The translations under genes and the position numbers were made by a program. Below the pieces are notes generated by a model, which saw only the letters and a program-made list of their open reading frames with translations, was not told the origin of the DNA and ran no database searches. Of a DNA stretch of 64,000 nucleotides, positions 1 to 64,000 are shown in pieces. The first letter of the stretch is position 1; each line of letters begins with the position of its first letter. The stretch is from an uncultured bacterium (GTDB taxonomy: Bacteria > Verrucomicrobiota > Lentisphaeria > Victivallales > UBA1829), in contig CADCMR010000003.1 in NCBI GenBank assembly GCA_902802585.1, forward strand, positions 106,394 to 170,393. Reading direction: 5' to 3'.

Positions 1-332
1 TCTGCGGCGTCCCGGTCGTCAATACGGCGAATATCGGCGGCCGCGACGTGCTTTTCCCGGATTTCGCCGTGAAGACGGTCCCCGACACGCCAGAAGCCGT
101 CGCCGAAGCCGTTCGGGATTTCGTCGAACACGCCCCTGAGCCGGAAAAGATCCGTGCCGCCGCCCTGGAAAAAATGAAGCCGCACCGCGAGACCTTCCGC
201 AGGCTCCTCAACGAAGCCATGGCGCCGCAAACGTTCCCCGACTCGCGTCCCATCCCCCACAAACTGATCCTGCGCTGTACGAAATCCCCGCTTCAGCTCC
301 TCCGGTACGGACTCCGAAAACCGGGAAAATGA
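1..332 (+). CDS. glycosyltransferase, C-terminal end (partial)
   Basis: Open from the window edge in the frame that starts at base 3; only about 110 C-terminal residues are visible. They begin CGVPVVNTANIGGRD, the pattern seen near the nucleotide-sugar site of GT-B glycosyltransferases (a 'G-PVV-T---GGRD' loop followed by a helix with DTPEAVAEAV). The tail is basic and proline-rich. The donor, the acceptor and the N-terminal domain cannot be read here. The next gene starts 25 bases downstream on the same strand, so the two may be cotranscribed. Family assignment is fairly sure; the sugar specificity is unknown. Confidence 0.6.
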   Translation, partial: CGVPVVNTANIGGRDVLFPDFAVKTVPDTPEAVAEAVRDFVEHAPEPEKIRAAALEKMKPHRETFRRLLNEAMAPQTFPDSRPIPHKLILRCTKSPLQLLRYGLRKPGK

Positions 333-356
333 CACCCCGGATGGAGACGCACGGAC

Positions 357-779
357 ATGAAAGAAGAAAAAACCTTGTCGGACGCTCCTGAAAACAGGTC
401 GGAAAACGCATTTGCGGCATCCGGTTCCGTAGCGGCTTTTCAGGATAAAATGGAAACCTGGACCGACATGGTCGGCTATGGCGCCAAACGCGGCTTCTTC
501 GGCGGGCTTTTCATCGCCTGGGCAATAGCCCTTCTGTATGGGATTATGCTGTTCGTGAATTATCTGGCCCCTCGGAATGGCCTCGATTACGACACATCAA
601 CGATATCTTTCTGGGGATTTGTGGAAATCGGATTTCGCCTCATAATCGGCTGGCCGCTTTTTCTCGTTCCGACCGGAGTGATCTTCGGGGCCATCCTGGG
701 CGCGGTCGGGATCATCCGAAAGAAGAAACCTGCGAATGAACAACTCCCGTCCGAATCGGAAAAAGCGGAATCAAATTGA
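357..779 (+). CDS. small membrane protein of unknown function
   Basis: A 140-residue protein I do not recognise. Residues 1-45 are hydrophilic with Ser, Glu and Ala. Two hydrophobic stretches follow, about residues 50-72 (FFGGLFIAWAIALLYGIMLF) and 95-120 (LIIGWPLFLVPTGVIFGAILGAVGI). A charged tail RKKK...SEKAESN follows, which by the positive-inside rule suggests both ends are cytoplasmic. The start ATG is the first one after the glycosyltransferase stop. It converges with the oligopeptide-binding lipoprotein gene, 20 bases away. No enzymatic motif is visible. Confidence 0.55.
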   Translation: MKEEKTLSDAPENRSENAFAASGSVAAFQDKMETWTDMVGYGAKRGFFGGLFIAWAIALLYGIMLFVNYLAPRNGLDYDTSTISFWGFVEIGFRLIIGWPLFLVPTGVIFGAILGAVGIIRKKKPANEQLPSESEKAESN

Positions 780-799
780 GCTGAAAAAACGCTGCCAAA

Positions 800-2593
800 T
801 CAGTACGTCAGCTCGTTCATGGAGAACGGCTTAAACGACTTGATCTTCTGTTCGCGCGCGACGGGATCGACGGAGAGGTATTTCCAGCGGTTGAACGCGA
901 AATCGTGCGGCATGTAACCGGAGAGCCATTCGTGCGCCATCACGAAGCACATGGTGTGCGTCTCGAAGATCCACGGGCATTCCCCCTGCAGGTACCGGAT
1001 CATCTTCTGCGACATCGCGGCGTACTCGGCGGAATCGGAGACCGCGAGAAATTTGCGGTACATGGCGTCGTACTCCGCCGAACGGTAGTTCACGCGGTTG
1101 CAGCCGCCGGCGTTCTCGCCGTAGAAGAGTTGGAGGAAGTTTTCGGCGTCGGGGTAGTCGGCGGTCCAGGAGTAGCGGAAGAGCTGGATGCTGCCCGCGC
1201 GGAGTTTCTGCACGAAGCGCGGCCAGGTGTTGAACTCCGGCTGGATATCGATCCCGATCTCCGCCATGTCGTTCGCCATCAGCTCGGCGGTCTGCCGGTA
1301 GAAGGTGTCGCTGCCGGTCTGGTCGAACGTGATCACGAGCGCGCGCCCGGTCTTCGGGTCGATGCCGTCCTTATAGCCCGCCAGTTCCAGTTCGCGTTTT
1401 GCGGCGGCGAGGTCGCGGCGCCCCAGCTCGGGATTCGGCTCCGTGACCGCGCCCGGGACGCCCGGCGGGACTGGCCCGTAGGCGGCGGAGAAACGGCTCC
1501 CGGAGTGTTCGATACGGCGTTCGCGGTCGAACGCGAGCGTAATGGCGCGCCGGAGGTGCAAATTGTTCCCGAGGAGCGGATCGGTGAAGTTGAAGCCGAT
1601 GTAGTTGGTTTCGAGCTGGGGACGTGACAGCAGGCGGATGCCGCGTCCGCGCAGCGCGGGCGACAACTCCAGGTCCTTGTTCACGACCGCCTCGAAACAC
1701 TCGCTGTCCGGCACGTACAGGTCCAGGCGGCCCTGCAGGAACATCAGCCACGAGGCGAGGGGCTGTTTCACGAGGTAGCAGGAAATGCGGTCGGCGGCGG
1801 GCAGCGTGCGGCCGTCGGATTCCGTGTGGTAGCCGTCGTAACGCGCCATTTCGATGATGTAGTCCTTCTCCCAGCGGGTCAGACGGAACGGCCCGGATCC
1901 CTGCGGATGGTCCGCGAAGTCGTCGCCGTAATGCTCCAGCGCGCGGCGGGAGACGACGGCGGTGTACGGCAAAGCGAGGGCGTACAGGAACCTCGGATCG
2001 GCTTTTTCCAGATGGATGACGAGCGTGCGGTCGTCCCGGATCTCCAGTCCCTCGCACAAGTCGTCGTAGGGCGAGAGATCTCCATCGGCCGCCGCCTCCG
2101 TGCGTTTCTGGAACGCTTCAAGCCCGCGGACGCGGTCACGGATCAGCCAGAATCCGGGCGAACGCAGCCGCGTGTCGGCGAGGCGCAGGATGGAGAACGC
2201 GACATCGCGCGCGGTGATCTTCCGGACGGATTTGTCCGCGCCCGCGAACGCTTCGCCGTCCTGGAAATAGAGGTCGTCACGGAGAGTGCAAGTGTAGGCG
2301 GTGCCGTCGGACGAGACTTCCGGCATGGCGGTCAGCATGCACGGTTCGAGCTGATATTCGCCCTCGGCGTAACGGTATTGCAGGAGCGTGTCGTAGAACG
2401 CGCCGCAGACGTACTGGCTGGTGGTGTCTGCGGCGAGCGCGGGGTCGAGCGTGTTGATCTGCTTGCCGAGGCTCATCACCACGCGTTTTTCCGTGGCGTT
2501 CCTGTCCCCGTCTCCGCAGGCGCAGAGAACCAGGAACAGCGGGCACAGCAGGGCAACATAGAAAAAACGGCGCATCATGGATAACAAGTTCAT
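800..2593 (-). CDS. ABC transporter solute-binding lipoprotein, family 5 (OppA/DppA-like)
   Basis: A 597-residue extracytoplasmic binding protein. It has a short signal sequence with a lipobox LCAC near residue 26, so it should be lipid-anchored. The mature protein starts with the family's typical 'SLGKQINTLDPALAADTTSQYV' region (given here as a family pattern), followed by FYDTLLQY. Later come 'FNFTDPLLGNN...LRRAITLAFDRERR' and a late 'WTADYPDAENFLQLFYG' stretch, as in peptide/nickel binding proteins. No permease or ATPase genes flank it, so this is an orphan receptor that must use a transporter encoded elsewhere. The start overlaps the recX stop (ATGA), so it is probably translated from the recX transcript. 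Two further ATG codons at residues 6 and 7 are possible starts. Confidence 0.85.
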   Translation of the reverse strand: MNLLSMMRRFFYVALLCPLFLVLCACGDGDRNATEKRVVMSLGKQINTLDPALAADTTSQYVCGAFYDTLLQYRYAEGEYQLEPCMLTAMPEVSSDGTAYTCTLRDDLYFQDGEAFAGADKSVRKITARDVAFSILRLADTRLRSPGFWLIRDRVRGLEAFQKRTEAAADGDLSPYDDLCEGLEIRDDRTLVIHLEKADPRFLYALALPYTAVVSRRALEHYGDDFADHPQGSGPFRLTRWEKDYIIEMARYDGYHTESDGRTLPAADRISCYLVKQPLASWLMFLQGRLDLYVPDSECFEAVVNKDLELSPALRGRGIRLLSRPQLETNYIGFNFTDPLLGNNLHLRRAITLAFDRERRIEHSGSRFSAAYGPVPPGVPGAVTEPNPELGRRDLAAAKRELELAGYKDGIDPKTGRALVITFDQTGSDTFYRQTAELMANDMAEIGIDIQPEFNTWPRFVQKLRAGSIQLFRYSWTADYPDAENFLQLFYGENAGGCNRVNYRSAEYDAMYRKFLAVSDSAEYAAMSQKMIRYLQGECPWIFETHTMCFVMAHEWLSGYMPHDFAFNRWKYLSVDPVAREQKIKSFKPFSMNELTY

Positions 2594-3120
2594 TCTTCCG
2601 CCGTCCCTCCTCCCTCTTCCCTCATCCAGCGGTCCGTCGCCTCGATCGCGTCTTCATAGGAGAAACCGCGCCCCACGAGACAGCGCACTGCTTTCGCCTT
2701 GCGTTTGCGAGGGTCGGGTTCGCGGCGGAACTGCGCGGCTTTCCTGTGAAGCACGGCAAACGCGTTGTCTCCGTCTTCGGACTGCCCGGAATTGCCTTCG
2801 TCATTTGCCGGTTCGTCGTCCTCGTCTTTCCTGTTCATCGTCTGCTCGATGATCTCCTGCGGGATACCGCGTTTGCGGAGCGCCATGCGGATGCGCGCCG
2901 GGCCGTATCCGCGCGAACGGTAGGACCGCGCGACGTCCTCGGCGAGGAAATCGTCGTGAAGCGCGCCCATGCGCTTGACCGCGAGCACCGCCTCGTCGAT
3001 CTCGGCGGGCGAAAAAAGCTTTTTCGCGGCAAGTTTCGAGCGCAATTCGGCGGTGGAGACGAGGCGTTTCGCGAGAATCTCCACGGCGGCGGCGAGCGCG
3101 GTTTTCTTTTCGGGGGGCAT
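2590..3120 (-). CDS. recX: regulatory protein RecX
   Basis: 176 residues, the usual size of RecX, which binds RecA filaments and limits recombinase activity in the cytoplasm. The RecX three-helix repeats are visible: 'LAKRLVSTAELRSKL', 'EIDEAVLAVKRMGALHDDFLAEDVARSYRSRGYGPARIRMALRKRGI' and a C-terminal 'VRCLVGRGFSYEDAIEATDRWM'. A highly acidic linker (KDEDDEPANDEGN) sits between repeats two and three, which is longer than in many homologues. recA is not in this window. The gene lies between mtaB and the OppA-like lipoprotein gene, with its own promoter candidate at the mtaB 3' end. Confidence 0.88.
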   Translation of the reverse strand: MPPEKKTALAAAVEILAKRLVSTAELRSKLAAKKLFSPAEIDEAVLAVKRMGALHDDFLAEDVARSYRSRGYGPARIRMALRKRGIPQEIIEQTMNRKDEDDEPANDEGNSGQSEDGDNAFAVLHRKAAQFRREPDPRKRKAKAVRCLVGRGFSYEDAIEATDRWMREEGGGTAEE

Positions 3121-3152
3121 GACCGGGTTCTTCCTGGGTTGGTTCAGGGAAA

Positions 3153-3181
3153 AAGATACACCGGAATCATGCGAAAATCAA
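3153..3181 (-). promoter_or_regulatory. sigma70-type promoter before recX
   Basis: On the minus strand: -35 TTGATT (3176-3181), 17-bp spacer, -10 TATCTT (3153-3158), about 32 bases before the recX start. The -35 overlaps the last codons of mtaB. It would let recX and the lipoprotein gene be transcribed apart from mtaB. Confidence 0.5.
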
Positions 3182-4503
3182 CCCGGTTCGTTGATTATTT
3201 CGGCAAAAAGCGCGCCGACGGGGAGGAACCGCAGGAACTTCACATGCAGGAGCTTCCGCGCGATGTCCGATTCGCTGCTCACGATGGTGCGGACATAGTT
3301 TCCCGACCAGCCGTCCCACAGCTCCTTCTTGTTGCAGTTGGTCTCGATCAGCACGGCGCCGGTCGCACCGACGAGGCTCTTCGCGAATGCCTGTGCGCAT
3401 TCCTCCTTCAACGCCTTGAGCTGTTCGATGCGGTCCGCGACCGCGGTCTTCTGCACCTTGTTCGGCATGTCCGCCGCCGGGGTGCCGGAACGCGGCGAAT
3501 ACGGGAAGACGTGGATGTTCGCGAAGTTCATTTTCCGCAGGAATGCGAGCGATTCCTCAAAGTCGGCGGCAGTCTCGCCGGGGAACCCGACGATGATGTC
3601 CGTGCCGAGGTGGAGGTTCGGGATCGCCTCGCGTGCGTACGCGGCGTATTCGGCGAACTTCGCGGTGTCGCAGTGGCGGTTCATTGCCTTCAATATCTTA
3701 TCGCTGCCGCTCTGAAGCGGCAGGTGCAGGAATTCGCAGACCTTCGCAGCGTTGCGTTTCATGGCGTCGACGATGGAATACAGCTCGTCGCACGGCTCCG
3801 TTGAGCTCAGGCGGATGCGGAAATCCCCGGGGATTTCACACAGACGGTCGATCAGCTCCGGCATCCCGACTTTGCCCGCCTTGTAGTGGCAGGTGTTCAC
3901 GCCAGTCAGCACGATCTCATGGAACCCGTCTTCGACCGCCTTCCTGAACTCGGCAACGATCTCCTTCAGGTCGCGTGAACGCTCCGGACCGCGCGCCGTC
4001 GGGACGATGCAGTACGAACAGCTGTTGTTACAGCCCTCCTGCACCTTGATGAAAGCGCGCGAACGGAACGGGAACACGCCCTGCGCCTGTTCGGCGAAGA
4101 TCCCCTTCGCGAGCTTCGGCGTGGCGGGCGCATCGCGTTTTTCCAGCAGCGCGAGGTACTGGGGCATGATCGTTTCGATGTCCTTCTTCTGCTCGTTGGT
4201 GAGCACGAGGTCGATGTCCTGGTTCCGCTCCAGCTCGTCCTTGCTTACGTCCGCGGCGCAGCCGGTGAAGACGATGAACGACTGCGGATTTTCCGCACGG
4301 ATCGAACGGAGCGCCTGCTTGCTTTTCTTGTATGCCGTCTCGGTGACGGTGCAGGAGTTGACGAGGATGAGGTTCGGACTGCTGGACGCGTCCGGGGAAA
4401 CGATCTGGAATCCGAGGCGGATCAGTCTGTCGTTCAGAAGCGCGCTGTCGGCCTGGTTGAGCCGGCAGCCAAGTGTTATGACCGCTGCTGTGATCGGTTT
4501 CAT
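3178..4503 (-). CDS. mtaB: tRNA (N6-threonylcarbamoyladenosine-37 C2)-methylthiotransferase MtaB
   Basis: 441 residues. A radical-SAM methylthiotransferase that converts t6A37 to ms2t6A37 in tRNAs reading ANN codons. The N-terminal UPF0004 domain shows three cluster cysteines: C13 (LGCRLNQ), C51 (VNSCTVT) and C82 (TGCAAD). The radical-SAM cluster is C158/C162/C165 (EGCNNSCSYC) followed by IVPTARG. The LGCRLNQAD start and the C-terminal region after 'FPYSPRSGTPAADMPNKV' fit MtaB better than MiaB or RimO. It lies downstream of proA beyond a terminator. Two iron-sulfur clusters imply an anaerobic or protected enzyme. Confidence 0.9.
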   Translation of the reverse strand: MKPITAAVITLGCRLNQADSALLNDRLIRLGFQIVSPDASSSPNLILVNSCTVTETAYKKSKQALRSIRAENPQSFIVFTGCAADVSKDELERNQDIDLVLTNEQKKDIETIMPQYLALLEKRDAPATPKLAKGIFAEQAQGVFPFRSRAFIKVQEGCNNSCSYCIVPTARGPERSRDLKEIVAEFRKAVEDGFHEIVLTGVNTCHYKAGKVGMPELIDRLCEIPGDFRIRLSSTEPCDELYSIVDAMKRNAAKVCEFLHLPLQSGSDKILKAMNRHCDTAKFAEYAAYAREAIPNLHLGTDIIVGFPGETAADFEESLAFLRKMNFANIHVFPYSPRSGTPAADMPNKVQKTAVADRIEQLKALKEECAQAFAKSLVGATGAVLIETNCNKKELWDGWSGNYVRTIVSSESDIARKLLHVKFLRFLPVGALFAEIINEPG

Positions 4504-4531
4504 GTTCTGTCGCTATGAGGTGAATTACAGT

Positions 4532-4565
4532 AAAAAAATCCCTGCCGGGGTGGTGCAACCCCGGC
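4532..4565 (-). terminator. rho-independent terminator after proA
   Basis: On the minus strand, GCCGGGGT / ACCCCGGC form a perfect 8-bp stem with a 6-base loop, followed after five bases by a run of seven T. It lies 28 bases after the proA stop and before mtaB, so it ends the proA transcript. Confidence 0.8.
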
Positions 4566-4593
4566 GGATTGAGCGGATTGTGAAGAGTACGGT

Positions 4594-5880
4594 TCAGGAA
4601 CGGATCTGGCCCGTCCCGTAGATCTTGTACTTGTAGGAGGTAAGTTCGACCAGGCCCATCGGACCGCGCGCATGGAATTTGTCCGTGCTGATGCCCATTT
4701 CCGCGCCCATGCCGAACTCGCCGCCGTCGGTGAACCGCGTGGAGGCGTTCCAGTACACGGCCGCGGAGTCGACGTTGTCGAGGAAGAACTGCGCGTTCGC
4801 CTCGTCGATCGTGAGGATGCTGTCGCTGTGACCGGAGCCGTAACGGTTGATGTGGTCGACGGCTTTCTTCACGCCGTCCACGATGCCGACTGTAACGTCG
4901 AGTGATCCGTATTCCTTCGGCCAGTCCTCCTCGGTGGCGGGGACGACCGCGACGGGCGCTGCGAGCTTGCTGAACGCTTCGTCGCCGTGCATGGTCACGC
5001 CGAGCTGCGCGAGCTTCGCGGCGAGCTTCGGCGCGAATTCCGGCGCGATCGAGGCGTCAATAAGGATGGTCTCCAGTGCGTTGCACACGCTCGGACGCTG
5101 GCATTTGGCGTTTTCGATGATCGTGAGCGCCTGGTCCTGGTCGCAGACATGGTCCACGAAGATGTGACACACGCCCTTGTAATGTTTGATAACGGGCATC
5201 GTCGCCTGTTCCACCACGGCGCGGATCAGGCGTTCGCCGCCGCGCGGGATCACCATGTTGATGCAGTCGTTCATCTTCAGCATCGCGGAGACCGCGGCAT
5301 GCCCCTTGAACGGCACGAGCTGAAGCGCGCCTTCGGGCATGCCGGCGGCGACGCCCGCGTCGGAAATGCACTTCGCAAAGGCGGAGTTCGAACGGAACGC
5401 CTCGCCGCCGCCGCGCAGGATGACTGCGTTGCCGGACTTGATGCAGAGTCCGGCGGCATCGACCGTCACGTTCGGGCGGGATTCGTAGATGATCGCGATG
5501 ACGCCGATCGGCACGGAGACCTTGTCGATGCGGAGACCATTCGGGCGCGTGACACTGGAAAGGATGCGACCGACCGGGTCGTCGAGCCCCGCCACATGGC
5601 GCAGGGCATCCGCCACGTCCTTGACGCGTTTCGGCGTCAGCGTGAGACGTTCCAGTTTCGGCGCGTCCAGACCGTTCTGTTTTGCCTCCGCCAGATCTTC
5701 GGCGTTGGCGGCCAGAATGTTTTCCGTGTCGCGTTCGAGCGCATCGGCCATCGCCAGCAGCCAACGCGAACGGCTGGCGGAATCGGAGACGGCGAGCGCA
5801 CGGGAGGCGCGGAGGGCGCGGAGCCCCAGTTCGTGCATCGCTTCCCGCATGTCGGCTTCGTTGTTTGTTTCGCAGATCAT
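4594..5880 (-). CDS. proA: glutamate-5-semialdehyde dehydrogenase (gamma-glutamyl phosphate reductase)
   Basis: 428 residues, full length. NADPH-dependent reduction of gamma-glutamyl phosphate to glutamate-5-semialdehyde in proline synthesis, cytoplasmic. Family marks in order: 'IIYESRPNVTVDAAGLCIKSGNAVILRGGGEA', 'VIPRGGERLIRAV', the catalytic cysteine region 'RPSVCNALETIL', and 'YGSGHSDSI'. The C-terminal 'FTDGGEFGMGAEMGIST' loop is intact. proB is not next to it. It is a single-gene unit between a TATATT -10 element about 100 bases upstream and a strong terminator downstream. Confidence 0.95.
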   Translation of the reverse strand: MICETNNEADMREAMHELGLRALRASRALAVSDSASRSRWLLAMADALERDTENILAANAEDLAEAKQNGLDAPKLERLTLTPKRVKDVADALRHVAGLDDPVGRILSSVTRPNGLRIDKVSVPIGVIAIIYESRPNVTVDAAGLCIKSGNAVILRGGGEAFRSNSAFAKCISDAGVAAGMPEGALQLVPFKGHAAVSAMLKMNDCINMVIPRGGERLIRAVVEQATMPVIKHYKGVCHIFVDHVCDQDQALTIIENAKCQRPSVCNALETILIDASIAPEFAPKLAAKLAQLGVTMHGDEAFSKLAAPVAVVPATEEDWPKEYGSLDVTVGIVDGVKKAVDHINRYGSGHSDSILTIDEANAQFFLDNVDSAAVYWNASTRFTDGGEFGMGAEMGISTDKFHARGPMGLVELTSYKYKIYGTGQIRS

Positions 5881-5979
5881 CTGATAATCCTGAAGTTTGG
5901 TGCGCCGGATGCGGCTGTGTGCGGACCGTTTTCCGGCGCGGCGGTCCCGCGGCGCGGAACCCCGTGTGAAAGATTGTGC

Positions 5980-5985
5980 AATATA
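5980..5985 (-). promoter_or_regulatory. -10 element of a proA promoter
   Basis: TATATT on the minus strand, in the 148-base gap between asnB and proA. No good -35 lies 16-18 bases upstream (a TTGCAA lies 21 bases away). The transcript would carry a GC-rich leader of about 95 bases. Confidence 0.35.
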
Positions 5986-6028
5986 AGATACTTATCCTTG
6001 CCGGATTTGCAAATCAAATCATTAAAAT

Positions 6029-7888
6029 TTATGCGTTTTTCCCCTGAAACGACAGCATCAGCAGGGAAAACAGCAGGTAGGAACGGTCTTTTCCGCCAGT
6101 CTGGTGTTCCTTGATGAGGCGTTCCAGCGCGGCGCGGTCGAGCATCTCCCAATGATGCGGCAGTTCGTCCAGCAGGGCGGTCCGCAGCCGGTCACGCCAG
6201 ACCGTGCGAAACCAAGCCGCCACCGGCACGCCGAATCCGCGTTTGCGCCGCGCGGCAAGCCCCGGCGGCAATTCCCTCCTGAATGCATCGCCGAGGATAC
6301 GCTTGCGGCGACCGCCCTGGATCTTGAACTCCACGGGGAGGGAACGCGCGAACTTGGAAACTTCCGGATCCAGGAACGGATTCCGCACCTCAAGTGATGC
6401 CGCCATGGAGCAGACGTCGACCTTCGTCAGCACATCGCCCGGCAGATAACGGCGCAGGTCGTCTTCCATCAGCGACGCCATGAGAGAGGCGGCATCCGGC
6501 AGGGCGCGTTTTGTGTTCAAATACTGGCGGAGACCAGGCGCGATCGGACCGATGGAATCCACCGCGAAATGCGACATGAGGGCGTCGTAGCGCGCGCCCG
6601 TGCCGGAAACCGCGCCAAGGCGCAGGAAACGCTTCAGGCGTCCGGCTTTGCTCCGTTCGCCCGAATCCGGCAGGCATGCCGCCGCCGCATTCCAGAGAAA
6701 TCCCGGCGAGAACGCCCGAAGATTCTGAAGAACAGCCATCGCACGGTAGCGTTCATACCCGCCGAACAGCTCGTCCGCGCCGTCTCCGCTCAGCGCCACG
6801 GTCACGTGTTCCCGGGCGAACGCCGCCAGGAAATACGACGGCAGCATGGACGCGTCCGCATAGGGCTCGCCGAACTCGGCGGCGAGCTTCGGCAGCAGGT
6901 CGAAGTCCTGCGGCTGGACGGTTTTGATGTGGTGATGCAGCCCGTGGGGAGCCAGCGTCGCGAGGTGCGCCGCCGTGGCTTTGCAATCGGCGCTTTCGTC
7001 GTAGCGGGGGTCGTCGAACCCGATGGAAAAGCATTCCAGCGGTGCGGTCGAATGACGCGCCGCAAGCGCCGCCACGACGGCGGAATCCAGCCCCCCGGAC
7101 AGGAAGACGCCCAGCGGCACGTCGGCGATCAGACGGCGTTTTACGGCCCCGGAAAGCAGACTGTGCACATAGACACAGGCATCCTCGTAGTTTATTGTTT
7201 CCTGTTTGATCCGGACTTGCGAGCCCCAGTCGATCTCCCGCATCTCTCCTGTTTCCAGCTGAAACTCAATCGCGGTACCGGGGCGCATTTTCTTCACGCC
7301 CTCGCGGATCGTGTCCGGCGCGGGAATGTACTGGAACGCCAGATAATCGGCGAGCGCGGAAAGAGAAATCTTTTCAGGGCAGCCCGGACAAAGCGTCAAG
7401 GTCGAAAACCGGCTTGCGAATCCGAATTCCCCGGTCGGAAGGTGGAAATAATACAGCGGCTTCACGCCGTGGTAGTCACGCGCCAGAAGAAGCGTTTTCT
7501 CCGCCGCGTCATAAAACGCGAACGCGAAGAACCCGTTGAGGTGAGGAAGGCAGTCCGACCCCTCGCGGATCAGGAGTTTCAGCAGGACTTCCGTGTCGGA
7601 TTTCGTGCGGAAGGCTTCGCCCGCCTGTTCCAGCTCGGAGCGCAGTTCGCGGAAATTGAAGATTTCGCCGTTGAAAACGAGCGTGTAGCGCCCCTCGACG
7701 CCGTGCATGGGCTGCGCGCCGCCGTCGAGGTCGATCACAGAGAGGCGGGTGTGGGCAAGTCCGAGCGCGCCGTCCGCATACGTGCCGTGCGCATCCGGTC
7801 CGCGCTGGCGCATCGTGCCGCAAAGCCCTTGCAGAAATACCTCATCGGGCGGTGTCCGCGGATTGAAACAGCCTGCGATTCCGCACAT
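6029..7888 (-). CDS. asnB: asparagine synthetase B (glutamine-hydrolysing)
   Basis: 619 residues: an N-terminal class II glutaminase domain and a C-terminal synthetase domain. Catalytic Cys2 starts the protein (MCGIAGCFNP). 'MRQRGPDAHG', 'LVFNGEIFNF' and 'SDTEVLL' are the usual glutaminase motifs. The ATP pyrophosphatase loop is SGGLDS at 264-269 (GVFLSGGLDSAVV). It makes Asn from Asp, Gln and ATP. The family also includes enzymes that amidate cell-surface sugars or peptides, and with a GSCFA gene just upstream such a role cannot be excluded. The usual ARD-R-G-KPLYY reads ARDYHGVKPLYY. Three bases separate it from the GSCFA stop, with a GGGAG ribosome site. Confidence 0.88.
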   Translation of the reverse strand: MCGIAGCFNPRTPPDEVFLQGLCGTMRQRGPDAHGTYADGALGLAHTRLSVIDLDGGAQPMHGVEGRYTLVFNGEIFNFRELRSELEQAGEAFRTKSDTEVLLKLLIREGSDCLPHLNGFFAFAFYDAAEKTLLLARDYHGVKPLYYFHLPTGEFGFASRFSTLTLCPGCPEKISLSALADYLAFQYIPAPDTIREGVKKMRPGTAIEFQLETGEMREIDWGSQVRIKQETINYEDACVYVHSLLSGAVKRRLIADVPLGVFLSGGLDSAVVAALAARHSTAPLECFSIGFDDPRYDESADCKATAAHLATLAPHGLHHHIKTVQPQDFDLLPKLAAEFGEPYADASMLPSYFLAAFAREHVTVALSGDGADELFGGYERYRAMAVLQNLRAFSPGFLWNAAAACLPDSGERSKAGRLKRFLRLGAVSGTGARYDALMSHFAVDSIGPIAPGLRQYLNTKRALPDAASLMASLMEDDLRRYLPGDVLTKVDVCSMAASLEVRNPFLDPEVSKFARSLPVEFKIQGGRRKRILGDAFRRELPPGLAARRKRGFGVPVAAWFRTVWRDRLRTALLDELPHHWEMLDRAALERLIKEHQTGGKDRSYLLFSLLMLSFQGKNA

Positions 7889-7891
7889 AAG

Positions 7892-8773
7892 TCATTCTCC
7901 CTGCCCCGCGATCGGGATGTGCCGCGACTGGCGGCGGCGGAGTTCCGCCGCCTCGTAGTCGGCCTTCGCCCGCGGAATGAAGCACGAATTGAGGAAGCGT
8001 TCGAGGATGATTTTCCGCGCAAGCTCGGACGGATGGAGCATGTCCTCGGCGTAGAACCTGTAGTCGCGCAGTTCGTCGTTCAGGATCTCAAACGCGGGAA
8101 AATACGCACAGCCGTCGACCTTGGCGCAGACGTCCGCGGCAGCTGCCCGCAGCCTCGCCTTCGAGAGCGAATTCGTAGCAAGGTCGCCCGGATTGTGCCG
8201 CACGGGCGACAAAGTGATGATGATCGGGCACTTGGCGTTGTACGAACGTATGATCTCGCAGGCGTTCCGCATCGCGGCGCGGCAGGTGTCGTAGGACAGC
8301 ACGGTCTGCTCGAACTCGTTGCCCGGCGCCTTGTGGCAGTTCGCGACCACGAGGCGTTCCGGCTTATGCCTGTAGACGACCGCGGTAGACACGGTCATGA
8401 GGAAGAAATCGGCTTTCTTGAGCACGCGGCGGAACCGTTTCGCGGATTCGTTCGCGTTCGCGGTCCCCTCGGCAGCGCTTGCGGCGGAGAACGCCCCATG
8501 GTGCCGCCACGAATGCCACAGCCCGTTCAGCTCGAAAAAGTCGCTCTCCGTGTAGCCGCATTCCAGCCGCTGCAGCGCGTCGTTGATGGAGTACGGGTTG
8601 TACAGGATTCCGTTCGGATTGACCATGCCGCGCATCCCGCTGTCGAGCAGCGTCAGCGCGAGGTCCTGCGCAAAACATGAGCCGATGGCGGCGAGCGTGC
8701 CCTGCGCCCGGATTTTCGGGAACGGGAAGGTGTAGTTGACCGGGGTGTACGGGATAGAGCCGGGTGTGTTCAT
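7892..8773 (-). CDS. GSCFA family protein (SGNH-like)
   Basis: 293 residues. The family name motif is plain: 'LAAIGSCFAQDLALTLL' near the N-terminus, then 'GMVNPNGILYNPYSINDAL', 'FFLMTVSTAVVYR', 'VANCHKAP', 'SPVRHNPGDLATNSLSKARLR' and 'YFPAFEILNDELRDYRFYAEDMLHPSELA'. The late D-x-x-H is the catalytic pair expected of SGNH-like hydrolases or acyltransferases. The biochemical role of GSCFA proteins is largely unknown; they often sit near polysaccharide genes. The start ATG at 8773 overlaps the recD2 stop (ATGA), which fixes the start. A longer reading frame upstream lies inside recD2 and is not real. Confidence 0.8.
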   Translation of the reverse strand: MNTPGSIPYTPVNYTFPFPKIRAQGTLAAIGSCFAQDLALTLLDSGMRGMVNPNGILYNPYSINDALQRLECGYTESDFFELNGLWHSWRHHGAFSAASAAEGTANANESAKRFRRVLKKADFFLMTVSTAVVYRHKPERLVVANCHKAPGNEFEQTVLSYDTCRAAMRNACEIIRSYNAKCPIIITLSPVRHNPGDLATNSLSKARLRAAAADVCAKVDGCAYFPAFEILNDELRDYRFYAEDMLHPSELARKIILERFLNSCFIPRAKADYEAAELRRRQSRHIPIAGQGE

Positions 8774-10974
8774 GCGAGCGGGCCTCCGGTGATGAGTTTT
8801 TCCAGCAGGAGCGAGTAGCGCGGCTCCCGGACGGCGTTCCGCACCGCCATGGAGACCGCCTTGCGAGAGCCGACCAGGACCATAAGGCGTTTGGCGCGCG
8901 TAATGCCGGTGTACAGCAGGTTCCGCTGGAGCATCATGTAGTGCTGGGACAGGATCGGCATGACGACGGCGGGGAACTCGCAGCCCTGGGATTTGTGGAC
9001 GGTGACGGCGTAGGCAGGCACGATCTGCTCCGCCTCCTCGAACCGGTATTCGACCATCGGTCCGGACTCGTACCGCACCTGGAACGATTCGTTCTGGAAG
9101 TCGATGCGTCCGAGGAACCCGAGGTCGCCGTTGAACACGTTCTTGTCGTAGTTGTTCACGATCTGCATGACCTTGTCGCCGCTCTTGAACAGGCGTCCGA
9201 GCGAGCGGAACACGAACTTCTTCTCCGGGTTCAATTTTTCCTGAAGCAGTTCGTTCATCGCCTGCGTCCCGACCGTGCCGCGGTTCATCGGGCACAGCAG
9301 CTGCACGTCGCGGATCGGGTCGAGCCCGAACCGGCGCGGGATGCGGTCGGTGATCATGCGTTCGATCACATCGGCGGCGTCCTCCGGGTCGTCTTTCTCG
9401 ATCCAGTAGAAATCCGCCTGTGCGTCCTTCGCGCGGCGGGGCAGGCGCGGCACGACGCCGTTGTTCACGTCGTGGGCGGCGTGGATGATGCCGCTGCCGT
9501 CGCCCTGCCGGAAGATCTGCGTGAGGCGGGAGACGGGGCAGACGCCCGACGCGATGAGATCGTTCAGCACGTTACCGGGACCGACGGACGGCAGCTGGTC
9601 CGGATCGCCCACGATCACGACCGAAGCGCCCGGCTTCACCGCGCGGAAAAACGCCAGCGCAAGCAGGATGTCGAGCATGGACGTCTCGTCGAGGACGTAT
9701 AAATCATAGGGCAGCTGGTTGCCGCGCCCGAACACGAACTTGCGGGCGGCGGGGTCCCACTTGAGCAGGCGGTGGATCGTGAACGAAGTCAGCCCGGTGG
9801 TCTCGGTCATGCGCTTCGCGGCGCGTCCGGTCGGAGCCGCCAGCGCGATCGAGAGATGCGACAGTTTCGCGCGGCGGACGATCTCCGAGACGACCGTGGT
9901 CTTGCCAACGCCGGGTCCGCCCGTGATGATCGTGATCGGCGACTGGGACACGCGGTCGACGGCAAGGAGCTGCTCCGTGCTGAATTTAGAGTTCGGCGGG
10001 GCGGGGATCTGCGCGAGCTTCATCCCGGCGTAGCGCTCGCGCGACTGGAGGAACCGGATGAGGAAGGGCAGTTCGTCCTCGCAGCGGAGGAGCCCCGGCT
10101 CGTAGATCATCACGTCGCCCTCGTGCGACACGCAGGACGCCGCACGCCTGGTCTCCAGCGCCTTTTCGATCGCCGTGCCCGCGTCGGCCTCGTCCACATC
10201 CAGCAGCTCTGCCAGAAACTTGACGAAGACCGCCCGCGGCATGCACACATGCCCCGCCTGCCGCGCCTGCAGGAGCCCGTAGGTCACGCCCGCGGTCATC
10301 CGTCGAACGTCATTCAGCCCGATGCCGAGCTGACGCGCAATCTTGTCGGCGTAGGTAAACCCGATGCCCTTGATGTCGGCGGCGAGCTGGTACGGATTCC
10401 CCCGGATGACCTCGGGGGCGTCGTTGCCGTACTTGTCGTAGATGCGGACAAACCAGGCGGGATTGATGCCGAGCCCCTGCAAGTAGATCTGGCTTTCGCG
10501 CCGGTCGGAATTCTCCTTCCACGCCTTGCGGATCGCCTCGATGCGCTTCTTGCCGAGGCCGGGGACCTCTTTCAGGCGGCGCGACTGCTGGTTCAGTACG
10601 TTCAGCGTATCCGTGCCGAACGTGTCGACGATTGCCTTGGCGTATTTCTCGCCGATGCCCTTCACGACCCCGCTGGAGAGGTATTTGACCAGCCCTTCGC
10701 GCGTGGCGGGGAGCGAGAAGACGCACGAGCTCACGCGGAACTGACGTCCGTGCTCCTTGTGCATCTCCCACTTGCCGGACAGCTGGACCGTCTGCCCTGG
10801 CGAAAGCCCCGGCACGGTTCCGACCGCCGTGTGCACCGCCCCCTGGGTATCCCGCAGGCGGAACACGGTGTACGAGGCGTCCTCGCTTTCGTACACCACA
10901 TGCTCCACTTCTCCGTTGAGCTTATGCTCGGCGAGAGAGGCGTTCCCGGATTCGGTGCCGTATTCGTCCGTCAT
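8770..10974 (-). CDS. recD2: RecD2-type ATP-dependent 5'-3' DNA helicase
   Basis: 734 residues. A superfamily 1B helicase found without RecBC, acting in DNA repair and at stalled forks. An N-terminal OB-like region ('NGEVEHVVYESEDASYTVFRLRD') is followed by tandem helix-hairpin-helix segments ('GVVKGIGEKYAKAIVDTFG', 'VPGLGKKRIEAIRKAW') and the helicase core. Walker A is GGPGVGKT at 352-359; 'VLDETSMLD' is motif II; 'VIVGDPDQLPSVGPGNVL' is motif III; 'AYAVTVHKSQGCEF' is near motif V/VI. All are intact. It lies between AICAR transformylase and the GSCFA gene, in the same direction. Confidence 0.93.
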   Translation of the reverse strand: MTDEYGTESGNASLAEHKLNGEVEHVVYESEDASYTVFRLRDTQGAVHTAVGTVPGLSPGQTVQLSGKWEMHKEHGRQFRVSSCVFSLPATREGLVKYLSSGVVKGIGEKYAKAIVDTFGTDTLNVLNQQSRRLKEVPGLGKKRIEAIRKAWKENSDRRESQIYLQGLGINPAWFVRIYDKYGNDAPEVIRGNPYQLAADIKGIGFTYADKIARQLGIGLNDVRRMTAGVTYGLLQARQAGHVCMPRAVFVKFLAELLDVDEADAGTAIEKALETRRAASCVSHEGDVMIYEPGLLRCEDELPFLIRFLQSRERYAGMKLAQIPAPPNSKFSTEQLLAVDRVSQSPITIITGGPGVGKTTVVSEIVRRAKLSHLSIALAAPTGRAAKRMTETTGLTSFTIHRLLKWDPAARKFVFGRGNQLPYDLYVLDETSMLDILLALAFFRAVKPGASVVIVGDPDQLPSVGPGNVLNDLIASGVCPVSRLTQIFRQGDGSGIIHAAHDVNNGVVPRLPRRAKDAQADFYWIEKDDPEDAADVIERMITDRIPRRFGLDPIRDVQLLCPMNRGTVGTQAMNELLQEKLNPEKKFVFRSLGRLFKSGDKVMQIVNNYDKNVFNGDLGFLGRIDFQNESFQVRYESGPMVEYRFEEAEQIVPAYAVTVHKSQGCEFPAVVMPILSQHYMMLQRNLLYTGITRAKRLMVLVGSRKAVSMAVRNAVREPRYSLLLEKLITGGPLA

Positions 10975-11011
10975 GGCCGCCCGCGGGTTTTGAGCTTATG
11001 GCGCAACCGGA

Positions 11012-12124
11012 TCAGTGGTGCGAGAAGATGCGTTCCGGCGCATGGCGCAGCGCCACGCCGAGTTCGTTCGCACGCTTCACCACGTCGGCATCCTTCAGGG
11101 ATCCGGCGGGCGAGACGACCGCGCGGATTCCGGCGGCGGCGGCGACTTCGAGCGCGTCCGGGAACGGGAAGAACCCGTCGCTGGACATGGCGGCTCCGTC
11201 GAGCGTGACGTCGCCGGTGAATTTCTGCTTGAACTTTTCGATCGCCTGCTCGACCGCGCCCACGCGGTCCTGTTCGCCGGTGCCCACGGAGAGCGTCTGG
11301 CCGTTCTTCACGATCACGACGCCGTTCGAGCGCACGGAGATGTTGATGTACCACGCAGCGAGCAGGTCCTTCGCCTGCTGGTCGGTCGGCTCCACGGTGG
11401 AGACCTGCGCGCCGCACGCCTTGTTCTCGCCGGTGGCGGCGGGGAGGTCGGCGAAGGAGCGGACGTGGGTGAGGAGCGGTGCGGCGACCACGAGCGAGCC
11501 GTCGGCGAGGACCTTGATGGTGTTGACGGCGGGGTCGCCGACGAACTTGGGCAGAGTGTCGAGCGCGCCGCTCTTCAGCACGCGGAGCTGTTTGTTGACC
11601 TTGTAGGTCACGCTGTCGTTGAAGACTTCGAGGGCATCGGCGTCGAAATCGGGCGCGACCACGCATTCGGCGAAGAGTTCCATGATCGCCGCCGCGGTGT
11701 CCTTGTCGACCTTGCGGTTGAATGCGATCACGCTGCCGAACGCCGCGCGGGCGTCGCAGTCGCGCGCTTTGATGAAGACTTGGCGGAGCGTTTCGCCGGG
11801 CAGGCCGACCGCCGCGCCGCTCGGGTTCACATGCTTCATGACGGCGCACGCGGGCTCCGCGAAATATTTCACGATGTTCAGCGCGCCGGAGATATCCTCC
11901 AGGTTGGTCTGGGAAAGTCCGTTCTTCCCGGTCTTCAGCACCTCAAGGTCCATGATCGCGCCGTGTTCGTCGGCGGGACGGTAGAACGCCGCGGGCTGGT
12001 GCGGATTGGTGCCGTAGCGGAGGTCGTCTTTCTTGACGTAGCGGCGTCCGCAGACGACGATTTCTTCGGGGAAATCCCCGATATTGGCGGTAAGATAGGT
12101 GTTTCTGTCGATCTTTCCAGACAT
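11012..12124 (-). CDS. stand-alone AICAR transformylase (PurH C-terminal type)
   Basis: 370 residues matching only the formyltransferase half of PurH: 'DLRYGTNPHQPAAFYR' near the N-terminus, then 'SYxNL'-like 'GLSQTNLEDISGALNIVKYF', 'CAVMKHVNPSGAAVG', 'ARDCDARAAFGSVIAFNRKVD' and 'DGFFPFPDALEVAAAAGIRAVVSPAGSLKDADVV'. The Lys-His of KHVNPSG is the catalytic pair known for AICAR formyltransferase. The roughly 200-residue IMP cyclohydrolase domain that normally precedes it is absent, and no frame upstream encodes it. The enzyme makes FAICAR from AICAR and 10-formyl-THF; a separate cyclohydrolase must close the ring. First gene of the recD2-GSCFA-asnB unit. Confidence 0.85.
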   Translation of the reverse strand: MSGKIDRNTYLTANIGDFPEEIVVCGRRYVKKDDLRYGTNPHQPAAFYRPADEHGAIMDLEVLKTGKNGLSQTNLEDISGALNIVKYFAEPACAVMKHVNPSGAAVGLPGETLRQVFIKARDCDARAAFGSVIAFNRKVDKDTAAAIMELFAECVVAPDFDADALEVFNDSVTYKVNKQLRVLKSGALDTLPKFVGDPAVNTIKVLADGSLVVAAPLLTHVRSFADLPAATGENKACGAQVSTVEPTDQQAKDLLAAWYINISVRSNGVVIVKNGQTLSVGTGEQDRVGAVEQAIEKFKQKFTGDVTLDGAAMSSDGFFPFPDALEVAAAAGIRAVVSPAGSLKDADVVKRANELGVALRHAPERIFSHH

Positions 12125-12182
12125 TTTTTCGACTCCGGCTTTGAAAGGTTGGAATTTTGTGATATCTTAAATAAAGAAAATC

Positions 12183-12218
12183 GCGATATTCAATTTACAT
12201 TCAAGCGGGCAATATCGC
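12183..12218. promoter_or_regulatory. inverted repeat between divergent purH-like gene and tmk
   Basis: GCGATATT at 12183-12190 and AATATCGC at 12211-12218 are perfect inverted arms 20 bases apart, in the 142-base AT-rich gap from which two divergent transcripts start. It could be an operator for either gene, but an 8-bp pair can arise by chance. Confidence 0.3.
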
Positions 12219-12266
12219 AAATCACATTCGCAAAAATTCTTCGATTTTATTTGGACCTGACCTGAA

Positions 12267-12911
12267 ATGAACGGTATTTTTCTGACACTGGAGGGCGGCG
12301 AGGGCTGCGGCAAAACCACACAGCTCGAACGCGTCGCCGAAGCCCTGCGCGCCAAGTCCGGCCGCGAAGTCGTCACCGCGCGTTCCCCCGGCGGCACCGA
12401 AGTCGCCGAAAAGATTCGCATCATCCTGAAGACGCCCGAGCCCGGCGAAAACCTGCTGCCGGAAACGGAACTGATGCTCTTCGGCGCATGCCATGCCCAG
12501 ATGTGCGAACACTTGATCCGGCCCGCTTTGGCGCGCGGCGCGATCGTCATCTCCGACCGGTTCACTGACAGCACGCTCGTATACCAGGGCTGCGCAAGAC
12601 GCATCGACCCGGAACTGGTCGCCCGCGTCAATCAGTTCGTCTGCCGCGACACGCGCCCCGACCTGGTGTTAGTGCTGGACATCCCGGTGGAACTCGGACT
12701 GCAACGCACCACGGGACGGGCCTCCGGGACCGCGAAGGGCGACCGCTTCGACTCCGAATCCGCGGCGTTCCATACCGCGGTGCGGAACGGCTTCCTCGAG
12801 CTCGCCCGGCGAGAACCCGGACGGTTCGCCGTGATCGATGCGTCCCCCTCGCCCGAACAGGTCACACAATCCATTCTGGAGGCGATCCATGCACGACTGG
12901 CAATCCTTTGA
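12267..12911 (+). CDS. tmk: thymidylate kinase
   Basis: 214 residues, usual length. Phosphorylates dTMP to dTDP. The P-loop is at the N-terminus (LEGGEGCGKTTQ). 'SPGGTEVAEKIR' is the dTMP-binding region (usually REPGGT; here RSPGGT), 'ISDRFTDSTLVYQG' is the DR(Y/F) motif and 'FDSESAAFH' lies in the lid region. Acidic and basic residues are placed as in the family. The 3' end overlaps holB by 23 bases; the tmk-holB order is common in bacteria. No strong Shine-Dalgarno is visible before the ATG. Confidence 0.93.
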   Translation: MNGIFLTLEGGEGCGKTTQLERVAEALRAKSGREVVTARSPGGTEVAEKIRIILKTPEPGENLLPETELMLFGACHAQMCEHLIRPALARGAIVISDRFTDSTLVYQGCARRIDPELVARVNQFVCRDTRPDLVLVLDIPVELGLQRTTGRASGTAKGDRFDSESAAFHTAVRNGFLELARREPGRFAVIDASPSPEQVTQSILEAIHARLAIL

Positions 12912-13965
12912 ATCCGCGTATCCGCTCCTCGGTCGCTCCCTCCGCATGGCGAAAAATGCCGGCCGCCTGGGCCATTCCCATCTCGTCGTCTCCTCGAACG
13001 CCGCCATCCGCAACCGGTTCCCTACCTTGCTCGCCCAGCTCGCCGTCTGCCTGGACCCCCTCCCCGACGGCGCGCCCTGCGGACAATGCGAAACATGCTC
13101 CCTGCTGGAAAACGGCCTGTATCCCGACCTATTCCTGCTCGCGCCGACCTCGAAATCGCGCCAGATCCCCATCGGACTGACCGAAGACGAGCCGGACTCT
13201 CTTCGCAATTTCGATTCCATGTTCCACCTCAGCAGCAGCTCCCCCGGCGGCTGGAAGATCGGCGTCATCCAGGACAGCGACACCATGAACGATAACGCGC
13301 AGAACGCGTTCCTGAAGACGCTGGAGGAACCCCCGCCGCGCTGCCTCTTCATCCTCACCACGGGGCGTCCAACCTCGCTCCTCCCCACCATCCGCTCGCG
13401 CTGCCAAATCCTCACGCTCACGGACAACGTCTGCAAGTACGACATGGAGACGTTCGCCGCCCTGCCGGACCTGCTCATGAAGCTCACGTTCGCCTCGAAG
13501 GGCGACCTCGTGGCGGGCGAGGACTGCGCCGCCGGGCTGATCGACGTGCTCGGCTCGCTCGGCAGCATGGCGGAGACGACCGTGCAGGCGCGCTGGGACG
13601 CCCGCCTGAAAGCCGCCGAAAACCTCGAGCCCGCCGCCATGAAGCTGATCGAAAAGCGCATGGACGGCGAAACCGGCTGCGAATACCTTCGCCTCCGCGA
13701 GGAATTCCTCAGTATCCTGCATACCTGGTTCGCCCAGGTCGCGCTCGTCGCCGAGGGGACGCCGCTCGAACTCCTGCCGAATCCGGAGGTCGTGCGCGTG
13801 TGGCTGGATGCCGATCCGCGCCCCATGCTCCCGCCGGACGAAGCCGCGCGTATGCTCGGCGAGGCGGAATCTCTCGTCCGCGTGCTGAATACAAATGTCA
13901 ACGACGAGCTCGCCGTGCGGGCGTTCGCGCTCTCCGTCGCGATCGACACCGGCGTGCAGGGGTGA
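12889..13965 (+). CDS. holB: DNA polymerase III delta' subunit
   Basis: 358 residues from the ATG at 12889, which follows GGAGG by 6 bases inside the end of tmk. Part of the clamp-loader complex. The zinc module is seen as CLDPLPDGAPCGQCETC, then 'YPDLFLLAP'. 'IGVIQDSDTMNDNAQNAFLKTLEEPPPRCLFILTT' is the box VI to sensor region, and 'LLPTIRSRCQ' carries the SRC motif. A proper Walker A is missing, as expected for the ATP-inert delta' subunit. It shares the plus-strand unit with tmk and trmO. Confidence 0.88.
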   Translation: MHDWQSFESAYPLLGRSLRMAKNAGRLGHSHLVVSSNAAIRNRFPTLLAQLAVCLDPLPDGAPCGQCETCSLLENGLYPDLFLLAPTSKSRQIPIGLTEDEPDSLRNFDSMFHLSSSSPGGWKIGVIQDSDTMNDNAQNAFLKTLEEPPPRCLFILTTGRPTSLLPTIRSRCQILTLTDNVCKYDMETFAALPDLLMKLTFASKGDLVAGEDCAAGLIDVLGSLGSMAETTVQARWDARLKAAENLEPAAMKLIEKRMDGETGCEYLRLREEFLSILHTWFAQVALVAEGTPLELLPNPEVVRVWLDADPRPMLPPDEAARMLGEAESLVRVLNTNVNDELAVRAFALSVAIDTGVQG

Positions 13966-13973
13966 GCGGAACA

Positions 13974-14780
13974 ATGCCCGCCGAGATCAGAGAGCGCTAC
14001 GAGTTCGCGCCCATCGGGCTCCTGCATACCGGGCTCCGCTGGCGGTACGAAGCGCCGCGCCAGGCGGAATTCTCCGAGGCGAAGGCGCGCATCGAACTCT
14101 ACCCGGGGCGCGGATTCGAGCAGGCGCTGGAGGACCTCGCCGGATTCGAGCGCGTCTGGGTCGTCTTCATCTTCCACCTGAACGCCACCTGGAAACCGAA
14201 GGTCACGCCGCCTTACGCCCCCGAAAACCGCAAGTACGGCGTCTTCTCCACGCGGTCGCCGCACCGCCCGAACCCCATCGGACTGAGCTGCGTCGAACTG
14301 GAGGGCATCGACGGCCTGAACGTCTACCTGAACCACTGCGACATCCTCGACCGCACCCCGGTCCTCGACCTCAAGCCGTACATTCCCGCGGTCGACGCCT
14401 TCCCGGAGTCGAAGGCCGGATGGCGCGACGAACTCGTCCTGACCGAATGGACGCACGATTTTTCCCCTGCCGCACGGGAGCAGATGGACTGGATTATGGC
14501 GCGAACCGGGCTTGACCTCGCCAATTTCTGCGCCGTCCAGCTCAAATACGAACCCTTCAACCCCGCCCGCAAGCGCATCGAACGGCTCCCGGACGGCTCC
14601 TGGGCGATCCACTGCCGCACCTGGCGCATCATGTACCGCGCTGACGCGGATGCCCACATGCTGCATTTCGAATCCGTCGGCTCGAACTACGCCCCGGACG
14701 AGCTCGCGCCCGGCGCGCCCGATCCGTACGCGGACAAAGCGTTCCACCGGGCGTTCCTGGAAGTCGCATCATGGAAGTAA
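13974..14780 (+). CDS. trmO: tRNA (N6-threonylcarbamoyladenosine-37 N6)-methyltransferase TrmO
   Basis: 268 residues. Uses SAM to methylate t6A37 to m6t6A37 in tRNA-Thr. The TsaA/TrmO beta-barrel signature is clear: 'FAPIGLLHTGLRWRYEAPRQ' at the start, 'GFERVWVVFIFHLN', 'KYGVFSTRSPHRPNPIGLSCVELEGIDG' and 'DRTPVLDLKPYIPAVD'. The C-terminal part (about 175-268) is the TrmO C-terminal domain with 'WRIMYRADADAHMLHFESV'. The ATG at 13974 follows holB by 8 bases and gives the family-typical N-terminus. The window also carries mtaB, a second enzyme that modifies t6A37. Confidence 0.88.
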   Translation: MPAEIRERYEFAPIGLLHTGLRWRYEAPRQAEFSEAKARIELYPGRGFEQALEDLAGFERVWVVFIFHLNATWKPKVTPPYAPENRKYGVFSTRSPHRPNPIGLSCVELEGIDGLNVYLNHCDILDRTPVLDLKPYIPAVDAFPESKAGWRDELVLTEWTHDFSPAAREQMDWIMARTGLDLANFCAVQLKYEPFNPARKRIERLPDGSWAIHCRTWRIMYRADADAHMLHFESVGSNYAPDELAPGAPDPYADKAFHRAFLEVASWK

Positions 14781-15628
14781 TCCTCTGCTCCATCACCGGG
14801 TTCTGCTCGGGCGTGCGCAACGCGCTGAACCGCACCATGGACGAGCTGAAACGGCACGGGGCGCCCGTCTTCATCCTGCACGACCTCGTCCACAATGAAT
14901 CGGTCGTGAACGATCTGCTTTCACGCGGCGCGAAGATCGTCGACGAACCCGAGGGGCTTCCCCCCGGAGCCACGCTCATCTTCAGCGCGCACGGCGTTTC
15001 CGAGGAGGTCGAGGCGCGCGCAAAGGCGCTCCCGCTGAACATCGTCGACGCCACGTGTCCGCTGGTCCGGAAGGTGCAGGAACGCGGCGCGGAGCTTTCG
15101 GAAAAAGGGTATGTCGTGCTGCTCTTCGGCAAGGCGGGACACCGCGAGGTCGAGGGTATCCTCGGGCGCATCCACGGCGAGAAGCATCTCCTCACGAACG
15201 AGGAGGACGCACGCGGTTTCAAGCTGGTCCCCGGCAGGACTTACGCCTGCATCAGCCAGACCACCATGAACAGTGGCGTGATCGCGGAAATGACCGCGAT
15301 CCTGCGCGAAAAGATCCCCGGTCTCGTCGAATCCGCATCCGTCTGCCGCGCCACACAGAAGCGCCAGGACGCCGTCCGCGAGCTTGCATCGAAGTGCGAC
15401 CTCGTGCTGGTCGCCGGATCCGCGCACAGCTCCAACACGCGCCGCCTGTGCGAGATCGCCGTCGCCCAGGGCGCGCGCGCCGAACTCGTCTCCGGTCCGG
15501 AAGCCGTCACGCCGGAACTCCTCCGCGGCGCGAAACACGTCGGCGTCACCTCGGGAGCAAGTGCACCGGACGACCTTGTGCACGGCATCCTGAACGCGGT
15601 GACGCGCATCGCCGCATCCGAACCGTAA
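14771..15628 (+). CDS. ispH: 4-hydroxy-3-methylbut-2-enyl diphosphate reductase
   Basis: 285 residues. Last step of the MEP pathway: an iron-sulfur enzyme that makes IPP and DMAPP from HMBPP. The three cluster cysteines are C12 (GFCSGV), C96 (DATCPLV) and C192 (SVCRATQKRQ). Substrate-binding His are in VHN (about 41), AHGV (74) and GKAGHREVEG (124), with Thr in SQTTMN. 'GSAHSSNT' is also typical. The start overlaps trmO by 10 bases. Products would feed UppS, whose gene is 30 kb away. Confidence 0.95.
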   Translation: MEVILCSITGFCSGVRNALNRTMDELKRHGAPVFILHDLVHNESVVNDLLSRGAKIVDEPEGLPPGATLIFSAHGVSEEVEARAKALPLNIVDATCPLVRKVQERGAELSEKGYVVLLFGKAGHREVEGILGRIHGEKHLLTNEEDARGFKLVPGRTYACISQTTMNSGVIAEMTAILREKIPGLVESASVCRATQKRQDAVRELASKCDLVLVAGSAHSSNTRRLCEIAVAQGARAELVSGPEAVTPELLRGAKHVGVTSGASAPDDLVHGILNAVTRIAASEP

Positions 15629-15647
15629 TATCTTCAAGGAGGCTTCC

Positions 15648-16151
15648 ATGATCCCGCTGGAAACGATCACTCTGCCGCCGAAAAGCGCCTTCGGGTTCTT
15701 TTCCACCGTCCCTTTTTTCGGCGAAAACGCCAAGTTCAGGAAAAAGGTCGTCCGGCTGTTGCGTTCACGTGCCTCCCTCCAAAACGAAATCGAAAGCATC
15801 TGGCCGATGTTTCCATTTCAGGCTGATATTCAGAAGATTCTGGAATGCATCCGGGTCAACAACGGCTGGCCCAACGCCCTCTTCCTTCCGTCCGATTCCT
15901 TCCTCGCCCTCGCGCCTCTCGAAGGACACTACGAATCCTTCACTGCCGATTATGATACCGTAAACGGCATCTTTTTCCTGCTTCACCCCGGAGAAAAGAA
16001 ACTGGGAGACAAGATAAGCCGGTCGCTTGTCGCGTGCGGAGATATTCCCGTCATTGACACCGAGCGGATTCTACCGGAACACACGATCGCTGACGTCCTG
16101 CAACTGCTCGCCGATTCCTCGTGGTTTGAAAAGGAAAACGATCACGCCTGA
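15648..16151 (+). CDS. conserved-looking protein of unknown function
   Basis: 167 residues with a very strong ribosome site (AAGGAGG, 5 bases before the ATG), so it is surely translated. I recognise no family. It has no signal peptide and no membrane segment, and it is mixed alpha/beta in appearance with hydrophobic pairs (SAFGFFSTVPFF, NALFLPSDSFLALAPL, YDTVNGIFFLLHP). 'LPSDSFLALAP...NGIFFLLHPGEKKLGDKIS' could be a compact alpha/beta fold. It follows ispH by 19 bases and is the last gene of the plus-strand unit. Confidence 0.6.
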   Translation: MIPLETITLPPKSAFGFFSTVPFFGENAKFRKKVVRLLRSRASLQNEIESIWPMFPFQADIQKILECIRVNNGWPNALFLPSDSFLALAPLEGHYESFTADYDTVNGIFFLLHPGEKKLGDKISRSLVACGDIPVIDTERILPEHTIADVLQLLADSSWFEKENDHA

Positions 16152-16187
16152 GCGGAATTACCCCGTCAGGGAAAAACGCGCGGTGCA

Positions 16188-17108
16188 TCACGAACGACGG
16201 ACGAGCTTGTAGTTCTGAAGCAGGAAAAGCGGGTCGTAGGACTTTTTCGCCTGGCGGAGTCCGGGGATGCCGAGATCCTGTTCGCGGTTGAGCAACCGGG
16301 CGCGGTCCTGCAGCGCGGCGGCGGTGCTGTGCGTGATGTACTGCGAAGCGCCCTTGTATTCGTAGCGGGTCTTCTCGAAGTGGACGGTCCAGAGGTCGGA
16401 CGAGACCGGGCTGTAAACGGCAAACGAGACGACGCGGCCTCCGGCGCGTAAAACAAGCCCTTCGACCGGAAGCGATTCAAAATGAGCCGCGAGCATCCCG
16501 ATGGCGGCGGCCTCGTGCGATGCCTCAACGGAAACGGGTTGCTCCTGCGCCGCGAACCAGTCGCGCTGAACGGCAAGCGCCTCGTCGAGATTCACGCGGG
16601 AAAGCGGTTCCAGCGCGGCGTCCGGGTAATCCTCGCGGAACTGCGTGATCAGGTTGCGTTTCTTCGCCAGCAGGCGCCCGTGCAGGCCGACGAGCGCGTC
16701 CACGCTGTAGACATACTCGTCGTAACGGTCGTCCATGCGTTCGGCGGAAAACTTCGTCCCGACGTCCGGATGCGTCTTCAGATATTCCTGGTCCACGTGG
16801 TCGAACGAGCCGCTGAAGCCCGCCCGGATCAGGCGGTCGGACACCGCCAGAAGTTCGTCCGGTTCCGGTCCGCGCGCGCCGCCCGGCGCGAACATGAGGA
16901 TGTCCTCGGTCTCGAGCAGGAGGTAGAGGTGGGAGCCGATGAAGCACCAGTCGGGACGGTAGGTGCCGCTCCACAGGAAAAGATTGGTGAACGCGAATTC
17001 ACAGCTCTGGCGGCCGGAAGCGAGCAGGAAGGGTTCGAGGACCGCGCGGTCTTCGAGCGTGAGGCGGCGGAAGCCTTCAGGCGGGCGGAGTTCGTGCGGA
17101 CCGCTCAT
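16188..17108 (-). CDS. DUF2156-type protein (phosphatidylglycerol lysyltransferase C-terminal-like)
   Basis: 306 residues. Begins 'PPEGFRRLTLEDRAVLEPFLLASGRQSCEFAFTNLFLWSG', typical of DUF2156 proteins, a double GNAT fold related to the aminoacyl-transfer domain of MprF. Later 'KRNLITQFREDYPDAALEPL' and 'VEGLVLRAGGRVVSFAVYSPVSSDLWTVHFEKTRYEYKGASQYI' match the second half of that fold. No membrane segments, so it is not a flippase. The substrate is unknown. The start ATG overlaps the preceding GNAT gene's stop (ATGA), implying translational coupling. Confidence 0.7.
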   Translation of the reverse strand: MSGPHELRPPEGFRRLTLEDRAVLEPFLLASGRQSCEFAFTNLFLWSGTYRPDWCFIGSHLYLLLETEDILMFAPGGARGPEPDELLAVSDRLIRAGFSGSFDHVDQEYLKTHPDVGTKFSAERMDDRYDEYVYSVDALVGLHGRLLAKKRNLITQFREDYPDAALEPLSRVNLDEALAVQRDWFAAQEQPVSVEASHEAAAIGMLAAHFESLPVEGLVLRAGGRVVSFAVYSPVSSDLWTVHFEKTRYEYKGASQYITHSTAAALQDRARLLNREQDLGIPGLRQAKKSYDPLFLLQNYKLVRRS

Positions 17109-17539
17109 GATTTGCCGCCTCCGAACCGGAACGCCGTATGACCGTCCATCGGGGCGGCTCCGGCGGCGCGGTAGAACGCCTCCGTGCCGGGCACGCCGAT
17201 GCAGACGATCCAGTCGATGCCGAACGACGCGAGGTGATCCGTCAGGCGCTTCACAATCTCGCGACCGACGCCCCGCGAACGGTGCGAAGGATCGACCACG
17301 ACGTCGAGAATGTAGGCGTCGCTCACGCCGTCGGACAGCGCGCGCGCCATGCCGACGAGGCGACCGACGGGATCGAACGCCGCTGAGACCGCGAACGAAT
17401 TCGCGATCATGGCGTCGAGTTCCGGGGCGGGATCGGACGACCCGAACCACCCCGCGGCACGGTAGAGCGCAAGCACGTCCGCGCGCGGGAGGTCCTTTGT
17501 GATCGAATACCTGAGCTGGTCTTGCCTGCCCGTATCCAT
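17105..17539 (-). CDS. GNAT family N-acetyltransferase
   Basis: 144 residues, one GNAT domain. Acetyl-CoA binding motif A is 'YILDVVVDPSHRSRGVGREIVKRLTDHL', with the R-S-R-G-V-G pyrophosphate loop. The end 'GTEAFYRAAGAAPMDGHTAFRF' is motif B. The acceptor (amine, protein or antibiotic) cannot be read. It follows icd by 15 bases and overlaps the DUF2156 gene, itself a GNAT-fold protein. Confidence 0.85.
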   Translation of the reverse strand: MDTGRQDQLRYSITKDLPRADVLALYRAAGWFGSSDPAPELDAMIANSFAVSAAFDPVGRLVGMARALSDGVSDAYILDVVVDPSHRSRGVGREIVKRLTDHLASFGIDWIVCIGVPGTEAFYRAAGAAPMDGHTAFRFGGGKS

Positions 17540-17554
17540 AACGCCCCGAAGGAA

Positions 17555-18801
<1,247 letters not shown>

Positions 18802-18805
<4 letters not shown>

Positions 18806-19155
18806 GAATGGTCCTTTATGAGGTTGAGAAATGAAACGGATTCCGAAACGAGGATGGGGTCGATCCCCACGGCGTAGACGCGGACCGCGAGCTCGTAGAA
18901 CGCGGGGTCGCCGTCGGGGCGGACCGTGCGCGGGTTCACGATGCGCATCTGCTTCAGTTCGAGGGTGTTGTTGCCGGCGGTGATCGGATGGCGGACGCCC
19001 TCGATCATGGTCATGCCGTCGATGTGCTGTTCGATGATGATGGTGGTGCCGCAGTCGCACGTGAGCTCGAGTGTCTGGTCGATGATCACCTGGTTGGCGT
19101 CCGGCTGCCAGACGGTTTTGTTCACGAGTTTTCCGATTTTGAGTCCGATCGGCAT
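18802..19155 (-). CDS. small protein of unknown function between dapB and icd
   Basis: 117 residues from the ATG at 19155, which has GGAG 8 bases upstream; an ATG at 19170 would add five residues but has no ribosome site. I recognise no family. It is mostly beta in appearance ('[26 protein letters not shown]', '[14 protein letters not shown]', '[26 protein letters not shown]'), with one C-D-C pair and no signal peptide. Its stop overlaps the icd start (ATGA), so its translation is coupled with icd. Confidence 0.55.
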
Positions 19156-19182
19156 GGTTGCGGCTCCCATGGTATGCCGGGC

Positions 19183-19986
19183 TTACTTCAGCCCGAGCAC
19201 GTCCTGCATGTCGTAGTATCCGGCGGAAGCGCCCGCGAGCCATTTGGCGGCGCGGAGCGCGCCCTTGGCGAAGGTCATGCGGCTGGACGCGCGGTGCGTC
19301 AGTTCGATGCGTTCGCCGTCGCCCGCGAAGAGTACGGTGTGGTCGCCCACGATATCGCCGCCGCGCACGGCGTGGATGCCGATCTCGCGGCGGGTGCGCG
19401 CGCCTACAATGCCCTGGCGCCCGTAGACGAGGTCGTCCTGCGTGCGGTCCGCGGCTTCGCAGAGGACTTCCGCCAGGCGGACCGCGGTGCCGCTCGGGGC
19501 GTCCTTCTTCTGGTTGTGGTGCGCCTCGATGATTTCCATGTCGAAATCGTCGGCGAGGAGCGAGGCGGTCTTGCCGGAGAGGAAGAAGAGCAGATTCACG
19601 CCGACGCTGTAGTTGAACGTCTGGACGATGCGCGCGCCGTTCGCGGAAAGATCGCGAAGCGCTGCCTTGTCGGCTTCTGTGAGCGCGGTCGTGCCGATCA
19701 CGATGGAAAGCCCGGCCTTCGCGGCGGCGCGGGCGTTCTCCAGCACATTTCCAGTGCTGAAGTCGATGATGGCGTCGGCGTTCGCGAGCATTTCATCCGT
19801 GAGCGAGGCGGAGATCGGCACGTTGAGAGCGACGACTCCGGCGACGGTCCCGGCGTCCTGCCCGATGACCGGGCTGGCGGGGTATTCGGTGGCTCCTGCG
19901 AGCTGGAATTCAGGGTTGGCGGCGATGGCGGCGACGAGCGCCTTGCCCATGCGTCCGGCTGAACCGGTGATGATGGTGCGGATCAT
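19183..19986 (-). CDS. dapB: 4-hydroxy-tetrahydrodipicolinate reductase
   Basis: 267 residues, full length. NAD(P)H-dependent step of lysine and meso-diaminopimelate synthesis. The nucleotide loop is '[13 protein letters not shown]'; '[11 protein letters not shown]' and '[10 protein letters not shown]' follow. The catalytic motif is '[20 protein letters not shown]' (the family pattern is E-x-H-H-x-x-K-x-D-x-P-S-G-T-A). The C-terminus keeps '[14 protein letters not shown]' as '[21 protein letters not shown]'. It supports a DAP-type peptidoglycan. It follows purSL by 12 bases. Confidence 0.95.
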
Positions 19987-19998
19987 GCGGAAACCTCC

Positions 19999-22941
19999 TC
20001 AGATGCCTTCGAGCGTGGATTTGTATGCGGTGATGAGGTCGGCAAGCGTGGCGGACGCGACGACTTTTCCGCCGCGTGTGAACACCAGCTCCTGTTTCTC
20101 CGTGGTCGTGCCGACGCGGGCGAACACGTTTCCGGCGAGCATCCTTTCGAGCTCGGCGGCGCGTTCGGGACGGCAGGTGAGGATGAAACGGGAGTTCGAC
20201 TCGGAGAAAAGCGCCTCGGCGTCGTTCAGGTTTTCGATGCCGGGGAGCTTGTCGAGGTCGATCGTCATGCCGAGGCGACCGCCGATGGCGGACTTGGCGG
20301 CGGCGATGGCGAGGCCGCCGAGCGCGGGGGAAACAATGGAGGACGGGATGTCCGCTTTAATGACCTCGGCAAGCGCGTGGTAGAGCTTGGACGCCTTCGG
20401 GATGTCGACCTTCGGAACATTGTTGCCGACAGCGTCGAGCATGGCGTAGTATTCGCTTCCGCCGAGTTCGGGCTTGGTCTCGCCGAGCACATACACGGCG
20501 TCGCCCGCGAACTTGGCGTCCAGGGAGACCGCGTGCGACACGTCGTCGATGCGCGCGATGGTGCTGAAGAGGACGGTGGGCGGAATGGAGATCTTGCGGC
20601 CGCCGCGCGTGCTGTCGTTCTTCATGCTGTCCTTGCCGGAGATGCAGGGCACCTTGAATGCCTTGGTGCAGTCGTAGAGCGCCATATTCGCGCGGACGAG
20701 CTGCGCGAGCTTGTATTCGCCGTCCGGGGTCTTCTCGCTCTGCACCGGGTCGGGCCAGCAGAAGTTGTCGAGGCCGGCGATGTGGTCGGGATCGGCGCCC
20801 GCGGCGACGGAACGGCGCACGGCGAGGTCGATGATGGACGCCATCATGTGGTATGTGTCGATGTCGCTGTAACGCGGCAGGATGCCCGCGGAGAGCACGA
20901 TGCCCTCCTTCGCGAGAGGTTCGGCGAGCGTGACTGTGGCGTCGGATGCGACGTCGCGGCAGACGCCCGTGAAAGGCTTGATGATGCTGAGGCCCTTCAC
21001 CTCGTGGTCGTACTGGCGCGCCTTGTATTCGTCGGAGCAGATGTTCAGGCGGCCGATGAGCTTCACAAGGTCGGCGGAGAGGTCGCGACCGGAGATGACC
21101 GGCTCGTCGAAGACCGGGGGCTTCCACTCGGCTTTCAGGTGGAGTTTCGGCAGACCCTCGTGCATGAACTTGATGTCGATGTCCGCCACCACGCGGTCGC
21201 CGTAGGTGATGTGGAACTTGCCGGAATGGTTGAAGCGGCCGAGCACGGTGGCTTCCACGTCGCGCGCGGCGGCGAGCGCCAGGAACTCGTCGAGACGTTC
21301 CGGCGCGACGGCGAAGCTCATGCGCTCCTGCGCCTCGGAAACGAGGATTTCCCACGGCTGAAGGCCGGAGTATTTGAGCGGTGCCTTCGCGAGGTCCATG
21401 TCGCAGCCGCCGCAGACGTCCGCCATTTCGCCGACGCTGGAAGAGAGACCCCCCGCGCCGTTGTCGGTCACGAAACGGTAGAGGAGGCGTTCGCGCGCTT
21501 CGTGGATGAAGTCGCTCATGCGCTTCTGGGTGATCGGGTCGCCGATCTGGACCGCCTGCACGGGGCTGTCCTTGTGCAGCTCTTCGCTGGAGAACGTCGC
21601 GCCGTGGATGCCGTCCTTGCCGATGCGGCCGCCTGTCATCACGATGTAGTCACCGGGCTCAATGAACTTCTCCCAGCCGTTGCGGTCGCCCACCTTGCGC
21701 GGGAGCGTGCCGACCGTGCCGCAGTAGACCAGCGGCTTGCCGATGTAGCGGTCGTCGAAGTATTCCCAGCCGACGGCGTACGGGATGCCGCTCTGGTTGC
21801 CGCCGTCGATCACGCCTTTGTGGACGCCGTCGCGGAGGCGGCGCGGATGCAGCAGTCCCTCGGGGACGTTGATCGGGTCGGTGAACGGCGAACCGAGGCA
21901 GTAGCCCCAGACGTTCAGCAGCAGGTCGGCGCCCTGCCCGGTCCCGAGCGGGTCGCGGTTCACGCCCACGATGCCAGTCATGGCTCCGCCGTAGGGGTCA
22001 AGCGCGGACGGGCTGTTGTGGGTCTCCGCCTTGTAGACGAGGTCGAAACGGTCGTTGAAGCGGATCACGCCGGCGTTGTCGGTAAAGACGGAGACGAGCC
22101 ACGGCACCTCGGACTGAAGCTCCTTCGTGCTCTTCTTGATGTAGCTCTTGTACAGCGAGGAGATCATGATCGTCTTGCCGTCCGGGGTGGTGTAGTCGAT
22201 GTCGGCAGCGAAGATCTTGTGCTTGCAGTGTTCGCTCCACGTCTGCGCGAGGACTTCCATTTCCACGTCGGTCGGCTTGCGGCCGAGCTGGCGGAAATAG
22301 CCCTGGATAGACTTCATTTCCTCGAGGCTGAGGGCGAGCGTGCCCTTGTGGGACAGCTCCATGAGCTTTTCGTCGGAGACATCCAGGTCGTAGTCGCGCA
22401 CGATGACCTCGCCGAGCCCCTTGATGACCGGCTTGTTCAGCGGGATGGAGCTGTTCACAAGCTCGTCGCGGGAGAAGACGTCGACCGATTCGATCAGCAC
22501 GTTCGCGAGCAGGCCGGTGGCAATGCGCTGCGCCTGTTCGCGGGTCATTTCGGGGGAATCCACCAGATATTCGATCGAGCTGAAGACCTGTTCCTCGCGG
22601 GAGAGCTTGCGGCCGATGATGTCGCCGATTGCCTCCCACGCCGTGCGCGCCACATTGTCCGTGACGCCCGGCTTGAAGCCGACGCGGATCAGCCAGGTGT
22701 AGTCCAGTCCGGCGGACGGCGTTTCGCCCACGATGCCGCTGCGTGTTACCGGGTCCGCCAGTTCGTGCGCGACCTTCGCGGCCTCGTCAGGCGTGATGTC
22801 CGCGGAGACGGTGTAGACGGAACGTGTACGGATGCCTCGGACGGGCGGCAGTCCGGGGAGGGCGGAAAGGCGGCGGACGACGCCCTGGCCGCGGGCGTCC
22901 TGCCACTGCGGCTTCACCGACATTTCAATGCGATAGTCCAT
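19999..22941 (-). CDS. purSL: phosphoribosylformylglycinamidine synthase, fused PurS-PurL
   Basis: 980 residues. Converts FGAR to FGAM with ammonia from a separate glutaminase (PurQ). Residues about 1-80 ('YRIEMSVKPQWQDARGQGVVRRL...VYTVSADITPDEAAKVAHEL') look like a PurS unit and are followed by a second PurS-like stretch. The PurL body shows 'TWSEHCKHKIFAADIDY', 'KAETHNSPSALDPYGGAMTGIVGVNRD', 'GGRIGKDGIHGATFSS', 'DNGAGGLSSSVGEMA' and 'CISGKDSMKND'. No C-terminal glutaminase is present, so it is shorter than the E. coli PurL. Where the small enzymes have HNHPS, this has HNSPS, which I recall from PurSL-type proteins. Strong promoter directly upstream. Confidence 0.9.
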   Translation of the reverse strand: MDYRIEMSVKPQWQDARGQGVVRRLSALPGLPPVRGIRTRSVYTVSADITPDEAAKVAHELADPVTRSGIVGETPSAGLDYTWLIRVGFKPGVTDNVARTAWEAIGDIIGRKLSREEQVFSSIEYLVDSPEMTREQAQRIATGLLANVLIESVDVFSRDELVNSSIPLNKPVIKGLGEVIVRDYDLDVSDEKLMELSHKGTLALSLEEMKSIQGYFRQLGRKPTDVEMEVLAQTWSEHCKHKIFAADIDYTTPDGKTIMISSLYKSYIKKSTKELQSEVPWLVSVFTDNAGVIRFNDRFDLVYKAETHNSPSALDPYGGAMTGIVGVNRDPLGTGQGADLLLNVWGYCLGSPFTDPINVPEGLLHPRRLRDGVHKGVIDGGNQSGIPYAVGWEYFDDRYIGKPLVYCGTVGTLPRKVGDRNGWEKFIEPGDYIVMTGGRIGKDGIHGATFSSEELHKDSPVQAVQIGDPITQKRMSDFIHEARERLLYRFVTDNGAGGLSSSVGEMADVCGGCDMDLAKAPLKYSGLQPWEILVSEAQERMSFAVAPERLDEFLALAAARDVEATVLGRFNHSGKFHITYGDRVVADIDIKFMHEGLPKLHLKAEWKPPVFDEPVISGRDLSADLVKLIGRLNICSDEYKARQYDHEVKGLSIIKPFTGVCRDVASDATVTLAEPLAKEGIVLSAGILPRYSDIDTYHMMASIIDLAVRRSVAAGADPDHIAGLDNFCWPDPVQSEKTPDGEYKLAQLVRANMALYDCTKAFKVPCISGKDSMKNDSTRGGRKISIPPTVLFSTIARIDDVSHAVSLDAKFAGDAVYVLGETKPELGGSEYYAMLDAVGNNVPKVDIPKASKLYHALAEVIKADIPSSIVSPALGGLAIAAAKSAIGGRLGMTIDLDKLPGIENLNDAEALFSESNSRFILTCRPERAAELERMLAGNVFARVGTTTEKQELVFTRGGKVVASATLADLITAYKSTLEGI

Positions 22942-22990
22942 GAGCTTATCCTTGCTTGGAGGGGTTATTTAAAAAATTATAGCAAGGAAA

Positions 22991-23019
22991 AATATACCCC
23001 CGGAACGCTGTTTTTTCAA
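22991..23019 (-). promoter_or_regulatory. sigma70 promoter of the purSL-dapB-icd unit
   Basis: TTGAAA (23014-23019), 17-bp spacer, TATATT (22991-22996) on the minus strand, about 50 bases before the purSL start. A second TATAAT lies just downstream. It begins right after the tadA stop. Confidence 0.75.
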
Positions 23020-23033
23020 GCGTGAGCCGTAAA

Positions 23034-23633
23034 TCAGGACTTCTTTTTTCGGGCGTTCGCGCGGACCGTGCGGAAAAACGCCTGGAACATCTCCTTGCAT
23101 TCCTCCTCCATGAGTCCGGCTGTCACTTCGACGTTGTGGAGCATCCCGGGGAATCCAGTGACGTCCAGCGCGCTCCCGGCTGCGCCGCAGCGCGGATCGC
23201 GCATCCCGAAAACCACACGGCGGATACGCGAGTTCACCATGGCTCCGGCGCACATCGCGCATGGCTCCTTGGTCACGTAGATGTCGATGCCGTCCAGCCG
23301 CCAGTCGCCGACGATCTGCGGCAGAGATGCGATCAGCATGAGCTCGGCGTGGGCGGTCGCGTCCTTCAGAAGCTCCACCTGGTTCCACGAACGCGCGATG
23401 ATCAAACCGTCCTTCACCGCCACGGCTCCGACGGGAACCTCGCCCGCATCGGCGGCCTGCTGGGCGCACCGGAGCGCGGCGCGCATGTAGTAATCGTCCC
23501 CGAGCAACGGCTTCAGCTCGCCGTCGTCCTCGTCGTCGAACGGACCGTCGAACAGTCCGTTGCCGGAATCGAACACAAATCCGTCCGGATCGGACGCGGC
23601 GGGAAACAGAAGGTCGGAGTCGTCACTTGGCAT
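23034..23633 (-). CDS. tadA: tRNA adenosine deaminase TadA with acidic N-terminal extension
   Basis: 199 residues. Deaminates A34 to inosine in tRNA-Arg. The zinc site is H95-A-E97 and P-C125-A-M-C128 (HAELML, EPCAMCAGAM), with 'GEVPVGAVAV' before and 'NSRIRRVVFGMRDPRCGAAGSALD' after. The enzyme normally begins near 'YYMRAALRCA' (residue 48). Here about 45 residues rich in Asp and Glu precede it (FDDEDDGEL). The start at 23633 has GAGG 9 bases upstream and overlaps the ATPase gene by 11 bases, so the extension is probably translated. An internal start at M50 is the alternative. The tail is basic (ARKKKS). Confidence 0.88.
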   Translation of the reverse strand: MPSDDSDLLFPAASDPDGFVFDSGNGLFDGPFDDEDDGELKPLLGDDYYMRAALRCAQQAADAGEVPVGAVAVKDGLIIARSWNQVELLKDATAHAELMLIASLPQIVGDWRLDGIDIYVTKEPCAMCAGAMVNSRIRRVVFGMRDPRCGAAGSALDVTGFPGMLHNVEVTAGLMEEECKEMFQAFFRTVRANARKKKS

Positions 23634-25104
23634 GGACGGCGTCCTCGCGGAATTCGTCCAGGGCTTCCTCGCCGTGGATGGAACGCATCAGCTTCACATT
23701 CTCCTCGTAGAAAACCTGCGGATCGGGCTGCTGCACGACTTCGCTGTTCGACTCGTCCATCAGCGTCTTGCGCTTGGCGGGGTCGGAGAGGTAGTGGTCG
23801 AGGTAGCGCACGAGCGTGCGCGGCGACAGCTCCTCGAACTGTTTCTGCCCGAACTCGCTCACGTAGTCGGACGCGATCACGGCGACGAGGTTCTTCGAAG
23901 GAGCCTTCATGCCCTTCGCCGAGAGGAAGTCCAGGATCATTTCCTGGCACCGGATCTCGTCGAACATCGGGAACTCACACCCGCGGCCGCGGCTGGAGAT
24001 GTTCGCCGGGAACCGCTGGTTCGAGGCGATTGTGAGCGTGATGTTCTCCGGCAGGGAGAACGTGCCGCCGATGTTCGTGCGGAAATAATACCAGTCGGTC
24101 TTCGTCGCGTCAATGTCGTCGAAGAACAGCATGAACTTGTGCTCCGGCCAGGCGGCGAGCTCGGTGATCAGCGGCTCCAGCCCGGTGGTCAGGTCCTCCG
24201 GTCGCGGGATGATCAGCGTGATGTTCGGGAACGACAGGCTGTAGGCGATGCTCATCTGAGTCTTGCCGAGGCCCGGCAGGCTCGAGATCAGCAGCGGCAG
24301 ATTGTTCCGACCCTCCGAAAACGCACGGAAATGCTCCTGGAACATCCGGCGCACGGACGCGTATCCGTAAAAATCGTCCGCGGAACGGATCGAGGGGAGC
24401 GTGAGCGGCACGAACGCGCCGTCCTGATGCCGGAAGATCCTGCCGTGCGCGAACGGGTCCTCGGCGGACATCCGCGCGACTTCCAGCGCCACCGCGCCGG
24501 GCTTCATCCGCAGGAACGCGCTCTGCGCCGATTCGAGCTTGAGCACGGATGGACGCAGCCGGGAGACCGCACCTTCGGGCGCTTCGCCGGAACGTTCCGA
24601 GAGCAGGGCGCAATAAGCGGGGATCAGGTCCTCCAGGAGCTCCGCCAGGCGCACGGCGTGACGGTAGAAGAACGCGGCGTCGGAACCGGATTCCAGCGCG
24701 ACGGAACGCGCGTCGTGCGGCGACAGCGCCGCGAGGCGTTCGAACAGCATCTTGTCCAGCAGACGGCTGAACGGAAATCCGGTGCAGGCGGCGGCAAGCA
24801 GGTTCAGCGCGTCGACGGAATCTGTTGTGCCGTCCGGAGGCGCTTCGAAAAGGTTGACAAACCCGGTCGTGCCATGATGCGCCGGATCGTCGGGCGGCAG
24901 CCTGTGAAGTGGCTTCGTGAGCTTTGTCCGGACGACTTTCGAGGAAGAATGCCCGTGCTCACAGTCGATTGCAATGGCGGAAAGGGCGGTGGCAAGGCGG
25001 TCCGCAAACGTCCCGGACGCGGGAGCCTCCCCCGTGAAAAACACATGGAACGACGCTTCCGCGGCGCGGCACGCCATCAGTAGTCCGGTCGATTCGGTAT
25101 TCAT
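23623..25104 (-). CDS. AAA+ ATPase, DUF815-like
   Basis: 493 residues. The N-terminal half is of unknown fold. The C-terminal half is an ATPase: 'DDFYGYASVRRMFQEHFRAFSEGRNNLPLLISSLPGLGKTQMSIAYSLSF' (Walker A GLPGLGKT-like, SLPGLGKTQ), 'HKFMLFFDDID' (Walker B), 'NITLTIASNQRFP' (sensor 1 Asn) and 'ISSRGRGCEFPMFDEI' (Arg-finger region). The G-Y-x-x-x-R...F pattern before the P-loop is that of DUF815 ATPases, whose role is not established. No membrane or DNA-binding segment is seen. AAGGAG precedes the start. The 3' end overlaps tadA by 11 bases; the pair has no other partner. Confidence 0.7.
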   Translation of the reverse strand: MNTESTGLLMACRAAEASFHVFFTGEAPASGTFADRLATALSAIAIDCEHGHSSSKVVRTKLTKPLHRLPPDDPAHHGTTGFVNLFEAPPDGTTDSVDALNLLAAACTGFPFSRLLDKMLFERLAALSPHDARSVALESGSDAAFFYRHAVRLAELLEDLIPAYCALLSERSGEAPEGAVSRLRPSVLKLESAQSAFLRMKPGAVALEVARMSAEDPFAHGRIFRHQDGAFVPLTLPSIRSADDFYGYASVRRMFQEHFRAFSEGRNNLPLLISSLPGLGKTQMSIAYSLSFPNITLIIPRPEDLTTGLEPLITELAAWPEHKFMLFFDDIDATKTDWYYFRTNIGGTFSLPENITLTIASNQRFPANISSRGRGCEFPMFDEIRCQEMILDFLSAKGMKAPSKNLVAVIASDYVSEFGQKQFEELSPRTLVRYLDHYLSDPAKRKTLMDESNSEVVQQPDPQVFYEENVKLMRSIHGEEALDEFREDAVHAK

Positions 25105-25188
25105 GTCCGCACGTCTCCTTCCAGTTCAAAAACGGTTATTCAAGGGGGCGGCCGACGGTTCAGCCGTCCCCCATCGCGCCCGTCCGGC

Positions 25189-26679
25189 TTATGCCAGCGG
25201 GGCGGTGAAATCTTTCTGCGAACGCGCCAGCTCGAACGCGCGGCCGGCGCGTAAGATGCGTTTCTCCTCCATGGCGGGGGCGATGAGCTGGATGCCGACG
25301 GGCAGCCCGGTGCCGGAGTCGATCGCGGCGGGCATGCTCAGGCCGCAGTCGCCGCTCAGGTTCAGCGCCGTGGTGAAGACGTCGGAGAGGTACATCTGCA
25401 GCGGGTCGGTCTTCGCCCCGAAATGGAACGCGGGCGCGGGCGTGACCGGGGTCAGCAGGAAATCGCAGAGCCTGTAGGCTTCCTGGAAGTCGCGGCGGAG
25501 CAGCGTGCGGACCTTCTGCGCGCGCAGGTAGTAGGCGTCGTAGTAGCCGCTGCTGAGCACGTAGGTGCCGAGCATGATGCGGCGGAGCACTTCGTTGCCG
25601 AACCCTTCGCCGCGCGACTTTTCGTAGGTCGAATTGATGTCGGTCGCATTCGGGCTGCGGTAGCCGTAGCGGATGCCGTCGAACCGCGCCAGGTTCGCGC
25701 TCGCCTCGGCCGTGGCGATGATGTAGTAGCACGCCATGGCGTATTTCGTGTGCGGGAGCGAGACGTCGACGAAGCTCGCGCCGAGGGAACGGAACACCTC
25801 GATCGAGTCGTTCATGACCGCCTTGACGGCGGGGTCCATGCCCTCGAGCTCGTAGTATTCCTTCGGGAGACCGATCTTCACGCCGTCGAGGCGCGGATTC
25901 TGCTCGAACGCCTCCAGGTCGGCGGCGAATCCTTCCGGCTGCTGCGGCAGGCTCGTCGAATCCTTCTCGTCGTGTCCGGCGATCAGGTCGAGGATTGCGG
26001 CTGCGTCCCACACGGTGCGCGACAGCGGACCGATCTGGTCCAGCGAGGATGCGAACGCCACGAGTCCGTTGCGGGAGACGCGCCCGTAGGTCGGCTTGAG
26101 TCCGACCACGCCGCAGAACGCCGCGGGCTGGCGGATGGAACCGCCTGTGTCGGAACCGAGCGCGGCGACCGTTTCAAGCGCGGCGACCGACGCGGCGGAA
26201 CCGCCCGAGGAGCCGCCCGGCACGCAGTCGAGGTTCCACGGGTTCGCGGTGCGCTGGTACGCGCTGTTCTCGCAGGAGGACCCCATGGCGAACTCGTCCA
26301 TGTTGGCGCGTCCGAGCAGGACGCATCCGGCGGCTTTCAGCTTGCCGGTCACGAAGGAATCGTACGGGGAAATGAAGCCGTTCAGGATTTTCGAGGCGCA
26401 GGAGCACTGCTCGCCCTTCGTGCAGATGTTGTCCTTCAGCGTGATCGGGACGCCGTCGAACTCGCCCAGCGGGGCGCCCGCGGCACGCCGGGCATCGGAA
26501 GCGGCGGCTTGTGCCAGTACGGATTCCGGGTTCACGGCGAGGAGGGCGCGCACCTTCGGTTCGACCGCCTGGATGCGTTCCAGGAATGCAGTGCAGAGCC
26601 CGACAGAGGTGGTGCTGCCGTCGCGGAGCGCGGCGGCGGCATCGCGGAGGGACAGGGAAATGAGCTCGGCGTTCGTCAT
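25189..26679 (-). CDS. gatA: Asp-tRNA(Asn)/Glu-tRNA(Gln) amidotransferase subunit A
   Basis: 496 residues. Amidase-signature glutaminase that supplies ammonia to GatB. Catalytic Lys is in 'PITLKDNICTKGEQCSCASKIL', the Gly/Ser-rich loop is 'CVPGGSSGGSAASVAA', and the nucleophile region is 'GSDTGGSIRQPAAFCGVVGLKPTYGRVSRNGLVAFASSLDQIGP'. The full length and the C-terminal 'MPAAIDSGTGLPVGIQLI' confirm GatA rather than another amidase. The start overlaps the gatC stop (ATGA). gatB is not in the window. Confidence 0.95.
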   Translation of the reverse strand: MTNAELISLSLRDAAAALRDGSTTSVGLCTAFLERIQAVEPKVRALLAVNPESVLAQAAASDARRAAGAPLGEFDGVPITLKDNICTKGEQCSCASKILNGFISPYDSFVTGKLKAAGCVLLGRANMDEFAMGSSCENSAYQRTANPWNLDCVPGGSSGGSAASVAALETVAALGSDTGGSIRQPAAFCGVVGLKPTYGRVSRNGLVAFASSLDQIGPLSRTVWDAAAILDLIAGHDEKDSTSLPQQPEGFAADLEAFEQNPRLDGVKIGLPKEYYELEGMDPAVKAVMNDSIEVFRSLGASFVDVSLPHTKYAMACYYIIATAEASANLARFDGIRYGYRSPNATDINSTYEKSRGEGFGNEVLRRIMLGTYVLSSGYYDAYYLRAQKVRTLLRRDFQEAYRLCDFLLTPVTPAPAFHFGAKTDPLQMYLSDVFTTALNLSGDCGLSMPAAIDSGTGLPVGIQLIAPAMEEKRILRAGRAFELARSQKDFTAPLA

Positions 26680-26987
26680 GCGATGCCCTCCCCGGGAAGG
26701 ACCTGCGGGACCTTCACGAGTTCGCCTTCGATCAGGTCGGGCGCGTTGGCGAGCATCGCCTCGCGCGGGAAGGGATCGGAGGGTTCGTCCTCGCGGAGCA
26801 CGTTGGTGCGCGCGACGGCGTGGGCGGTCGGCTCGATGCCGGAGACATCGAGTTCGGCGAGCATTTCGACATAGCCGACGATCTGCTCCATTTCGGCTTG
26901 CAGACGCGGGATCATGTCCTGAGGCAGGCTCAGGCGCGCCAGAGAGGCGACCTGGGCCACGTCGATTTTGTTACCCTGTTCGGCCAT
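26676..26987 (-). CDS. gatC: Asp-tRNA(Asn)/Glu-tRNA(Gln) amidotransferase subunit C
   Basis: 103 residues from the ATG at 26987, preceded by AGGAAAGG. Small stabilising subunit of GatCAB. Typical sequence: 'KIDVAQVASLARLSLPQDMIPRLQAEMEQIVGYVEMLAELDVSGIEPTAHAV' then 'LREDEPSDPFPREAMLANAPDLIEGELVKVPQVL'. Overlaps gatA by 4 bases and follows pfp by 29 bases. Confidence 0.93.
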   Translation of the reverse strand: MAEQGNKIDVAQVASLARLSLPQDMIPRLQAEMEQIVGYVEMLAELDVSGIEPTAHAVARTNVLREDEPSDPFPREAMLANAPDLIEGELVKVPQVLPGEGIA

Positions 26988-27016
26988 GGTGGATGCCTTT
27001 CCTGTCCCCGGTTGGA

Positions 27017-28672
27017 TTACTGGTGCTCGAGCTTGATCGTTTCGGTCTTCGCGTCGCAGACGACGGAGGGACCGAAATACTGGATCGGGCCGGGATAGAC
27101 GAACGAGGTGTTGACCGCCCATTCGTCGCGGTTGGCGGCGAAGAACTTGAACGGGGCGTCGTCGAGCTCGACGAGCGCCTTCTTGATGACCGGCTTGTCC
27201 GCGCCGTGGCGGTGTTCGACGTTCATCATGGCGGTCAGCGGCACGGCGCCCGCGGTCCAATCGTCGGCGGGCTTCGCGAGGTTGCCGACGTAGGACATGT
27301 AGGCGGTCGCGCCGGAGCCGATGATGGCGGCGGCGTTGAAGCCGAGGCTGTAGCAGTAGTCGGCGTCGAAGTTGGACGGGGCGGCGCAGCGGCCTTCGTA
27401 GCCGAAGAAGTGGGTCTGGCTGGAGAACTTGCCGACGTACTTGCCTTCCGCCTTCATCGCGACGAGGCGCTGCTTCACGAGCTGCGCGAGGAGCTTTTCG
27501 GTCTCGATGAGGGACACCTGCACATTGCCGTGCGGGTCGCGGTCCATGGAGAGCTGGAGCTGGATGGCGGTCGGGAGCTGGGCGTAGACGGACGCGCTGG
27601 CGGCGGAGAGCTTGCCGGAGATGTAGGCGATTTTGTCCTCGGGCTTCGCGATGGCGTTGAATTCGTCGGCGTTCGCGGCGAGCACGTCGTTGAGTTCGCC
27701 GATCAGAACCTTCATTTCCGGGATGAACTCGATGAGCCCTTCCGGAACCAGCACGACGCCGAAGTTCTCCTTGTTTTCCGCGCGCTTCGCGACGATCTTC
27801 GCGAGGTCGTCGACGATGCCGGAGAGAGTCTGCTTCTTCGCAGCGACTTCCTCGGAGATGATCGCGGCGTTCACGTGGGTCTTCAAGGCGCATTCGAGCG
27901 TGATGTGGGATGCGGAACGTCCCATGAGCTTGATGAAGTGCCAGTACTTCTTGGCGGAGTTGGCGTCGCGGGAGATGTTGCCGATGAGCTCGCTGTAGAC
28001 CTTACTGGCGGTGTCGAAGCCGAACGACGTCTCGATGAACTTGTTCTTCAGGTCGCCGTCGATGGTCTTCGGGCAGCCGATGACCTGGATCGGGATGTTT
28101 TTCGCCTTGTAGTATTCGGCGAGGAGGCACGCATTCGTGTTGGAGTCGTCGCCGCCGATGATCACGAGGGCGGAGATGCCGAGCGCCTTGCAGTTCACCG
28201 CGCCCTTGTCGAACTGTTCGACCTGCTCGAGCTTGGTGCGACCGGATCCGATCATGTCGAACCCGCCGGTGTTGCGGTATTCGTTCATGAACTCGTCGGT
28301 GATTTCGACATAGTCGTTGTCCACGAGCCCGCTCGGACCGCCCTTGAAGCCGAACATGCGCGACGCCTTGTTCAGCGACTTGATGCCGTCGTAGATGCCG
28401 GCGATGACGTTGTGGCCGCCGGGGGCCTGACCGCCGGACAGGATGACCGCCACGTTCACAGGCTTGCCTTCCGCCGCGCCGCCCGCGCTGAACTTCAGGT
28501 CGGGCATATTGCTGGTGGACGGGAAGAGGGCGGCGATCTTTTCAGCGTCGGCGAAAGCGGCGAGCGGGGCGCCCTTTTCGACCTTCACGGACGCGCCGGA
28601 ACGGAGCGCGGGGGGCAGTTTCGGGGCGTATTCGCTGCGGACCTGCTGGAGCGGGGAAATCATCTTGGACAT
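27017..28672 (-). CDS. pfp: pyrophosphate-dependent 6-phosphofructokinase (long type)
   Basis: 551 residues. Reversible phosphorylation of fructose-6-phosphate with PPi. '[21 protein letters not shown]' is the N-terminal loop. '[11 protein letters not shown]' (GGDD at 173-176) replaces the GGDG of ATP enzymes and is the mark of PPi use. '[12 protein letters not shown]' (201-208) is the catalytic region and '[16 protein letters not shown]' binds the sugar phosphate. The length and the C-terminal insert match the long group II (plant beta-like) clade. It saves ATP in glycolysis and fits a fermentative life. It leads the gatC-gatA unit and has an excellent promoter. Confidence 0.92.
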
Positions 28673-28729
28673 GGTTGCAATCTCCTGGTATGGATGATGG
28701 TTTATGGTTGGAATCGGACTAATCTAAAT

Positions 28730-28758
28730 AATATAACGCTTCCCGCCCCTTTTTTCAA
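28730..28758 (-). promoter_or_regulatory. sigma70 promoter of pfp-gatC-gatA
   Basis: TTGAAA (28753-28758), 17-bp GC-rich spacer, TATATT (28730-28735) on the minus strand, about 58 bases before the pfp start. Confidence 0.75.
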
Positions 28759-28804
28759 GCCGCGCGCGCGGCGCAACACGCGGAAACAGTAAAAGAAACA
28801 GGTA

Positions 28805-29437
28805 TCAGCGCGGGAAATACAGCAGCAGCGGCGCACGCCCGTCGAACGTCAACGAAAACTCCGACGCGTTCGTTTCGTTCAGCGTGCCGCACCACCAGAA
28901 GGGCAGGCGGAGCCTGTCGAGCGGGTACGCCAGCCCGGTCGCCGTGATCGGCATTTCCGGGTGGAAACTGAAAATCGAAACCTTTGTACCGGCGGGCCGG
29001 CGGAACGAGGCTGACTTCAGGACGGGCAGGAACGTGCCGTAATCAGTCTCCATGCGGACGTCCGCTCCGGCGGATGCGAACATCGGGAGCAGGGACGCGT
29101 TGCCGAGCAGATGGTCCTCGCGGCGGCCCCCCGCCCCGAGGATCACGATCACCCTCCAGCCGCGCGCCATGCACGCCCGGAACGCCTTCGAGAGGTCGTT
29201 CGTCTCCTGTTCGGATTCGTGGACGAGGCGCTTTCCGAAGCGTTTCTTCAAAGCGGGATCGAGGCTGTCCAGGTCGCCGACCACGAGGTCGGGTTCCAGC
29301 CCGGCGCGCAGCAGCGCGGATGCGGCGCCGTCACAGCACACGATCCGTGCGGCGGCGCGAAGCGTCTCCAGAAGGCATTTGCGGCGCGGGAAACTCCCGT
29401 TCGCCAGGATGACCGTGTATTGCGCGGAACCGACCAC
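28805..29437 (-). CDS. thiN: thiamine pyrophosphokinase
   Basis: 210 residues from a GTG at 29437 that has GGAGG 5 bases upstream. A TTG at 29461, overlapping the arnD stop, would add eight residues but has no clear ribosome site. Transfers pyrophosphate from ATP to thiamine. Motifs: 'ARIVCCDGAASALLRAG', 'PDLVVGDLDSLDP', 'QETNDLSKAFRACMARGW' and 'VILGAGGRREDHLLGNASLL', all standard for the family. It is the last gene of the arn operon, though it has no known link to lipid A. Confidence 0.85.
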   Translation of the reverse strand: MVGSAQYTVILANGSFPRRKCLLETLRAAARIVCCDGAASALLRAGLEPDLVVGDLDSLDPALKKRFGKRLVHESEQETNDLSKAFRACMARGWRVIVILGAGGRREDHLLGNASLLPMFASAGADVRMETDYGTFLPVLKSASFRRPAGTKVSIFSFHPEMPITATGLAYPLDRLRLPFWWCGTLNETNASEFSLTFDGRAPLLLYFPR

Positions 29438-29457
29438 AATCGCCTCCGGAACGCGTT

Positions 29458-30345
29458 TCAATCGGACTGCAGCGCCATCCAGCCCTCACGTCCGGGCAGC
29501 ACGCCGGGACGGATGGAGCCGGACGGGATCGTGGAGATGTTCTGCGGCAGCAGGTCGCCCGGCGCGCAGAATTCGATCCCGCGCGCCTTCGCCATGCCGA
29601 GGAAGTCGTCGAAGAGGTCAGCGCAGATGCCGCCCTCCGCCTCGGCGTGGATGGTCAGCAGGTTCATGCCGTCGGGCGAGGCTGTGGCGAGGAGGCGTTC
29701 GTTGTAGTTTTCGCGCGTGACGCCGTCGCGGCCGAGCAGTTCGTCGTAAGTCGGCATGTTGAGCGGGATCTGCGGCGTTTCGAGCTGTTTGCCGTCCACG
29801 GCCGGGCGGAAAATGGAGCTGCCGCGGCAGTCGCTGTTGTAGCGGAAGCGGAACGTCTCCTTGGCGGCGAGCACGGCGTCGGTGGTTTTCCAGCCGGGGG
29901 AGGCGGAGCAGACGGGCGGCTTGCCGGTGATGCGTTCGATCTCGTCGTACGCGAGGCGCAGATGCTTCATGATGAGCTCGGGCGAAAACGACGCGATGCG
30001 GTTCTGCCACTTGCAGTGGTCCCAGGCGTGAAGCCCGATCTCATGCCCGGCGGCGGCGCAGTCGCGCAACACCTGTTCGTTGCGCCGTCCGATCGCCGGA
30101 CCGGGCCATGCCGTCCCCATGAGCAGGATGTCCTTGCCGTACAGCCCGGGGGCGTTCGTGCGGAGCATCTTGAACAGGAAAGTCGGCTTCAGCAGACGCC
30201 ACAGGTTGCGCCCCATGTTGTCCGGGCCAACCGAGAAGAAATACGCCGCGCGGACACCGTGGCGGTCCATCGTGCGCAGGAGGGACGGCACCCCCCTGCG
30301 CGTGCCGCGGAACGTATCGACGTCTACGCGGATTGCGATTTTCAT
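29458..30345 (-). CDS. arnD: 4-deoxy-4-formamido-L-arabinose-phosphoundecaprenol deformylase
   Basis: 295 residues. Polysaccharide-deacetylase fold: '[46 protein letters not shown]', with the metal Asp in RVDVDT, '[15 protein letters not shown]' (H-x-x-x-H), '[10 protein letters not shown]' and '[11 protein letters not shown]'. The '[13 protein letters not shown]' and '[17 protein letters not shown]' runs match ArnD and set it apart from generic deacetylases. Removes the formyl group from undecaprenyl-phosphate-L-Ara4FN on the inner membrane. Overlaps arnA by 4 bases. Confidence 0.92.
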
Positions 30346-32333
30346 TTTTTAATCCCGAACTCGCCGGAGGAGATCGCCTGCTGGAGGAAGAAGTCGAGCG
30401 TCTGCTTGATGGATTCGCGCAGGGGCACGACGGGCTTCCAGTTGCAGTACTTCATGGCGTTGCGGATGCTGGGCTTGCGGTGCTGGCAGTCCTGGTAACC
30501 CGCGCCGTAGAAGGTGCCGCTTTCGACTTCCTTGCAGCCGGCGAACGGCGGGAATTTCTTGCGGAGCGGATGTTCGTTGAAGAGTTCGACGAGGATTTCG
30601 GCGAGCTCCTTGATGCTGGCTTCGTTGTCCGGGTTGCCGATGTTGATGATCTTGCCGTCGCAGAGACCGTCCTTGTTCTCGATGATGCGGAACAGGCACT
30701 CAATGCCGTCGGTCACGTGCGTGAAGCAGCGTTTCTGCGCGCCGCCGTCGATGAGCAGGATCGGGTTGCCCTGCACCAGGTTCAGGATCAGCTGGGTGAT
30801 GGCGCGCGAGCTGCCGATGCGGGCGGAGGAGAGCGAATCGAGCTTCGGACCCATCCAGTTGAACGGCCGGAAGAGCGTGAACTTGAGACCGCGGGACGCG
30901 CCGTATGCCCAGATCACGCGGTCGAGCATCTGCTTGCTGCAGGAGTAAATCCAGCGCTGCATGCGGATCGGACCGAGGATGAGGCGGGAATTGTCCTCGT
31001 CGAAGTTCTCGTCATCGCACATGGCGTAGACTTCGGACGTGGAGGGGAAGATGATGCGCTTGTTGTACTTGGCGCAGTAGCGGACGATCTTCAGGTTCTC
31101 CTCGAAGTCGAGCTCGAAGACGCGCAGCGGATTGCGCGTGTACTCGATCGGGGTGGCGATGGCGACCAGCGGCAGCACCACGTCGCACTTGCGGACGTGG
31201 TATTCGATCCACTCATGGTTGATCTGCACATCGCCCTCGAAGAAGTGGAAATCGGGATGGGACAGCAGGTCGGTGATGTATCCGCTGCGGAGGTCCATGC
31301 CGTACACCTCGTAGTTGCCGTCCTCCAGCAGCCGCTGGCTGATGGCGCTTCCGATGAAGCCGTTCACGCCCAGGATCAGCACGCTTTTCTTGCGTTTCGG
31401 ACCGACGACCGGCGAATTGGTCAGGACCATCTTCGGGGTGAAACGACTGTCCGCGGCAAGCTGTTCGCCGGTCGTGTACAGACCGCCGTCCTTCTGTGCG
31501 AAGTTCACCTGCACGGCGCCCTTGCCGCAGGCAATCACGAACGGGGCGGTGGAGACAATGGTCCCCGCCGGGGCTTTCTTCTTCAGCGGCACGACGGAGA
31601 CGTCCCAGATGAAGTATTTCTGGGCAGCGATGAACGTGAACGCGCCGGGGAAGGGACGGGTCACGCCGCGCACGAGATTACGGACGGAGACGGCGTCCTT
31701 CGTCCAGTCGATGAGTCCGTCGGCAGGGCAGCGGTGCCCGAAATACGTCGCCTGCTTTTCATCCTGCTTTTTGCCTTTCGCCTTGCCCGCAAGTACGGAC
31801 GGCAGGACCTTTTTGAGCATCTTTTCGGCGGCGGCCGCCGCCTTCAGGTGCGCGTCCTTCGCCGTATCGGAATCCGCGATTGCGAACTTCTCCTGCGCCA
31901 CGATGTCGCCGGCGTCGACCTTCGCGGTCATCTTGTGGAGCGTCACGCCCGATTCCTTTTCGCCGTTGATCACCGCCCAGTTCAGCGGGGCGCAGCCGCG
32001 GTATTTCGGGAGGAGCGAGCCGTGGAGGTTGAACGCGCCCTTCTTCGGGATGGCGAGGATGTCCTTGCCGATGACCTTGCGGTAGTAAAACGAGAAGATG
32101 AAGTCGGGGGCCATCTTCTTGATGCGTCCCGCCCAAAGCGGGTGGTTGACGTCCTCCGGCGCGAAGACCGGGATGCCGAGGGAGGCGGCGGTTTCGGCGA
32201 CGGAACGGAACCAGAGGTTTTCATTGGGATCGTCGGCGTGGGTGAAGACGGCCTGGATGGTCACGCCCGCCTTGACGAGCTGTTCGATGCCGATGCATCC
32301 GATGTTGTTGTACGCGAAGACGACTGCTTTCAT
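30342..32333 (-). CDS. arnA: bifunctional UDP-L-Ara4N formyltransferase / UDP-glucuronate oxidative decarboxylase
   Basis: 663 residues, same two-domain order and length as E. coli ArnA. Formyltransferase (about 1-300): '[35 protein letters not shown]' with the catalytic Asn-His region. Decarboxylase (about 315-660): Rossmann '[18 protein letters not shown]', '[39 protein letters not shown]', catalytic '[12 protein letters not shown]' and '[18 protein letters not shown]' (Y-x-x-x-K type). '[14 protein letters not shown]' and '[21 protein letters not shown]' are nearly the enterobacterial text. Overlaps arnD; 6 bases after arnC. Confidence 0.96.
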
Positions 32334-32339
32334 GCGGTG

Positions 32340-33308
32340 TCACTCCTGTTCTTTGGGTTGGGTATTGTTTTTGCGATGAATCGATTCGATGAAGAATTGG
32401 GGGCGGGCGCGCGAGTTCAGGTGGATCTTCCCGATGTACTCGCCCATAAGCCCCATGGACGCGAACTGCATGCCGATGAGCACGAAGACGACGGCGAACA
32501 ACGCGAACGTGCCGCCGAAGCCCCAGTCCTTGTCAATCTGGGAGCGGATGAAGACGTACAGACCGAACAGCACGCCGAACGCGCCGACGCCGAACCCGAA
32601 GAAGGTCAGCAGACGCAGCGGGAACGTACTGGTGCCGGTCAGCAGGTCGTACTGGAGCGCAATCAGCTTCATCACGCTGTATTTCGAGACGCCCGCCGCA
32701 CGCTCGGCGTGCTTCACATGCACCTCGACCGACTTGCGCGCGTAGGACATCGCGAGCATCGGGATGAACTTGCCGTTCTCGTGGCACAGCAGGATCGCGT
32801 CCACGACGTTCCGGCTGTAGCCGCGGAGCATGCAGCCGTAGTCGGTCATGGTCTTTCCGTTGCAGAGCTTGCGGACCATGAGGTTGACCATCTTCGAGCC
32901 GACCTTGCGGAACAGCGTGTCCTGGCGGTTCTCGCGGATGGAGCCGACCACGTCGTAGCCCTCGCGCAGCTTTTCCAGGAGCTTGTGGATCTCCTCCGGC
33001 GGGTTCTGCAGGTCGGCGTCGAGCGTGACGACGTATTTGCCGCGCGACGTCTGGAGCCCGGCGGTCACGGCGGCGTGCTGGCCGAAGTTCGAGGTCAGGA
33101 TCACCCCCACGATGCGCGGGTCATTCCGCGACGCCTCGATGATCATTTCCATGCTGCGGTCGGCGCTGCCGTCGTCCACGAGGATAATCTCGGTCGTGCA
33201 GTCCAGCTTGTCGCATGCCGCGGTCGTGCGGGCGATAAGCTCCGTCAGGTTTTCTTCCTCGTTGTACACCGGAATGACGAGGGAAAGTTCGATTTCGGGC
33301 GTGGTCAT
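32340..33308 (-). CDS. arnC: undecaprenyl-phosphate 4-deoxy-4-formamido-L-arabinose transferase
   Basis: 322 residues. GT2 glycosyltransferase: 'LSLVIPVYNEEENLTELIARTTAACDKL', 'IILVDDGSADRS', 'DADLQNPPEEIHKLLEKLREGYDVVGSIRENRQDTLFRKVGSKM', then 'DYGCMLRGYSRNVVDAILLCHENGKFIPMLA'. Two C-terminal membrane helices (about 235-260 and 270-295) and 'MGEYIGKIHLNSRARP'. The text follows E. coli ArnC closely. It transfers L-Ara4FN from UDP to undecaprenyl phosphate on the cytoplasmic face. The start overlaps the arnT stop. Confidence 0.93.
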   Translation of the reverse strand: MTTPEIELSLVIPVYNEEENLTELIARTTAACDKLDCTTEIILVDDGSADRSMEMIIEASRNDPRIVGVILTSNFGQHAAVTAGLQTSRGKYVVTLDADLQNPPEEIHKLLEKLREGYDVVGSIRENRQDTLFRKVGSKMVNLMVRKLCNGKTMTDYGCMLRGYSRNVVDAILLCHENGKFIPMLAMSYARKSVEVHVKHAERAAGVSKYSVMKLIALQYDLLTGTSTFPLRLLTFFGFGVGAFGVLFGLYVFIRSQIDKDWGFGGTFALFAVVFVLIGMQFASMGLMGEYIGKIHLNSRARPQFFIESIHRKNNTQPKEQE

Positions 33309-35371
33309 GGTTGTTTTGTCCCTTCAGTTTCCGATCCGGACCAGTCCTGGCGATTGCGGTTCACCGGGACTTTTTCTGCGGCGGATTCGGATAAATGGAA
33401 AAAGATATAGATGCGTTTCTCGTTCATTTTTTTGATTTTGCGCAATGTTTTCGGGTCATCCTGCCAGCCGGGCTTCGCCCGGAGCTTTTCTAGCGTATAC
33501 TCCTGAATCCGGGACAGGTCGGAGACTCTGTAGCCCATTTCCTCGCCGTGCAGAATCTCCACGATGTCCCGGCACTCCTCGGACTCCTCCAGCCTGTCCA
33601 GCCAGTCGCCGCGCGTGATCACCATGCCCCCGTGCTCCAGGACATCCGCCAGGAAAACGCGGAACTCGTCCGGTCCCTCGATTTCGACCGTGTCGGAGGT
33701 GAACGTCCGGTTGGTGTCGTCCAGCTTCTCCAGCGAGAACGAGCGGATGGGTTCCGGGAGTCTCAGATAATACGTGAGCTCAGCGTTGCCGACCGATCCG
33801 AAGTACGCCGTGCGCTTCAGGAAACCGGGATCGAGCTTCGTCAGCCTCTTCAGGTCGAAACGGGTCATTCTGTAGAACATTCTGTCCGGATCGAACGAAT
33901 CCGTATCGCCGAAGGTGGGGATCACGACAGAGAAGACGGTGAACATCACGAACGCCACGAACGGAACGGCGCGGTTCAGAGGATCGGCGGACGGGGCAAA
34001 CGCACCCTCCCCGCCCTCGTGAAGCAGCTTTTTACGGGAACGCCGCCAGATCACCAGAGAGGCGATCCCCGCGATGAACCCGAACGGAAGGAGGAAGAAC
34101 ATGACATATTTCAGATCGGACCATAGGAGCAGGGGGCGGAACAGCCGCCCGATTCCGGCGGGGGAGATCGCCGCATACGCCATCAGCGACGCGGTCATGA
34201 AAATCAGGAGCCCCGCGGCATACGGGATCAGCACGTCCACGAGCTTCGCGAACTTGTCGGTGATCTTCCGCAGGAAAGACCAGCCCTCTTGCGGTTCGGA
34301 GAACCACGCCGCCGTAAAGAGCGTGCACCACGGCACGATCGGCAGGATGTAGTAGGAACGGCGCGACCGCGAGGCGGAGAACAGCACGAAGATGAACACG
34401 ATGGAAATGAAGAGCCACAGCGTGTCCTTCGAGCCCTGTTTGCGCCGGACGAGCTCGCGAATGTAGTCAATGAGCGCGAAAACGAAGAACGGCGTCCACG
34501 GGATCATCAGGCGCGGCACATACAGGAAATACACGTAGAACGGGTCATCCTTGTGGTCCCACGGATTGAACACGCGCATCAGGTTCTCACGGAACACCAG
34601 CACGATACCGCTCGCGCCGTATTGCTCCGAGGTCAGCGCCTCCAGCACGAACGGTACGGCATACAGGCAGAGCCCGCCGAGAAACAGCGCGAGGAAGAAT
34701 TTCCAGTTCAGATGCACCCGGAACGATTTCCGGACGACGCAGTCGATCACCGCCAGCGCGGGCGGGATGACGAACGCGGGCAGCCCTTTAGTCTGCGCCC
34801 CGACCGCGCAACAGCCCCAGAATGCGAAATACGCCCAGAAGGACGGCGTTTCGCGGTGGTGCAGATACACTGTCACCGCCATCACGATGAAGACCGTCTG
34901 CTCCATGTCGGCTTCGGCGAGGCGACCCCAGCTGATGAACGAATATGTGCTGAGCAGGATCCAGCCCGCCAGGTAAGCCGTGCGGTCCGAGTAGAACTTG
35001 CGGGCGACGGAAACGATGCAGGCAAGCCCGGCCAAGGCGAAGAGCACGCTCGGCATACGGACCGAAAACTCGGTCACGCGCCCGCCGCCGAGCTTCGATA
35101 CGACCGCGGCGAACCAGTAGCTGACCAGCGGTTTGTCGAAGTACGCCTGTCCGTTGATGCGCGGGTGCAGCCAGTCGCCGGTCATGAGCATTTCACGGAC
35201 GACTTCGAACCAGCGGGCTTCTGAATGGATGGCGGACTGGGAATCCAGGCAGGTGAAGAGGACGAACCAGGCGAACACCCAGAACGTGATCCACTTCGCG
35301 TTTTTGCGAATTGAGGGTATCAGCGTGTCGCTGCACTTCTGAAACCGCATCAAGTCAAACCCGCCGGACAT
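33305..35371 (-). CDS. arnT: ArnT-like 4-amino-4-deoxy-L-arabinose lipid A transferase
   Basis: 688 residues. GT-C integral membrane transferase. The first periplasmic loop carries 'SEARWFEVVREMLMTGDWLHPRINGQAYFDKPLVSYW', the PMT/ArnT pattern (E/D-x-R...REM-x-x-x-G-D-W...KP...YW). About a dozen hydrophobic segments span residues 25-470. A soluble C-terminal part of about 200 residues follows, ending at the membrane-free 'HLSESAAEKVPVNRNRQDW'. E. coli ArnT is about 550 residues, so this protein is longer. Named from the operon and the loop; the lipid A site is not proven. The ATG at 35350 is a possible alternative start. Confidence 0.8.
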   Translation of the reverse strand: MSGGFDLMRFQKCSDTLIPSIRKNAKWITFWVFAWFVLFTCLDSQSAIHSEARWFEVVREMLMTGDWLHPRINGQAYFDKPLVSYWFAAVVSKLGGGRVTEFSVRMPSVLFALAGLACIVSVARKFYSDRTAYLAGWILLSTYSFISWGRLAEADMEQTVFIVMAVTVYLHHRETPSFWAYFAFWGCCAVGAQTKGLPAFVIPPALAVIDCVVRKSFRVHLNWKFFLALFLGGLCLYAVPFVLEALTSEQYGASGIVLVFRENLMRVFNPWDHKDDPFYVYFLYVPRLMIPWTPFFVFALIDYIRELVRRKQGSKDTLWLFISIVFIFVLFSASRSRRSYYILPIVPWCTLFTAAWFSEPQEGWSFLRKITDKFAKLVDVLIPYAAGLLIFMTASLMAYAAISPAGIGRLFRPLLLWSDLKYVMFFLLPFGFIAGIASLVIWRRSRKKLLHEGGEGAFAPSADPLNRAVPFVAFVMFTVFSVVIPTFGDTDSFDPDRMFYRMTRFDLKRLTKLDPGFLKRTAYFGSVGNAELTYYLRLPEPIRSFSLEKLDDTNRTFTSDTVEIEGPDEFRVFLADVLEHGGMVITRGDWLDRLEESEECRDIVEILHGEEMGYRVSDLSRIQEYTLEKLRAKPGWQDDPKTLRKIKKMNEKRIYIFFHLSESAAEKVPVNRNRQDWSGSETEGTKQP

Positions 35372-35378
35372 GCTCGTT

Positions 35379-36530
35379 TTACCTCGCCAGGATCTCTTTG
35401 CAGGTGTCGATCACGTCGTCGACGTCGGCGTCGGACATGCCGGGGAAGAACGGCAGAGAGAAGATGCGCTCGCTGTTCCATTCGGTATTCGGCAGCGCGC
35501 CCGCCGGGACGGACCACGTTTCGCGGTAGTATTTCTGGCCGTGGACGCAGCGGAAATGCAGTCCGGTGCCGATGTTGCGCTTCTTGAGCTCGGACATGAA
35601 ATCGTCGCGCGTGATGCCGGCCTTGTCGACGTCCAGGCGCACGACCATCAGGTGGTAGGAATCCTTGTATTCGTACGCAGGCTGCGCCAGCGGGATCAGC
35701 TCGGGGATGTCCGCGAGGCGTTCGCGGTAAAGCGCCGCCAGATGCCCGCGTTCGGCGTTCATGCGGTCCACGCGCGTGAGCTGGGTGATGCCCAGCACCG
35801 CCTGCATGTCCGGCATGTTGAACTTGAATCCGGGTTCGACCACCTGCGCCTGCGGGGCGCGACCCATGGTCTGGCGGTCATAGGCGTCCACGCCGAGACC
35901 ATGGAACTTGAGGCTGCGGACGCGGTCGGCAAGCGCAGAATCGTCCGTAGCGAACATGCCGCCCTCGCCCGTCGTGATGTTTTTGATCGGGTGGAACGAG
36001 AACATCACATGCCCGCGCTTGCCGACGCGTTCGCCTTTGAACTCGGCGCCGAGGGCGTGCGCGGCATCCTCGATGAGCACGACGTTGTGTTTGGCGGCGA
36101 CGGCGCGGATCTTGTCAAGCTCCAGCACGCCGCCCGCGAAATGGACCGGGACGATCGCCCTCGTGCACGGCGTGATCGCCGCCTCGATCGCTTCCGCCGT
36201 GATCATGAGCGTGTCGCGGTCGCAGTCGACGAAGACCGGCTTCGCGCCGTACAGGGAAACGACGTTCGGCAGGGAAACCCACGTCATGGACGGCGTGATG
36301 ACCTCGTCGCCGGGCTTCAGTCCGAGCGCGCGGAACAGCACTTGCATCACGGACGTCTCGGACGTCATTGGGATCGCGTGCTTCGCGCCGGTGTAGGCGC
36401 AGAAAGCCTTTTCGAATTCGGCGTTCTTCGGACCAGTGGTGATCCAGCCGGAACGCAGCACGTTGGCGACCTCGGAGATCTCCCACTCCTGGATCGAGGG
36501 CTTGGAGAAAGGCAGAAATGTTTCGCGCAT
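35379..36530 (-). CDS. arnB: UDP-4-amino-4-deoxy-L-arabinose-oxoglutarate aminotransferase
   Basis: 383 residues. PLP enzyme of the DegT/DnrJ/EryC1 fold that aminates UDP-4-keto-arabinose using glutamate. 'FLPFSKPSIQEWEISEVANVLRSGWITTGPKNAEFEKAF' opens the protein as in E. coli ArnB. 'PVHFAGGVLELDKIRAVA', 'VLIEDAAHALGAEFKG' and the PLP lysine in 'MFSFHPIKNITTGEGGMF' follow. 'LKFHGLGVDAYDRQTMGRAPQAQVVEPGFKFNM' is highly specific to ArnB. First gene of the operon, behind a consensus-like promoter. Confidence 0.95.
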   Translation of the reverse strand: MRETFLPFSKPSIQEWEISEVANVLRSGWITTGPKNAEFEKAFCAYTGAKHAIPMTSETSVMQVLFRALGLKPGDEVITPSMTWVSLPNVVSLYGAKPVFVDCDRDTLMITAEAIEAAITPCTRAIVPVHFAGGVLELDKIRAVAAKHNVVLIEDAAHALGAEFKGERVGKRGHVMFSFHPIKNITTGEGGMFATDDSALADRVRSLKFHGLGVDAYDRQTMGRAPQAQVVEPGFKFNMPDMQAVLGITQLTRVDRMNAERGHLAALYRERLADIPELIPLAQPAYEYKDSYHLMVVRLDVDKAGITRDDFMSELKKRNIGTGLHFRCVHGQKYYRETWSVPAGALPNTEWNSERIFSLPFFPGMSDADVDDVIDTCKEILAR

Positions 36531-36572
36531 AAAATAGTATCCTGTCTGAACTGTTGCGATAAATATTTATAT

Positions 36573-36601
36573 AATATACCCCTGTAATTGAAGATATGCA
36601 A
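36573..36601 (-). promoter_or_regulatory. sigma70 promoter of the arn operon
   Basis: TTGCAT (36596-36601), 17-bp spacer, TATATT (36573-36578) on the minus strand, about 42 bases before arnB. No PmrA-type direct repeat was recognised upstream, so constitutive expression is possible. Confidence 0.7.
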
Positions 36602-36675
36602 GCGCGCCCGCGCGAATCACGCCAAAAAAAACGGAAAAGATTGCATACAGGGAAGGACCGCGCTCCGCGGACGCG

Positions 36676-36711
36676 AAAAAAGACGGCACACCGGGGAGGG
36701 CATGCCGTCTT
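36676..36711 (-). terminator. rho-independent terminator after secDF
   Basis: On the minus strand AAGACGGCA / TGCCGTCTT form a perfect 9-bp stem with a 14-base loop, running into six T. It lies 22 bases after the secDF stop. Confidence 0.85.
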
Positions 36712-36732
36712 GCGGAATCAGTTCGGGAAAGG

Positions 36733-39390
36733 TCAGGCCTTGACCGCCTCGCCCTTGTCTTCCTTCGTCGCGTCTTCCGGACCTTCGGAGGAGATGTTGC
36801 GCTCTTCCTTATGCCAGTAGGCGGTGATCATGGGGGAGACGAAGATGGAGGAGTAGCAGCCGGCGATGTTGCCGATCAGGATGACCGCCACGAAGTCGCG
36901 GATGCCGTCGCCGCCGAAGATCAGCTGGCAGATCAGGACCAGCATGACGCAGACGGACGTCAGAATAGTACGGGCGAGCGTCTGGTTCAGGCTCAGGTCG
37001 ACGATCTGGAAGTAGCTGAGTCCCTTGCGCGTGGCGAGGTTCTCGCGCTGGCGGTCGAAGATCACGATGGTGTCGTTGACCGAATAGCCGATCAGGGTCA
37101 GCAGCGAAGCCACCACCTGCAGCGAGATCTGTCCGCCGAAGAGCAGGTACAGACCCGTCGCCACGATCACGTCGTGGATCAGGGCGATGTTCGCCGCGAT
37201 GGAGTACGAGAACTGGAAGCGGATGACCATGTAGATGATCATGCCGATCATGGCGCAGATGAGCGCCTTGATGGCGGATTTGGTGAACGCCGCGCCGATC
37301 AGGGCGCCGAGCGTGGACTCGGAGAGCTTTGTGAGCTTCACATCGGGATACGCCTCGTCGAGCTTCTGAATCAGCGTGTCGGCGGTCTCCTGCGAAACCG
37401 TGCCGGTGCCGCGGTCGCGCACGACGAGCTCCAGCACGCTCCTGCCCTCGACGTTGTCTTCGTCGGTGATCTTCTTGTAAGTCGCCTTGGCGTCGTAGCC
37501 TTCCTTCTCCAGGACCTTTTCGATTTCGCCGGACGGAATCTGCGCCATGGTCTTGTCTTTCGGGACGTAGCTGACGATCAGCTGGGTGCCGCCCGTGAAG
37601 TCGATGCTGAGGGCGTCGCGACCGCGCACGAAAACCGTAACAAGCGAAAGGAGGACCAGGCAGGCGGAAATGCCGAACCCGACGAAACGGAACTTGATGA
37701 AGTCGAAGTGCGGATGCGGCAGGAACATCATCATGTTGATCTTCTTGATCTTCAGCGGGAGCATCAGGAAGAACTCGAAGAGCAGGCGGGACAGGAAGAC
37801 CGCCGAGAACATGGTCGTGAAAATGCCGATGACCAGCGTCATGGCGAATCCCTTGATCGCGCCGGTGCCCTGCCAGTACAGGATGGCGCCCGTGAAGAGC
37901 GTCGTCACGTTCGAGTCGAAAATGGCGGAGAAGGCGCGGTCGAAACCGGTCTTAACCGCGAAGTCGAGCGACTTGCCCGCGTCCTGTTCCTCGCGGATGC
38001 GTTCGTAGATCAGCACGTTGGCGTCGACCGCCATGCCGAGGGTCAGGATGATGCCGGCGATGCCGGGGAGCGTCAGGGTCACGTCGAACGCCGCCATGGC
38101 GCCAAGCAGCACGCCCGTGTTGACAAGGAGCGAGATGTTCGCCACGAGACCGGCGAGGCGGTAGTAGATGAGCATGAAAATCATCACGAGCGCCGTGCCG
38201 AGGATGCCGCTGTAGATGCTCTTGCGGATGGTCTCCTGACCGACCGTGGCGTCGATGTCGGAACGGGACGCGATCGTGATCACGAAGGGCAGGCTGCCGC
38301 TCTTCAGGGCGTCGGAAACGCTCTTGGCCTCGTCCTGGGAGAAGGAGCCGGTGATGCGCGCCGTGCCGCCGTCGATCTTGGAGAGCAGGGTCGGCGCGGA
38401 GTAGAGCTGACCGTCGAGCACGATGGCGAGCCGTTCGCCGACGTGCTTGCCCGTGACTTCGCCGAACTGCACAGTGCCCGCCGTGTTGAAGAACAGCAGG
38501 ATCTCGCGCTGACCGAACTCGTTCATGGTCACGTAGGAGTCCTTGATGTTGTCGCCTTCCATCTGGACGATCGTTTCGACCAGGGTGTAGTCCGTGTACA
38601 GGTTGTTGTGGTCGTCGCGGCGTTCTTCGGCAAGGAATTCCGCCTCGGACGGGGTGTCGGGATAGGAATCCGGATCGCCGCCCGCCGCGAGGTACGCCAT
38701 AAACTTCGGCACCTCGACGTCGTTGTTCGGGTGGACGAGGCGGAATTCAAGTTTCGCGGAGCGGAGGATCAGCTTTTCGAGGTTGGCGCGGTCGTCGGAG
38801 TTGACGGACGGGACACGCACGGAGACGAAATCCTGACCGGCGGGGGAGATTTCCGTTTCGAAGTAGTTCTGCGCCTCCAGGCGCTTGCGGAGCGTCTCAA
38901 TGGCGTTGTCGCGGAACGAATCGAACTGCGTGCTGTCCATTTCCTTGTCGGCCTGCAGGTGCAGGAGGAATTCGGCGCCGCCGTTGAGGTCGATACCGAG
39001 ACGGATCGCGCCGGAGGCGTTCTTGCGGACCAGGGAGATCACGTCGCCGTTGTTCTGGAGCTTCTGCGCCTTCGCGATGTTCGGCTTCACAAAGTGGACG
39101 AGGTCGACGGAATACGCCGCGGAACCGTCCTCGGACGGCATCTTGATCTCGCGCGCCGCGGCTTCCAGGGCGGTGGAGGGATACAGGTATTTGATCTTGT
39201 CTTCCTGCTGCAGGGCTTTCGCTCGCTCGACCACCTTCTGCACGGTTGGGTCGGCGGGATCGGAGAGCAGTTTGTTGAACGTCTCGTAGAAATCGCTCTG
39301 CTTCAGCGGGAACATCGCCGCGACGAAGACGGCGATCACGGCAAGCGCGAAGACGCAGTAAATGGCGAATGTGCTCTTGCTGTTCTTCAT
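36733..39390 (-). CDS. secDF: protein translocase subunit SecDF (fused)
   Basis: 885 residues, a SecD-SecF fusion that uses the proton gradient to help late steps of Sec export. One N-terminal helix (residues 8-27), then the large periplasmic P1 region with 'IRLGIDLNGGAEFLLHLQ'. SecD helices 2-6 hold 'ITGSFSQDEAKSVSDALKSGSLPF' and 'GMAVDANVLIYERIREEQDAGKSLDFAVKTGFDRAF'. The SecF half starts near residue 570 with 'SIDFTGGTQLIVSYV' and ends with 'YSVNDTIVIFDRQRENL'. Overlaps yajC by 4 bases; ended by a clear terminator. Confidence 0.95.
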   Translation of the reverse strand: MKNSKSTFAIYCVFALAVIAVFVAAMFPLKQSDFYETFNKLLSDPADPTVQKVVERAKALQQEDKIKYLYPSTALEAAAREIKMPSEDGSAAYSVDLVHFVKPNIAKAQKLQNNGDVISLVRKNASGAIRLGIDLNGGAEFLLHLQADKEMDSTQFDSFRDNAIETLRKRLEAQNYFETEISPAGQDFVSVRVPSVNSDDRANLEKLILRSAKLEFRLVHPNNDVEVPKFMAYLAAGGDPDSYPDTPSEAEFLAEERRDDHNNLYTDYTLVETIVQMEGDNIKDSYVTMNEFGQREILLFFNTAGTVQFGEVTGKHVGERLAIVLDGQLYSAPTLLSKIDGGTARITGSFSQDEAKSVSDALKSGSLPFVITIASRSDIDATVGQETIRKSIYSGILGTALVMIFMLIYYRLAGLVANISLLVNTGVLLGAMAAFDVTLTLPGIAGIILTLGMAVDANVLIYERIREEQDAGKSLDFAVKTGFDRAFSAIFDSNVTTLFTGAILYWQGTGAIKGFAMTLVIGIFTTMFSAVFLSRLLFEFFLMLPLKIKKINMMMFLPHPHFDFIKFRFVGFGISACLVLLSLVTVFVRGRDALSIDFTGGTQLIVSYVPKDKTMAQIPSGEIEKVLEKEGYDAKATYKKITDEDNVEGRSVLELVVRDRGTGTVSQETADTLIQKLDEAYPDVKLTKLSESTLGALIGAAFTKSAIKALICAMIGMIIYMVIRFQFSYSIAANIALIHDVIVATGLYLLFGGQISLQVVASLLTLIGYSVNDTIVIFDRQRENLATRKGLSYFQIVDLSLNQTLARTILTSVCVMLVLICQLIFGGDGIRDFVAVILIGNIAGCYSSIFVSPMITAYWHKEERNISSEGPEDATKEDKGEAVKA

Positions 39391-39833
39391 TTCTTCGTCA
39401 CCTCGGCTTTCGTGTCGGCGGGGGCGTCAGCGGCGGGCTGGATGACCTGCGCGACGGCGGAACGGGAAATGGCGATCTGGACGTTGTTCGCGACTTTCAG
39501 CAGGAACTGGTCCTTCTGGACTTCGGCGATCTCGCCGAGGATGCCGCCGCTGGTCATGATCTTCGTGCCCTTGCGGATCGAGTTCATCATCTCTTCGCGT
39601 TTCTTCTTTTCCTTGCTGCTGGTGCGCATGGATATCGCGATCATCACGCCGATCAGGATGATGAACGGGATCATCATCATGCCGGAGGACGGCGGAGGAG
39701 CCTGCTGCTGTCCGGCGTCGGACGCGGGTGTGCCGGACTGCGTGGTGGTGGTTTCCGCGGCGGGAGCGGCGGCAGTCGCGGTCACGGAACCGTCGGCGGC
39801 CTGCGCGAAAAAGACAAAGGAAGTGTTTGCCAT
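39387..39833 (-). CDS. yajC: preprotein translocase subunit YajC
   Basis: 148 residues. Single-span accessory protein of SecDF. The membrane helix is about residues 52-68 ('MMMIPFIILIGVMIAISM') followed by 'RTSSKEKKKREEMMNSIRKGTKIMTSGGILGEIAEVQKDQFLLKVANNVQIAISRSAVAQV', the standard YajC core. It has a long N-terminal part of about 50 residues rich in Ala, Thr, Gln and Pro, which would be periplasmic; most homologues lack this. Own promoter; cotranscribed with secDF. Confidence 0.92.
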   Translation of the reverse strand: MANTSFVFFAQAADGSVTATAAAPAAETTTTQSGTPASDAGQQQAPPPSSGMMMIPFIILIGVMIAISMRTSSKEKKKREEMMNSIRKGTKIMTSGGILGEIAEVQKDQFLLKVANNVQIAISRSAVAQVIQPAADAPADTKAEVTKK

Positions 39834-39883
39834 GTTCGGAACTTTCTGTTATGTTGAAGCTAAAATTGTATGCGTAAAACTAT

Positions 39884-39911
39884 AATATACACCCATTTTC
39901 CGAAGAAACAA
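39884..39911 (-). promoter_or_regulatory. sigma70 promoter of yajC-secDF
   Basis: TTGTTT (39906-39911), 16-bp spacer, TATATT (39884-39889) on the minus strand, about 50 bases before the yajC start. Confidence 0.6.
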
Positions 39912-40070
39912 GATTTTTTCCCGAAAAAAATCGGTTTTCCCTATAAAAAAGAATACGCAAACATGCGTTTCAGGCATGAACCCGATCAATTTGGAAACCG
40001 GACACGACAAGCATAATCCATCTTCAGAAGAACAATAATGGATGAAAAGAACAAATAATCAGAAAATCCA

Positions 40071-40121
40071 CCCAAGTTTCAGTTAAAAGGAACTTGTTTT
40101 AACTGAAACTTGCGTGTATGC
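40071..40121. repeat. palindromic repeat, copy 1
   Basis: 51 bp identical to the copy at 40217. It contains perfect inverted arms CAAGTTTCAGTTAAAA (40073-40088) and TTTTAACTGAAACTTG (40097-40112) around an 8-base loop GGAACTTG, then TGCGTGTATGC-like sequence outside the hairpin. After it both copies continue with (A/G)CGGGAA. A small palindromic element (MITE- or REP-like) is the likely nature. Confidence 0.85.
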
Positions 40122-40216
40122 ACGGGAAACACGATTCCTGTCGGTTCCCACCTTCTGCCATGGAAACTCAAAAAGGAGGGGAATCTACGCACTGTATCGG
40201 AAATCACAGGTTATCC

Positions 40217-40267
40217 CCCAAGTTTCAGTTAAAAGGAACTTGTTTTAACTGAAACTTGCGTGTATGC
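40217..40267. repeat. palindromic repeat, copy 2
   Basis: Identical to the copy at 40071 over 51 bp and in the same orientation, 146 bp further on. Hairpin arms at 40219-40234 and 40243-40258. No flanking direct duplication was noticed. Confidence 0.85.
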
Positions 40268-40513
40268 GCGGGAACGGACTGGAAGAAACTGGAAGACATA
40301 GTACGGGACAACGGAAAATAGCCCTTTGAAAGCGGTACATCTATATGGCGGGGGCGGATTCGATTCTATCGCATCCACATTCTCTTCAAAGTAAATCGTT
40401 GGAACGGAATATGTTTTCTTTTTTTCCGGCTTCCCCCCTTCACAGCCTGAAAAAAACACCGGAACCAAGAGCTTTTGTGCTGAATTCTTCGAAATGCTCC
40501 AGGTCTTCCGGGA
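40229..40513 (-). pseudogene. possible remnant of a lipoprotein-like reading frame
   Basis: Directly after the TGA of the chagasin-like gene the same frame stays open for 94 more codons. It reads '...SAQKLLVPVFFSGCEGGKPEKKKTYSVPT', which looks like a lipoprotein signal end (FFSGC) and a mature N-terminus. There is no ATG, only TTG at 40468, and no ribosome site. The 3' end runs into hairpin copy 2. It may be a decayed gene, or chance. Confidence 0.25.
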
Positions 40514-41317
40514 TCACTTTTCCAGAACTTCGACCTTCACGCTGTACTTCTCATCGAACTCGGAAGCGGTTTCCCATGGCCGCATATAGGTGAGGTCTAT
40601 TTTCGCCTTGCCCGGCTTCAGGGCACGGTAAACGATGACGGTCCTGCCTCCGACGCCATCCAGTTCCTCCGGATTCGGATCGGACACATAATCGTCCTTG
40701 TCAAGCTTGAGGATGTCCGTGTCAACCTTGCCGGCATGTTCCCAGCTGTATCCGGTTGTGATGTTGGATTCGAGCGTGATGCGGATGATGTCTCCGGTAT
40801 GCACCTCAATGCTTCTGCCGTTGTCTTTTCCGGTGAGTTTGACCTCATCCGCAGCACCGTTGACGGCTGTCTGAGGAGAAGCGGCTTCCACGACGACTTT
40901 CATCTCGAATGTCTTCGCCGGCTTCTTGTCTTCCCATGATCTGGCATAGACGAGCGAGAGGTCGGTTTCACCCGCGCCGACAGCCTTGAACGTCCATACT
41001 TCTTTCCCGCCGTAGCCCGCCTCGAATTCCTTGTGCGGATCGGCTTCAAATTCGCACTTATTGGATTCAAGAATCAGCTTGTCAGGCGGAGTCAATGTCC
41101 AGGAGAATCCCGTGGACGGATTGGACCGGAGCCTGAGGCGGATGGTTTCGCCCGTGAGGACGTGAATGGTCTTGCCGGAGCTTTCCTCACCGATATCGAC
41201 AAACATTTTGGACTCCGGATTGGTTTTCGAGGGGGTGTTATTCTTCGACTTTGAGCACGCGATAAAGAGAATAGCGGCAAGGACGGCAACTGCGACGAAA
41301 AGAATTGTGTATCTCAT
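40514..41317 (-). CDS. lipoprotein with two chagasin-type (I42) cysteine protease inhibitor domains
   Basis: 267 residues. Signal peptide with a lipobox ending at C21 (ILFIACSK). Two domains of about 105 residues follow. Domain 1 has the three inhibitor loops NPSTGFSW (66-73), GYGGKEVW (101-108) and RSWED (126-130). Domain 2 has NITTGYSW (185-192), 'GVGGRTVIVYRA' and 'MRPWETA'. The order NPTTGY - GxGG - RPW is the I42 signature that plugs papain-type active sites. Both look intact, so the protein could hold two proteases. Likely outer-membrane or periplasmic. AAGG lies before the ATG. No protease gene is adjacent. Confidence 0.82.
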   Translation of the reverse strand: MRYTILFVAVAVLAAILFIACSKSKNNTPSKTNPESKMFVDIGEESSGKTIHVLTGETIRLRLRSNPSTGFSWTLTPPDKLILESNKCEFEADPHKEFEAGYGGKEVWTFKAVGAGETDLSLVYARSWEDKKPAKTFEMKVVVEAASPQTAVNGAADEVKLTGKDNGRSIEVHTGDIIRITLESNITTGYSWEHAGKVDTDILKLDKDDYVSDPNPEELDGVGGRTVIVYRALKPGKAKIDLTYMRPWETASEFDEKYSVKVEVLEK

Positions 41318-41485
41318 GGGAGGAACCTTTCTGTTTTTTCTGATAATTTGACGGTTTTTCCCTTACAATCTTAGCTGCAGGTTTTGAAAAGACCTTTGAT
41401 TTCCACTTTCCTTTGAGTTTGAAGACTTCCCTGCCGTCTGTGATTATGCCCTATTTTCGATAAATGATCCGGATTATTTCCCGGA

Positions 41486-43708
41486 TTACTTCTTTAATGC
41501 GGATTTCGGCGCCAGTACAACCGCGCTGAGCCATGGAAGTCGAAGCGTGATGAACTGATTCTGCCCGTGGTATTCACCGGGCAACGACACCATTTTCTGT
41601 CCATTCAGCAGACCGGTCCCGCCGTATTCCTCGCGGTCGGTGTTGAACACCTCGACCCATTCGCCGGGGAGCGGGACGCCGATGTTGAAATTGTCGCGCA
41701 CGACCGGAGTCAGGTTCAGGATCACGACGAGCGGCGACTTGCGCTTCTTGTCCCAGCGGATGAAGGAGTAGACTGACTGCTTGAAATCGCCCGCGTCCAG
41801 CCACTGGAAGCCGGCGGGCGTGAAATCGTCCTCCCACAGGGCAGGCTGCCCAAGGTAGAACCTGTTCAGTTCGGCAACCATGTGATGCACAGAATCATGC
41901 GCCGGGTATTTGAGCAGGAGCCAGTCGACCGACTGGTTGTTGCAGTTCCACTCGATCACCTGCGCGAACTCGCCGCCCATGAAGATCAGTTTTTTGCCGG
42001 GATGCGTTGCCATCAGGACGTACATCGCGCGCAGATTGGCGAACTTCTGCACGTAGTCGCCGGACATGCGGCCGAAGAGGGAGAGCTTCCCGTGGACGAC
42101 TTCGTCGTGGCTGAACGGCAGGATGAAATTCTCGGAGAACGCGTAGCAGATGGAGAACGCGAGCTGGCCGTGATGATAGCTGCGGTAGATCGGGTCCAGC
42201 TTGAAATAGTCGAGCGTGTCGTGCATCCAGCCCATGTTCCACTTGAACGTGAATCCGAGACCGCCGAGGTAGATCGGACGGGAGACGCCAGGCCAGGACG
42301 TGGACTCCTCGGCGATCATGGAGATGCCGGGGAAGAGTTTGTGCGCCAGCTCGTTCAGGTGGCGGATGAACGCAATCGCCTCAAGGTTCTCGCAGCCGCC
42401 GAACTCGTTCGGGATCCATTCTCCGTCGTTGCGCGAGTAGTTGAGGTAAAGCATGGAGGCGACGGCGTCCACGCGGAGCCCGTCCGCATGGTACTGGTCA
42501 AGCCAGAAAAGCGCACTGCCGATCAGGAACTGACGCACCTCGTTGCGCCCGAAATTGAAAATGTACGTGCCCCAGTCCTTCTGTTCGCCCTTGCGCGGGT
42601 CGGCGTGTTCGTACAGCGCCGTGCCGTCGAACCGTCCAAGCGAGAAGGTGTCGCGCGGGAAATGGGCGGGAACCCAGTCCAGGAATACGCCGATGCCGTG
42701 TTCGTGCATGTAGTTCACGAACCAGGCAAAATCCTCCGGCAAACCGTAGCGCGCGGTCGGCGCGTAGAATCCGGTCACCTGATAGCCCCACGACTGGTCC
42801 AGCGGATGCTCCATCACGGGCAGCAGCTCCACATGCGTATAGCCCATCTTCTGAACGTAATCTGCAAGCGCGACGGCGAGTTCGCGGTAGTTGTTGAACG
42901 TCTCCTTCACCTCGGGCAACTTCAGCCCGGGACCGCCCCACGTACCGAGGTGCACCTCGTAGATGTTCATGGGACTTTCGATCGGATTCGTCGCGGCGCG
43001 TTTCTTCATCCAGGCGCCGTCAGTCCAGCGGAACTGCTCCGCCTGCGGGATGATGCCGGCGTTGTTCGGGCGCAGCTCGGTTCTCTGCGCATACGGGTCA
43101 AGCTTCAGGACAACGGAACCGTCCGAACCTTTCACCTCGAATTTGTACACGTCGCCCGGCTTGAGACCGGGAATGAACAGCTCCCAGATGCCCGAAAGCC
43201 CCAGCATGCGCATCGGATGCCGCCGTCCGTCCCAGCAGTTGAAGTCGCCGACAACGGAAACGCGCTGTGCGTTCGGAGCCCATACCGCGAACGAGACACC
43301 CTCGACTCCGCCGAGATTCCGGACATGCGCCCCCATCACGTCGTAGACACGATGGTGTTCACCCTGGTTGAAGAGATAGATATCCATCTCGCCGAGCGTG
43401 GGCAGGAAACAGTACGGATCGGCGGATGTGAACGTGCTGTCCGCATATCTTTTTTCGATTTTATACGCAAACAGGTTCTTCCTTTTCGGGAAGAAACAGA
43501 AAAAGATTCCCTGCTCGTTTTGTCTTATCATCGAATAACGGTTTTTTCCGTCGATGACTGTCACGGATTCCGCCGCGGGATCGTACACGCGGACCATGAC
43601 CCCGCCTGATGCCTGGTGCATGCCGAGGTATTCGTGCGGATTGCGGCAGGATCCTTCAAGTATTTCGTTCATGAGCAAGTTTTCCTGCGAATCGGGAATC
43701 ATTTTCAT
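41486..43708 (-). CDS. glgB: 1,4-alpha-glucan branching enzyme
   Basis: 740 residues, full length GH13. Forms alpha-1,6 branches in glycogen. N-terminal CBM48-like units with 'FAVWAPNAQRVSVVGDFNCWDGRRHPM'. Catalytic barrel: 'YTHVELLPVMEHPLDQSWGYQVTGFYAPTARYG', the nucleophile in 'GLRVDAVASMLYLNYSRNDGEWIPNEFGG', the acid in 'ISMIAEESTSWPGVSRP' and 'ILPFSHDEVVHGKLS'. All are intact. No other glg gene is present. GGAGG lies upstream of the start. Last gene of the SIS-uppS-cdsA-glgB run. Confidence 0.95.
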   Translation of the reverse strand: MKMIPDSQENLLMNEILEGSCRNPHEYLGMHQASGGVMVRVYDPAAESVTVIDGKNRYSMIRQNEQGIFFCFFPKRKNLFAYKIEKRYADSTFTSADPYCFLPTLGEMDIYLFNQGEHHRVYDVMGAHVRNLGGVEGVSFAVWAPNAQRVSVVGDFNCWDGRRHPMRMLGLSGIWELFIPGLKPGDVYKFEVKGSDGSVVLKLDPYAQRTELRPNNAGIIPQAEQFRWTDGAWMKKRAATNPIESPMNIYEVHLGTWGGPGLKLPEVKETFNNYRELAVALADYVQKMGYTHVELLPVMEHPLDQSWGYQVTGFYAPTARYGLPEDFAWFVNYMHEHGIGVFLDWVPAHFPRDTFSLGRFDGTALYEHADPRKGEQKDWGTYIFNFGRNEVRQFLIGSALFWLDQYHADGLRVDAVASMLYLNYSRNDGEWIPNEFGGCENLEAIAFIRHLNELAHKLFPGISMIAEESTSWPGVSRPIYLGGLGFTFKWNMGWMHDTLDYFKLDPIYRSYHHGQLAFSICYAFSENFILPFSHDEVVHGKLSLFGRMSGDYVQKFANLRAMYVLMATHPGKKLIFMGGEFAQVIEWNCNNQSVDWLLLKYPAHDSVHHMVAELNRFYLGQPALWEDDFTPAGFQWLDAGDFKQSVYSFIRWDKKRKSPLVVILNLTPVVRDNFNIGVPLPGEWVEVFNTDREEYGGTGLLNGQKMVSLPGEYHGQNQFITLRLPWLSAVVLAPKSALKK

Positions 43709-43736
43709 GGCAGACGTCCTCCTCCGGGGCGGATGA

Positions 43737-44645
43737 TCATTGGGCGTTCAGAAAGAACAGGATGAAATAGAAAACGAAAGAATTGACAATCAGGCTGTCA
43801 ACAAGGTCGAAAAGTCCGCCGATTCCGGGCAGAAAATGACCGGAATCCTTCACGCTGCAGGTGCGTTTCAGGCTGGACTCCGCCAGGTCGCCCACCATGC
43901 CGCCGAAAAACAGCAGGATGCCGATGACCGTCATCTTGAAATATCCGTAGCCGTCCCACCATTCGTACCCGTTGCGCTGGTTGGAGCAGACCGTGTAGAT
44001 CGTGAGCGTGACCGCAACAGATAGAATCAATCCGCCGGCAAGCCCCTCCCACGATTTCGCTGGGCTGATGGACGGCACGAGCTTATGGTTCTTTCCATGC
44101 GAAATCGTATTGCAAAGCGATCCGACAAGATACGCTCCGATGTCGCCGCTCTTCGTGCCAAGTATGAACATCAGGAACGTCGCCGGAATGTTGCCGGGGA
44201 AATTATAGGTGAAATAAATGCCGCAGATGAGTTTGAGCGCCATGGAAAACAGGAAGAAAACGGCGAATCCGTTGATCGCGGCGCGCAGCTGTTCCTGGTT
44301 CTTGTTCGTGGAAAGCACGATCATCCAGAAAAAGAAAGCGAATAGGACAAAGTCGGAAACGCCCCACCAGTACATGAAGGGCTGACCCGCCTGAATATGC
44401 CTGTCAATCTGGGTAACCGTAAAGACCACGACCAGCACAAGCGCGGAGGATATGAACCATCTGATTCCCTTGAACCGCTCCGGACCGTTGAGCATTCCGC
44501 AGCATTCCCATGAGGAGCCGAATCCTAAAAAAGCGCAGAGTACCGTAAAGAACCATTTCCTTACTTCGTATGGAAGAAACACCGCTCCCGCCAGAAGTGC
44601 AAGAAGAATAACGGAGCTGAACGTGCGTTTTGCGAGGGTGGACAT
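43737..44645 (-). CDS. cdsA: phosphatidate cytidylyltransferase
   Basis: 302 residues, about seven to eight membrane segments. Makes CDP-diacylglycerol from CTP and phosphatidate. The C-terminal signature is 'AESSLKRTCSVKDSGHFLPGIGGLFDLVDSLIVNSFVFY' (family S-x-x-K-R-x-x-x-x-K-D...P-G-H-G-G-x-x-D-R-x-D). Two positions differ from the usual text (PGIGG for PGHGG and DLVD for DRxD). It follows uppS by 3 bases, the common uppS-cdsA order. Confidence 0.9.
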   Translation of the reverse strand: MSTLAKRTFSSVILLALLAGAVFLPYEVRKWFFTVLCAFLGFGSSWECCGMLNGPERFKGIRWFISSALVLVVVFTVTQIDRHIQAGQPFMYWWGVSDFVLFAFFFWMIVLSTNKNQEQLRAAINGFAVFFLFSMALKLICGIYFTYNFPGNIPATFLMFILGTKSGDIGAYLVGSLCNTISHGKNHKLVPSISPAKSWEGLAGGLILSVAVTLTIYTVCSNQRNGYEWWDGYGYFKMTVIGILLFFGGMVGDLAESSLKRTCSVKDSGHFLPGIGGLFDLVDSLIVNSFVFYFILFFLNAQ

Positions 44646-44648
44646 AAG

Positions 44649-45359
44649 TTATCTGCCTCCGAATCTGCGTTTCCGGCCGTAATAGGCCTGGACCGCCTTG
44701 TCAAACTCATTGATGTCGAAATCCGGCCACAAAGTCTTCGTAAAATAGAACTCGCTGTAGGAGATTTGCCACAGCAGGAAATTGCTCACGCGTTCCTCGC
44801 CGCTGGTGCGGATCAGCAGGTCGGGATCCGGCACTTCGGGAAGATACAGGTGGTCGGCGATTGTTTTTTCGGTAATGTCTTCAGGCGAGAGCTTCCCATT
44901 TTTTACCTCGGTCGCAATCGCTTTCACGGCATCGGTAATTTCCATGCGCGAACCGTAATTGAGCGCCAGGATGAATGTGCGTGTATACTCTTTTGCCGTC
45001 TCTTGTTTAACTTTGTCCAGGCGTACACGGCACGGTTCCGGCAATGCGGAAATATCGCCGGTCGTAAGCAGACGGACTTTTTCCTTCAATAATACTTCGA
45101 GGTTGTCGTCGAGGAACCGCGCCAGAATGTTCATCAGCGCATCAACCTCCTCTTTCGACCGTTTCCAGTTCTCCGTGCTGAACGCGTACAACGTGACATA
45201 GCGGATGGACTCGTAGCGCGAAATATAGTTCATGAAATCGACCACGCGGTTTGCGCCCGCCAGATGACCTTCCTTGCGCTCAACCCCGTGCCGCGTCGCC
45301 CAGCGTCCGTTTCCGTCCAGGATAACGGCTACATGTCTGAGTTCATTTTCCTGCGCCAT
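44649..45359 (-). CDS. uppS: undecaprenyl diphosphate synthase (isoprenyl transferase)
   Basis: 236 residues. cis-Prenyltransferase that makes the C55 carrier lipid. 'VAVILDGNGRWATRHGVERKEGHLAG' carries the catalytic Asp and the P-loop; 'LYAFSTENWKRSKEEV', 'ALNYGSRMEITDAVKAI' and 'PDLLIRTSGEERVSNFLLWQISYSEFYFTKTLWPDF' complete the five family blocks. The lipid is the carrier used by ArnC. The start lies 17 bases inside the end of the SIS gene. Confidence 0.95.
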   Translation of the reverse strand: MAQENELRHVAVILDGNGRWATRHGVERKEGHLAGANRVVDFMNYISRYESIRYVTLYAFSTENWKRSKEEVDALMNILARFLDDNLEVLLKEKVRLLTTGDISALPEPCRVRLDKVKQETAKEYTRTFILALNYGSRMEITDAVKAIATEVKNGKLSPEDITEKTIADHLYLPEVPDPDLLIRTSGEERVSNFLLWQISYSEFYFTKTLWPDFDINEFDKAVQAYYGRKRRFGGR

Positions 45360-45999
45360 AGAATCTTTCCTCCAGCATCATTGCCAGGGCATGGTAGATG
45401 GGCAGATGGTATTCCTGCACGCGATAGGCTTCCCGCGCCGGGACACCTAAAATGAAGTCGGCGTACTTTCTGCAAACGCCTTCTTCATTATTCCCGGTCA
45501 GAAGGTAAGTGGAAATACCGAGCACACGCGCGACTTTGAAGAGGTTGAGAATGTTTTTCGCATTACCAGATGTCGTGATCCCCAGTACGGCGTCGCCCTT
45601 TGTCCCGAAAATATACAGCTGCTGGGCGTAAGTCATGAGCGGATCCACGTCGTTGGTGTACGCCGAAGCAAGCGCGGGATGACCGTTCAGGGAAATCGCC
45701 CGGAATCCCCTTTGGAGCCGTTCCGGATAGTTTTCGCCGGGATAAGCGGCTTCCAGCGCCTCGCTTAAATCGGACGGGATATGGCGCCGGCTCAGGAAAC
45801 CTTTCCCGAGTTCGGCAATAAAATGTTCTGCATCTGAACAACTTCCGCCATTTCCGCAGATAAATAGCGTTTTGTTCTTGAAAAATACGGTTTCAAGGTT
45901 AAAATATAATGTATGGATTTTTTCCGCAGTGTCCCGGAGATCGGGATACCGGGTCAGAAGAGTATCCATGTGTTTCTTGACATTGTTGTTCATATCCAT
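45343..45999 (-). CDS. SIS-domain sugar isomerase, phosphoheptose isomerase (GmhA)-like
   Basis: 218 residues from the ATG at 45999, which has AGGTG about 6 bases upstream; longer reading upstream lacks such a site. SIS fold with 'NKTLFICGNGGSCSDAEHFIAELGKGF' (GmhA has GNGGSAADAQHFAAEL), 'LNGHPALASAYTNDVDPLMTYAQQL', 'GDAVLGITTSGNAKNILNLFKVARVLGISTYLLTG'. These fit sedoheptulose-7-phosphate isomerase, making heptose for LPS, but DiaA-like roles are possible. 'YHLPIYHALAMMLE' replaces the usual 'IH.IC..IE' end. First gene of the uppS-cdsA-glgB run. Confidence 0.72.
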   Translation of the reverse strand: MDMNNNVKKHMDTLLTRYPDLRDTAEKIHTLYFNLETVFFKNKTLFICGNGGSCSDAEHFIAELGKGFLSRRHIPSDLSEALEAAYPGENYPERLQRGFRAISLNGHPALASAYTNDVDPLMTYAQQLYIFGTKGDAVLGITTSGNAKNILNLFKVARVLGISTYLLTGNNEEGVCRKYADFILGVPAREAYRVQEYHLPIYHALAMMLEERFYGAGK

Positions 46000-46042
46000 G
46001 TTCGTCACCTGCCAACAGGGTTTAATAAAAGGTCGCATTGTT

Positions 46043-46071
46043 AATAGAACACCGTTTCCGTACAAAGTCAA
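46043..46071 (-). promoter_or_regulatory. promoter of the SIS-uppS-cdsA-glgB run
   Basis: TTGACT (46066-46071), 17-bp spacer, TCTATT (46043-46048) on the minus strand. The -10 is weak. Confidence 0.4.
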
Positions 46072-46125
46072 ACCGTTTTGTGAACATCTTCCGAAAAAAG
46101 TGTTTGAAGAGGGAACGGCGGGTTG

Positions 46126-46155
46126 TTGACATTGTTGACACACCCTACTCATATT
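46126..46155 (+). promoter_or_regulatory. candidate dnaN promoter
   Basis: Two TTGACA hexamers (46126-46131 and 46135-46140) lie in tandem 9 bases apart. CATATT (46150-46155) is 18 bases after the first. About 100 bases before the dnaN ATG. Confidence 0.4.
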
Positions 46156-46254
46156 ACATTTGCTCATTTCAGGTTAAAATCATATCAGAAACCAATCTCA
46201 ATAACTTTTCCGGAGGTCCAGAATCATCCGCCGGAAGATCGGAGGCAAACCACC

Positions 46255-47352
46255 ATGAAAATCAAGATTTCCAGAGAAACCATGCTCAAGGCACTGCAGA
46301 AGGTCGGCAATATCGTCAATACGCGCAATACCCTTCCTGTGCTTTCCAATATCCTCTTCGAGGCGGCAGACGGCAAACTCAAGCTCACCGGTACCGACCT
46401 TGAGATCCGCATGGAAACAGTAGTTGACGCCGAAGTCATCGAGGCAGGCGAGACCACGCTCCCCGCCAAGAAGATGCTTACCCTCGTTTCCAAGTTCCGC
46501 GGCGACTTTATTGAGATCGAAAGCGGCGAGAATTTCCATTCCACGATCAAGTGCGGCACTGCGTCCATCATGCTCCTCGGACTCAATCCCGCCGATTATC
46601 CGAAGAAGGACGAGGTCAAGTTTATCCGCTCCTTCTCCATGAAGCAGGCCGACATGGCGATTATCATTGAACGCATCGCATACGCCGCCAGCCTCGAGGA
46701 TTCCCGCAAAGTCCTGCAGGGCATCCTGTTCTCCGTCCGTGACGGCAAGTTCACCGCGGTCGCCACCGATGGCAAACGCCTCGCCCTCTGCGAAAAGGTC
46801 TTTGAGGAGCTTCCCGAAGGCTCCGAAGGCGACATCATCATCACGCAGAAAGCAGCGAACGAGCTCAAACGTCTCCTCGAAAAGGAAGGTGAAGTCGCGA
46901 TCAACATCGCCGAAAACCAGGTTGTGTTCGAGGTCGGCGCCTCCGTGATCACCTCCAAGCTCATCGAAGGCAACTACCCGAACTATCGTCAGGTCATTCC
47001 GGCTTCCTTCAAGCAGACCGTCACCGTCTCCTGCGAAAGCGTGATCTATGCGCTCGAACTCATCTGCGTGACCCTCGCCGAAAGCGGTTCGCCGAAAGTG
47101 TCCCTTACCTTCAAATCTGACAGCATGCTCTTCGAAACGAACAGCAACATCGGCGAAGGCCGCGAAAGCGTGCCCATCCAGTACGACGGCGAGGAGATGT
47201 CCGCCTCGTTCAACTCGAATTTCTTCCTGGATCCCTTCAAGCACATTCAGGTAGACAACGTCTTCATCAAGGTGAACGACGTCATGAGCCCGATCGCCAT
47301 CGAAAGCGGCGATGGTTTCCTGTACGTCATCATGCCGATGAGGAACAAATAA
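46255..47352 (+). CDS. dnaN: DNA polymerase III beta subunit (sliding clamp)
   Basis: 365 residues from the ATG at 46255, preceded by GGAGG. Three-domain ring clamp. 'MKIKISRETMLKALQKVGNIVNTRNTLPVLSNILFEA' opens as in DnaN; 'LTGTDLEIRMET', 'KFRGDFIEIESGENF', 'ATDGKRLALCEK', 'GNYPNYRQVIP' and the C-terminal 'YVIMPMR' are all typical (the family ends MPMRL; here MPMRNK). dnaA is not upstream; the divergent neighbour is the SIS gene. recF follows. Confidence 0.97.
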   Translation: MKIKISRETMLKALQKVGNIVNTRNTLPVLSNILFEAADGKLKLTGTDLEIRMETVVDAEVIEAGETTLPAKKMLTLVSKFRGDFIEIESGENFHSTIKCGTASIMLLGLNPADYPKKDEVKFIRSFSMKQADMAIIIERIAYAASLEDSRKVLQGILFSVRDGKFTAVATDGKRLALCEKVFEELPEGSEGDIIITQKAANELKRLLEKEGEVAINIAENQVVFEVGASVITSKLIEGNYPNYRQVIPASFKQTVTVSCESVIYALELICVTLAESGSPKVSLTFKSDSMLFETNSNIGEGRESVPIQYDGEEMSASFNSNFFLDPFKHIQVDNVFIKVNDVMSPIAIESGDGFLYVIMPMRNK

Positions 47353-47417
47353 GAACAGCAAGTCATGCGGCATAAAAAGTGCAATCAGGAAAATGATTGT
47401 GCTTAAAATGTGCTGAA

Positions 47418-47458
47418 AAATCCTGCCGTAAGCTTAAAAAGTGCATACGGCAGGATTT
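47418..47458 (+). terminator. 13-bp hairpin between dnaN and recF
   Basis: AAATCCTGCCGTA (47418-47430) and TACGGCAGGATTT (47446-47458) are perfect inverted arms with a 15-base loop. A run of seven T starts about 14 bases later, too far for a standard terminator. It may weaken read-through into recF or stabilise the dnaN mRNA. The motif TTAAAA(A/T)GTGC occurs both before and inside the loop. Confidence 0.55.
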
Positions 47459-47500
47459 CCGTATTCAATCATTTTTTTGTTTTATACTTGCAGGGAAAAC

Positions 47501-48571
47501 ATGGTAAATTCGCTGGTTCTACAGAATTTCAGGTTGTTTGAATCGGTGTCCCTGCGTTTTGAGGCGCCGACCGTGTTTCTCTGCGGATCGAATGGACAGG
47601 GTAAGACTAGTCTGCTTGAGGCTTTGTTCTATCTTGCGAATCTGAGGTCGTTCCGTACTTCGCGCACTTCGGAGATGATCAGGCTTCATGCGCCGTCCGC
47701 GGTCATCGGAGCTTCCGTTTCGTTCCGGGACTGGTCGCGTCAGCTCGCTGTTGAGCTTGGCGAAGCTCGAAAACTTGTTGTGGACGGAAAACATGTCACG
47801 CGTGCCAGCGAGTTCGCCGGTTCTTTTAACACGGTCACTTTTCTGCCGGATGATCCGGAAATCATTACCGGGCGTTCTCAGGTCAGGCGTAAATTTCTGG
47901 ATATGTTCATTTCCATGCTGGATCACGGATATTTTACCGCGTTACAGGCATATTATAATGGTGTCAAAAACAGAAATTGCCTGCTGAGGATGAAGGATGC
48001 GAGCAACGATGTGATTCGGTCATATCATCCCGCCCTTGCGAAATACGGCGCGGAGATTGTCCAGGCACGTGAAATCCATATCAGAATCTTATCGGATTTC
48101 ATGCGGAATATTATGGCGGAATTGAAGCCGGAACTTGCCGATTTGCAGTTGAAATTAAAGACGGTTCACGAGCTTTCCGATCCGAAGATTTTTGAAGAAA
48201 AATTGGAGCGCTATTTGGAAAAAGACAGATTGAACGGATATACGACAACCGGACCTCATCTTGACGATTTTGATTTTGTCGCGGATGGTAAATCCTTGAA
48301 GCTTTATGGTTCCCGCGGACAATGCCGCGCAACATCATTTGCTCTGAAGGAAGCGGAGTTCGATATCGTGAAAGATCATTCGTTGTCAAAAGATAATACT
48401 GTCGTTATTGTGGATGATGCTACCGGTGATCTTGATAGAAAAACCCAGGAAGCATTTTATCATAAAATATCGGAAGCAAAACAGATTTTTTGCTCTTTCA
48501 CGGAAATCCCGGACAATCCTCTGACGCAAAGTTCTCAAATTGTTCATATTACAGCCGGACGTGCTGTTTAA
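47501..48571 (+). CDS. recF: DNA replication and repair protein RecF
   Basis: 356 residues from the ATG at 47501 with CAGGGA upstream. SMC-like ATPase that loads RecA at gaps. Walker A at 29-36 (GSNGQGKT), preceded by the family start 'LVLQNFRLFESVSLRF'. 'TFLPDDPEIITGRSQVRRKFLD', 'YTTTGPHLDDFDF', signature 'SRGQCRATSFALKEAE' and Walker B 'TVVIVDDATGDLD' follow. The usual LLLDD reads VIVDD. G+C is visibly lower than in most of the window. Sits in the classic dnaN-recF order. Confidence 0.93.
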   Translation: MVNSLVLQNFRLFESVSLRFEAPTVFLCGSNGQGKTSLLEALFYLANLRSFRTSRTSEMIRLHAPSAVIGASVSFRDWSRQLAVELGEARKLVVDGKHVTRASEFAGSFNTVTFLPDDPEIITGRSQVRRKFLDMFISMLDHGYFTALQAYYNGVKNRNCLLRMKDASNDVIRSYHPALAKYGAEIVQAREIHIRILSDFMRNIMAELKPELADLQLKLKTVHELSDPKIFEEKLERYLEKDRLNGYTTTGPHLDDFDFVADGKSLKLYGSRGQCRATSFALKEAEFDIVKDHSLSKDNTVVIVDDATGDLDRKTQEAFYHKISEAKQIFCSFTEIPDNPLTQSSQIVHITAGRAV

Positions 48572-48590
48572 TCAAGACAGGAGTTTTATT

Positions 48591-49847
48591 ATGGCATCCT
48601 ACAATTCCATTATTTGCCGCTACAACGAGATCGCGACAAAAGGAAATAATCGGAGCATGTTTGAAAATGCTTTGATACGCAATATGAAACGCATGACGAA
48701 AGACCATGTTCCAGGTCTGAATTATGTGAAAATGCGCGGTCGCATCTTTATCCATAAAAATGAATTTGAGGTGTTTACGGATGAGGAACAGGAGTACCTG
48801 AAAGAACGTCTGAAGGATTGCTTCGGTTTGGATTCTTTTTCATTCTGCATTGAGGGCGAACGTACGATTGAGGCTGTATTGAGTCATATTAAGGATACTG
48901 TGAAACCGTTGTTTGAACAAAAGCTGGAGCTTCTAGGTCGTCCGGTGAAATTCCGGACGCGCGCACGCCGTTCCGACAAGAGTTTTCCATTGCGTTCCAA
49001 AGAGATCGAAATCGAAACCGCGACTATGATAGAAGAGATGATAGGGGAAAATAAGGTTCAGGTCGACTTGATGAACCCGGATATTTCCATCGGCGTCGAG
49101 ATTAGGGAGAAGAACTCCACAATCTTCCTCGAAACGATCAAGTCGCGCGGCGGTCTTCCGGTCGGGTCCAATTCTCCATTGCTCGGTATGCTTTCCGGCG
49201 GGATTGATTCGCCCGTGGCATGTGTGATGGCGATGAAACGCGGCTGCCGGATGGATTTCCTTACGTTCCACAGTTATCCGTATACGCCGATCGAATCTGT
49301 CACGAAAGTTTGGCGTATTGCTAAGATCATCAACAGATTTCAGCCGCATGGCGTGCTCTATGCCTGCAATCTTTCCGAAGTTCAGAAGCTCATCCGCGAC
49401 AACTGCGATCCGAAATTCCGCACCGTCCTGTACCGCCGAATGATGATGCGCATAGCCTCAAAACTTTGCAGAAAACACAATCTATATGGGATCGTGACCG
49501 GTGAAGCAATCGGTCAGGTCGCAAGCCAAACGGTTGTGAACATGTCCGTGATTGATCGCGCCGTGCCGGATCTGATCGTACGTCCGCTCTGCGGCATGGA
49601 CAAACTGGAAACGATCGCCCGGGCGGAAGATATCGGTACTTTCAATATTTCCATCGAGCCGATGGCGGACAGCTGCACCGTTTTTGCACCGCCTTCACCT
49701 GTCATTCATGCCAAGCTCCATTTTGTGGAGTTTGAGGAATCGAAGATCCCCGATATGGATGAAGCGATTCAGAAAGCTTTTGATGAGATCAAGCTTGTGA
49801 CGGATGACGGTTTGACGGATATTCCGTCATACGAGACAAGTAACTGA
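48591..49847 (+). CDS. thiI: tRNA 4-thiouridine synthase ThiI, without rhodanese domain
   Basis: 418 residues from the ATG at 48591 with GACAGGAG upstream. N-terminal ferredoxin-like and THUMP region ('RYNEIATKGNNRSMFENAL', 'KFRTRARRSDKSFPLRSKEIE'), then a PP-loop adenylation domain with SGGIDS at 202-207, 'FRTVLYRRMMMRIA' and 'VTGEAIGQVASQT'. Cys362 in 'ADSCTVFAPPSP' is the conserved cysteine of the PP-loop domain. The C-terminal rhodanese domain of the E. coli protein is absent, so sulfur must come from another carrier. Follows recF by 19 bases. Confidence 0.92.
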   Translation: MASYNSIICRYNEIATKGNNRSMFENALIRNMKRMTKDHVPGLNYVKMRGRIFIHKNEFEVFTDEEQEYLKERLKDCFGLDSFSFCIEGERTIEAVLSHIKDTVKPLFEQKLELLGRPVKFRTRARRSDKSFPLRSKEIEIETATMIEEMIGENKVQVDLMNPDISIGVEIREKNSTIFLETIKSRGGLPVGSNSPLLGMLSGGIDSPVACVMAMKRGCRMDFLTFHSYPYTPIESVTKVWRIAKIINRFQPHGVLYACNLSEVQKLIRDNCDPKFRTVLYRRMMMRIASKLCRKHNLYGIVTGEAIGQVASQTVVNMSVIDRAVPDLIVRPLCGMDKLETIARAEDIGTFNISIEPMADSCTVFAPPSPVIHAKLHFVEFEESKIPDMDEAIQKAFDEIKLVTDDGLTDIPSYETSN

Positions 49848-49866
49848 AAATCAATAAACTGACAAT

Positions 49867-49899
49867 ATGACGGACGAACTATGACGATTTGTCCGTCAT
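49867..49899 (+). terminator. hairpin after thiI
   Basis: ATGACGGAC / GTCCGTCAT, a 9-bp perfect stem with a 15-base loop, then TTTCATTT. It starts 19 bases after the thiI stop. A modest terminator for the dnaN-recF-thiI unit. Confidence 0.55.
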
Positions 49900-50267
49900 T
49901 TCATTTACTCTAACTATCAATCAATTAACGAAAAGACCGTCAAAAATATCGGGTATTTCATCAATTCCTTGATAATCAATAATCTTGTCTGTTCTTTTAT
50001 CTTATCATTTATAGATACTTATCTTATTTTATTTCTCATTATATTATAATCATATCAAGTTTTCGAAATAAATATAAAAAGATATACATGCGTCGCTTTA
50101 CTCGTATATTCTTTTTTTTGATTTCCTGAAACTTTTTTTAACCAACCGGAATTAATTCTAGTCAAACTCCATATTACTTCATTTGAAATTTATATTTATT
50201 TTATCTTATAAGAAAGTAACTCAGTCAATCATCCAATCATGTATCCCGTCTTTTTGTAACATTTTTC
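49900..50267. other. AT-rich intergenic stretch without a gene
   Basis: About 370 bases, the most AT-rich part of the window, with homopolymer T and A runs. No reading frame with a start and ribosome site, no tRNA, and no DnaA box of the TTATCCACA type was found. It may simply be a long untranslated spacer upstream of the leucine-rich repeat gene. Confidence 0.6.
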
Positions 50268-50295
50268 TTGAAAATGCTTTTTCAGAGTGTATACT
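50268..50295 (+). promoter_or_regulatory. sigma70 promoter of the leucine-rich repeat gene
   Basis: TTGAAA (50268-50273), 16-bp spacer, TATACT (50290-50295), about 51 bases before the ATG. Confidence 0.65.
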
Positions 50296-50346
50296 GATAA
50301 AAGAAAATGAAATACGATTCCGATATCAAACGAATGAGAAACTGTC

Positions 50347-51537
50347 ATGCCTCAGGATAAACCATTTGATACGGTTGTGGATCCCGACGTATCGAATCCG
50401 CTGCATCAGGATGAATATACACCTGAATCCGACGTGTTGCAGGTTTCGCCCCGGAATCGGAATCGTATTTCATTTTCTTTTATCAATATACACGCGGAGG
50501 ACATACGCCTGACCGGGGCGGAACTCGCCGGAGCTCCTTCCCGGCTTGAACCGGATATTTTCCGGAACTGCATCTCCCTGACGGAATGCGAGCTTGCGGA
50601 CGGACTAAATTCGATTTCGGACCGCATGTTTTTCGGCTGTAAAACTCTGCAGAAGATCCGGATCCCGGCGGACGTGAAGACGATCGGGGAACGCGCCTTT
50701 TATGAATGTCATCTGCTGCAGAGCGCGGAGTTCCCGGACGGCATCGAATCCATCGGGGACAATGCGTTTTACGATACGAGCCTGTCCCATATCGATCTTC
50801 CGGCGAGCGTGAAGCACATCGGAAAAATTGCGTTCGGCTGGTGGTATCTTTACGGACCGAAGGAACACAAGATCGTTTTTCACGGGGACATCGAAGACCT
50901 GGACGGGATTGGAATGCCCTGGAAGGACATGGTCTTCCCGCCGGACAGCAGGTTCAAGAGGCTGGACGACGGCACACTGGTCAATTCCGTCACGAGACGC
51001 CTGCTCGAAGCGCCGAAGGACACGGCGGGGGTTTATACGGTGCCGGAGAGTATCCACTCGATCGCTTCCAGGGCGTTTGCCGGCAGTATATTTGACCGTA
51101 TCGTCGTGCCCGGTACGGTAACGCGTTTCGAGGACGGCGCATTCAGCGCCTGCCGCGCCAGGGAGATCGTGCTCCCGGACAATATGGAACGGGTCGTCGA
51201 CAGGATGTTCGAGCTATGTTCCACGCCGGTGATTACGATCCCGCCGGGCGTGAAGGAAATCGGCGAACGGGCGTTCTGCAATTGCTTCAACGTGAAGAAA
51301 GTCGTGCTGCCGGACGGTCTGGAGCGCATCGGGAAAGAGGCGTTCCGGGGCTGCCATTTCCGTGAGATCGACATCCCGCCGAGCGTGAAGGAAATCGCGA
51401 ACGACGCGTTTTACTACAGCGCGGTCAATCAGTACATGCAGGAGCATTACAGCCACCTTATGACGCCGAGTACTCCTGTGGAAGAAAGTCAGGACAGCAA
51501 TTCCGGCAACGCCTCCTCATCCATCGAAGAACAATAA
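50347..51537 (+). CDS. BspA-type leucine-rich repeat protein
   Basis: 396 residues. At least eight repeats of the LRR_5 pattern: 'LNSISDRMFFGCKTLQKIRIPADVKTIGERAFYECHLLQ', 'SIGDNAFYDTSLSHIDLPASVKHIGKIAF', 'FEDGAFSACRAREIVLPD', 'EIGERAFCNCFNVKKVVLPDGLERIGKEAFRGCHFREIDIPPSVKEI'. The middle (about 180-235) is not repetitive. The tail is Ser/Glu/Asn-rich. Unlike surface BspA proteins there is no signal peptide or sorting motif, so it may stay in the cytoplasm. Ligand unknown. Confidence 0.75.
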   Translation: MPQDKPFDTVVDPDVSNPLHQDEYTPESDVLQVSPRNRNRISFSFINIHAEDIRLTGAELAGAPSRLEPDIFRNCISLTECELADGLNSISDRMFFGCKTLQKIRIPADVKTIGERAFYECHLLQSAEFPDGIESIGDNAFYDTSLSHIDLPASVKHIGKIAFGWWYLYGPKEHKIVFHGDIEDLDGIGMPWKDMVFPPDSRFKRLDDGTLVNSVTRRLLEAPKDTAGVYTVPESIHSIASRAFAGSIFDRIVVPGTVTRFEDGAFSACRAREIVLPDNMERVVDRMFELCSTPVITIPPGVKEIGERAFCNCFNVKKVVLPDGLERIGKEAFRGCHFREIDIPPSVKEIANDAFYYSAVNQYMQEHYSHLMTPSTPVEESQDSNSGNASSSIEEQ

Positions 51538-51542
51538 AAAAA

Positions 51543-51571
51543 GAAGCGGAATCTTCCGTTTCATCCGCTTC
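51543..51571 (+). terminator. terminator after the leucine-rich repeat gene
   Basis: GAAGCGGA / TCCGCTTC, 8-bp stem with a 13-base loop, beginning 6 bases after the stop, followed by CATTATTTTCAGTTTT. Moderately T-rich tail. Confidence 0.6.
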
Positions 51572-51740
51572 CATTATTTTCAGTTTTATGATTAAAAAAA
51601 GAAATCTGAAACCCGTCCGTCGGATCATCCGTCATTTTTCCGTCATTCCGTCAATTACATGATTTGCAATCTGTCATGGATATCCATCAATTAGCTCCTC
51701 TTTTTAAAACGGACTCATAAAACGATCTTGTAATCTGACC

Positions 51741-51779
51741 AAAAAAGACCCGGAAACCTGTAATATGCAGATTTCCGGG
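51741..51779 (-). terminator. rho-independent terminator after ackA
   Basis: On the minus strand CCCGGAAA / TTTCCGGG, 8-bp stem, 15-base loop, then TCTTTTTT. It lies about 57 bases after the ackA stop. Confidence 0.8.
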
Positions 51780-51835
51780 GCAAACTTTTCTACGACGATG
51801 ACTTGGTATATTCGCGTCACCGTTTCGATGTTTGA

Positions 51836-53047
51836 TCAGGCGAGACCGAGGGTCTTGACGGTCTCGAGGGCGATCATCAGCTCTTCATTGGTGGGCATGA
51901 CGATTGCCTTCCAGGCGCTGTCGTCGGTGGAGATGACGCCCGCCTTGCCGAAGCAGTCGTTGTTCTTCGCGTCGTCGCACTTGATGCCGAGGCAGGCGAT
52001 GCCGTCGAGGATGGCTTTGCGTTCAGGGATGGAGTGCTCGCCGATGCCGCCGGTGAAGACGATGGCGTCCGCGCCGCCGAGGAGCACATAGTAGGAGCCG
52101 ATGTACTTGACGATGCGGCGGATGAACATCTTGAGGGCGAGGGCGGCGTCCTTGTTGCCGGAGTTGGCGGCGTTCACGATGTCGCGCATGTCGCCGCTGC
52201 CGATGCCGCCGATGGCGAGCAGGCCGGACTTCTTGTTCAGGATGGTGTCGACGTCCTTGGCAGTGTTGCCGACGTCGACCATGCGGAGGACGGCGGCGGG
52301 ATCCATGTCGCCGCTGCGGGTGCCCATCATGAGGCCTTCGAGCGGGGTGAGGCCCATCGTGGTGTCGATGACCTTGCCGTTCTTGACGGCGGCCATGCTG
52401 CAGCCGTTGCCGAGGTGGCAGGTGATGATCGTGACGTCTTCAGGCTTCTTTCCGAGGAATTCGGCGGTGGAGAGCGTCACGAAACGATGGCTGGTGCCGT
52501 GGAATCCGTACTTGCGGATGCCGTATTTCTTGTAGAACTCCATCGGGATCGCGTAGAGGTACGCCTCCGGGGGCATGGTCTGGTGGAACTGCGTGTCGAA
52601 TACCGCCACGTTCGGGACACCGGCGAAGATTTCCTCGCACGCTTCGATGCCGCTGAGGTTGGCGGGGTTGTGGAGCGGTCCCAGCGGGATGCACTCGCGG
52701 ATGATGTCCTTGACCGCTTCGTCGACCTTGACCGGGGCGGTGACCTTTTCGCCGCCGTGGAGCACGCGGTGACCGATCGCCTTGACTTCGGAGAGGCTCT
52801 TCAGGACGCCGATCTGGGGATCGACGAGCTTGGCGCAGACCGCGCGGAGGCCGTCGGAGTGGTTCTTCACGCCTTCGGGGGATTCTTCGAACTTGAAACC
52901 GTCCGGACGCTTGATGATGAGGTTCGGAGTCGGGGTGCCGACGCGCTCCACGAGGCCGGATGCGATGACGGTGTTGCTGCCGCCTTCCATCTCGAAAAGC
53001 GTGAATTTGAGGGAGGAGCTGCCGGAGTTGATCACGAGAATTTTCAT
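51836..53047 (-). CDS. ackA: acetate kinase
   Basis: 403 residues from the ATG at 53047. Makes ATP and acetate from acetyl phosphate. 'KILVINSGSSSLKFTLFEM' is the N-terminal phosphate loop; 'GHRVLHGGEK', 'VFDTQFHQTMPPEAYLYAIP', 'RKYGFHGTSHRFV', 'ITCHLGNGCSMAAVKNGKVIDTTMGLTPLEGLMMGTRSGDMDPA' and 'FTGGIGEHS' are all conserved. Single-gene unit with its own promoter and terminator; pta is not adjacent. Confidence 0.96.
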   Translation of the reverse strand: MKILVINSGSSSLKFTLFEMEGGSNTVIASGLVERVGTPTPNLIIKRPDGFKFEESPEGVKNHSDGLRAVCAKLVDPQIGVLKSLSEVKAIGHRVLHGGEKVTAPVKVDEAVKDIIRECIPLGPLHNPANLSGIEACEEIFAGVPNVAVFDTQFHQTMPPEAYLYAIPMEFYKKYGIRKYGFHGTSHRFVTLSTAEFLGKKPEDVTIITCHLGNGCSMAAVKNGKVIDTTMGLTPLEGLMMGTRSGDMDPAAVLRMVDVGNTAKDVDTILNKKSGLLAIGGIGSGDMRDIVNAANSGNKDAALALKMFIRRIVKYIGSYYVLLGGADAIVFTGGIGEHSIPERKAILDGIACLGIKCDDAKNNDCFGKAGVISTDDSAWKAIVMPTNEELMIALETVKTLGLA

Positions 53048-53093
53048 GCGGAATCCTTTACAGTTTCGGGGTTTGAAATCGAAGAAAGTAAAT

Positions 53094-53122
53094 AATATAG
53101 CATTATTCTCTGGAAAATGCAA
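53094..53122 (-). promoter_or_regulatory. sigma70 promoter of ackA
   Basis: TTGCAT (53117-53122), 17-bp spacer, TATATT (53094-53099) on the minus strand, about 46 bases before the start. Confidence 0.7.
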
Positions 53123-53206
53123 GAAAAACCGTTGTTTTTCGTATGTTTTTCCCGGATTCCGGACGGAAAAAGCCGGTTCCCGTACAAAAGAAAATGCGTC
53201 TTCCGC

Positions 53207-53235
53207 TTGCATTCTTTTCCGGGATGTGGTATAGT
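53207..53235 (+). promoter_or_regulatory. sigma70 promoter of the Sel1-repeat gene
   Basis: TTGCAT (53207-53212), 17-bp spacer, TATAGT (53230-53235), about 80 bases before the ATG at 53315. It helps to reject upstream in-frame starts. Confidence 0.65.
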
Positions 53236-53314
53236 TATGACGGAATGTCGCGCCGTCCTGCCCGATCCGCCTCAATCACGCACAGAATGCCCGCCGCAAG
53301 AAAAGCCTCCGTCC

Positions 53315-55015
53315 ATGAAGAAACACCTTAAAATCCTGCTGATCGTACTGGCGCTCCCCGTGATTTTCGTCCTGATCTTCGGCATCATCCTCCTGGTCAA
53401 CCTGGAGACCTGCTACGGACCCGCGTCGTTCGACTACGACGACCCGGAGGACCTGGATGTGCTCGCGATGACGACGAAGCAGTACATCATCCGGGCGAAT
53501 CCTGACCGGGAATCGCCCGAACGGGTCGCGGCGCTGAAGAAACTGGAAGAAATCGCATTGCTCGACGTTTCCGACGATGAAAAGAGCAGGCTCATCCGTG
53601 ATCGTTTTCCCGAGGAATCCTTCTGGAACGATAATCTGAAAGAACTGCTGCGCGCCGCCGAGGCGGGCGATGCGGAGGCGCAGTTCAAACTCGGCTGTTT
53701 CTACTCCAGCAACAAGGGTATGATCAGCGGCGTTTACGGCGCCGGCATCGTTGACGCCGGACAGGGCAAGGATATAATACCCTCCCTGACCATGGCGGGC
53801 AAATGGCTCCGCCGCGCCGCTCTGCAGGGACACGAAAAAGCGCCCGTTCTGCTTTTCTGGTGTTATGAGAACGGCGGCTTTCCGGGAATGAAGAATTTCG
53901 ACTGTGTTCACGAGCGGTATAAGCGCATGGCGGTTCAGGAAATCGACAAATGGGGCAGAAAGGCGGCGGAGCAGAACGATCCTATTGCGCTCTACCACGG
54001 ATACGGCGCGCCGGAACCGTACCTCGACGAAACCGAAAGCAGAAAAGCCGCCCTGGACATGTTCCGCGAGGCCGCGATGCAGGGTGACCTGGCTTCGATC
54101 CTGACCATGGCGCACGCGAGCGAGTACGAGGAGAAGTATGAATGGGCGCGCAAAGCCGCCGAACTCGGCTCCGTGAACGGCATGATGCATTATGCGTATC
54201 TCCTGGAAATCGACATGAAATACGGGGCTCGGGCCCGGACTGAGGAAAAAAGCGAGGAGGAGGCGGAGCGGGAAGAGGCGGAAATCAAGCATTGGAGGCG
54301 GAAAGCGTTCGACATCGCCATGAAACACCTGGACGAAGGCAGCGCGGAAGACCTGTGCGAATGGTTCAATTCATATACTGCTGCTGCCCTCGCGAAGGAG
54401 CTGGAAGAATATACCGGTGAGAACAACGCCGCGTTCGCCGCCCGGATCCTGCCGCGTCTCTGGGACCTGGCGGAACAGCACGGTGATTTTATATATGCGC
54501 CGGCTGCGATCGAGTTCCTCCATAGCATATTGGAAGGCGAGGGGATCGAAGGACTGGACGACGCCTCGTTCAACTGCCGCGCCGGTGAACTGGGCTACAT
54601 AAGCGAGCGGCTGAAATACGCACAGATGCTGCTGACGGGCGACGGCGTGCCGGAGGACAAGGAGGAGGCGGTCCGGCGGCTCCGCATTCTCGCGGGATTC
54701 GGTACGGCGCGCGCGAGGGGGATCCTGGGGAAATGCTATTTGACGGGCGACGGCGTGCCGGAGGACAAGGAGGAGGCGATGAAATGGCTGAAGCAGGCCG
54801 CTGTCCAGGGGGATTACGATGCGATGGAGCTGTTTGCCGATTGTCTCCGGCGCGAGGGCCCGTGGAATATTCTCGCGGCGTGGGAATGGTCCTGGCGGGT
54901 ACAGTGTTATCCGAACGATATCTCCCCGACCGCGCACGCAAAGGCGACGTGGAAATATTACCTCAGACTCATAGAGCGCGACTTCGACAGGCTCATGAAT
55001 AGTCTTTTTCAGTAA
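53315..55015 (+). CDS. membrane-anchored Sel1-repeat protein
   Basis: 566 residues from the ATG at 53315. One N-terminal hydrophobic helix (residues 5-28, 'ILLIVLALPVIFVLIFGIILLV') acts as anchor or uncleaved signal; the rest is outside or periplasmic. Sel1/TPR-like repeats of about 36 residues: 'AEAGDAEAQFKLGCFYSS', 'AALQGHEKAPVLLFWCYENGG', 'YAQMLLTGDGVPEDKEEAVRRLRILAGFGTARARGILGKCYLTGDGVPEDKEEAMKWLKQAAVQGDYDAMELFADCL'. A charged spacer with EEAEREEAEIK lies near 310-325. Such proteins act as scaffolds; the partner is unknown. No clear Shine-Dalgarno. Confidence 0.75.
   Translation: MKKHLKILLIVLALPVIFVLIFGIILLVNLETCYGPASFDYDDPEDLDVLAMTTKQYIIRANPDRESPERVAALKKLEEIALLDVSDDEKSRLIRDRFPEESFWNDNLKELLRAAEAGDAEAQFKLGCFYSSNKGMISGVYGAGIVDAGQGKDIIPSLTMAGKWLRRAALQGHEKAPVLLFWCYENGGFPGMKNFDCVHERYKRMAVQEIDKWGRKAAEQNDPIALYHGYGAPEPYLDETESRKAALDMFREAAMQGDLASILTMAHASEYEEKYEWARKAAELGSVNGMMHYAYLLEIDMKYGARARTEEKSEEEAEREEAEIKHWRRKAFDIAMKHLDEGSAEDLCEWFNSYTAAALAKELEEYTGENNAAFAARILPRLWDLAEQHGDFIYAPAAIEFLHSILEGEGIEGLDDASFNCRAGELGYISERLKYAQMLLTGDGVPEDKEEAVRRLRILAGFGTARARGILGKCYLTGDGVPEDKEEAMKWLKQAAVQGDYDAMELFADCLRREGPWNILAAWEWSWRVQCYPNDISPTAHAKATWKYYLRLIERDFDRLMNSLFQ
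54633..54778 (+). repeat. two identical 38-bp direct repeats inside the Sel1 gene
   Basis: The 38 bases at 54633-54670 and 54741-54778 are identical and start 108 bp apart, which is one 36-residue Sel1 unit. They encode TGDGVPEDKEEA. This indicates recent duplication or conversion of one repeat unit. Confidence 0.8.
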
Positions 55016-55068
55016 TTCGATCCGCATAAAGCTTGTTTGCGTTTTTCCGGGATTCGCGGTACGTCGCA

Positions 55069-55097
55069 TTGAAAAACGCGGCGGAAGATGCTATAGT
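55069..55097 (+). promoter_or_regulatory. sigma70 promoter of the FAD-dependent gene
   Basis: TTGAAA (55069-55074), 17-bp spacer, TATAGT (55092-55097). The ATG at 55150 is about 52 bases downstream, which rules out an earlier in-frame start. Confidence 0.65.
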
Positions 55098-55149
55098 AAT
55101 TCGCCATGTTCCCCTTCAAAATGCCATTTCCCGCCATACCGTGCCATCC

Positions 55150-56760
55150 ATGAGTTCCGAGAGTCCAAAAACCAGTCACGAAAATCCGCCGCGATCCGCG
55201 GATCTGAACGGCAAAACGGTCGTCGTCATCGGCGCCGGACCCGCCGGGCTGACCGCCGGATACAAGCTGCTTCAGGCGAACCGGAACATCCGTCTCGTCG
55301 TGCTGGAGGAATCCGGCTGCGTCGGCGGGATTTCGCGCACGGTCGAGCACAACGGCAACCGGATGGACATCGGCGGACACCGTTTTTTCTCGAAGGATCC
55401 TGAGGTTAACGCCATGTGGCAGGAGCTCATGCCGCTGCAGGGAAAGCCGTCGTTCGACGACATCCTCCTCGGTCGGAGCACATCCCTCGCTCCGGGCGGC
55501 CCCGACCCGGAAAAGACTGACCGCGTGATGCTCACCAGGCCGCGTGTCTCGCGCATCTACTACAAGCGCCTCTTCTTCGACTACCCGGCGAAAATGAACT
55601 GGAGCACGTTCCGCAACATCGGGTTTCTGACTTCGTTCCGGGCGGGCCTGAGCTATCTGCTCGCCATGCTGCGGCCGCTCCCGGAAAGCTCGCTCGAAAA
55701 CTTCTACGTCAACCGGTTCGGGCGCAGGCTCTACGCCATGTTTTTCGAGGGGTACACGGAGAAAGTCTGGGGGCGCCATCCGCGCGAGATTTCGGCGTCC
55801 TGGGGCGCGCAGCGCGTGAAGGGGCTTTCCATCACCGCCGTGCTCAAAAACGTCTTCTCCAAATGCGTCCCGCGCGGCCGCCGGAAGGTCGAGACGTCGC
55901 TGATCGGCGAATTCCTGTACCCAAAATACGGACCCGGTCAGCTGTGGGAAGCGGCGGCGTCCGAAATCGAGCGCATGGGCGGTGAAATCCGCCTGAACCA
56001 CCGGGTCGCGCGCATCAAAACGCAGAATGGTATGGTGAAGGAAGTCGTCTGCGAGACGCCCACAGGAAGTGTATTGTTCGAAGCGGACTATGTGATCTCC
56101 TCCATGCCGGTGAAGGACCTGGTCGGCGGCATGAACGATGTCCCCCCCGAGCTTGCGGAGATCGCCGCGGGGCTGCCCTACCGCGACTTCGTGACGATCG
56201 GCATCCTCGTCGACAGGATCAACCTGCGCAACGAAACGAAGCTGAGGACCCTGAACAACATCATCCCCGACTGCTGGATCTACGTGCAGGATACCGGCGT
56301 CAAGCTCGGCCGCATCCAGATTTTCAACAACTGGTCGCCGTACATGCTGCGGGACCCGGAGCACTCCCTCTGGATCGGGCTGGAGTATTTTTGCCGAGAG
56401 GGTGACGAATCCTGGACCATGACCGGGGAACAATGGAAGGAGTTCGCCGTGTCCGAGCTGGTCAGAATGGGCATCCTGAACCCGGACGAGCCCGTCCGCG
56501 ACTACCACGTCGAGAAGGTCAAAAAGGCGTATCCGGCGTACTTCGACACCTACGACCGGATGAACAAGCTCACGGCGTATCTCGATTTGTTCCGCAACCT
56601 GTACTGCATCGGTCGCAACGGCCAGCACAGGTACAACAACATGGACCACAGCATGGTGACGGCGTTCGAGGCGGTGAAGCATCTGCTCTCCGGGCAGGCG
56701 GGCGACAGAAGCGCCATCTGGAACGTCAATACGGAAAAGGAATACCACGAAGAGGCGTGA
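55150..56760 (+). CDS. NAD(P)/FAD-dependent oxidoreductase, protoporphyrinogen oxidase / UDP-galactopyranose mutase-like
   Basis: 536 residues. FAD-binding Rossmann motif 'VVVIGAGPAGLTAGYKLLQ' at about 21-39, then 'VVLEESGCVGGISRTVEHNGNRMDIGGHRFFSKDPEV', the GG-IS-T...DIGGHRFF pattern of this group. 'KVWGRHPREISASWGAQRVKGLS' and a C-terminal 'NLYCIGRNGQHRYNNMDHSMVTAFEAV' complete the FAD fold. Such proteins often sit in polysaccharide loci and may act on nucleotide or lipid-linked sugars rather than on haem precursors. The substrate is not known. No ribosome site is obvious before the ATG. Confidence 0.78.
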   Translation: MSSESPKTSHENPPRSADLNGKTVVVIGAGPAGLTAGYKLLQANRNIRLVVLEESGCVGGISRTVEHNGNRMDIGGHRFFSKDPEVNAMWQELMPLQGKPSFDDILLGRSTSLAPGGPDPEKTDRVMLTRPRVSRIYYKRLFFDYPAKMNWSTFRNIGFLTSFRAGLSYLLAMLRPLPESSLENFYVNRFGRRLYAMFFEGYTEKVWGRHPREISASWGAQRVKGLSITAVLKNVFSKCVPRGRRKVETSLIGEFLYPKYGPGQLWEAAASEIERMGGEIRLNHRVARIKTQNGMVKEVVCETPTGSVLFEADYVISSMPVKDLVGGMNDVPPELAEIAAGLPYRDFVTIGILVDRINLRNETKLRTLNNIIPDCWIYVQDTGVKLGRIQIFNNWSPYMLRDPEHSLWIGLEYFCREGDESWTMTGEQWKEFAVSELVRMGILNPDEPVRDYHVEKVKKAYPAYFDTYDRMNKLTAYLDLFRNLYCIGRNGQHRYNNMDHSMVTAFEAVKHLLSGQAGDRSAIWNVNTEKEYHEEA

Positions 56761-56829
56761 AGCGTCGGAATGCCGTTATCTCCGGATGGGGACGGGCTTG
56801 TGAAGAGTCATTCCGGCGGCGGGACGCCG

Positions 56830-57657
56830 TCAGCTGTTTTCCTGCTTCATAAGAAGCGGCTCGTCCATGCTGCCGGACCGGAATCCCTCCATGTCGAGCG
56901 TGACGTACGGGAACCCTTCCCTGCGGAGCGCAAACGCGATCTCGAAGCGTCTGGCGGAGACAAGCTCGAAGCCCTCGGAATCGGTCTCGATGCGCGCGAC
57001 GTCGCCGTGGACGCGCAGACGCACCACCTTCAGCCCGAACTCGCGCAGGACCGCCTCGCCGCGTTCCACCCGGCGCAGCGCCTCGTCCGTCATGGCGGTT
57101 CCGTAGGGGAACCGCGTCGCGAGGCACGGCGTGGAGGGCTTGTCCGCGACGGGGATCAGGAGCCCGCGGGCGGCAGCGCGGATTTCGTCCTTTGTAAAAC
57201 CGCGGAGCGCCAGCGGACTCAGCACGCCGAGCTCCTCCAGCGCCTTGCGTCCGGGGCGGTAAACTTTAATGTCGTCGGCATTGGTGCCGTCCACGAGGTT
57301 CCGGATGCCGTGCGCCTCGGCGATGCGCTTCATCTCGGAGAAAAGCCGGCGTTTGCAGTGGTAGCAGCGGTCCTTCGGGTTTTCGCGCAGCACCGGATCG
57401 GACAGCACGTCGCGCTCGACCAGTTCCGCGGGTACGCCCAGTTCTTCCGCCTGCTTCATCGCGGATGCGGTCTCCTCGGCGGTATGGAACGCCGTGGCGA
57501 ACACGACGGCGAGCAGGGGGAAGGGCTTCCGTGCGTAGATTTCGGACAGGACGGTCAGGAGCAGGGCGCTGTCTACGCCCCCGGAAAATGCCGCACAGAC
57601 ACCGTCCGCGCTCAAATCCTCCAGCATCCGCCGGAGTTCGTTCAGCTTATCTTTCAT
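56830..57657 (-). CDS. larE: ATP-dependent sacrificial sulfur transferase LarE
   Basis: 275 residues from the ATG at 57657, 11 bases inside larC. Adenylates the biscarboxylated pyridinium nucleotide and inserts sulfur to build the nickel-pincer nucleotide. PP-loop SGGVDS at 25-30. 'RCYHCKRRLFSEM' gives C98 and C101, and 'KPSTPCLATRFPYG' gives C178, the position of the sulfur-donating Cys in the lactobacillus enzyme. The three cysteines together fit the type that carries an iron-sulfur cluster. 'LVDGTNADDIKVYRPGRKALEELG' is typical. Confidence 0.9.
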   Translation of the reverse strand: MKDKLNELRRMLEDLSADGVCAAFSGGVDSALLLTVLSEIYARKPFPLLAVVFATAFHTAEETASAMKQAEELGVPAELVERDVLSDPVLRENPKDRCYHCKRRLFSEMKRIAEAHGIRNLVDGTNADDIKVYRPGRKALEELGVLSPLALRGFTKDEIRAAARGLLIPVADKPSTPCLATRFPYGTAMTDEALRRVERGEAVLREFGLKVVRLRVHGDVARIETDSEGFELVSARRFEIAFALRREGFPYVTLDMEGFRSGSMDEPLLMKQENS

Positions 57658-58993
57658 CGTTTGCCCTCGCAGTCTCCGCGGCGTCGCGGAAGAGGTCGGC
57701 GAACGGCACGCCGGATGCGGCCGCCAGCGCCCTGATGCTTTCATATTCGGGGTAGTAGAACCTCTGTCCCTCGAAGCTGCATTTCTTGACCTTTGCAACC
57801 CCGGCGGGAAGCGCCACGTCCACGACAGTGCGTGCAAGGCAGGTGCGCCCCGCCGGGAGTTTGCGCAGCCCGATGGAGCTGGTTTCCGTGAAGATGACAC
57901 GTTCCATCGCGGGCACGTCCGCCTCGCGGCAGATCACGCGAAGGAGCCACGCCGGGCGGTTTTTCTTCATGAAGGCGGGGATGTAATGTACGTCCAGTGC
58001 GCCTGCGGCGAGCAGGGAATCCATCGCCAGCCCGAGCGTTTCACCCGTGGAATCGTCGATGTTGGTCTCCAGGATCATGATTTCGGCGGGTGGCGCGTCC
58101 GCGGCGGCGGTCTCTTCGATCAGCATCGCGCGGAGCACGTTTGGCATCCCGAAATCGCGTTTGCCCGCGCCGAGGCCGATCTTCTTGATCGTGAAGGATT
58201 CGGGCAGGGCGGAACGCGTCCGGATTGCTGCGGCGATGGCGGCTCCTGTCGGGGTGACCATTTCGCCCTCCACGGCGGGGAGGATGCGGAGCGGGAGACC
58301 GCTTGCGGCGGCGATGTTCGCCACGGCGGGGACGGGGATCGGGAGCAGTCCGTGCTGGCACTCTACGAATCCGGTTCCTTCGCTCAGCGCCGTCACGGCG
58401 ACGTCATCAATCCCGAGGTCGTCGAGGCAGACTGCTGCGGCGGCGATGTCCACGATGGAGTCGATTGCGCCGACCTCGTGGAAATGCACCTCTTCGACTG
58501 GCTTGCCGTGCGCTTTGGATTCCGCCTCGGCGACGATGCCGAAGATCTTCAGCGCGAGCTCGCGGGCGTGAGGAGTCAGGTTCCCGCTGTTCAGGATGGC
58601 TGTCACGTCCGCCAGGTTGCGATGCACATGCGGATGATGGTGGTCGTGACCGTGATGATGTCCGTGCTCATGATCGTGCCCGTGGTGGTGTTCGTGTGCT
58701 TCATGCGGATGCTCGTGCTCGAGCGCCGCATGGTCGTGGTGATGTTCATGCTCATGTTCATGCCCGTGTTCATGCTCATGATGATGTTCGTGCTCCAGCT
58801 CGACGTCGAACGAACAGGCGTCCACGCCGTGCGAATTGGCGCGCGTGATCGTGACGGAATACCCCTCCACGTTCAGGCTGTCGAGGGCGGCGAGCAGTTT
58901 GACTTTTGATGCGCCGAGGTCGAGCAGCGAGGCTACGGTCATGTCGCCGCTGATCCCGGTGGCGCATTCGAGGTAAAGGATGGGTTTGCTCAT
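57647..58993 (-). CDS. larC: nickel-pincer cofactor nickel insertase LarC with His-rich insert
   Basis: 448 residues in one frame. CTP-dependent cyclometallase that puts nickel into the pincer nucleotide. 'ILYLECATGISGDMTVASLLDLGA' opens as in LarC; 'EEVHFHEVGAIDSIVDIAAAAVCLDDLGID', 'VTPTGAAIAAAI' and, in the C-terminal half, 'ILETNIDDSTGETLGLAMDSLLAAGALDVHYIPAFMKKNRPAWLLRVIC' follow. Residues 68-124 hold about 32 His alternating with Glu, Asp and Gly, a likely nickel store. In Lactiplantibacillus plantarum the two halves are joined by frameshifting; here no frameshift is needed. Start overlaps the larB stop. Confidence 0.93.
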   Translation of the reverse strand: MSKPILYLECATGISGDMTVASLLDLGASKVKLLAALDSLNVEGYSVTITRANSHGVDACSFDVELEHEHHHEHEHGHEHEHEHHHDHAALEHEHPHEAHEHHHGHDHEHGHHHGHDHHHPHVHRNLADVTAILNSGNLTPHARELALKIFGIVAEAESKAHGKPVEEVHFHEVGAIDSIVDIAAAAVCLDDLGIDDVAVTALSEGTGFVECQHGLLPIPVPAVANIAAASGLPLRILPAVEGEMVTPTGAAIAAAIRTRSALPESFTIKKIGLGAGKRDFGMPNVLRAMLIEETAAADAPPAEIMILETNIDDSTGETLGLAMDSLLAAGALDVHYIPAFMKKNRPAWLLRVICREADVPAMERVIFTETSSIGLRKLPAGRTCLARTVVDVALPAGVAKVKKCSFEGQRFYYPEYESIRALAAASGVPFADLFRDAAETARANDER

Positions 58994-59745
58994 GGCTGGT
59001 TCCCCTGTGTGACGAGCGAGTTGATGCGGGCAGCGAGGTAGCCCGCGCCGAATCCGTTGTCGATGTTCACGACGGACATGCCTTCGGCGCAGGAGTTGAG
59101 CATGGTCAGGAGCGGAGCGATCCCCGCGAATGACGCGCCGTACCCCACGGACGTCGGCACCGCCACGACCGGCACGGAGACGAGCCCGGCGATCACGCCG
59201 CCGAGCGCGCCCTCCATCCCGGCGACCGCGACCACGGCGTTCGCGGTGCGGATTTCGTCGAGGCAGGCGAACAGGCGGTGGATGCCGGCGACGCCGACGT
59301 CATAGCACCGTTTCACGTTCGCGCCGAAGAACTCGGCGGTTTTCGCGGCCTCCTCGGCGACGGGCTGGTCGGACGTGCCGCCGGTGCAGATCGCCACGCA
59401 CCCGGTCCGCGGCTTCGGATTGCCCATGATGTACAGCAGGCGCGACACGGGGTCGTACTGGACGTCGGGCAGGGTGGCGCGGACATAGTCCGCCTGTTCC
59501 GCCGTGGCGCGCGTCCCGATGGCGTTTCCGCCCGCCGCGATGAAGCGTTCGAAGATGGCGCGGATCTGTTCCGCCGTCTTGCCCGCGCAGAACACGGTTT
59601 CGATACCGCCGCGCCGGATTTGCCTGTGGTGGTCGAGTTTGGCGAAGCCGATGTCCTCGTAGGGGAGCTTGTTCAGGAGCGCGAGCGCCTCTTCGCGGGT
59701 TATGGCTCCGCTGCGGAATTCGTCCAGTATTCTGCCTGCGTCCAT
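58990..59745 (-). CDS. larB: pyridinium-3,5-biscarboxylic acid mononucleotide synthase LarB
   Basis: 251 residues. Carboxylates and hydrolyses nicotinic acid adenine dinucleotide in the first step of nickel-pincer nucleotide synthesis. 'MDAGRILDEFRSGAITREEALALL' is the family start, so the ATG at 59745 is chosen although the frame is open further upstream. The C-terminal half is an AIR-carboxylase-like fold: 'VAICTGGTSDQPVAEEAAKTAEFFGANVKRCYDVGVAGIHRL', 'AVVAVAGMEGALGGVIAGLVSVPVVAVPTSVGYGASF' and 'VVNIDNGFGAGYLAARI'. First gene of larB-larC-larE. Confidence 0.93.
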   Translation of the reverse strand: MDAGRILDEFRSGAITREEALALLNKLPYEDIGFAKLDHHRQIRRGGIETVFCAGKTAEQIRAIFERFIAAGGNAIGTRATAEQADYVRATLPDVQYDPVSRLLYIMGNPKPRTGCVAICTGGTSDQPVAEEAAKTAEFFGANVKRCYDVGVAGIHRLFACLDEIRTANAVVAVAGMEGALGGVIAGLVSVPVVAVPTSVGYGASFAGIAPLLTMLNSCAEGMSVVNIDNGFGAGYLAARINSLVTQGNQP

Positions 59746-59950
59746 GGTATCGGGTTCCGTTATGACTGTTGGTGGTTCCTGTTTGGGCGGAACCGAACCC
59801 GATTCCGCCTCAGTCTTGATTCTTTCTCGTGCCCGGGCGCAGCCGGGCAGTGCTTCCGTGGAGACTCCGCCTCCCCGGCGGGACAAAGCGGGCGGAGCAA
59901 ATGCCGTCTTGTCAGCGGCGCGCCCCGCCCCGGAATAACCGGATGTGCGG
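59746..59950 (-). other. 205-base leader before larB with hairpins
   Basis: GC-rich gap between the double binding protein gene and larB. Two 7-bp perfect hairpins: arms at 59830-59836/59843-59849 and at 59786-59792/59803-59809. No NiCo riboswitch consensus, no clear promoter and only a weak ribosome site were recognised. Hairpins of this size can arise by chance in GC-rich DNA. Confidence 0.35.
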
Positions 59951-61429
59951 TCAGATTCCGTTCGATTCGACCGCTTTATAGCGGGTATTGTAGCGGCGGA
60001 AGAGCGCCTGCAGTTCACCGCTTTCGCGTTTTTCATCAATGACCTTGTCCGCGGCGGCCTTCGCCTCGGCATTGTCGTTCTGGAACGCGAATCCGTACTC
60101 CTCGGCGGGGATGGCGATGTTCAGCATCTTGACCCTGCCGATGTACTTGCCGGCGGCGAGGTCGGCTTCGCCTTCATCGTCGATGTAGGCGTCGATCTCG
60201 TGGTTGAGGAGCCCCATGATGCCCTGCGTGGCGTTGTCGTAGTGGTACGTTTCACGCGCGTGGAGCTGGTTCACGGCGAAGTCCTCATTCGTGGTGCCTT
60301 TCTTGGCGCCGATGATTTTGCCGAGCAGGTCTTCGAGCTTTTCAAACGTCGAACTGTCCTGCACGAGGATTCTGCGCACGCCCTGCTCGTAGGATTTCGA
60401 GAAGAGCACCATGGCGGAGCGTTCCGGCGTGATGGAGATGCCGGACGCGCCCATGTCGGCGGCCCCGGTCATGACGAGCGGGATCACCTCGGTGAACGGT
60501 ACGACCTTGATCTCAAGCGGGCGTTTGAGTTCGTTCGCGATGGCTTCGGCAAGTTCGATGTCCACTCCCACGATACGGTTGTTGTCCACGAAGACGAACG
60601 GCGCGAACGATGTTTCGACGCATACGATGAACGGCTTGACCTGCTCCTGTGTCTTTGCGCCGGTGGGGAGCGCGCTGAGCGCGTTGAGGTGCTTGGTGCG
60701 GCTGGTCTGAAGCGTGCCCGCCAACTTGAACTTTTCAATGACCGTGTTTGCCGCCGCAGCAAGCTCGGTGTCCTTCTTGTTGAAGAGGAGCCCGTACTGG
60801 TCCTTGGTCAGCGGTTTTTCAAAGATCCTGAACGTGTCTCCGGTTGCCCTGACCAGAAGCTCCGCCTGCATCCTGTCCATCACTGCCGCGTCGGCACGGC
60901 GGTCGACGAGGGCGGCGTTCACTTCCTCCTGCGTGAGGAACGGCAGAACCACTCTCGGCTTGATGCGCTCGCGCAGGAGCGTGAGGTCGCTGGTGCCTTC
61001 CTGGGCTGCCACGCGGGCGGTCTTCAGGGCGGCTTCATCCGCCAGCGAGGAACCTTTCGGCACCACGACCACCTGCGAGGAAACGTCGTAGACTGTGGAG
61101 AAGAGGACGCGTTCGGAACGCTGCGGCGTAATGGTCACGCCGGCCGCGCCGATGTCGGCCTTGCCCATGGACACGAGCGTGAAAATCTGCTGGAACGGCA
61201 CGACCTTGTATTGAACCGGACGACCGAGTTCCTTACCGATCAGTTCCACGAGGTCGACGTCAATGCCGGCGACCGGGCAGGACTCCTGCCCCGTGTAGTA
61301 GCAGTAGGGCGACGTGGACGCTTCGCACGCCACGATCAGCGGTTTATCGTTTTTTCCGGACTTGGAGCATGCCGGCAGCAGGGCGACGCCGAGAAGCAGG
61401 ACGGCGAAGAGACTGAGGATTTTATTCAT
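59951..61429 (-). CDS. lipoprotein with two fused family 3 solute-binding domains
   Basis: 492 residues. Signal peptide with lipobox LLPAC at about residue 21. Two copies of the amino-acid-type binding fold: domain 1 (about 32-255) with 'PVAGIDVDLVELIGKELGRPVQYKVVPFQQIFTLVSMGKADIGAAGVTITPQRSERVLFS'; domain 2 (about 266-480) with 'RIVGVDIELAEAIANELKRPLEIKVVPFTEVIPLVMTGAADMGASGISITPERSAMVLFS'. They are clearly duplicated. No ABC permease or ATPase is near, and there is no histidine kinase or GGDEF part. Might deliver ligand to a remote transporter or act as a sensor. Stand-alone gene. Confidence 0.82.
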   Translation of the reverse strand: MNKILSLFAVLLLGVALLPACSKSGKNDKPLIVACEASTSPYCYYTGQESCPVAGIDVDLVELIGKELGRPVQYKVVPFQQIFTLVSMGKADIGAAGVTITPQRSERVLFSTVYDVSSQVVVVPKGSSLADEAALKTARVAAQEGTSDLTLLRERIKPRVVLPFLTQEEVNAALVDRRADAAVMDRMQAELLVRATGDTFRIFEKPLTKDQYGLLFNKKDTELAAAANTVIEKFKLAGTLQTSRTKHLNALSALPTGAKTQEQVKPFIVCVETSFAPFVFVDNNRIVGVDIELAEAIANELKRPLEIKVVPFTEVIPLVMTGAADMGASGISITPERSAMVLFSKSYEQGVRRILVQDSSTFEKLEDLLGKIIGAKKGTTNEDFAVNQLHARETYHYDNATQGIMGLLNHEIDAYIDDEGEADLAAGKYIGRVKMLNIAIPAEEYGFAFQNDNAEAKAAADKVIDEKRESGELQALFRRYNTRYKAVESNGI

Positions 61430-61459
61430 GACAAACCTTTCTCCATTGCGGATGAAGAT

Positions 61460-61465
61460 ATTATA
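61460..61465 (-). promoter_or_regulatory. -10 element of the double binding-protein gene
   Basis: TATAAT on the minus strand, 30 bases before the start. No convincing -35 at 16-18 bases. Confidence 0.35.
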
Positions 61466-61624
61466 GTTCAGGAACTGCTGAAAAGGATATTTTTCCCATA
61501 CATTATCACGTTTTTCCGCGATTTCAAGCGATATTTAACGTTTTAAGGCTTTTATTTTAGTTTTTTTCGCACGCGCGTATGTTCGCGGCATATTCATCCC
61601 AGGTTCGGGGACGTGTCCCGAGGT

Positions 61625-62308
61625 TCAGACGAACAGGCGATGCTTTTTTCCGGCGTCGTAGTCAGGGATCGCATACGAAGCCGTCCATACGCCGTCCCGT
61701 CCGAGCGCCAGCAGGACCCCGTGCAGATAGCCGCACCAGTCTTCGACCAGGAATGTGCGGACGCCCAATGCGCTCAGGATCGACATCGCCAGCACGTCGT
61801 GGGACACGATGACCGTGCGGGACGAGGGAAACGGCGTTCCGGTGAGGAATGCCAGAAGCTCTTCCGCGAAGGGCCGCATGTCCTTCAGTCCCTCCGCATG
61901 TCCCGTGGAAAAATACTCGCGCATCACATTTTCCGTGTTGCGTTTGCGGAGCATCGCCTCGAAGTCCACCGGCTGCGCGAATATGGTCAGGTCGCCCAGC
62001 TCGGGACAGTCCAGGACGTCCCGCCGCCGGAATCCGCCACCCTCCATCATGCACTGCGCCGTCCTGCGCGTGCGCGTCCGCGGCGAAGCGGCGAATAAAA
62101 CGTCGTCGCCCATGCCGGAAAGCAGCTGTCCGCAGCGCCGCGCCAGTTCCGCCCCTTCCGGGGTCAGGTCGGGATCGACCGAGCCCGCCCGGAGCGATTC
62201 GCGGATGGAATGCCGTACCACGAGGACGGTCCGGTCCGATTTGTCCGCGATGGCGGGGATGCTTCCGAGGAGAACGGGTTCGCGGTTGACGGCGATGGAG
62301 TTAAGCAT
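61625..62308 (-). CDS. histidine phosphatase superfamily protein
   Basis: 227 residues from the ATG at 62308. Phosphoglycerate-mutase-like fold: 'VLVVRHSIRESLRAGSVDPDLTPEGAELARRCGQLL', 'FAASPRTRTRRTAQCMMEG' and 'TVIVSHDVLAMSILSALG'. The catalytic His is in RHS (residues 32-34), where most members have RHG. The second His (VSHD) is present. Substrate unknown. No ribosome site on this strand; it follows the thioredoxin-like gene by 25 bases and may be coupled to it. Confidence 0.78.
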   Translation of the reverse strand: MLNSIAVNREPVLLGSIPAIADKSDRTVLVVRHSIRESLRAGSVDPDLTPEGAELARRCGQLLSGMGDDVLFAASPRTRTRRTAQCMMEGGGFRRRDVLDCPELGDLTIFAQPVDFEAMLRKRNTENVMREYFSTGHAEGLKDMRPFAEELLAFLTGTPFPSSRTVIVSHDVLAMSILSALGVRTFLVEDWCGYLHGVLLALGRDGVWTASYAIPDYDAGKKHRLFV

Positions 62309-62333
62309 CGGGGGGGAGGGCGCTGAAATCGGT

Positions 62334-63473
62334 TCAGTCCGAAGACCTCGTGACGCCGGATTCGCCCATTCCGATGCCGCCGCCGATCTTGAATCCGCCC
62401 TTCTTCTCTTTCTCTTCACACTGCGGCACGATCTTGTCGGCCTTTTCCACGAACGTCGACACCGAATTGGTATTGGTGTCGAGGCGACCGAGCTCGCTGC
62501 CGGACGAGTTCAGGATGACGACTGTGGGATAGTACGACACATGGAACTTTTCGGCGACCTTGGTGTTGTGCTCCGCCTGGTCGCGGTAGCGTTTGTCCTT
62601 GCTGGTGCCGGCGTTGTCCGGGTAGTCCAGGTAGACGACGAGCAGGCGGTCGCGCATTTTGCTCTTGAACTTGCTGCTTTCCATGCGCTCGGTCTTGAAC
62701 TTGCGCGAATTGTCGTTGTCCGACGAATGGAAAAACACCGCGACCGCCTTCCCGGTCTGCTGCGCCTTCTCCATCGCGTCGTCGAAGTCGCAGAACCAGC
62801 CGTTCGGCGCGCGCGTCCAATGGTTCGGTGTCGTCGGAGCCTCCAGCGTGGCGCTCCGGGCGGAATTGTGGATCAGTTCGTCCGCCTTCGGGTCGACGAT
62901 CACTTTCTGTACGCCTTCGCCTAAGACATCCTTGATCTTCCGCCGCGTTTCCTCGTATTCCGGACGGGTCCCGTTGGGTTTGTAGTCCGTGTCCTTGTAC
63001 TTGTAGTTGTTTTTGAACGGATTGAAATTGGGGTCGAACGTGTCACGGTCGAACCCGGATTCCGCCTTTTCCTTCTGCTCTTCCGGATAGCGCTCCGAGT
63101 AGGGAATATAGCTGCCGTCCGCATTGAAGCTCTTGGACCGCGTTGAAGCCGGGGATGAGGAGGAGGACGACGAACCGGACGTGGAGGATTTTGTGGATTT
63201 CGAGGAGGAGGAGGACGAACCGGACGTGGAAGACGCATTTTTCCCGGACGCGGAAGAATTGTCGTCGCGGGAGCCCCATGTGTCGGTTGCGCTGTCGTCG
63301 ACGAGCTGGGCGGAACGCGACACGGAAGGCTTGCGCGTGCTTTCGCCCGGCAGCTCGATGAGGGTGTCGTCGTAAGGTTTGATCAGGTCGTCCATCAGAC
63401 CGGAACCGGCAAGCAGGACCGGCGCGGTGCAGACGGATGCCGCGAATGTGAAGGTAAACAGGATGTATTTCAT
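62334..63473 (-). CDS. exported thioredoxin-fold protein with Ser-rich linker, no CxxC
   Basis: 379 residues. Signal peptide at 1-22 (FTFAASVCTAPVLLAG). Residues 71-113 are mostly Ser with some Thr and Lys, a flexible linker. The C-terminal part (about 215-350) resembles thioredoxin-like domains: 'AMEKAQQTGKAVAVFFHSSDNDNSRKFKTERMESSKFKSKMRDRLLVVYLDYP', then 'VAEKFHVSYYPTVVILNSSGSELGRLD' with the cis-Pro at 316. Where CxxC should stand is HSSDND (249-254), so it cannot do dithiol exchange. The end is GGFKIGGGIGMGES. Role unknown. Confidence 0.65.
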   Translation of the reverse strand: MKYILFTFTFAASVCTAPVLLAGSGLMDDLIKPYDDTLIELPGESTRKPSVSRSAQLVDDSATDTWGSRDDNSSASGKNASSTSGSSSSSSKSTKSSTSGSSSSSSSPASTRSKSFNADGSYIPYSERYPEEQKEKAESGFDRDTFDPNFNPFKNNYKYKDTDYKPNGTRPEYEETRRKIKDVLGEGVQKVIVDPKADELIHNSARSATLEAPTTPNHWTRAPNGWFCDFDDAMEKAQQTGKAVAVFFHSSDNDNSRKFKTERMESSKFKSKMRDRLLVVYLDYPDNAGTSKDKRYRDQAEHNTKVAEKFHVSYYPTVVILNSSGSELGRLDTNTNSVSTFVEKADKIVPQCEEKEKKGGFKIGGGIGMGESGVTRSSD

Positions 63474-63544
63474 AGTGAATGCTCCATTTTGATCCGGGGG
63501 GTGTCGTTCCGGTGTTTCGTCTCAAAAGCAGCTATATTTGCTAT

Positions 63545-63572
63545 ACTATAACTCTAATCCGCAAAAAATCAA
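63545..63572 (-). promoter_or_regulatory. sigma70 promoter of the thioredoxin-like gene
   Basis: TTGATT (63567-63572), 16-bp spacer, TATAGT (63545-63550) on the minus strand, about 72 bases before the start. Confidence 0.6.
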
Positions 63573-63617
63573 ATCCGAATTGGGACTTTTTCTGATTAAT
63601 TTGGAAAAAAGAAACCT

Positions 63618-64000
63618 TTAGAGCAATGAAAGAGCGTCGACGTCCACGTACAGGTCCACGTCCTTGACCGTACGCCGCCAGTTCATGACCTCCGCCCGCA
63701 GAAATGCCCGGAATGCGGCGTTTGGCGGCGTCCGGACCGTGGCGAGATACCGGCAGCGTCCCTTGATGCGTTCGATCGGCGCCGGCGTCGCGTCGCTGAC
63801 CTCAAGCGGAGCGGGAAAACGTTCCGCGATACGGCGCACCAGTTCGGCGGCCTTCGCTTCGATCAGGACCGGATCCTCGCCGTCGAAATGCAGCACCGTG
63901 AGGTGCGAGAACGGCGGGAACAGTAGTTCCCTCCGGATGGGGAGTTCTTCCTCGAAAAAGTCTTTGCAGGAATGTTCCGCCGCGCACAGGATCGCCGGAT
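63618..64000 (-). CDS. priA: primosomal protein N' (PriA), C-terminal end (partial)
   Basis: About 126 residues are visible, entering from the window edge. 'DFFEEELPIRRELLFPPFSHLTVL' is the PriA text after helicase motif VI, and 'VSDATPAPIERIKGRCRYLATVRTP' plus the final 'DLYVDVDALSLL' form the conserved C-terminal domain. PriA is the 3'-5' helicase that restarts stalled forks. The helicase core and zinc-binding part lie outside the window. Confidence 0.85.
   Translation of the reverse strand, partial: PAILCAAEHSCKDFFEEELPIRRELLFPPFSHLTVLHFDGEDPVLIEAKAAELVRRIAERFPAPLEVSDATPAPIERIKGRCRYLATVRTPPNAAFRAFLRAEVMNWRRTVKDVDLYVDVDALSLL

Follow-up and report, generated by a model that had tools for sequence, protein, structure and literature searches.

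Paired hairpins near yajC in an uncultured Lentisphaeria bacterium belong to a genus-specific palindrome family dispersed between genes

We found that two hairpins in the 64,000-nucleotide stretch of DNA analyzed here (the window) are units of a palindrome family that is specific to the genus and scattered among intergenic regions. It is apparently a palindrome family of rumen Lentisphaeria not yet described; the literature, searched in part, gave no account of such repeats in Lentisphaerae or Victivallales.

The repeat unit and its setting

The first-pass annotation reported two direct repeats identical over 51 bp, each with a perfect 16-bp stem and an 8-nt loop. The first 51 bp are indeed identical and both copies form that hairpin (40073-40088 with 40097-40112, and 40219-40234 with 40243-40258). 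If anything the observation was understated: the repeat continues for 7 bp past the 51 noted, giving 58-bp copies at 40071-40128 and 40217-40274 that are identical at 57 of 58 positions. The distance of 146 bp given for them is correct from start to start but not as a gap, which is 88 bp between the 58-bp copies. Each unit combines a hairpin of 40 nt, its 16-bp stem closed by the 8-nt loop GGAACTTG, with a 12-bp alternating pyrimidine-purine tract, the hairpin being followed by CGTGTATGC(A/G)CGGGAA. The single difference between the two units, 40122 A vs. 40268 G, falls inside the 4-bp stem of a second hairpin that the tract can form. The array occupies the gap between yajC and a gene for an Inhibitor_I42 protein, with glgB beyond. 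The features are as follows.

36733..39390, minus strand: secDF fusion gene, adjoining yajC (Pfam SecD_SecF_C)
39387..39833, minus strand: yajC, a conserved array anchor (Pfam YajC, E 1.3e-20); also the array neighbor in loci L039, L080, L083 and L102
40073..40112, plus strand: hairpin of unit 1, perfect 16-bp stem, loop GGAACTTG; covariance-model match E 1.5e-20
40113..40129, plus strand: tract of unit 1, 12-nt alternating pyrimidine-purine CGTGTATGCACG (second, 4-bp hairpin) plus GGGAA
40129..40216, no strand: spacer between units, unconserved between species (five orthologous gaps aligned)
40219..40258, plus strand: hairpin of unit 2, identical to that of unit 1; covariance-model match E 2.2e-20
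40259..40275, plus strand: tract of unit 2, 12-nt alternating CGTGTATGCGCG plus GGGAA
40514..41317, minus strand: gene for a two-domain chagasin-type (Inhibitor_I42) protein, flanking the array (domain matches)
41486..43708, minus strand: glgB, the second conserved array anchor (Pfam GlgB_N, CBM_48)

The Inhibitor_I42 gene adjoins the array in the window but not in L039, L080, L083 and L102, where glgB stands in its place.

Folded as RNA, the 231-nt region is more stable than its shuffles (z -5.5; 0 of 200 shuffles as good), and each unit folded as single-stranded DNA scores z -5.2 to -7.5 against shuffles on either strand. On the plus strand each window unit is predicted to fold as two adjacent hairpins.

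Size and distribution of the family

The earlier annotation proposed counting the hairpin arm across the genome, and took a total of only two copies, with no RNA product, as the outcome that would reduce the pair to a local event. Across the 2.61 Mb of the window's own draft genome, in which the window lies at C3:106394-170393, the count came to 8 hairpins, spread over 5 places, with none for a reversed control pattern; the two-copy case is false, and the family is dispersed. A covariance model built from 83 units yielded 16 both-strand matches in the same genome.

Among the matches listed, 12 of the 13 genomes of the genus carry the family, and 15 of the 137 genomes of the order, namely the same 12 and three outside the genus, each of which has a single weak match (E between 4e-4 and 9e-3). 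The only genus genome without a model match among those listed, G006, is remote within the genus: its YajC is 47% identical to that of the window, vs. 78% for G008. No palindrome was found near yajC of G006 in about 300 bp upstream. Near yajC of G016 and G020 there was nothing family-like, G020 having an AT-rich 18-nt inverted repeat there.

Carrier records in a collection of named sequences are labeled Lentisphaeria, Lentisphaerae or Victivallales bacterium, several of them with "Rumen" in the label, and there are also "uncultured bacterium" RUG isolates. An arm-pattern scan of that collection gave at least 115 stretches, of which 80 were used, 43 being taken as genus by title and 37 set aside. 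Together with five viral matches the latter make 42 pattern loci set aside as non-genus, and 41 of these, including all five viral ones, lack the alternating tract. Phage and plasmid collections gave one and two partial matches with E values as high as 1, each spanning less than 80% of the unit.

Structure and covariation

We analyzed 165 distinct units, 142 of the main group and 23 from the species G008 (this count leaves out two places matched by the model, C62:9097 and C108:174). Units were filtered by pairing (12.5 of 14) and by similarity to four consensus stems, and oriented by the alternating tract. In the main group (142 units) conserved sequence is largely confined to a stretch from about -17 to +16 relative to the hairpin; in G008 it extends further. 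The outer stem is CAAGTTTCAG in most species and CAAGGTAC in G008.

Across the 83 units of the model 98.9% of main-stem cells are paired, and 7 of the 16 pairs have changed on both sides. Main stem and second hairpin taken together as a two-helix structure exceeded all 500 shuffles on all five measures. Departures from main-stem pairing (165 distinct units, 15 pairs each) comprised 12 G-T, 6 A-C and 7 others; they are few in part because the units had been pre-filtered for pairing, and the G-T and A-C counts give no clear preference for one strand, as would be sought for RNA.

Over 163 distinct tracts, alternation in the first 12 nt is 0.91-0.99 at each of 11 steps and drops to 0.46 at the step that follows, values somewhat inflated because orientation was assigned partly by the tract itself; insertions shift its phase in some units. 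Of 152 distinct tracts, 125 can fold into a second hairpin with 4 bp or more, compared with an average of 46 after shuffling; the departures in this hairpin on the forward strand number 81 G-T vs. 31 A-C. Possible forms of the tract are Z-DNA and a small hairpin, indistinguishable here. Two tracts (L060 2320-2356 and L103 786-823) have expanded to about 36 nt with the alternation largely kept.

The loop tends to resemble the outer arm, with a mean longest match of 4.4 vs. 3.1 for shuffled loops in 82 distinct hairpins; in the window GGAACTTG matches the outer 3′ arm GAAACTTG at 7 of 8 positions. This likeness prompted the idea of an arm-loop pseudoknot, dropped by reasoning, as no connecting nucleotides would be left. 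A CsrA sponge, for which the GGA of the loop would serve, was rejected because GGA is not kept between units, whose loops include GAGGTTTG, GTAGTTTG, CAAGGTAC and others.

Arrays, neighboring genes and chromosomal setting

Arrays have one to four units and are intergenic: across 48 loci no array sits within a called gene, and three run up to 29 bp into the end of one. Neighboring units share orientation in 77 of 77 cases, at a median spacing of 188 bp (smallest 128), although some of these spacings may skip a copy, units with identical core and 25-nt flanks having been merged. Relative to genes both unit orientations occur; in the co-directional parsed cases at yajC-glgB (8) and fba (6) orientation is constant within each place. 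In co-directional gaps the array often begins about 55-130 bp past the upstream stop codon. The 21 array gaps on four contigs comprise 14 co-directional, 5 divergent and 2 convergent ones, against 70:45:29 for other gaps of at least 200 bp; there is no clear preference, and thus a gene-linked function is not visible. An apparent preference for the 5′ sides of genes (32:13, orthologues counted separately) vanished against background gaps.

A paralogous protein family (10 sequences, the one that was scanned having a Sel1 repeat) is a recurrent array neighbor, at L036, L042, L075, L105, L108, L113 and L114, with two copies each in L075, L108 and L113.

G011 has about 23 hairpins (one decayed; among the matches listed), and 19 of them are on a single 133-kb contig of its 2.8-Mb genome (C7, L217-L223). 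Contig C3 of the window's own genome has long blocks in common with it. Gene order breaks at arrays in 5 of 9 cases when G011 C7 is compared with G004, but in 0 of 10 when own C3 is compared with G004; we take the association of breakpoints with arrays as a lead, not a result, and claim no significance for it. Sites linked to the origin were considered and rejected: DnaA was matched in 12 genomes, 11 of which carry the family, and in each of the 12 the contig with dnaA has no array among the matches listed, contigs being short in several.

Conserved places, gain and loss

Many arrays recur at corresponding places from one species to the next. Nine of the 12 carriers (G000, G001, G004, G005, G007, G008, G009, G010 and G012) have an intact hairpin at yajC-glgB. 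No array was seen there in G002 and G003. The G011 unit at this place (L221 9079-9136; G011:C7:89.1 kb) has broken stem pairing and an intact tract, CGCGCATGCGCG, so constraint at the place is not absolute. Alignment of five yajC gaps found the hairpin nearly unchanged and most of the gap unalignable, with a block beside yajC kept. This block, which adjoins the start codon, looks like the yajC promoter; the array lies upstream of it.

Other places common to several species are fba-RNase H, GntR-CYTH (the second of which we take to be a CYTH protein) and a trmB-like methyltransferase gene. Stem subtypes tend to track place: at the methyltransferase gene the inner stem has TGTC in three genomes (G003, G004, G009) and AGTC in G010, while the units of G007 are mixed. 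G011 has no array at this place.

Two comparisons of arrays with one and with two hairpins (L225 with G004_C8, and L251 with G011_C7) gave the same picture. Both flank alignments enter the one hairpin: to its left the single-hairpin array continues like the flank of the longer array's first hairpin, to its right like that of the second. In these two comparisons units have been gained or lost by hairpin-to-hairpin recombination; recombination or slippage between hairpins would give such junctions. The first reading of the window had offered recent copying or constraint as alternatives, and both are seen: constraint in the compensatory changes of the stem and in hairpins nearly unchanged within mostly unalignable gaps, copying in the gain and loss of units. 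At three places compared with array-free relatives the gaps have been replaced, and neither a clean insertion boundary nor a target duplication was visible by eye.

A species with another stem

G008 combines an old place bearing a new stem with places absent in its relatives. The outer stem is CAAGGTAC in 22 of its 23 parsed units and CAAGATAC in the remaining one, and in 12 of the 23 the loop is an exact copy of CAAGGTAC. Its yajC-glgB place is split between two contigs, with hairpins of the G008 stem at both contig ends. This is the only G008 place shown to be common to other species on both flanks; one further place matches an array place of G011 on one flank only. Of the places absent in relatives, one corresponds in both G007 and G011 to an array-free gap of about 105-113 bp between the same gene neighbors, and a second corresponds in G010 to such a gap of about 50 bp.

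In L175 1500-1740 (G008:C222) three tandem degenerate units lie downstream of a hairpin; they have the flank and a CACGTATGCGCGCGAG-like tract but no hairpin, which looks like deletion of the palindrome.

Related repeat systems

Going by their general descriptions, the neisserial NIME/dRS3 and pneumococcal BOX elements appear nearest to the family in layout. NIME, like the family, are arrays between genes in which short inverted repeats are separated by DNA that varies, while dRS3 itself is a 20-bp inverted repeat unrelated in sequence and host. BOX elements are likewise intergenic and hairpin-forming with a variable number of internal units, and differ in their modular A/B/C structure. The matS, parS and Noc sites are dispersed and enriched in part of the chromosome, which may be compared with the clustering on the G011 contig; they are, however, short single palindromes rather than arrays of long hairpins, and no cognate protein was found for the family.

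The term REP-like, proposed for the pair at first, holds in kind but not by the definition of REP. In the portion of PMC3733652 drawn on here, REP and BIME are short dispersed intergenic palindromes with stem and loop variants, large clusters being mostly tandem units with flanking DNA; REPs carry GTAG/CGTC tags, have stems of 5-13 or 8-9 bp and occur predominantly as head-head dimers (PMC3733652, Table 1). As far as that portion describes them, the family resembles REP/BIME in being short, intergenic, palindromic and dispersed and in having stem and loop variants; it differs in its 16-bp stem, absence of a tag, exclusively head-to-tail arrangement, total of 8 hairpins in the window's own genome and alternating tract. 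By inspection of the 83-unit alignment the tag GTAG/CGTC is absent, the stems ending mostly in C(A/T)AG...CT(T/A)G followed by CGYG. The palindromes are intergenic and dispersed as those of REPs are, but inverted (head-head or tail-tail) dimers are replaced by direct pairs (77 of 77 neighbors in the same orientation), and the own genome has no Y1 match. Since tag, dimer and RAYT features are lacking, the family is REP-like in form and is not a REP. REPINs, described as RAYT-associated in the part of PMC3116915 used here, share with the family a long, intergenic, dispersed hairpin; unlike them, the family occurs in a genus of which only 4 of 13 genomes have any Y1_Tnp match.

Discussion

We tentatively favor, at somewhat short of an even chance, a REP/NIME-like palindrome family that works at the level of DNA and is probably recognized by a predicted trans-acting factor. 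The places kept, and pairing kept amid decayed surroundings, point to selection or active homogenization. The stem of G008 points to a trans-acting reader or to a replaced master copy, and suggests that the cell reads or copies the hairpin; we infer from it that a cell factor recognizes the unit. In the mechanism that we propose the palindrome would act as DNA, whether as a cruciform, a single-strand hairpin or an inverted site. The factor, for which a protein of chromosomal DNA binding or of recombination is the likeliest candidate, would read the outer stem (CAAGTTTCAG, or CAAGGTAC in G008), and a change in its specificity could have set the G008 stem both at the old yajC-glgB place and at places empty in relatives. 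Slippage or unequal recombination would make arrays grow and shrink, and template switching between the arms may help the palindromes to stay perfect; quasi-palindrome correction by template switching occurs in other bacteria.

A real possibility, if a somewhat smaller one, is a non-autonomous mobile element, MITE- or REPIN-like, with a helper that is not Y1/RAYT or has been lost; the G008 stem would then be that of a new master copy. Places gained and lost do speak for some mobility, as a slow mobile element would give. Copies are dispersed and genus-restricted, G008 has a different stem throughout, and arrays are missing between the same neighbors in relatives (two G008 places, one vs. G007 and G011 and one vs. 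G010, and the reverse in G011). Several places, however, keep the array across species although the intergenic DNA is mostly unalignable; the empty sites compared are replaced gaps in which neither clean insertion nor target duplication was visible by eye; and the five viral pattern matches lack the tract. A search for a matching RAYT transposase, as first suggested, was limited to Y1_Tnp (PF01797) and returned none in the window's own genome (92.9% complete) and matches in 4 of the 13 genus genomes, which are incomplete; only the G012 match approaches a whole domain. The mobile-element idea of the first-pass annotation keeps in its favor the two G008 places where relatives have no array; a clean insertion site was not found, nor, with Y1_Tnp as the family searched, a helper. 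The G012 match (G012:C9:17833-18189, L171) spans positions 2-121 of the 121 of the Y1_Tnp domain, and G012 is a carrier genome.

Unlikely, in our estimate, is a dedicated site system, in which two-hairpin arrays would be DNA sites for a predicted genus-specific protein that organizes or recombines part of the chromosome. This reading draws on the kept places, the clustering in G011, the arrays at 5 of 9 order breaks between G011 C7 and G004 (own C3 gave 0 of 10) and a site sequence that in G008 runs throughout the parsed units.

A role as RNA structure, the unit forming two adjacent hairpins in small RNAs or in cis leader or trailer elements, seems less likely still. The covarying stem and the two adjacent plus-strand hairpins would suit it, and the excess of G-T over A-C in the second hairpin fits a structured forward strand. 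Against it, the main-group units are little conserved outside about -17 to +16, so that a promoter or terminator common to them was not seen; units occur in both orientations relative to genes and in all gene arrangements; and the yajC array is upstream of the promoter-like block. The window has no Rfam match at gathering thresholds, sub-threshold matches only. The lack of a conserved promoter, the mixed orientation and the absence of a clear strand bias in the main stem together argue against an RNA gene, and the earlier suggestion of RNA-structure sites has weak support.

Very improbable are transcription terminators or stabilizers of mRNA 3′ ends, a role for which the frequent start of arrays about 55-130 bp past an upstream stop codon in co-directional gaps would speak. 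The stem is AT-rich and has no U-run at its base, orientation relative to the upstream gene goes both ways, and 5 of the 21 array gaps on four contigs separate divergent genes, where no gene ends. A terminator scan did call the minus-strand stem terminator-like, with tail GGTGGATTTT and 4 GC pairs of 16; the plus-strand stem is followed by CGYGTATGCGCG, and a GC-rich stem with a U-run is not found. A mere tandem duplication at this one site, with nothing wider behind it, to which the near-identity of window copies 146 bp apart and the gain and loss of units in arrays might have pointed, is refuted by the 8 hairpins at 5 places of the own genome and by matches in 12 of 13 genus genomes (among the matches listed).

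The lineage around Victivallales therewith has a new dispersed palindrome family, most carriers of which have no Y1/RAYT match. Partly conserved places, combined with one species that has another stem, make it testable whether repeats of this kind live as parasites or owe their persistence to a host protein. For the preferred reading, in which a factor recognizes the palindrome as DNA, the 58-bp unit offers a defined bait for the hypothetical reader protein.
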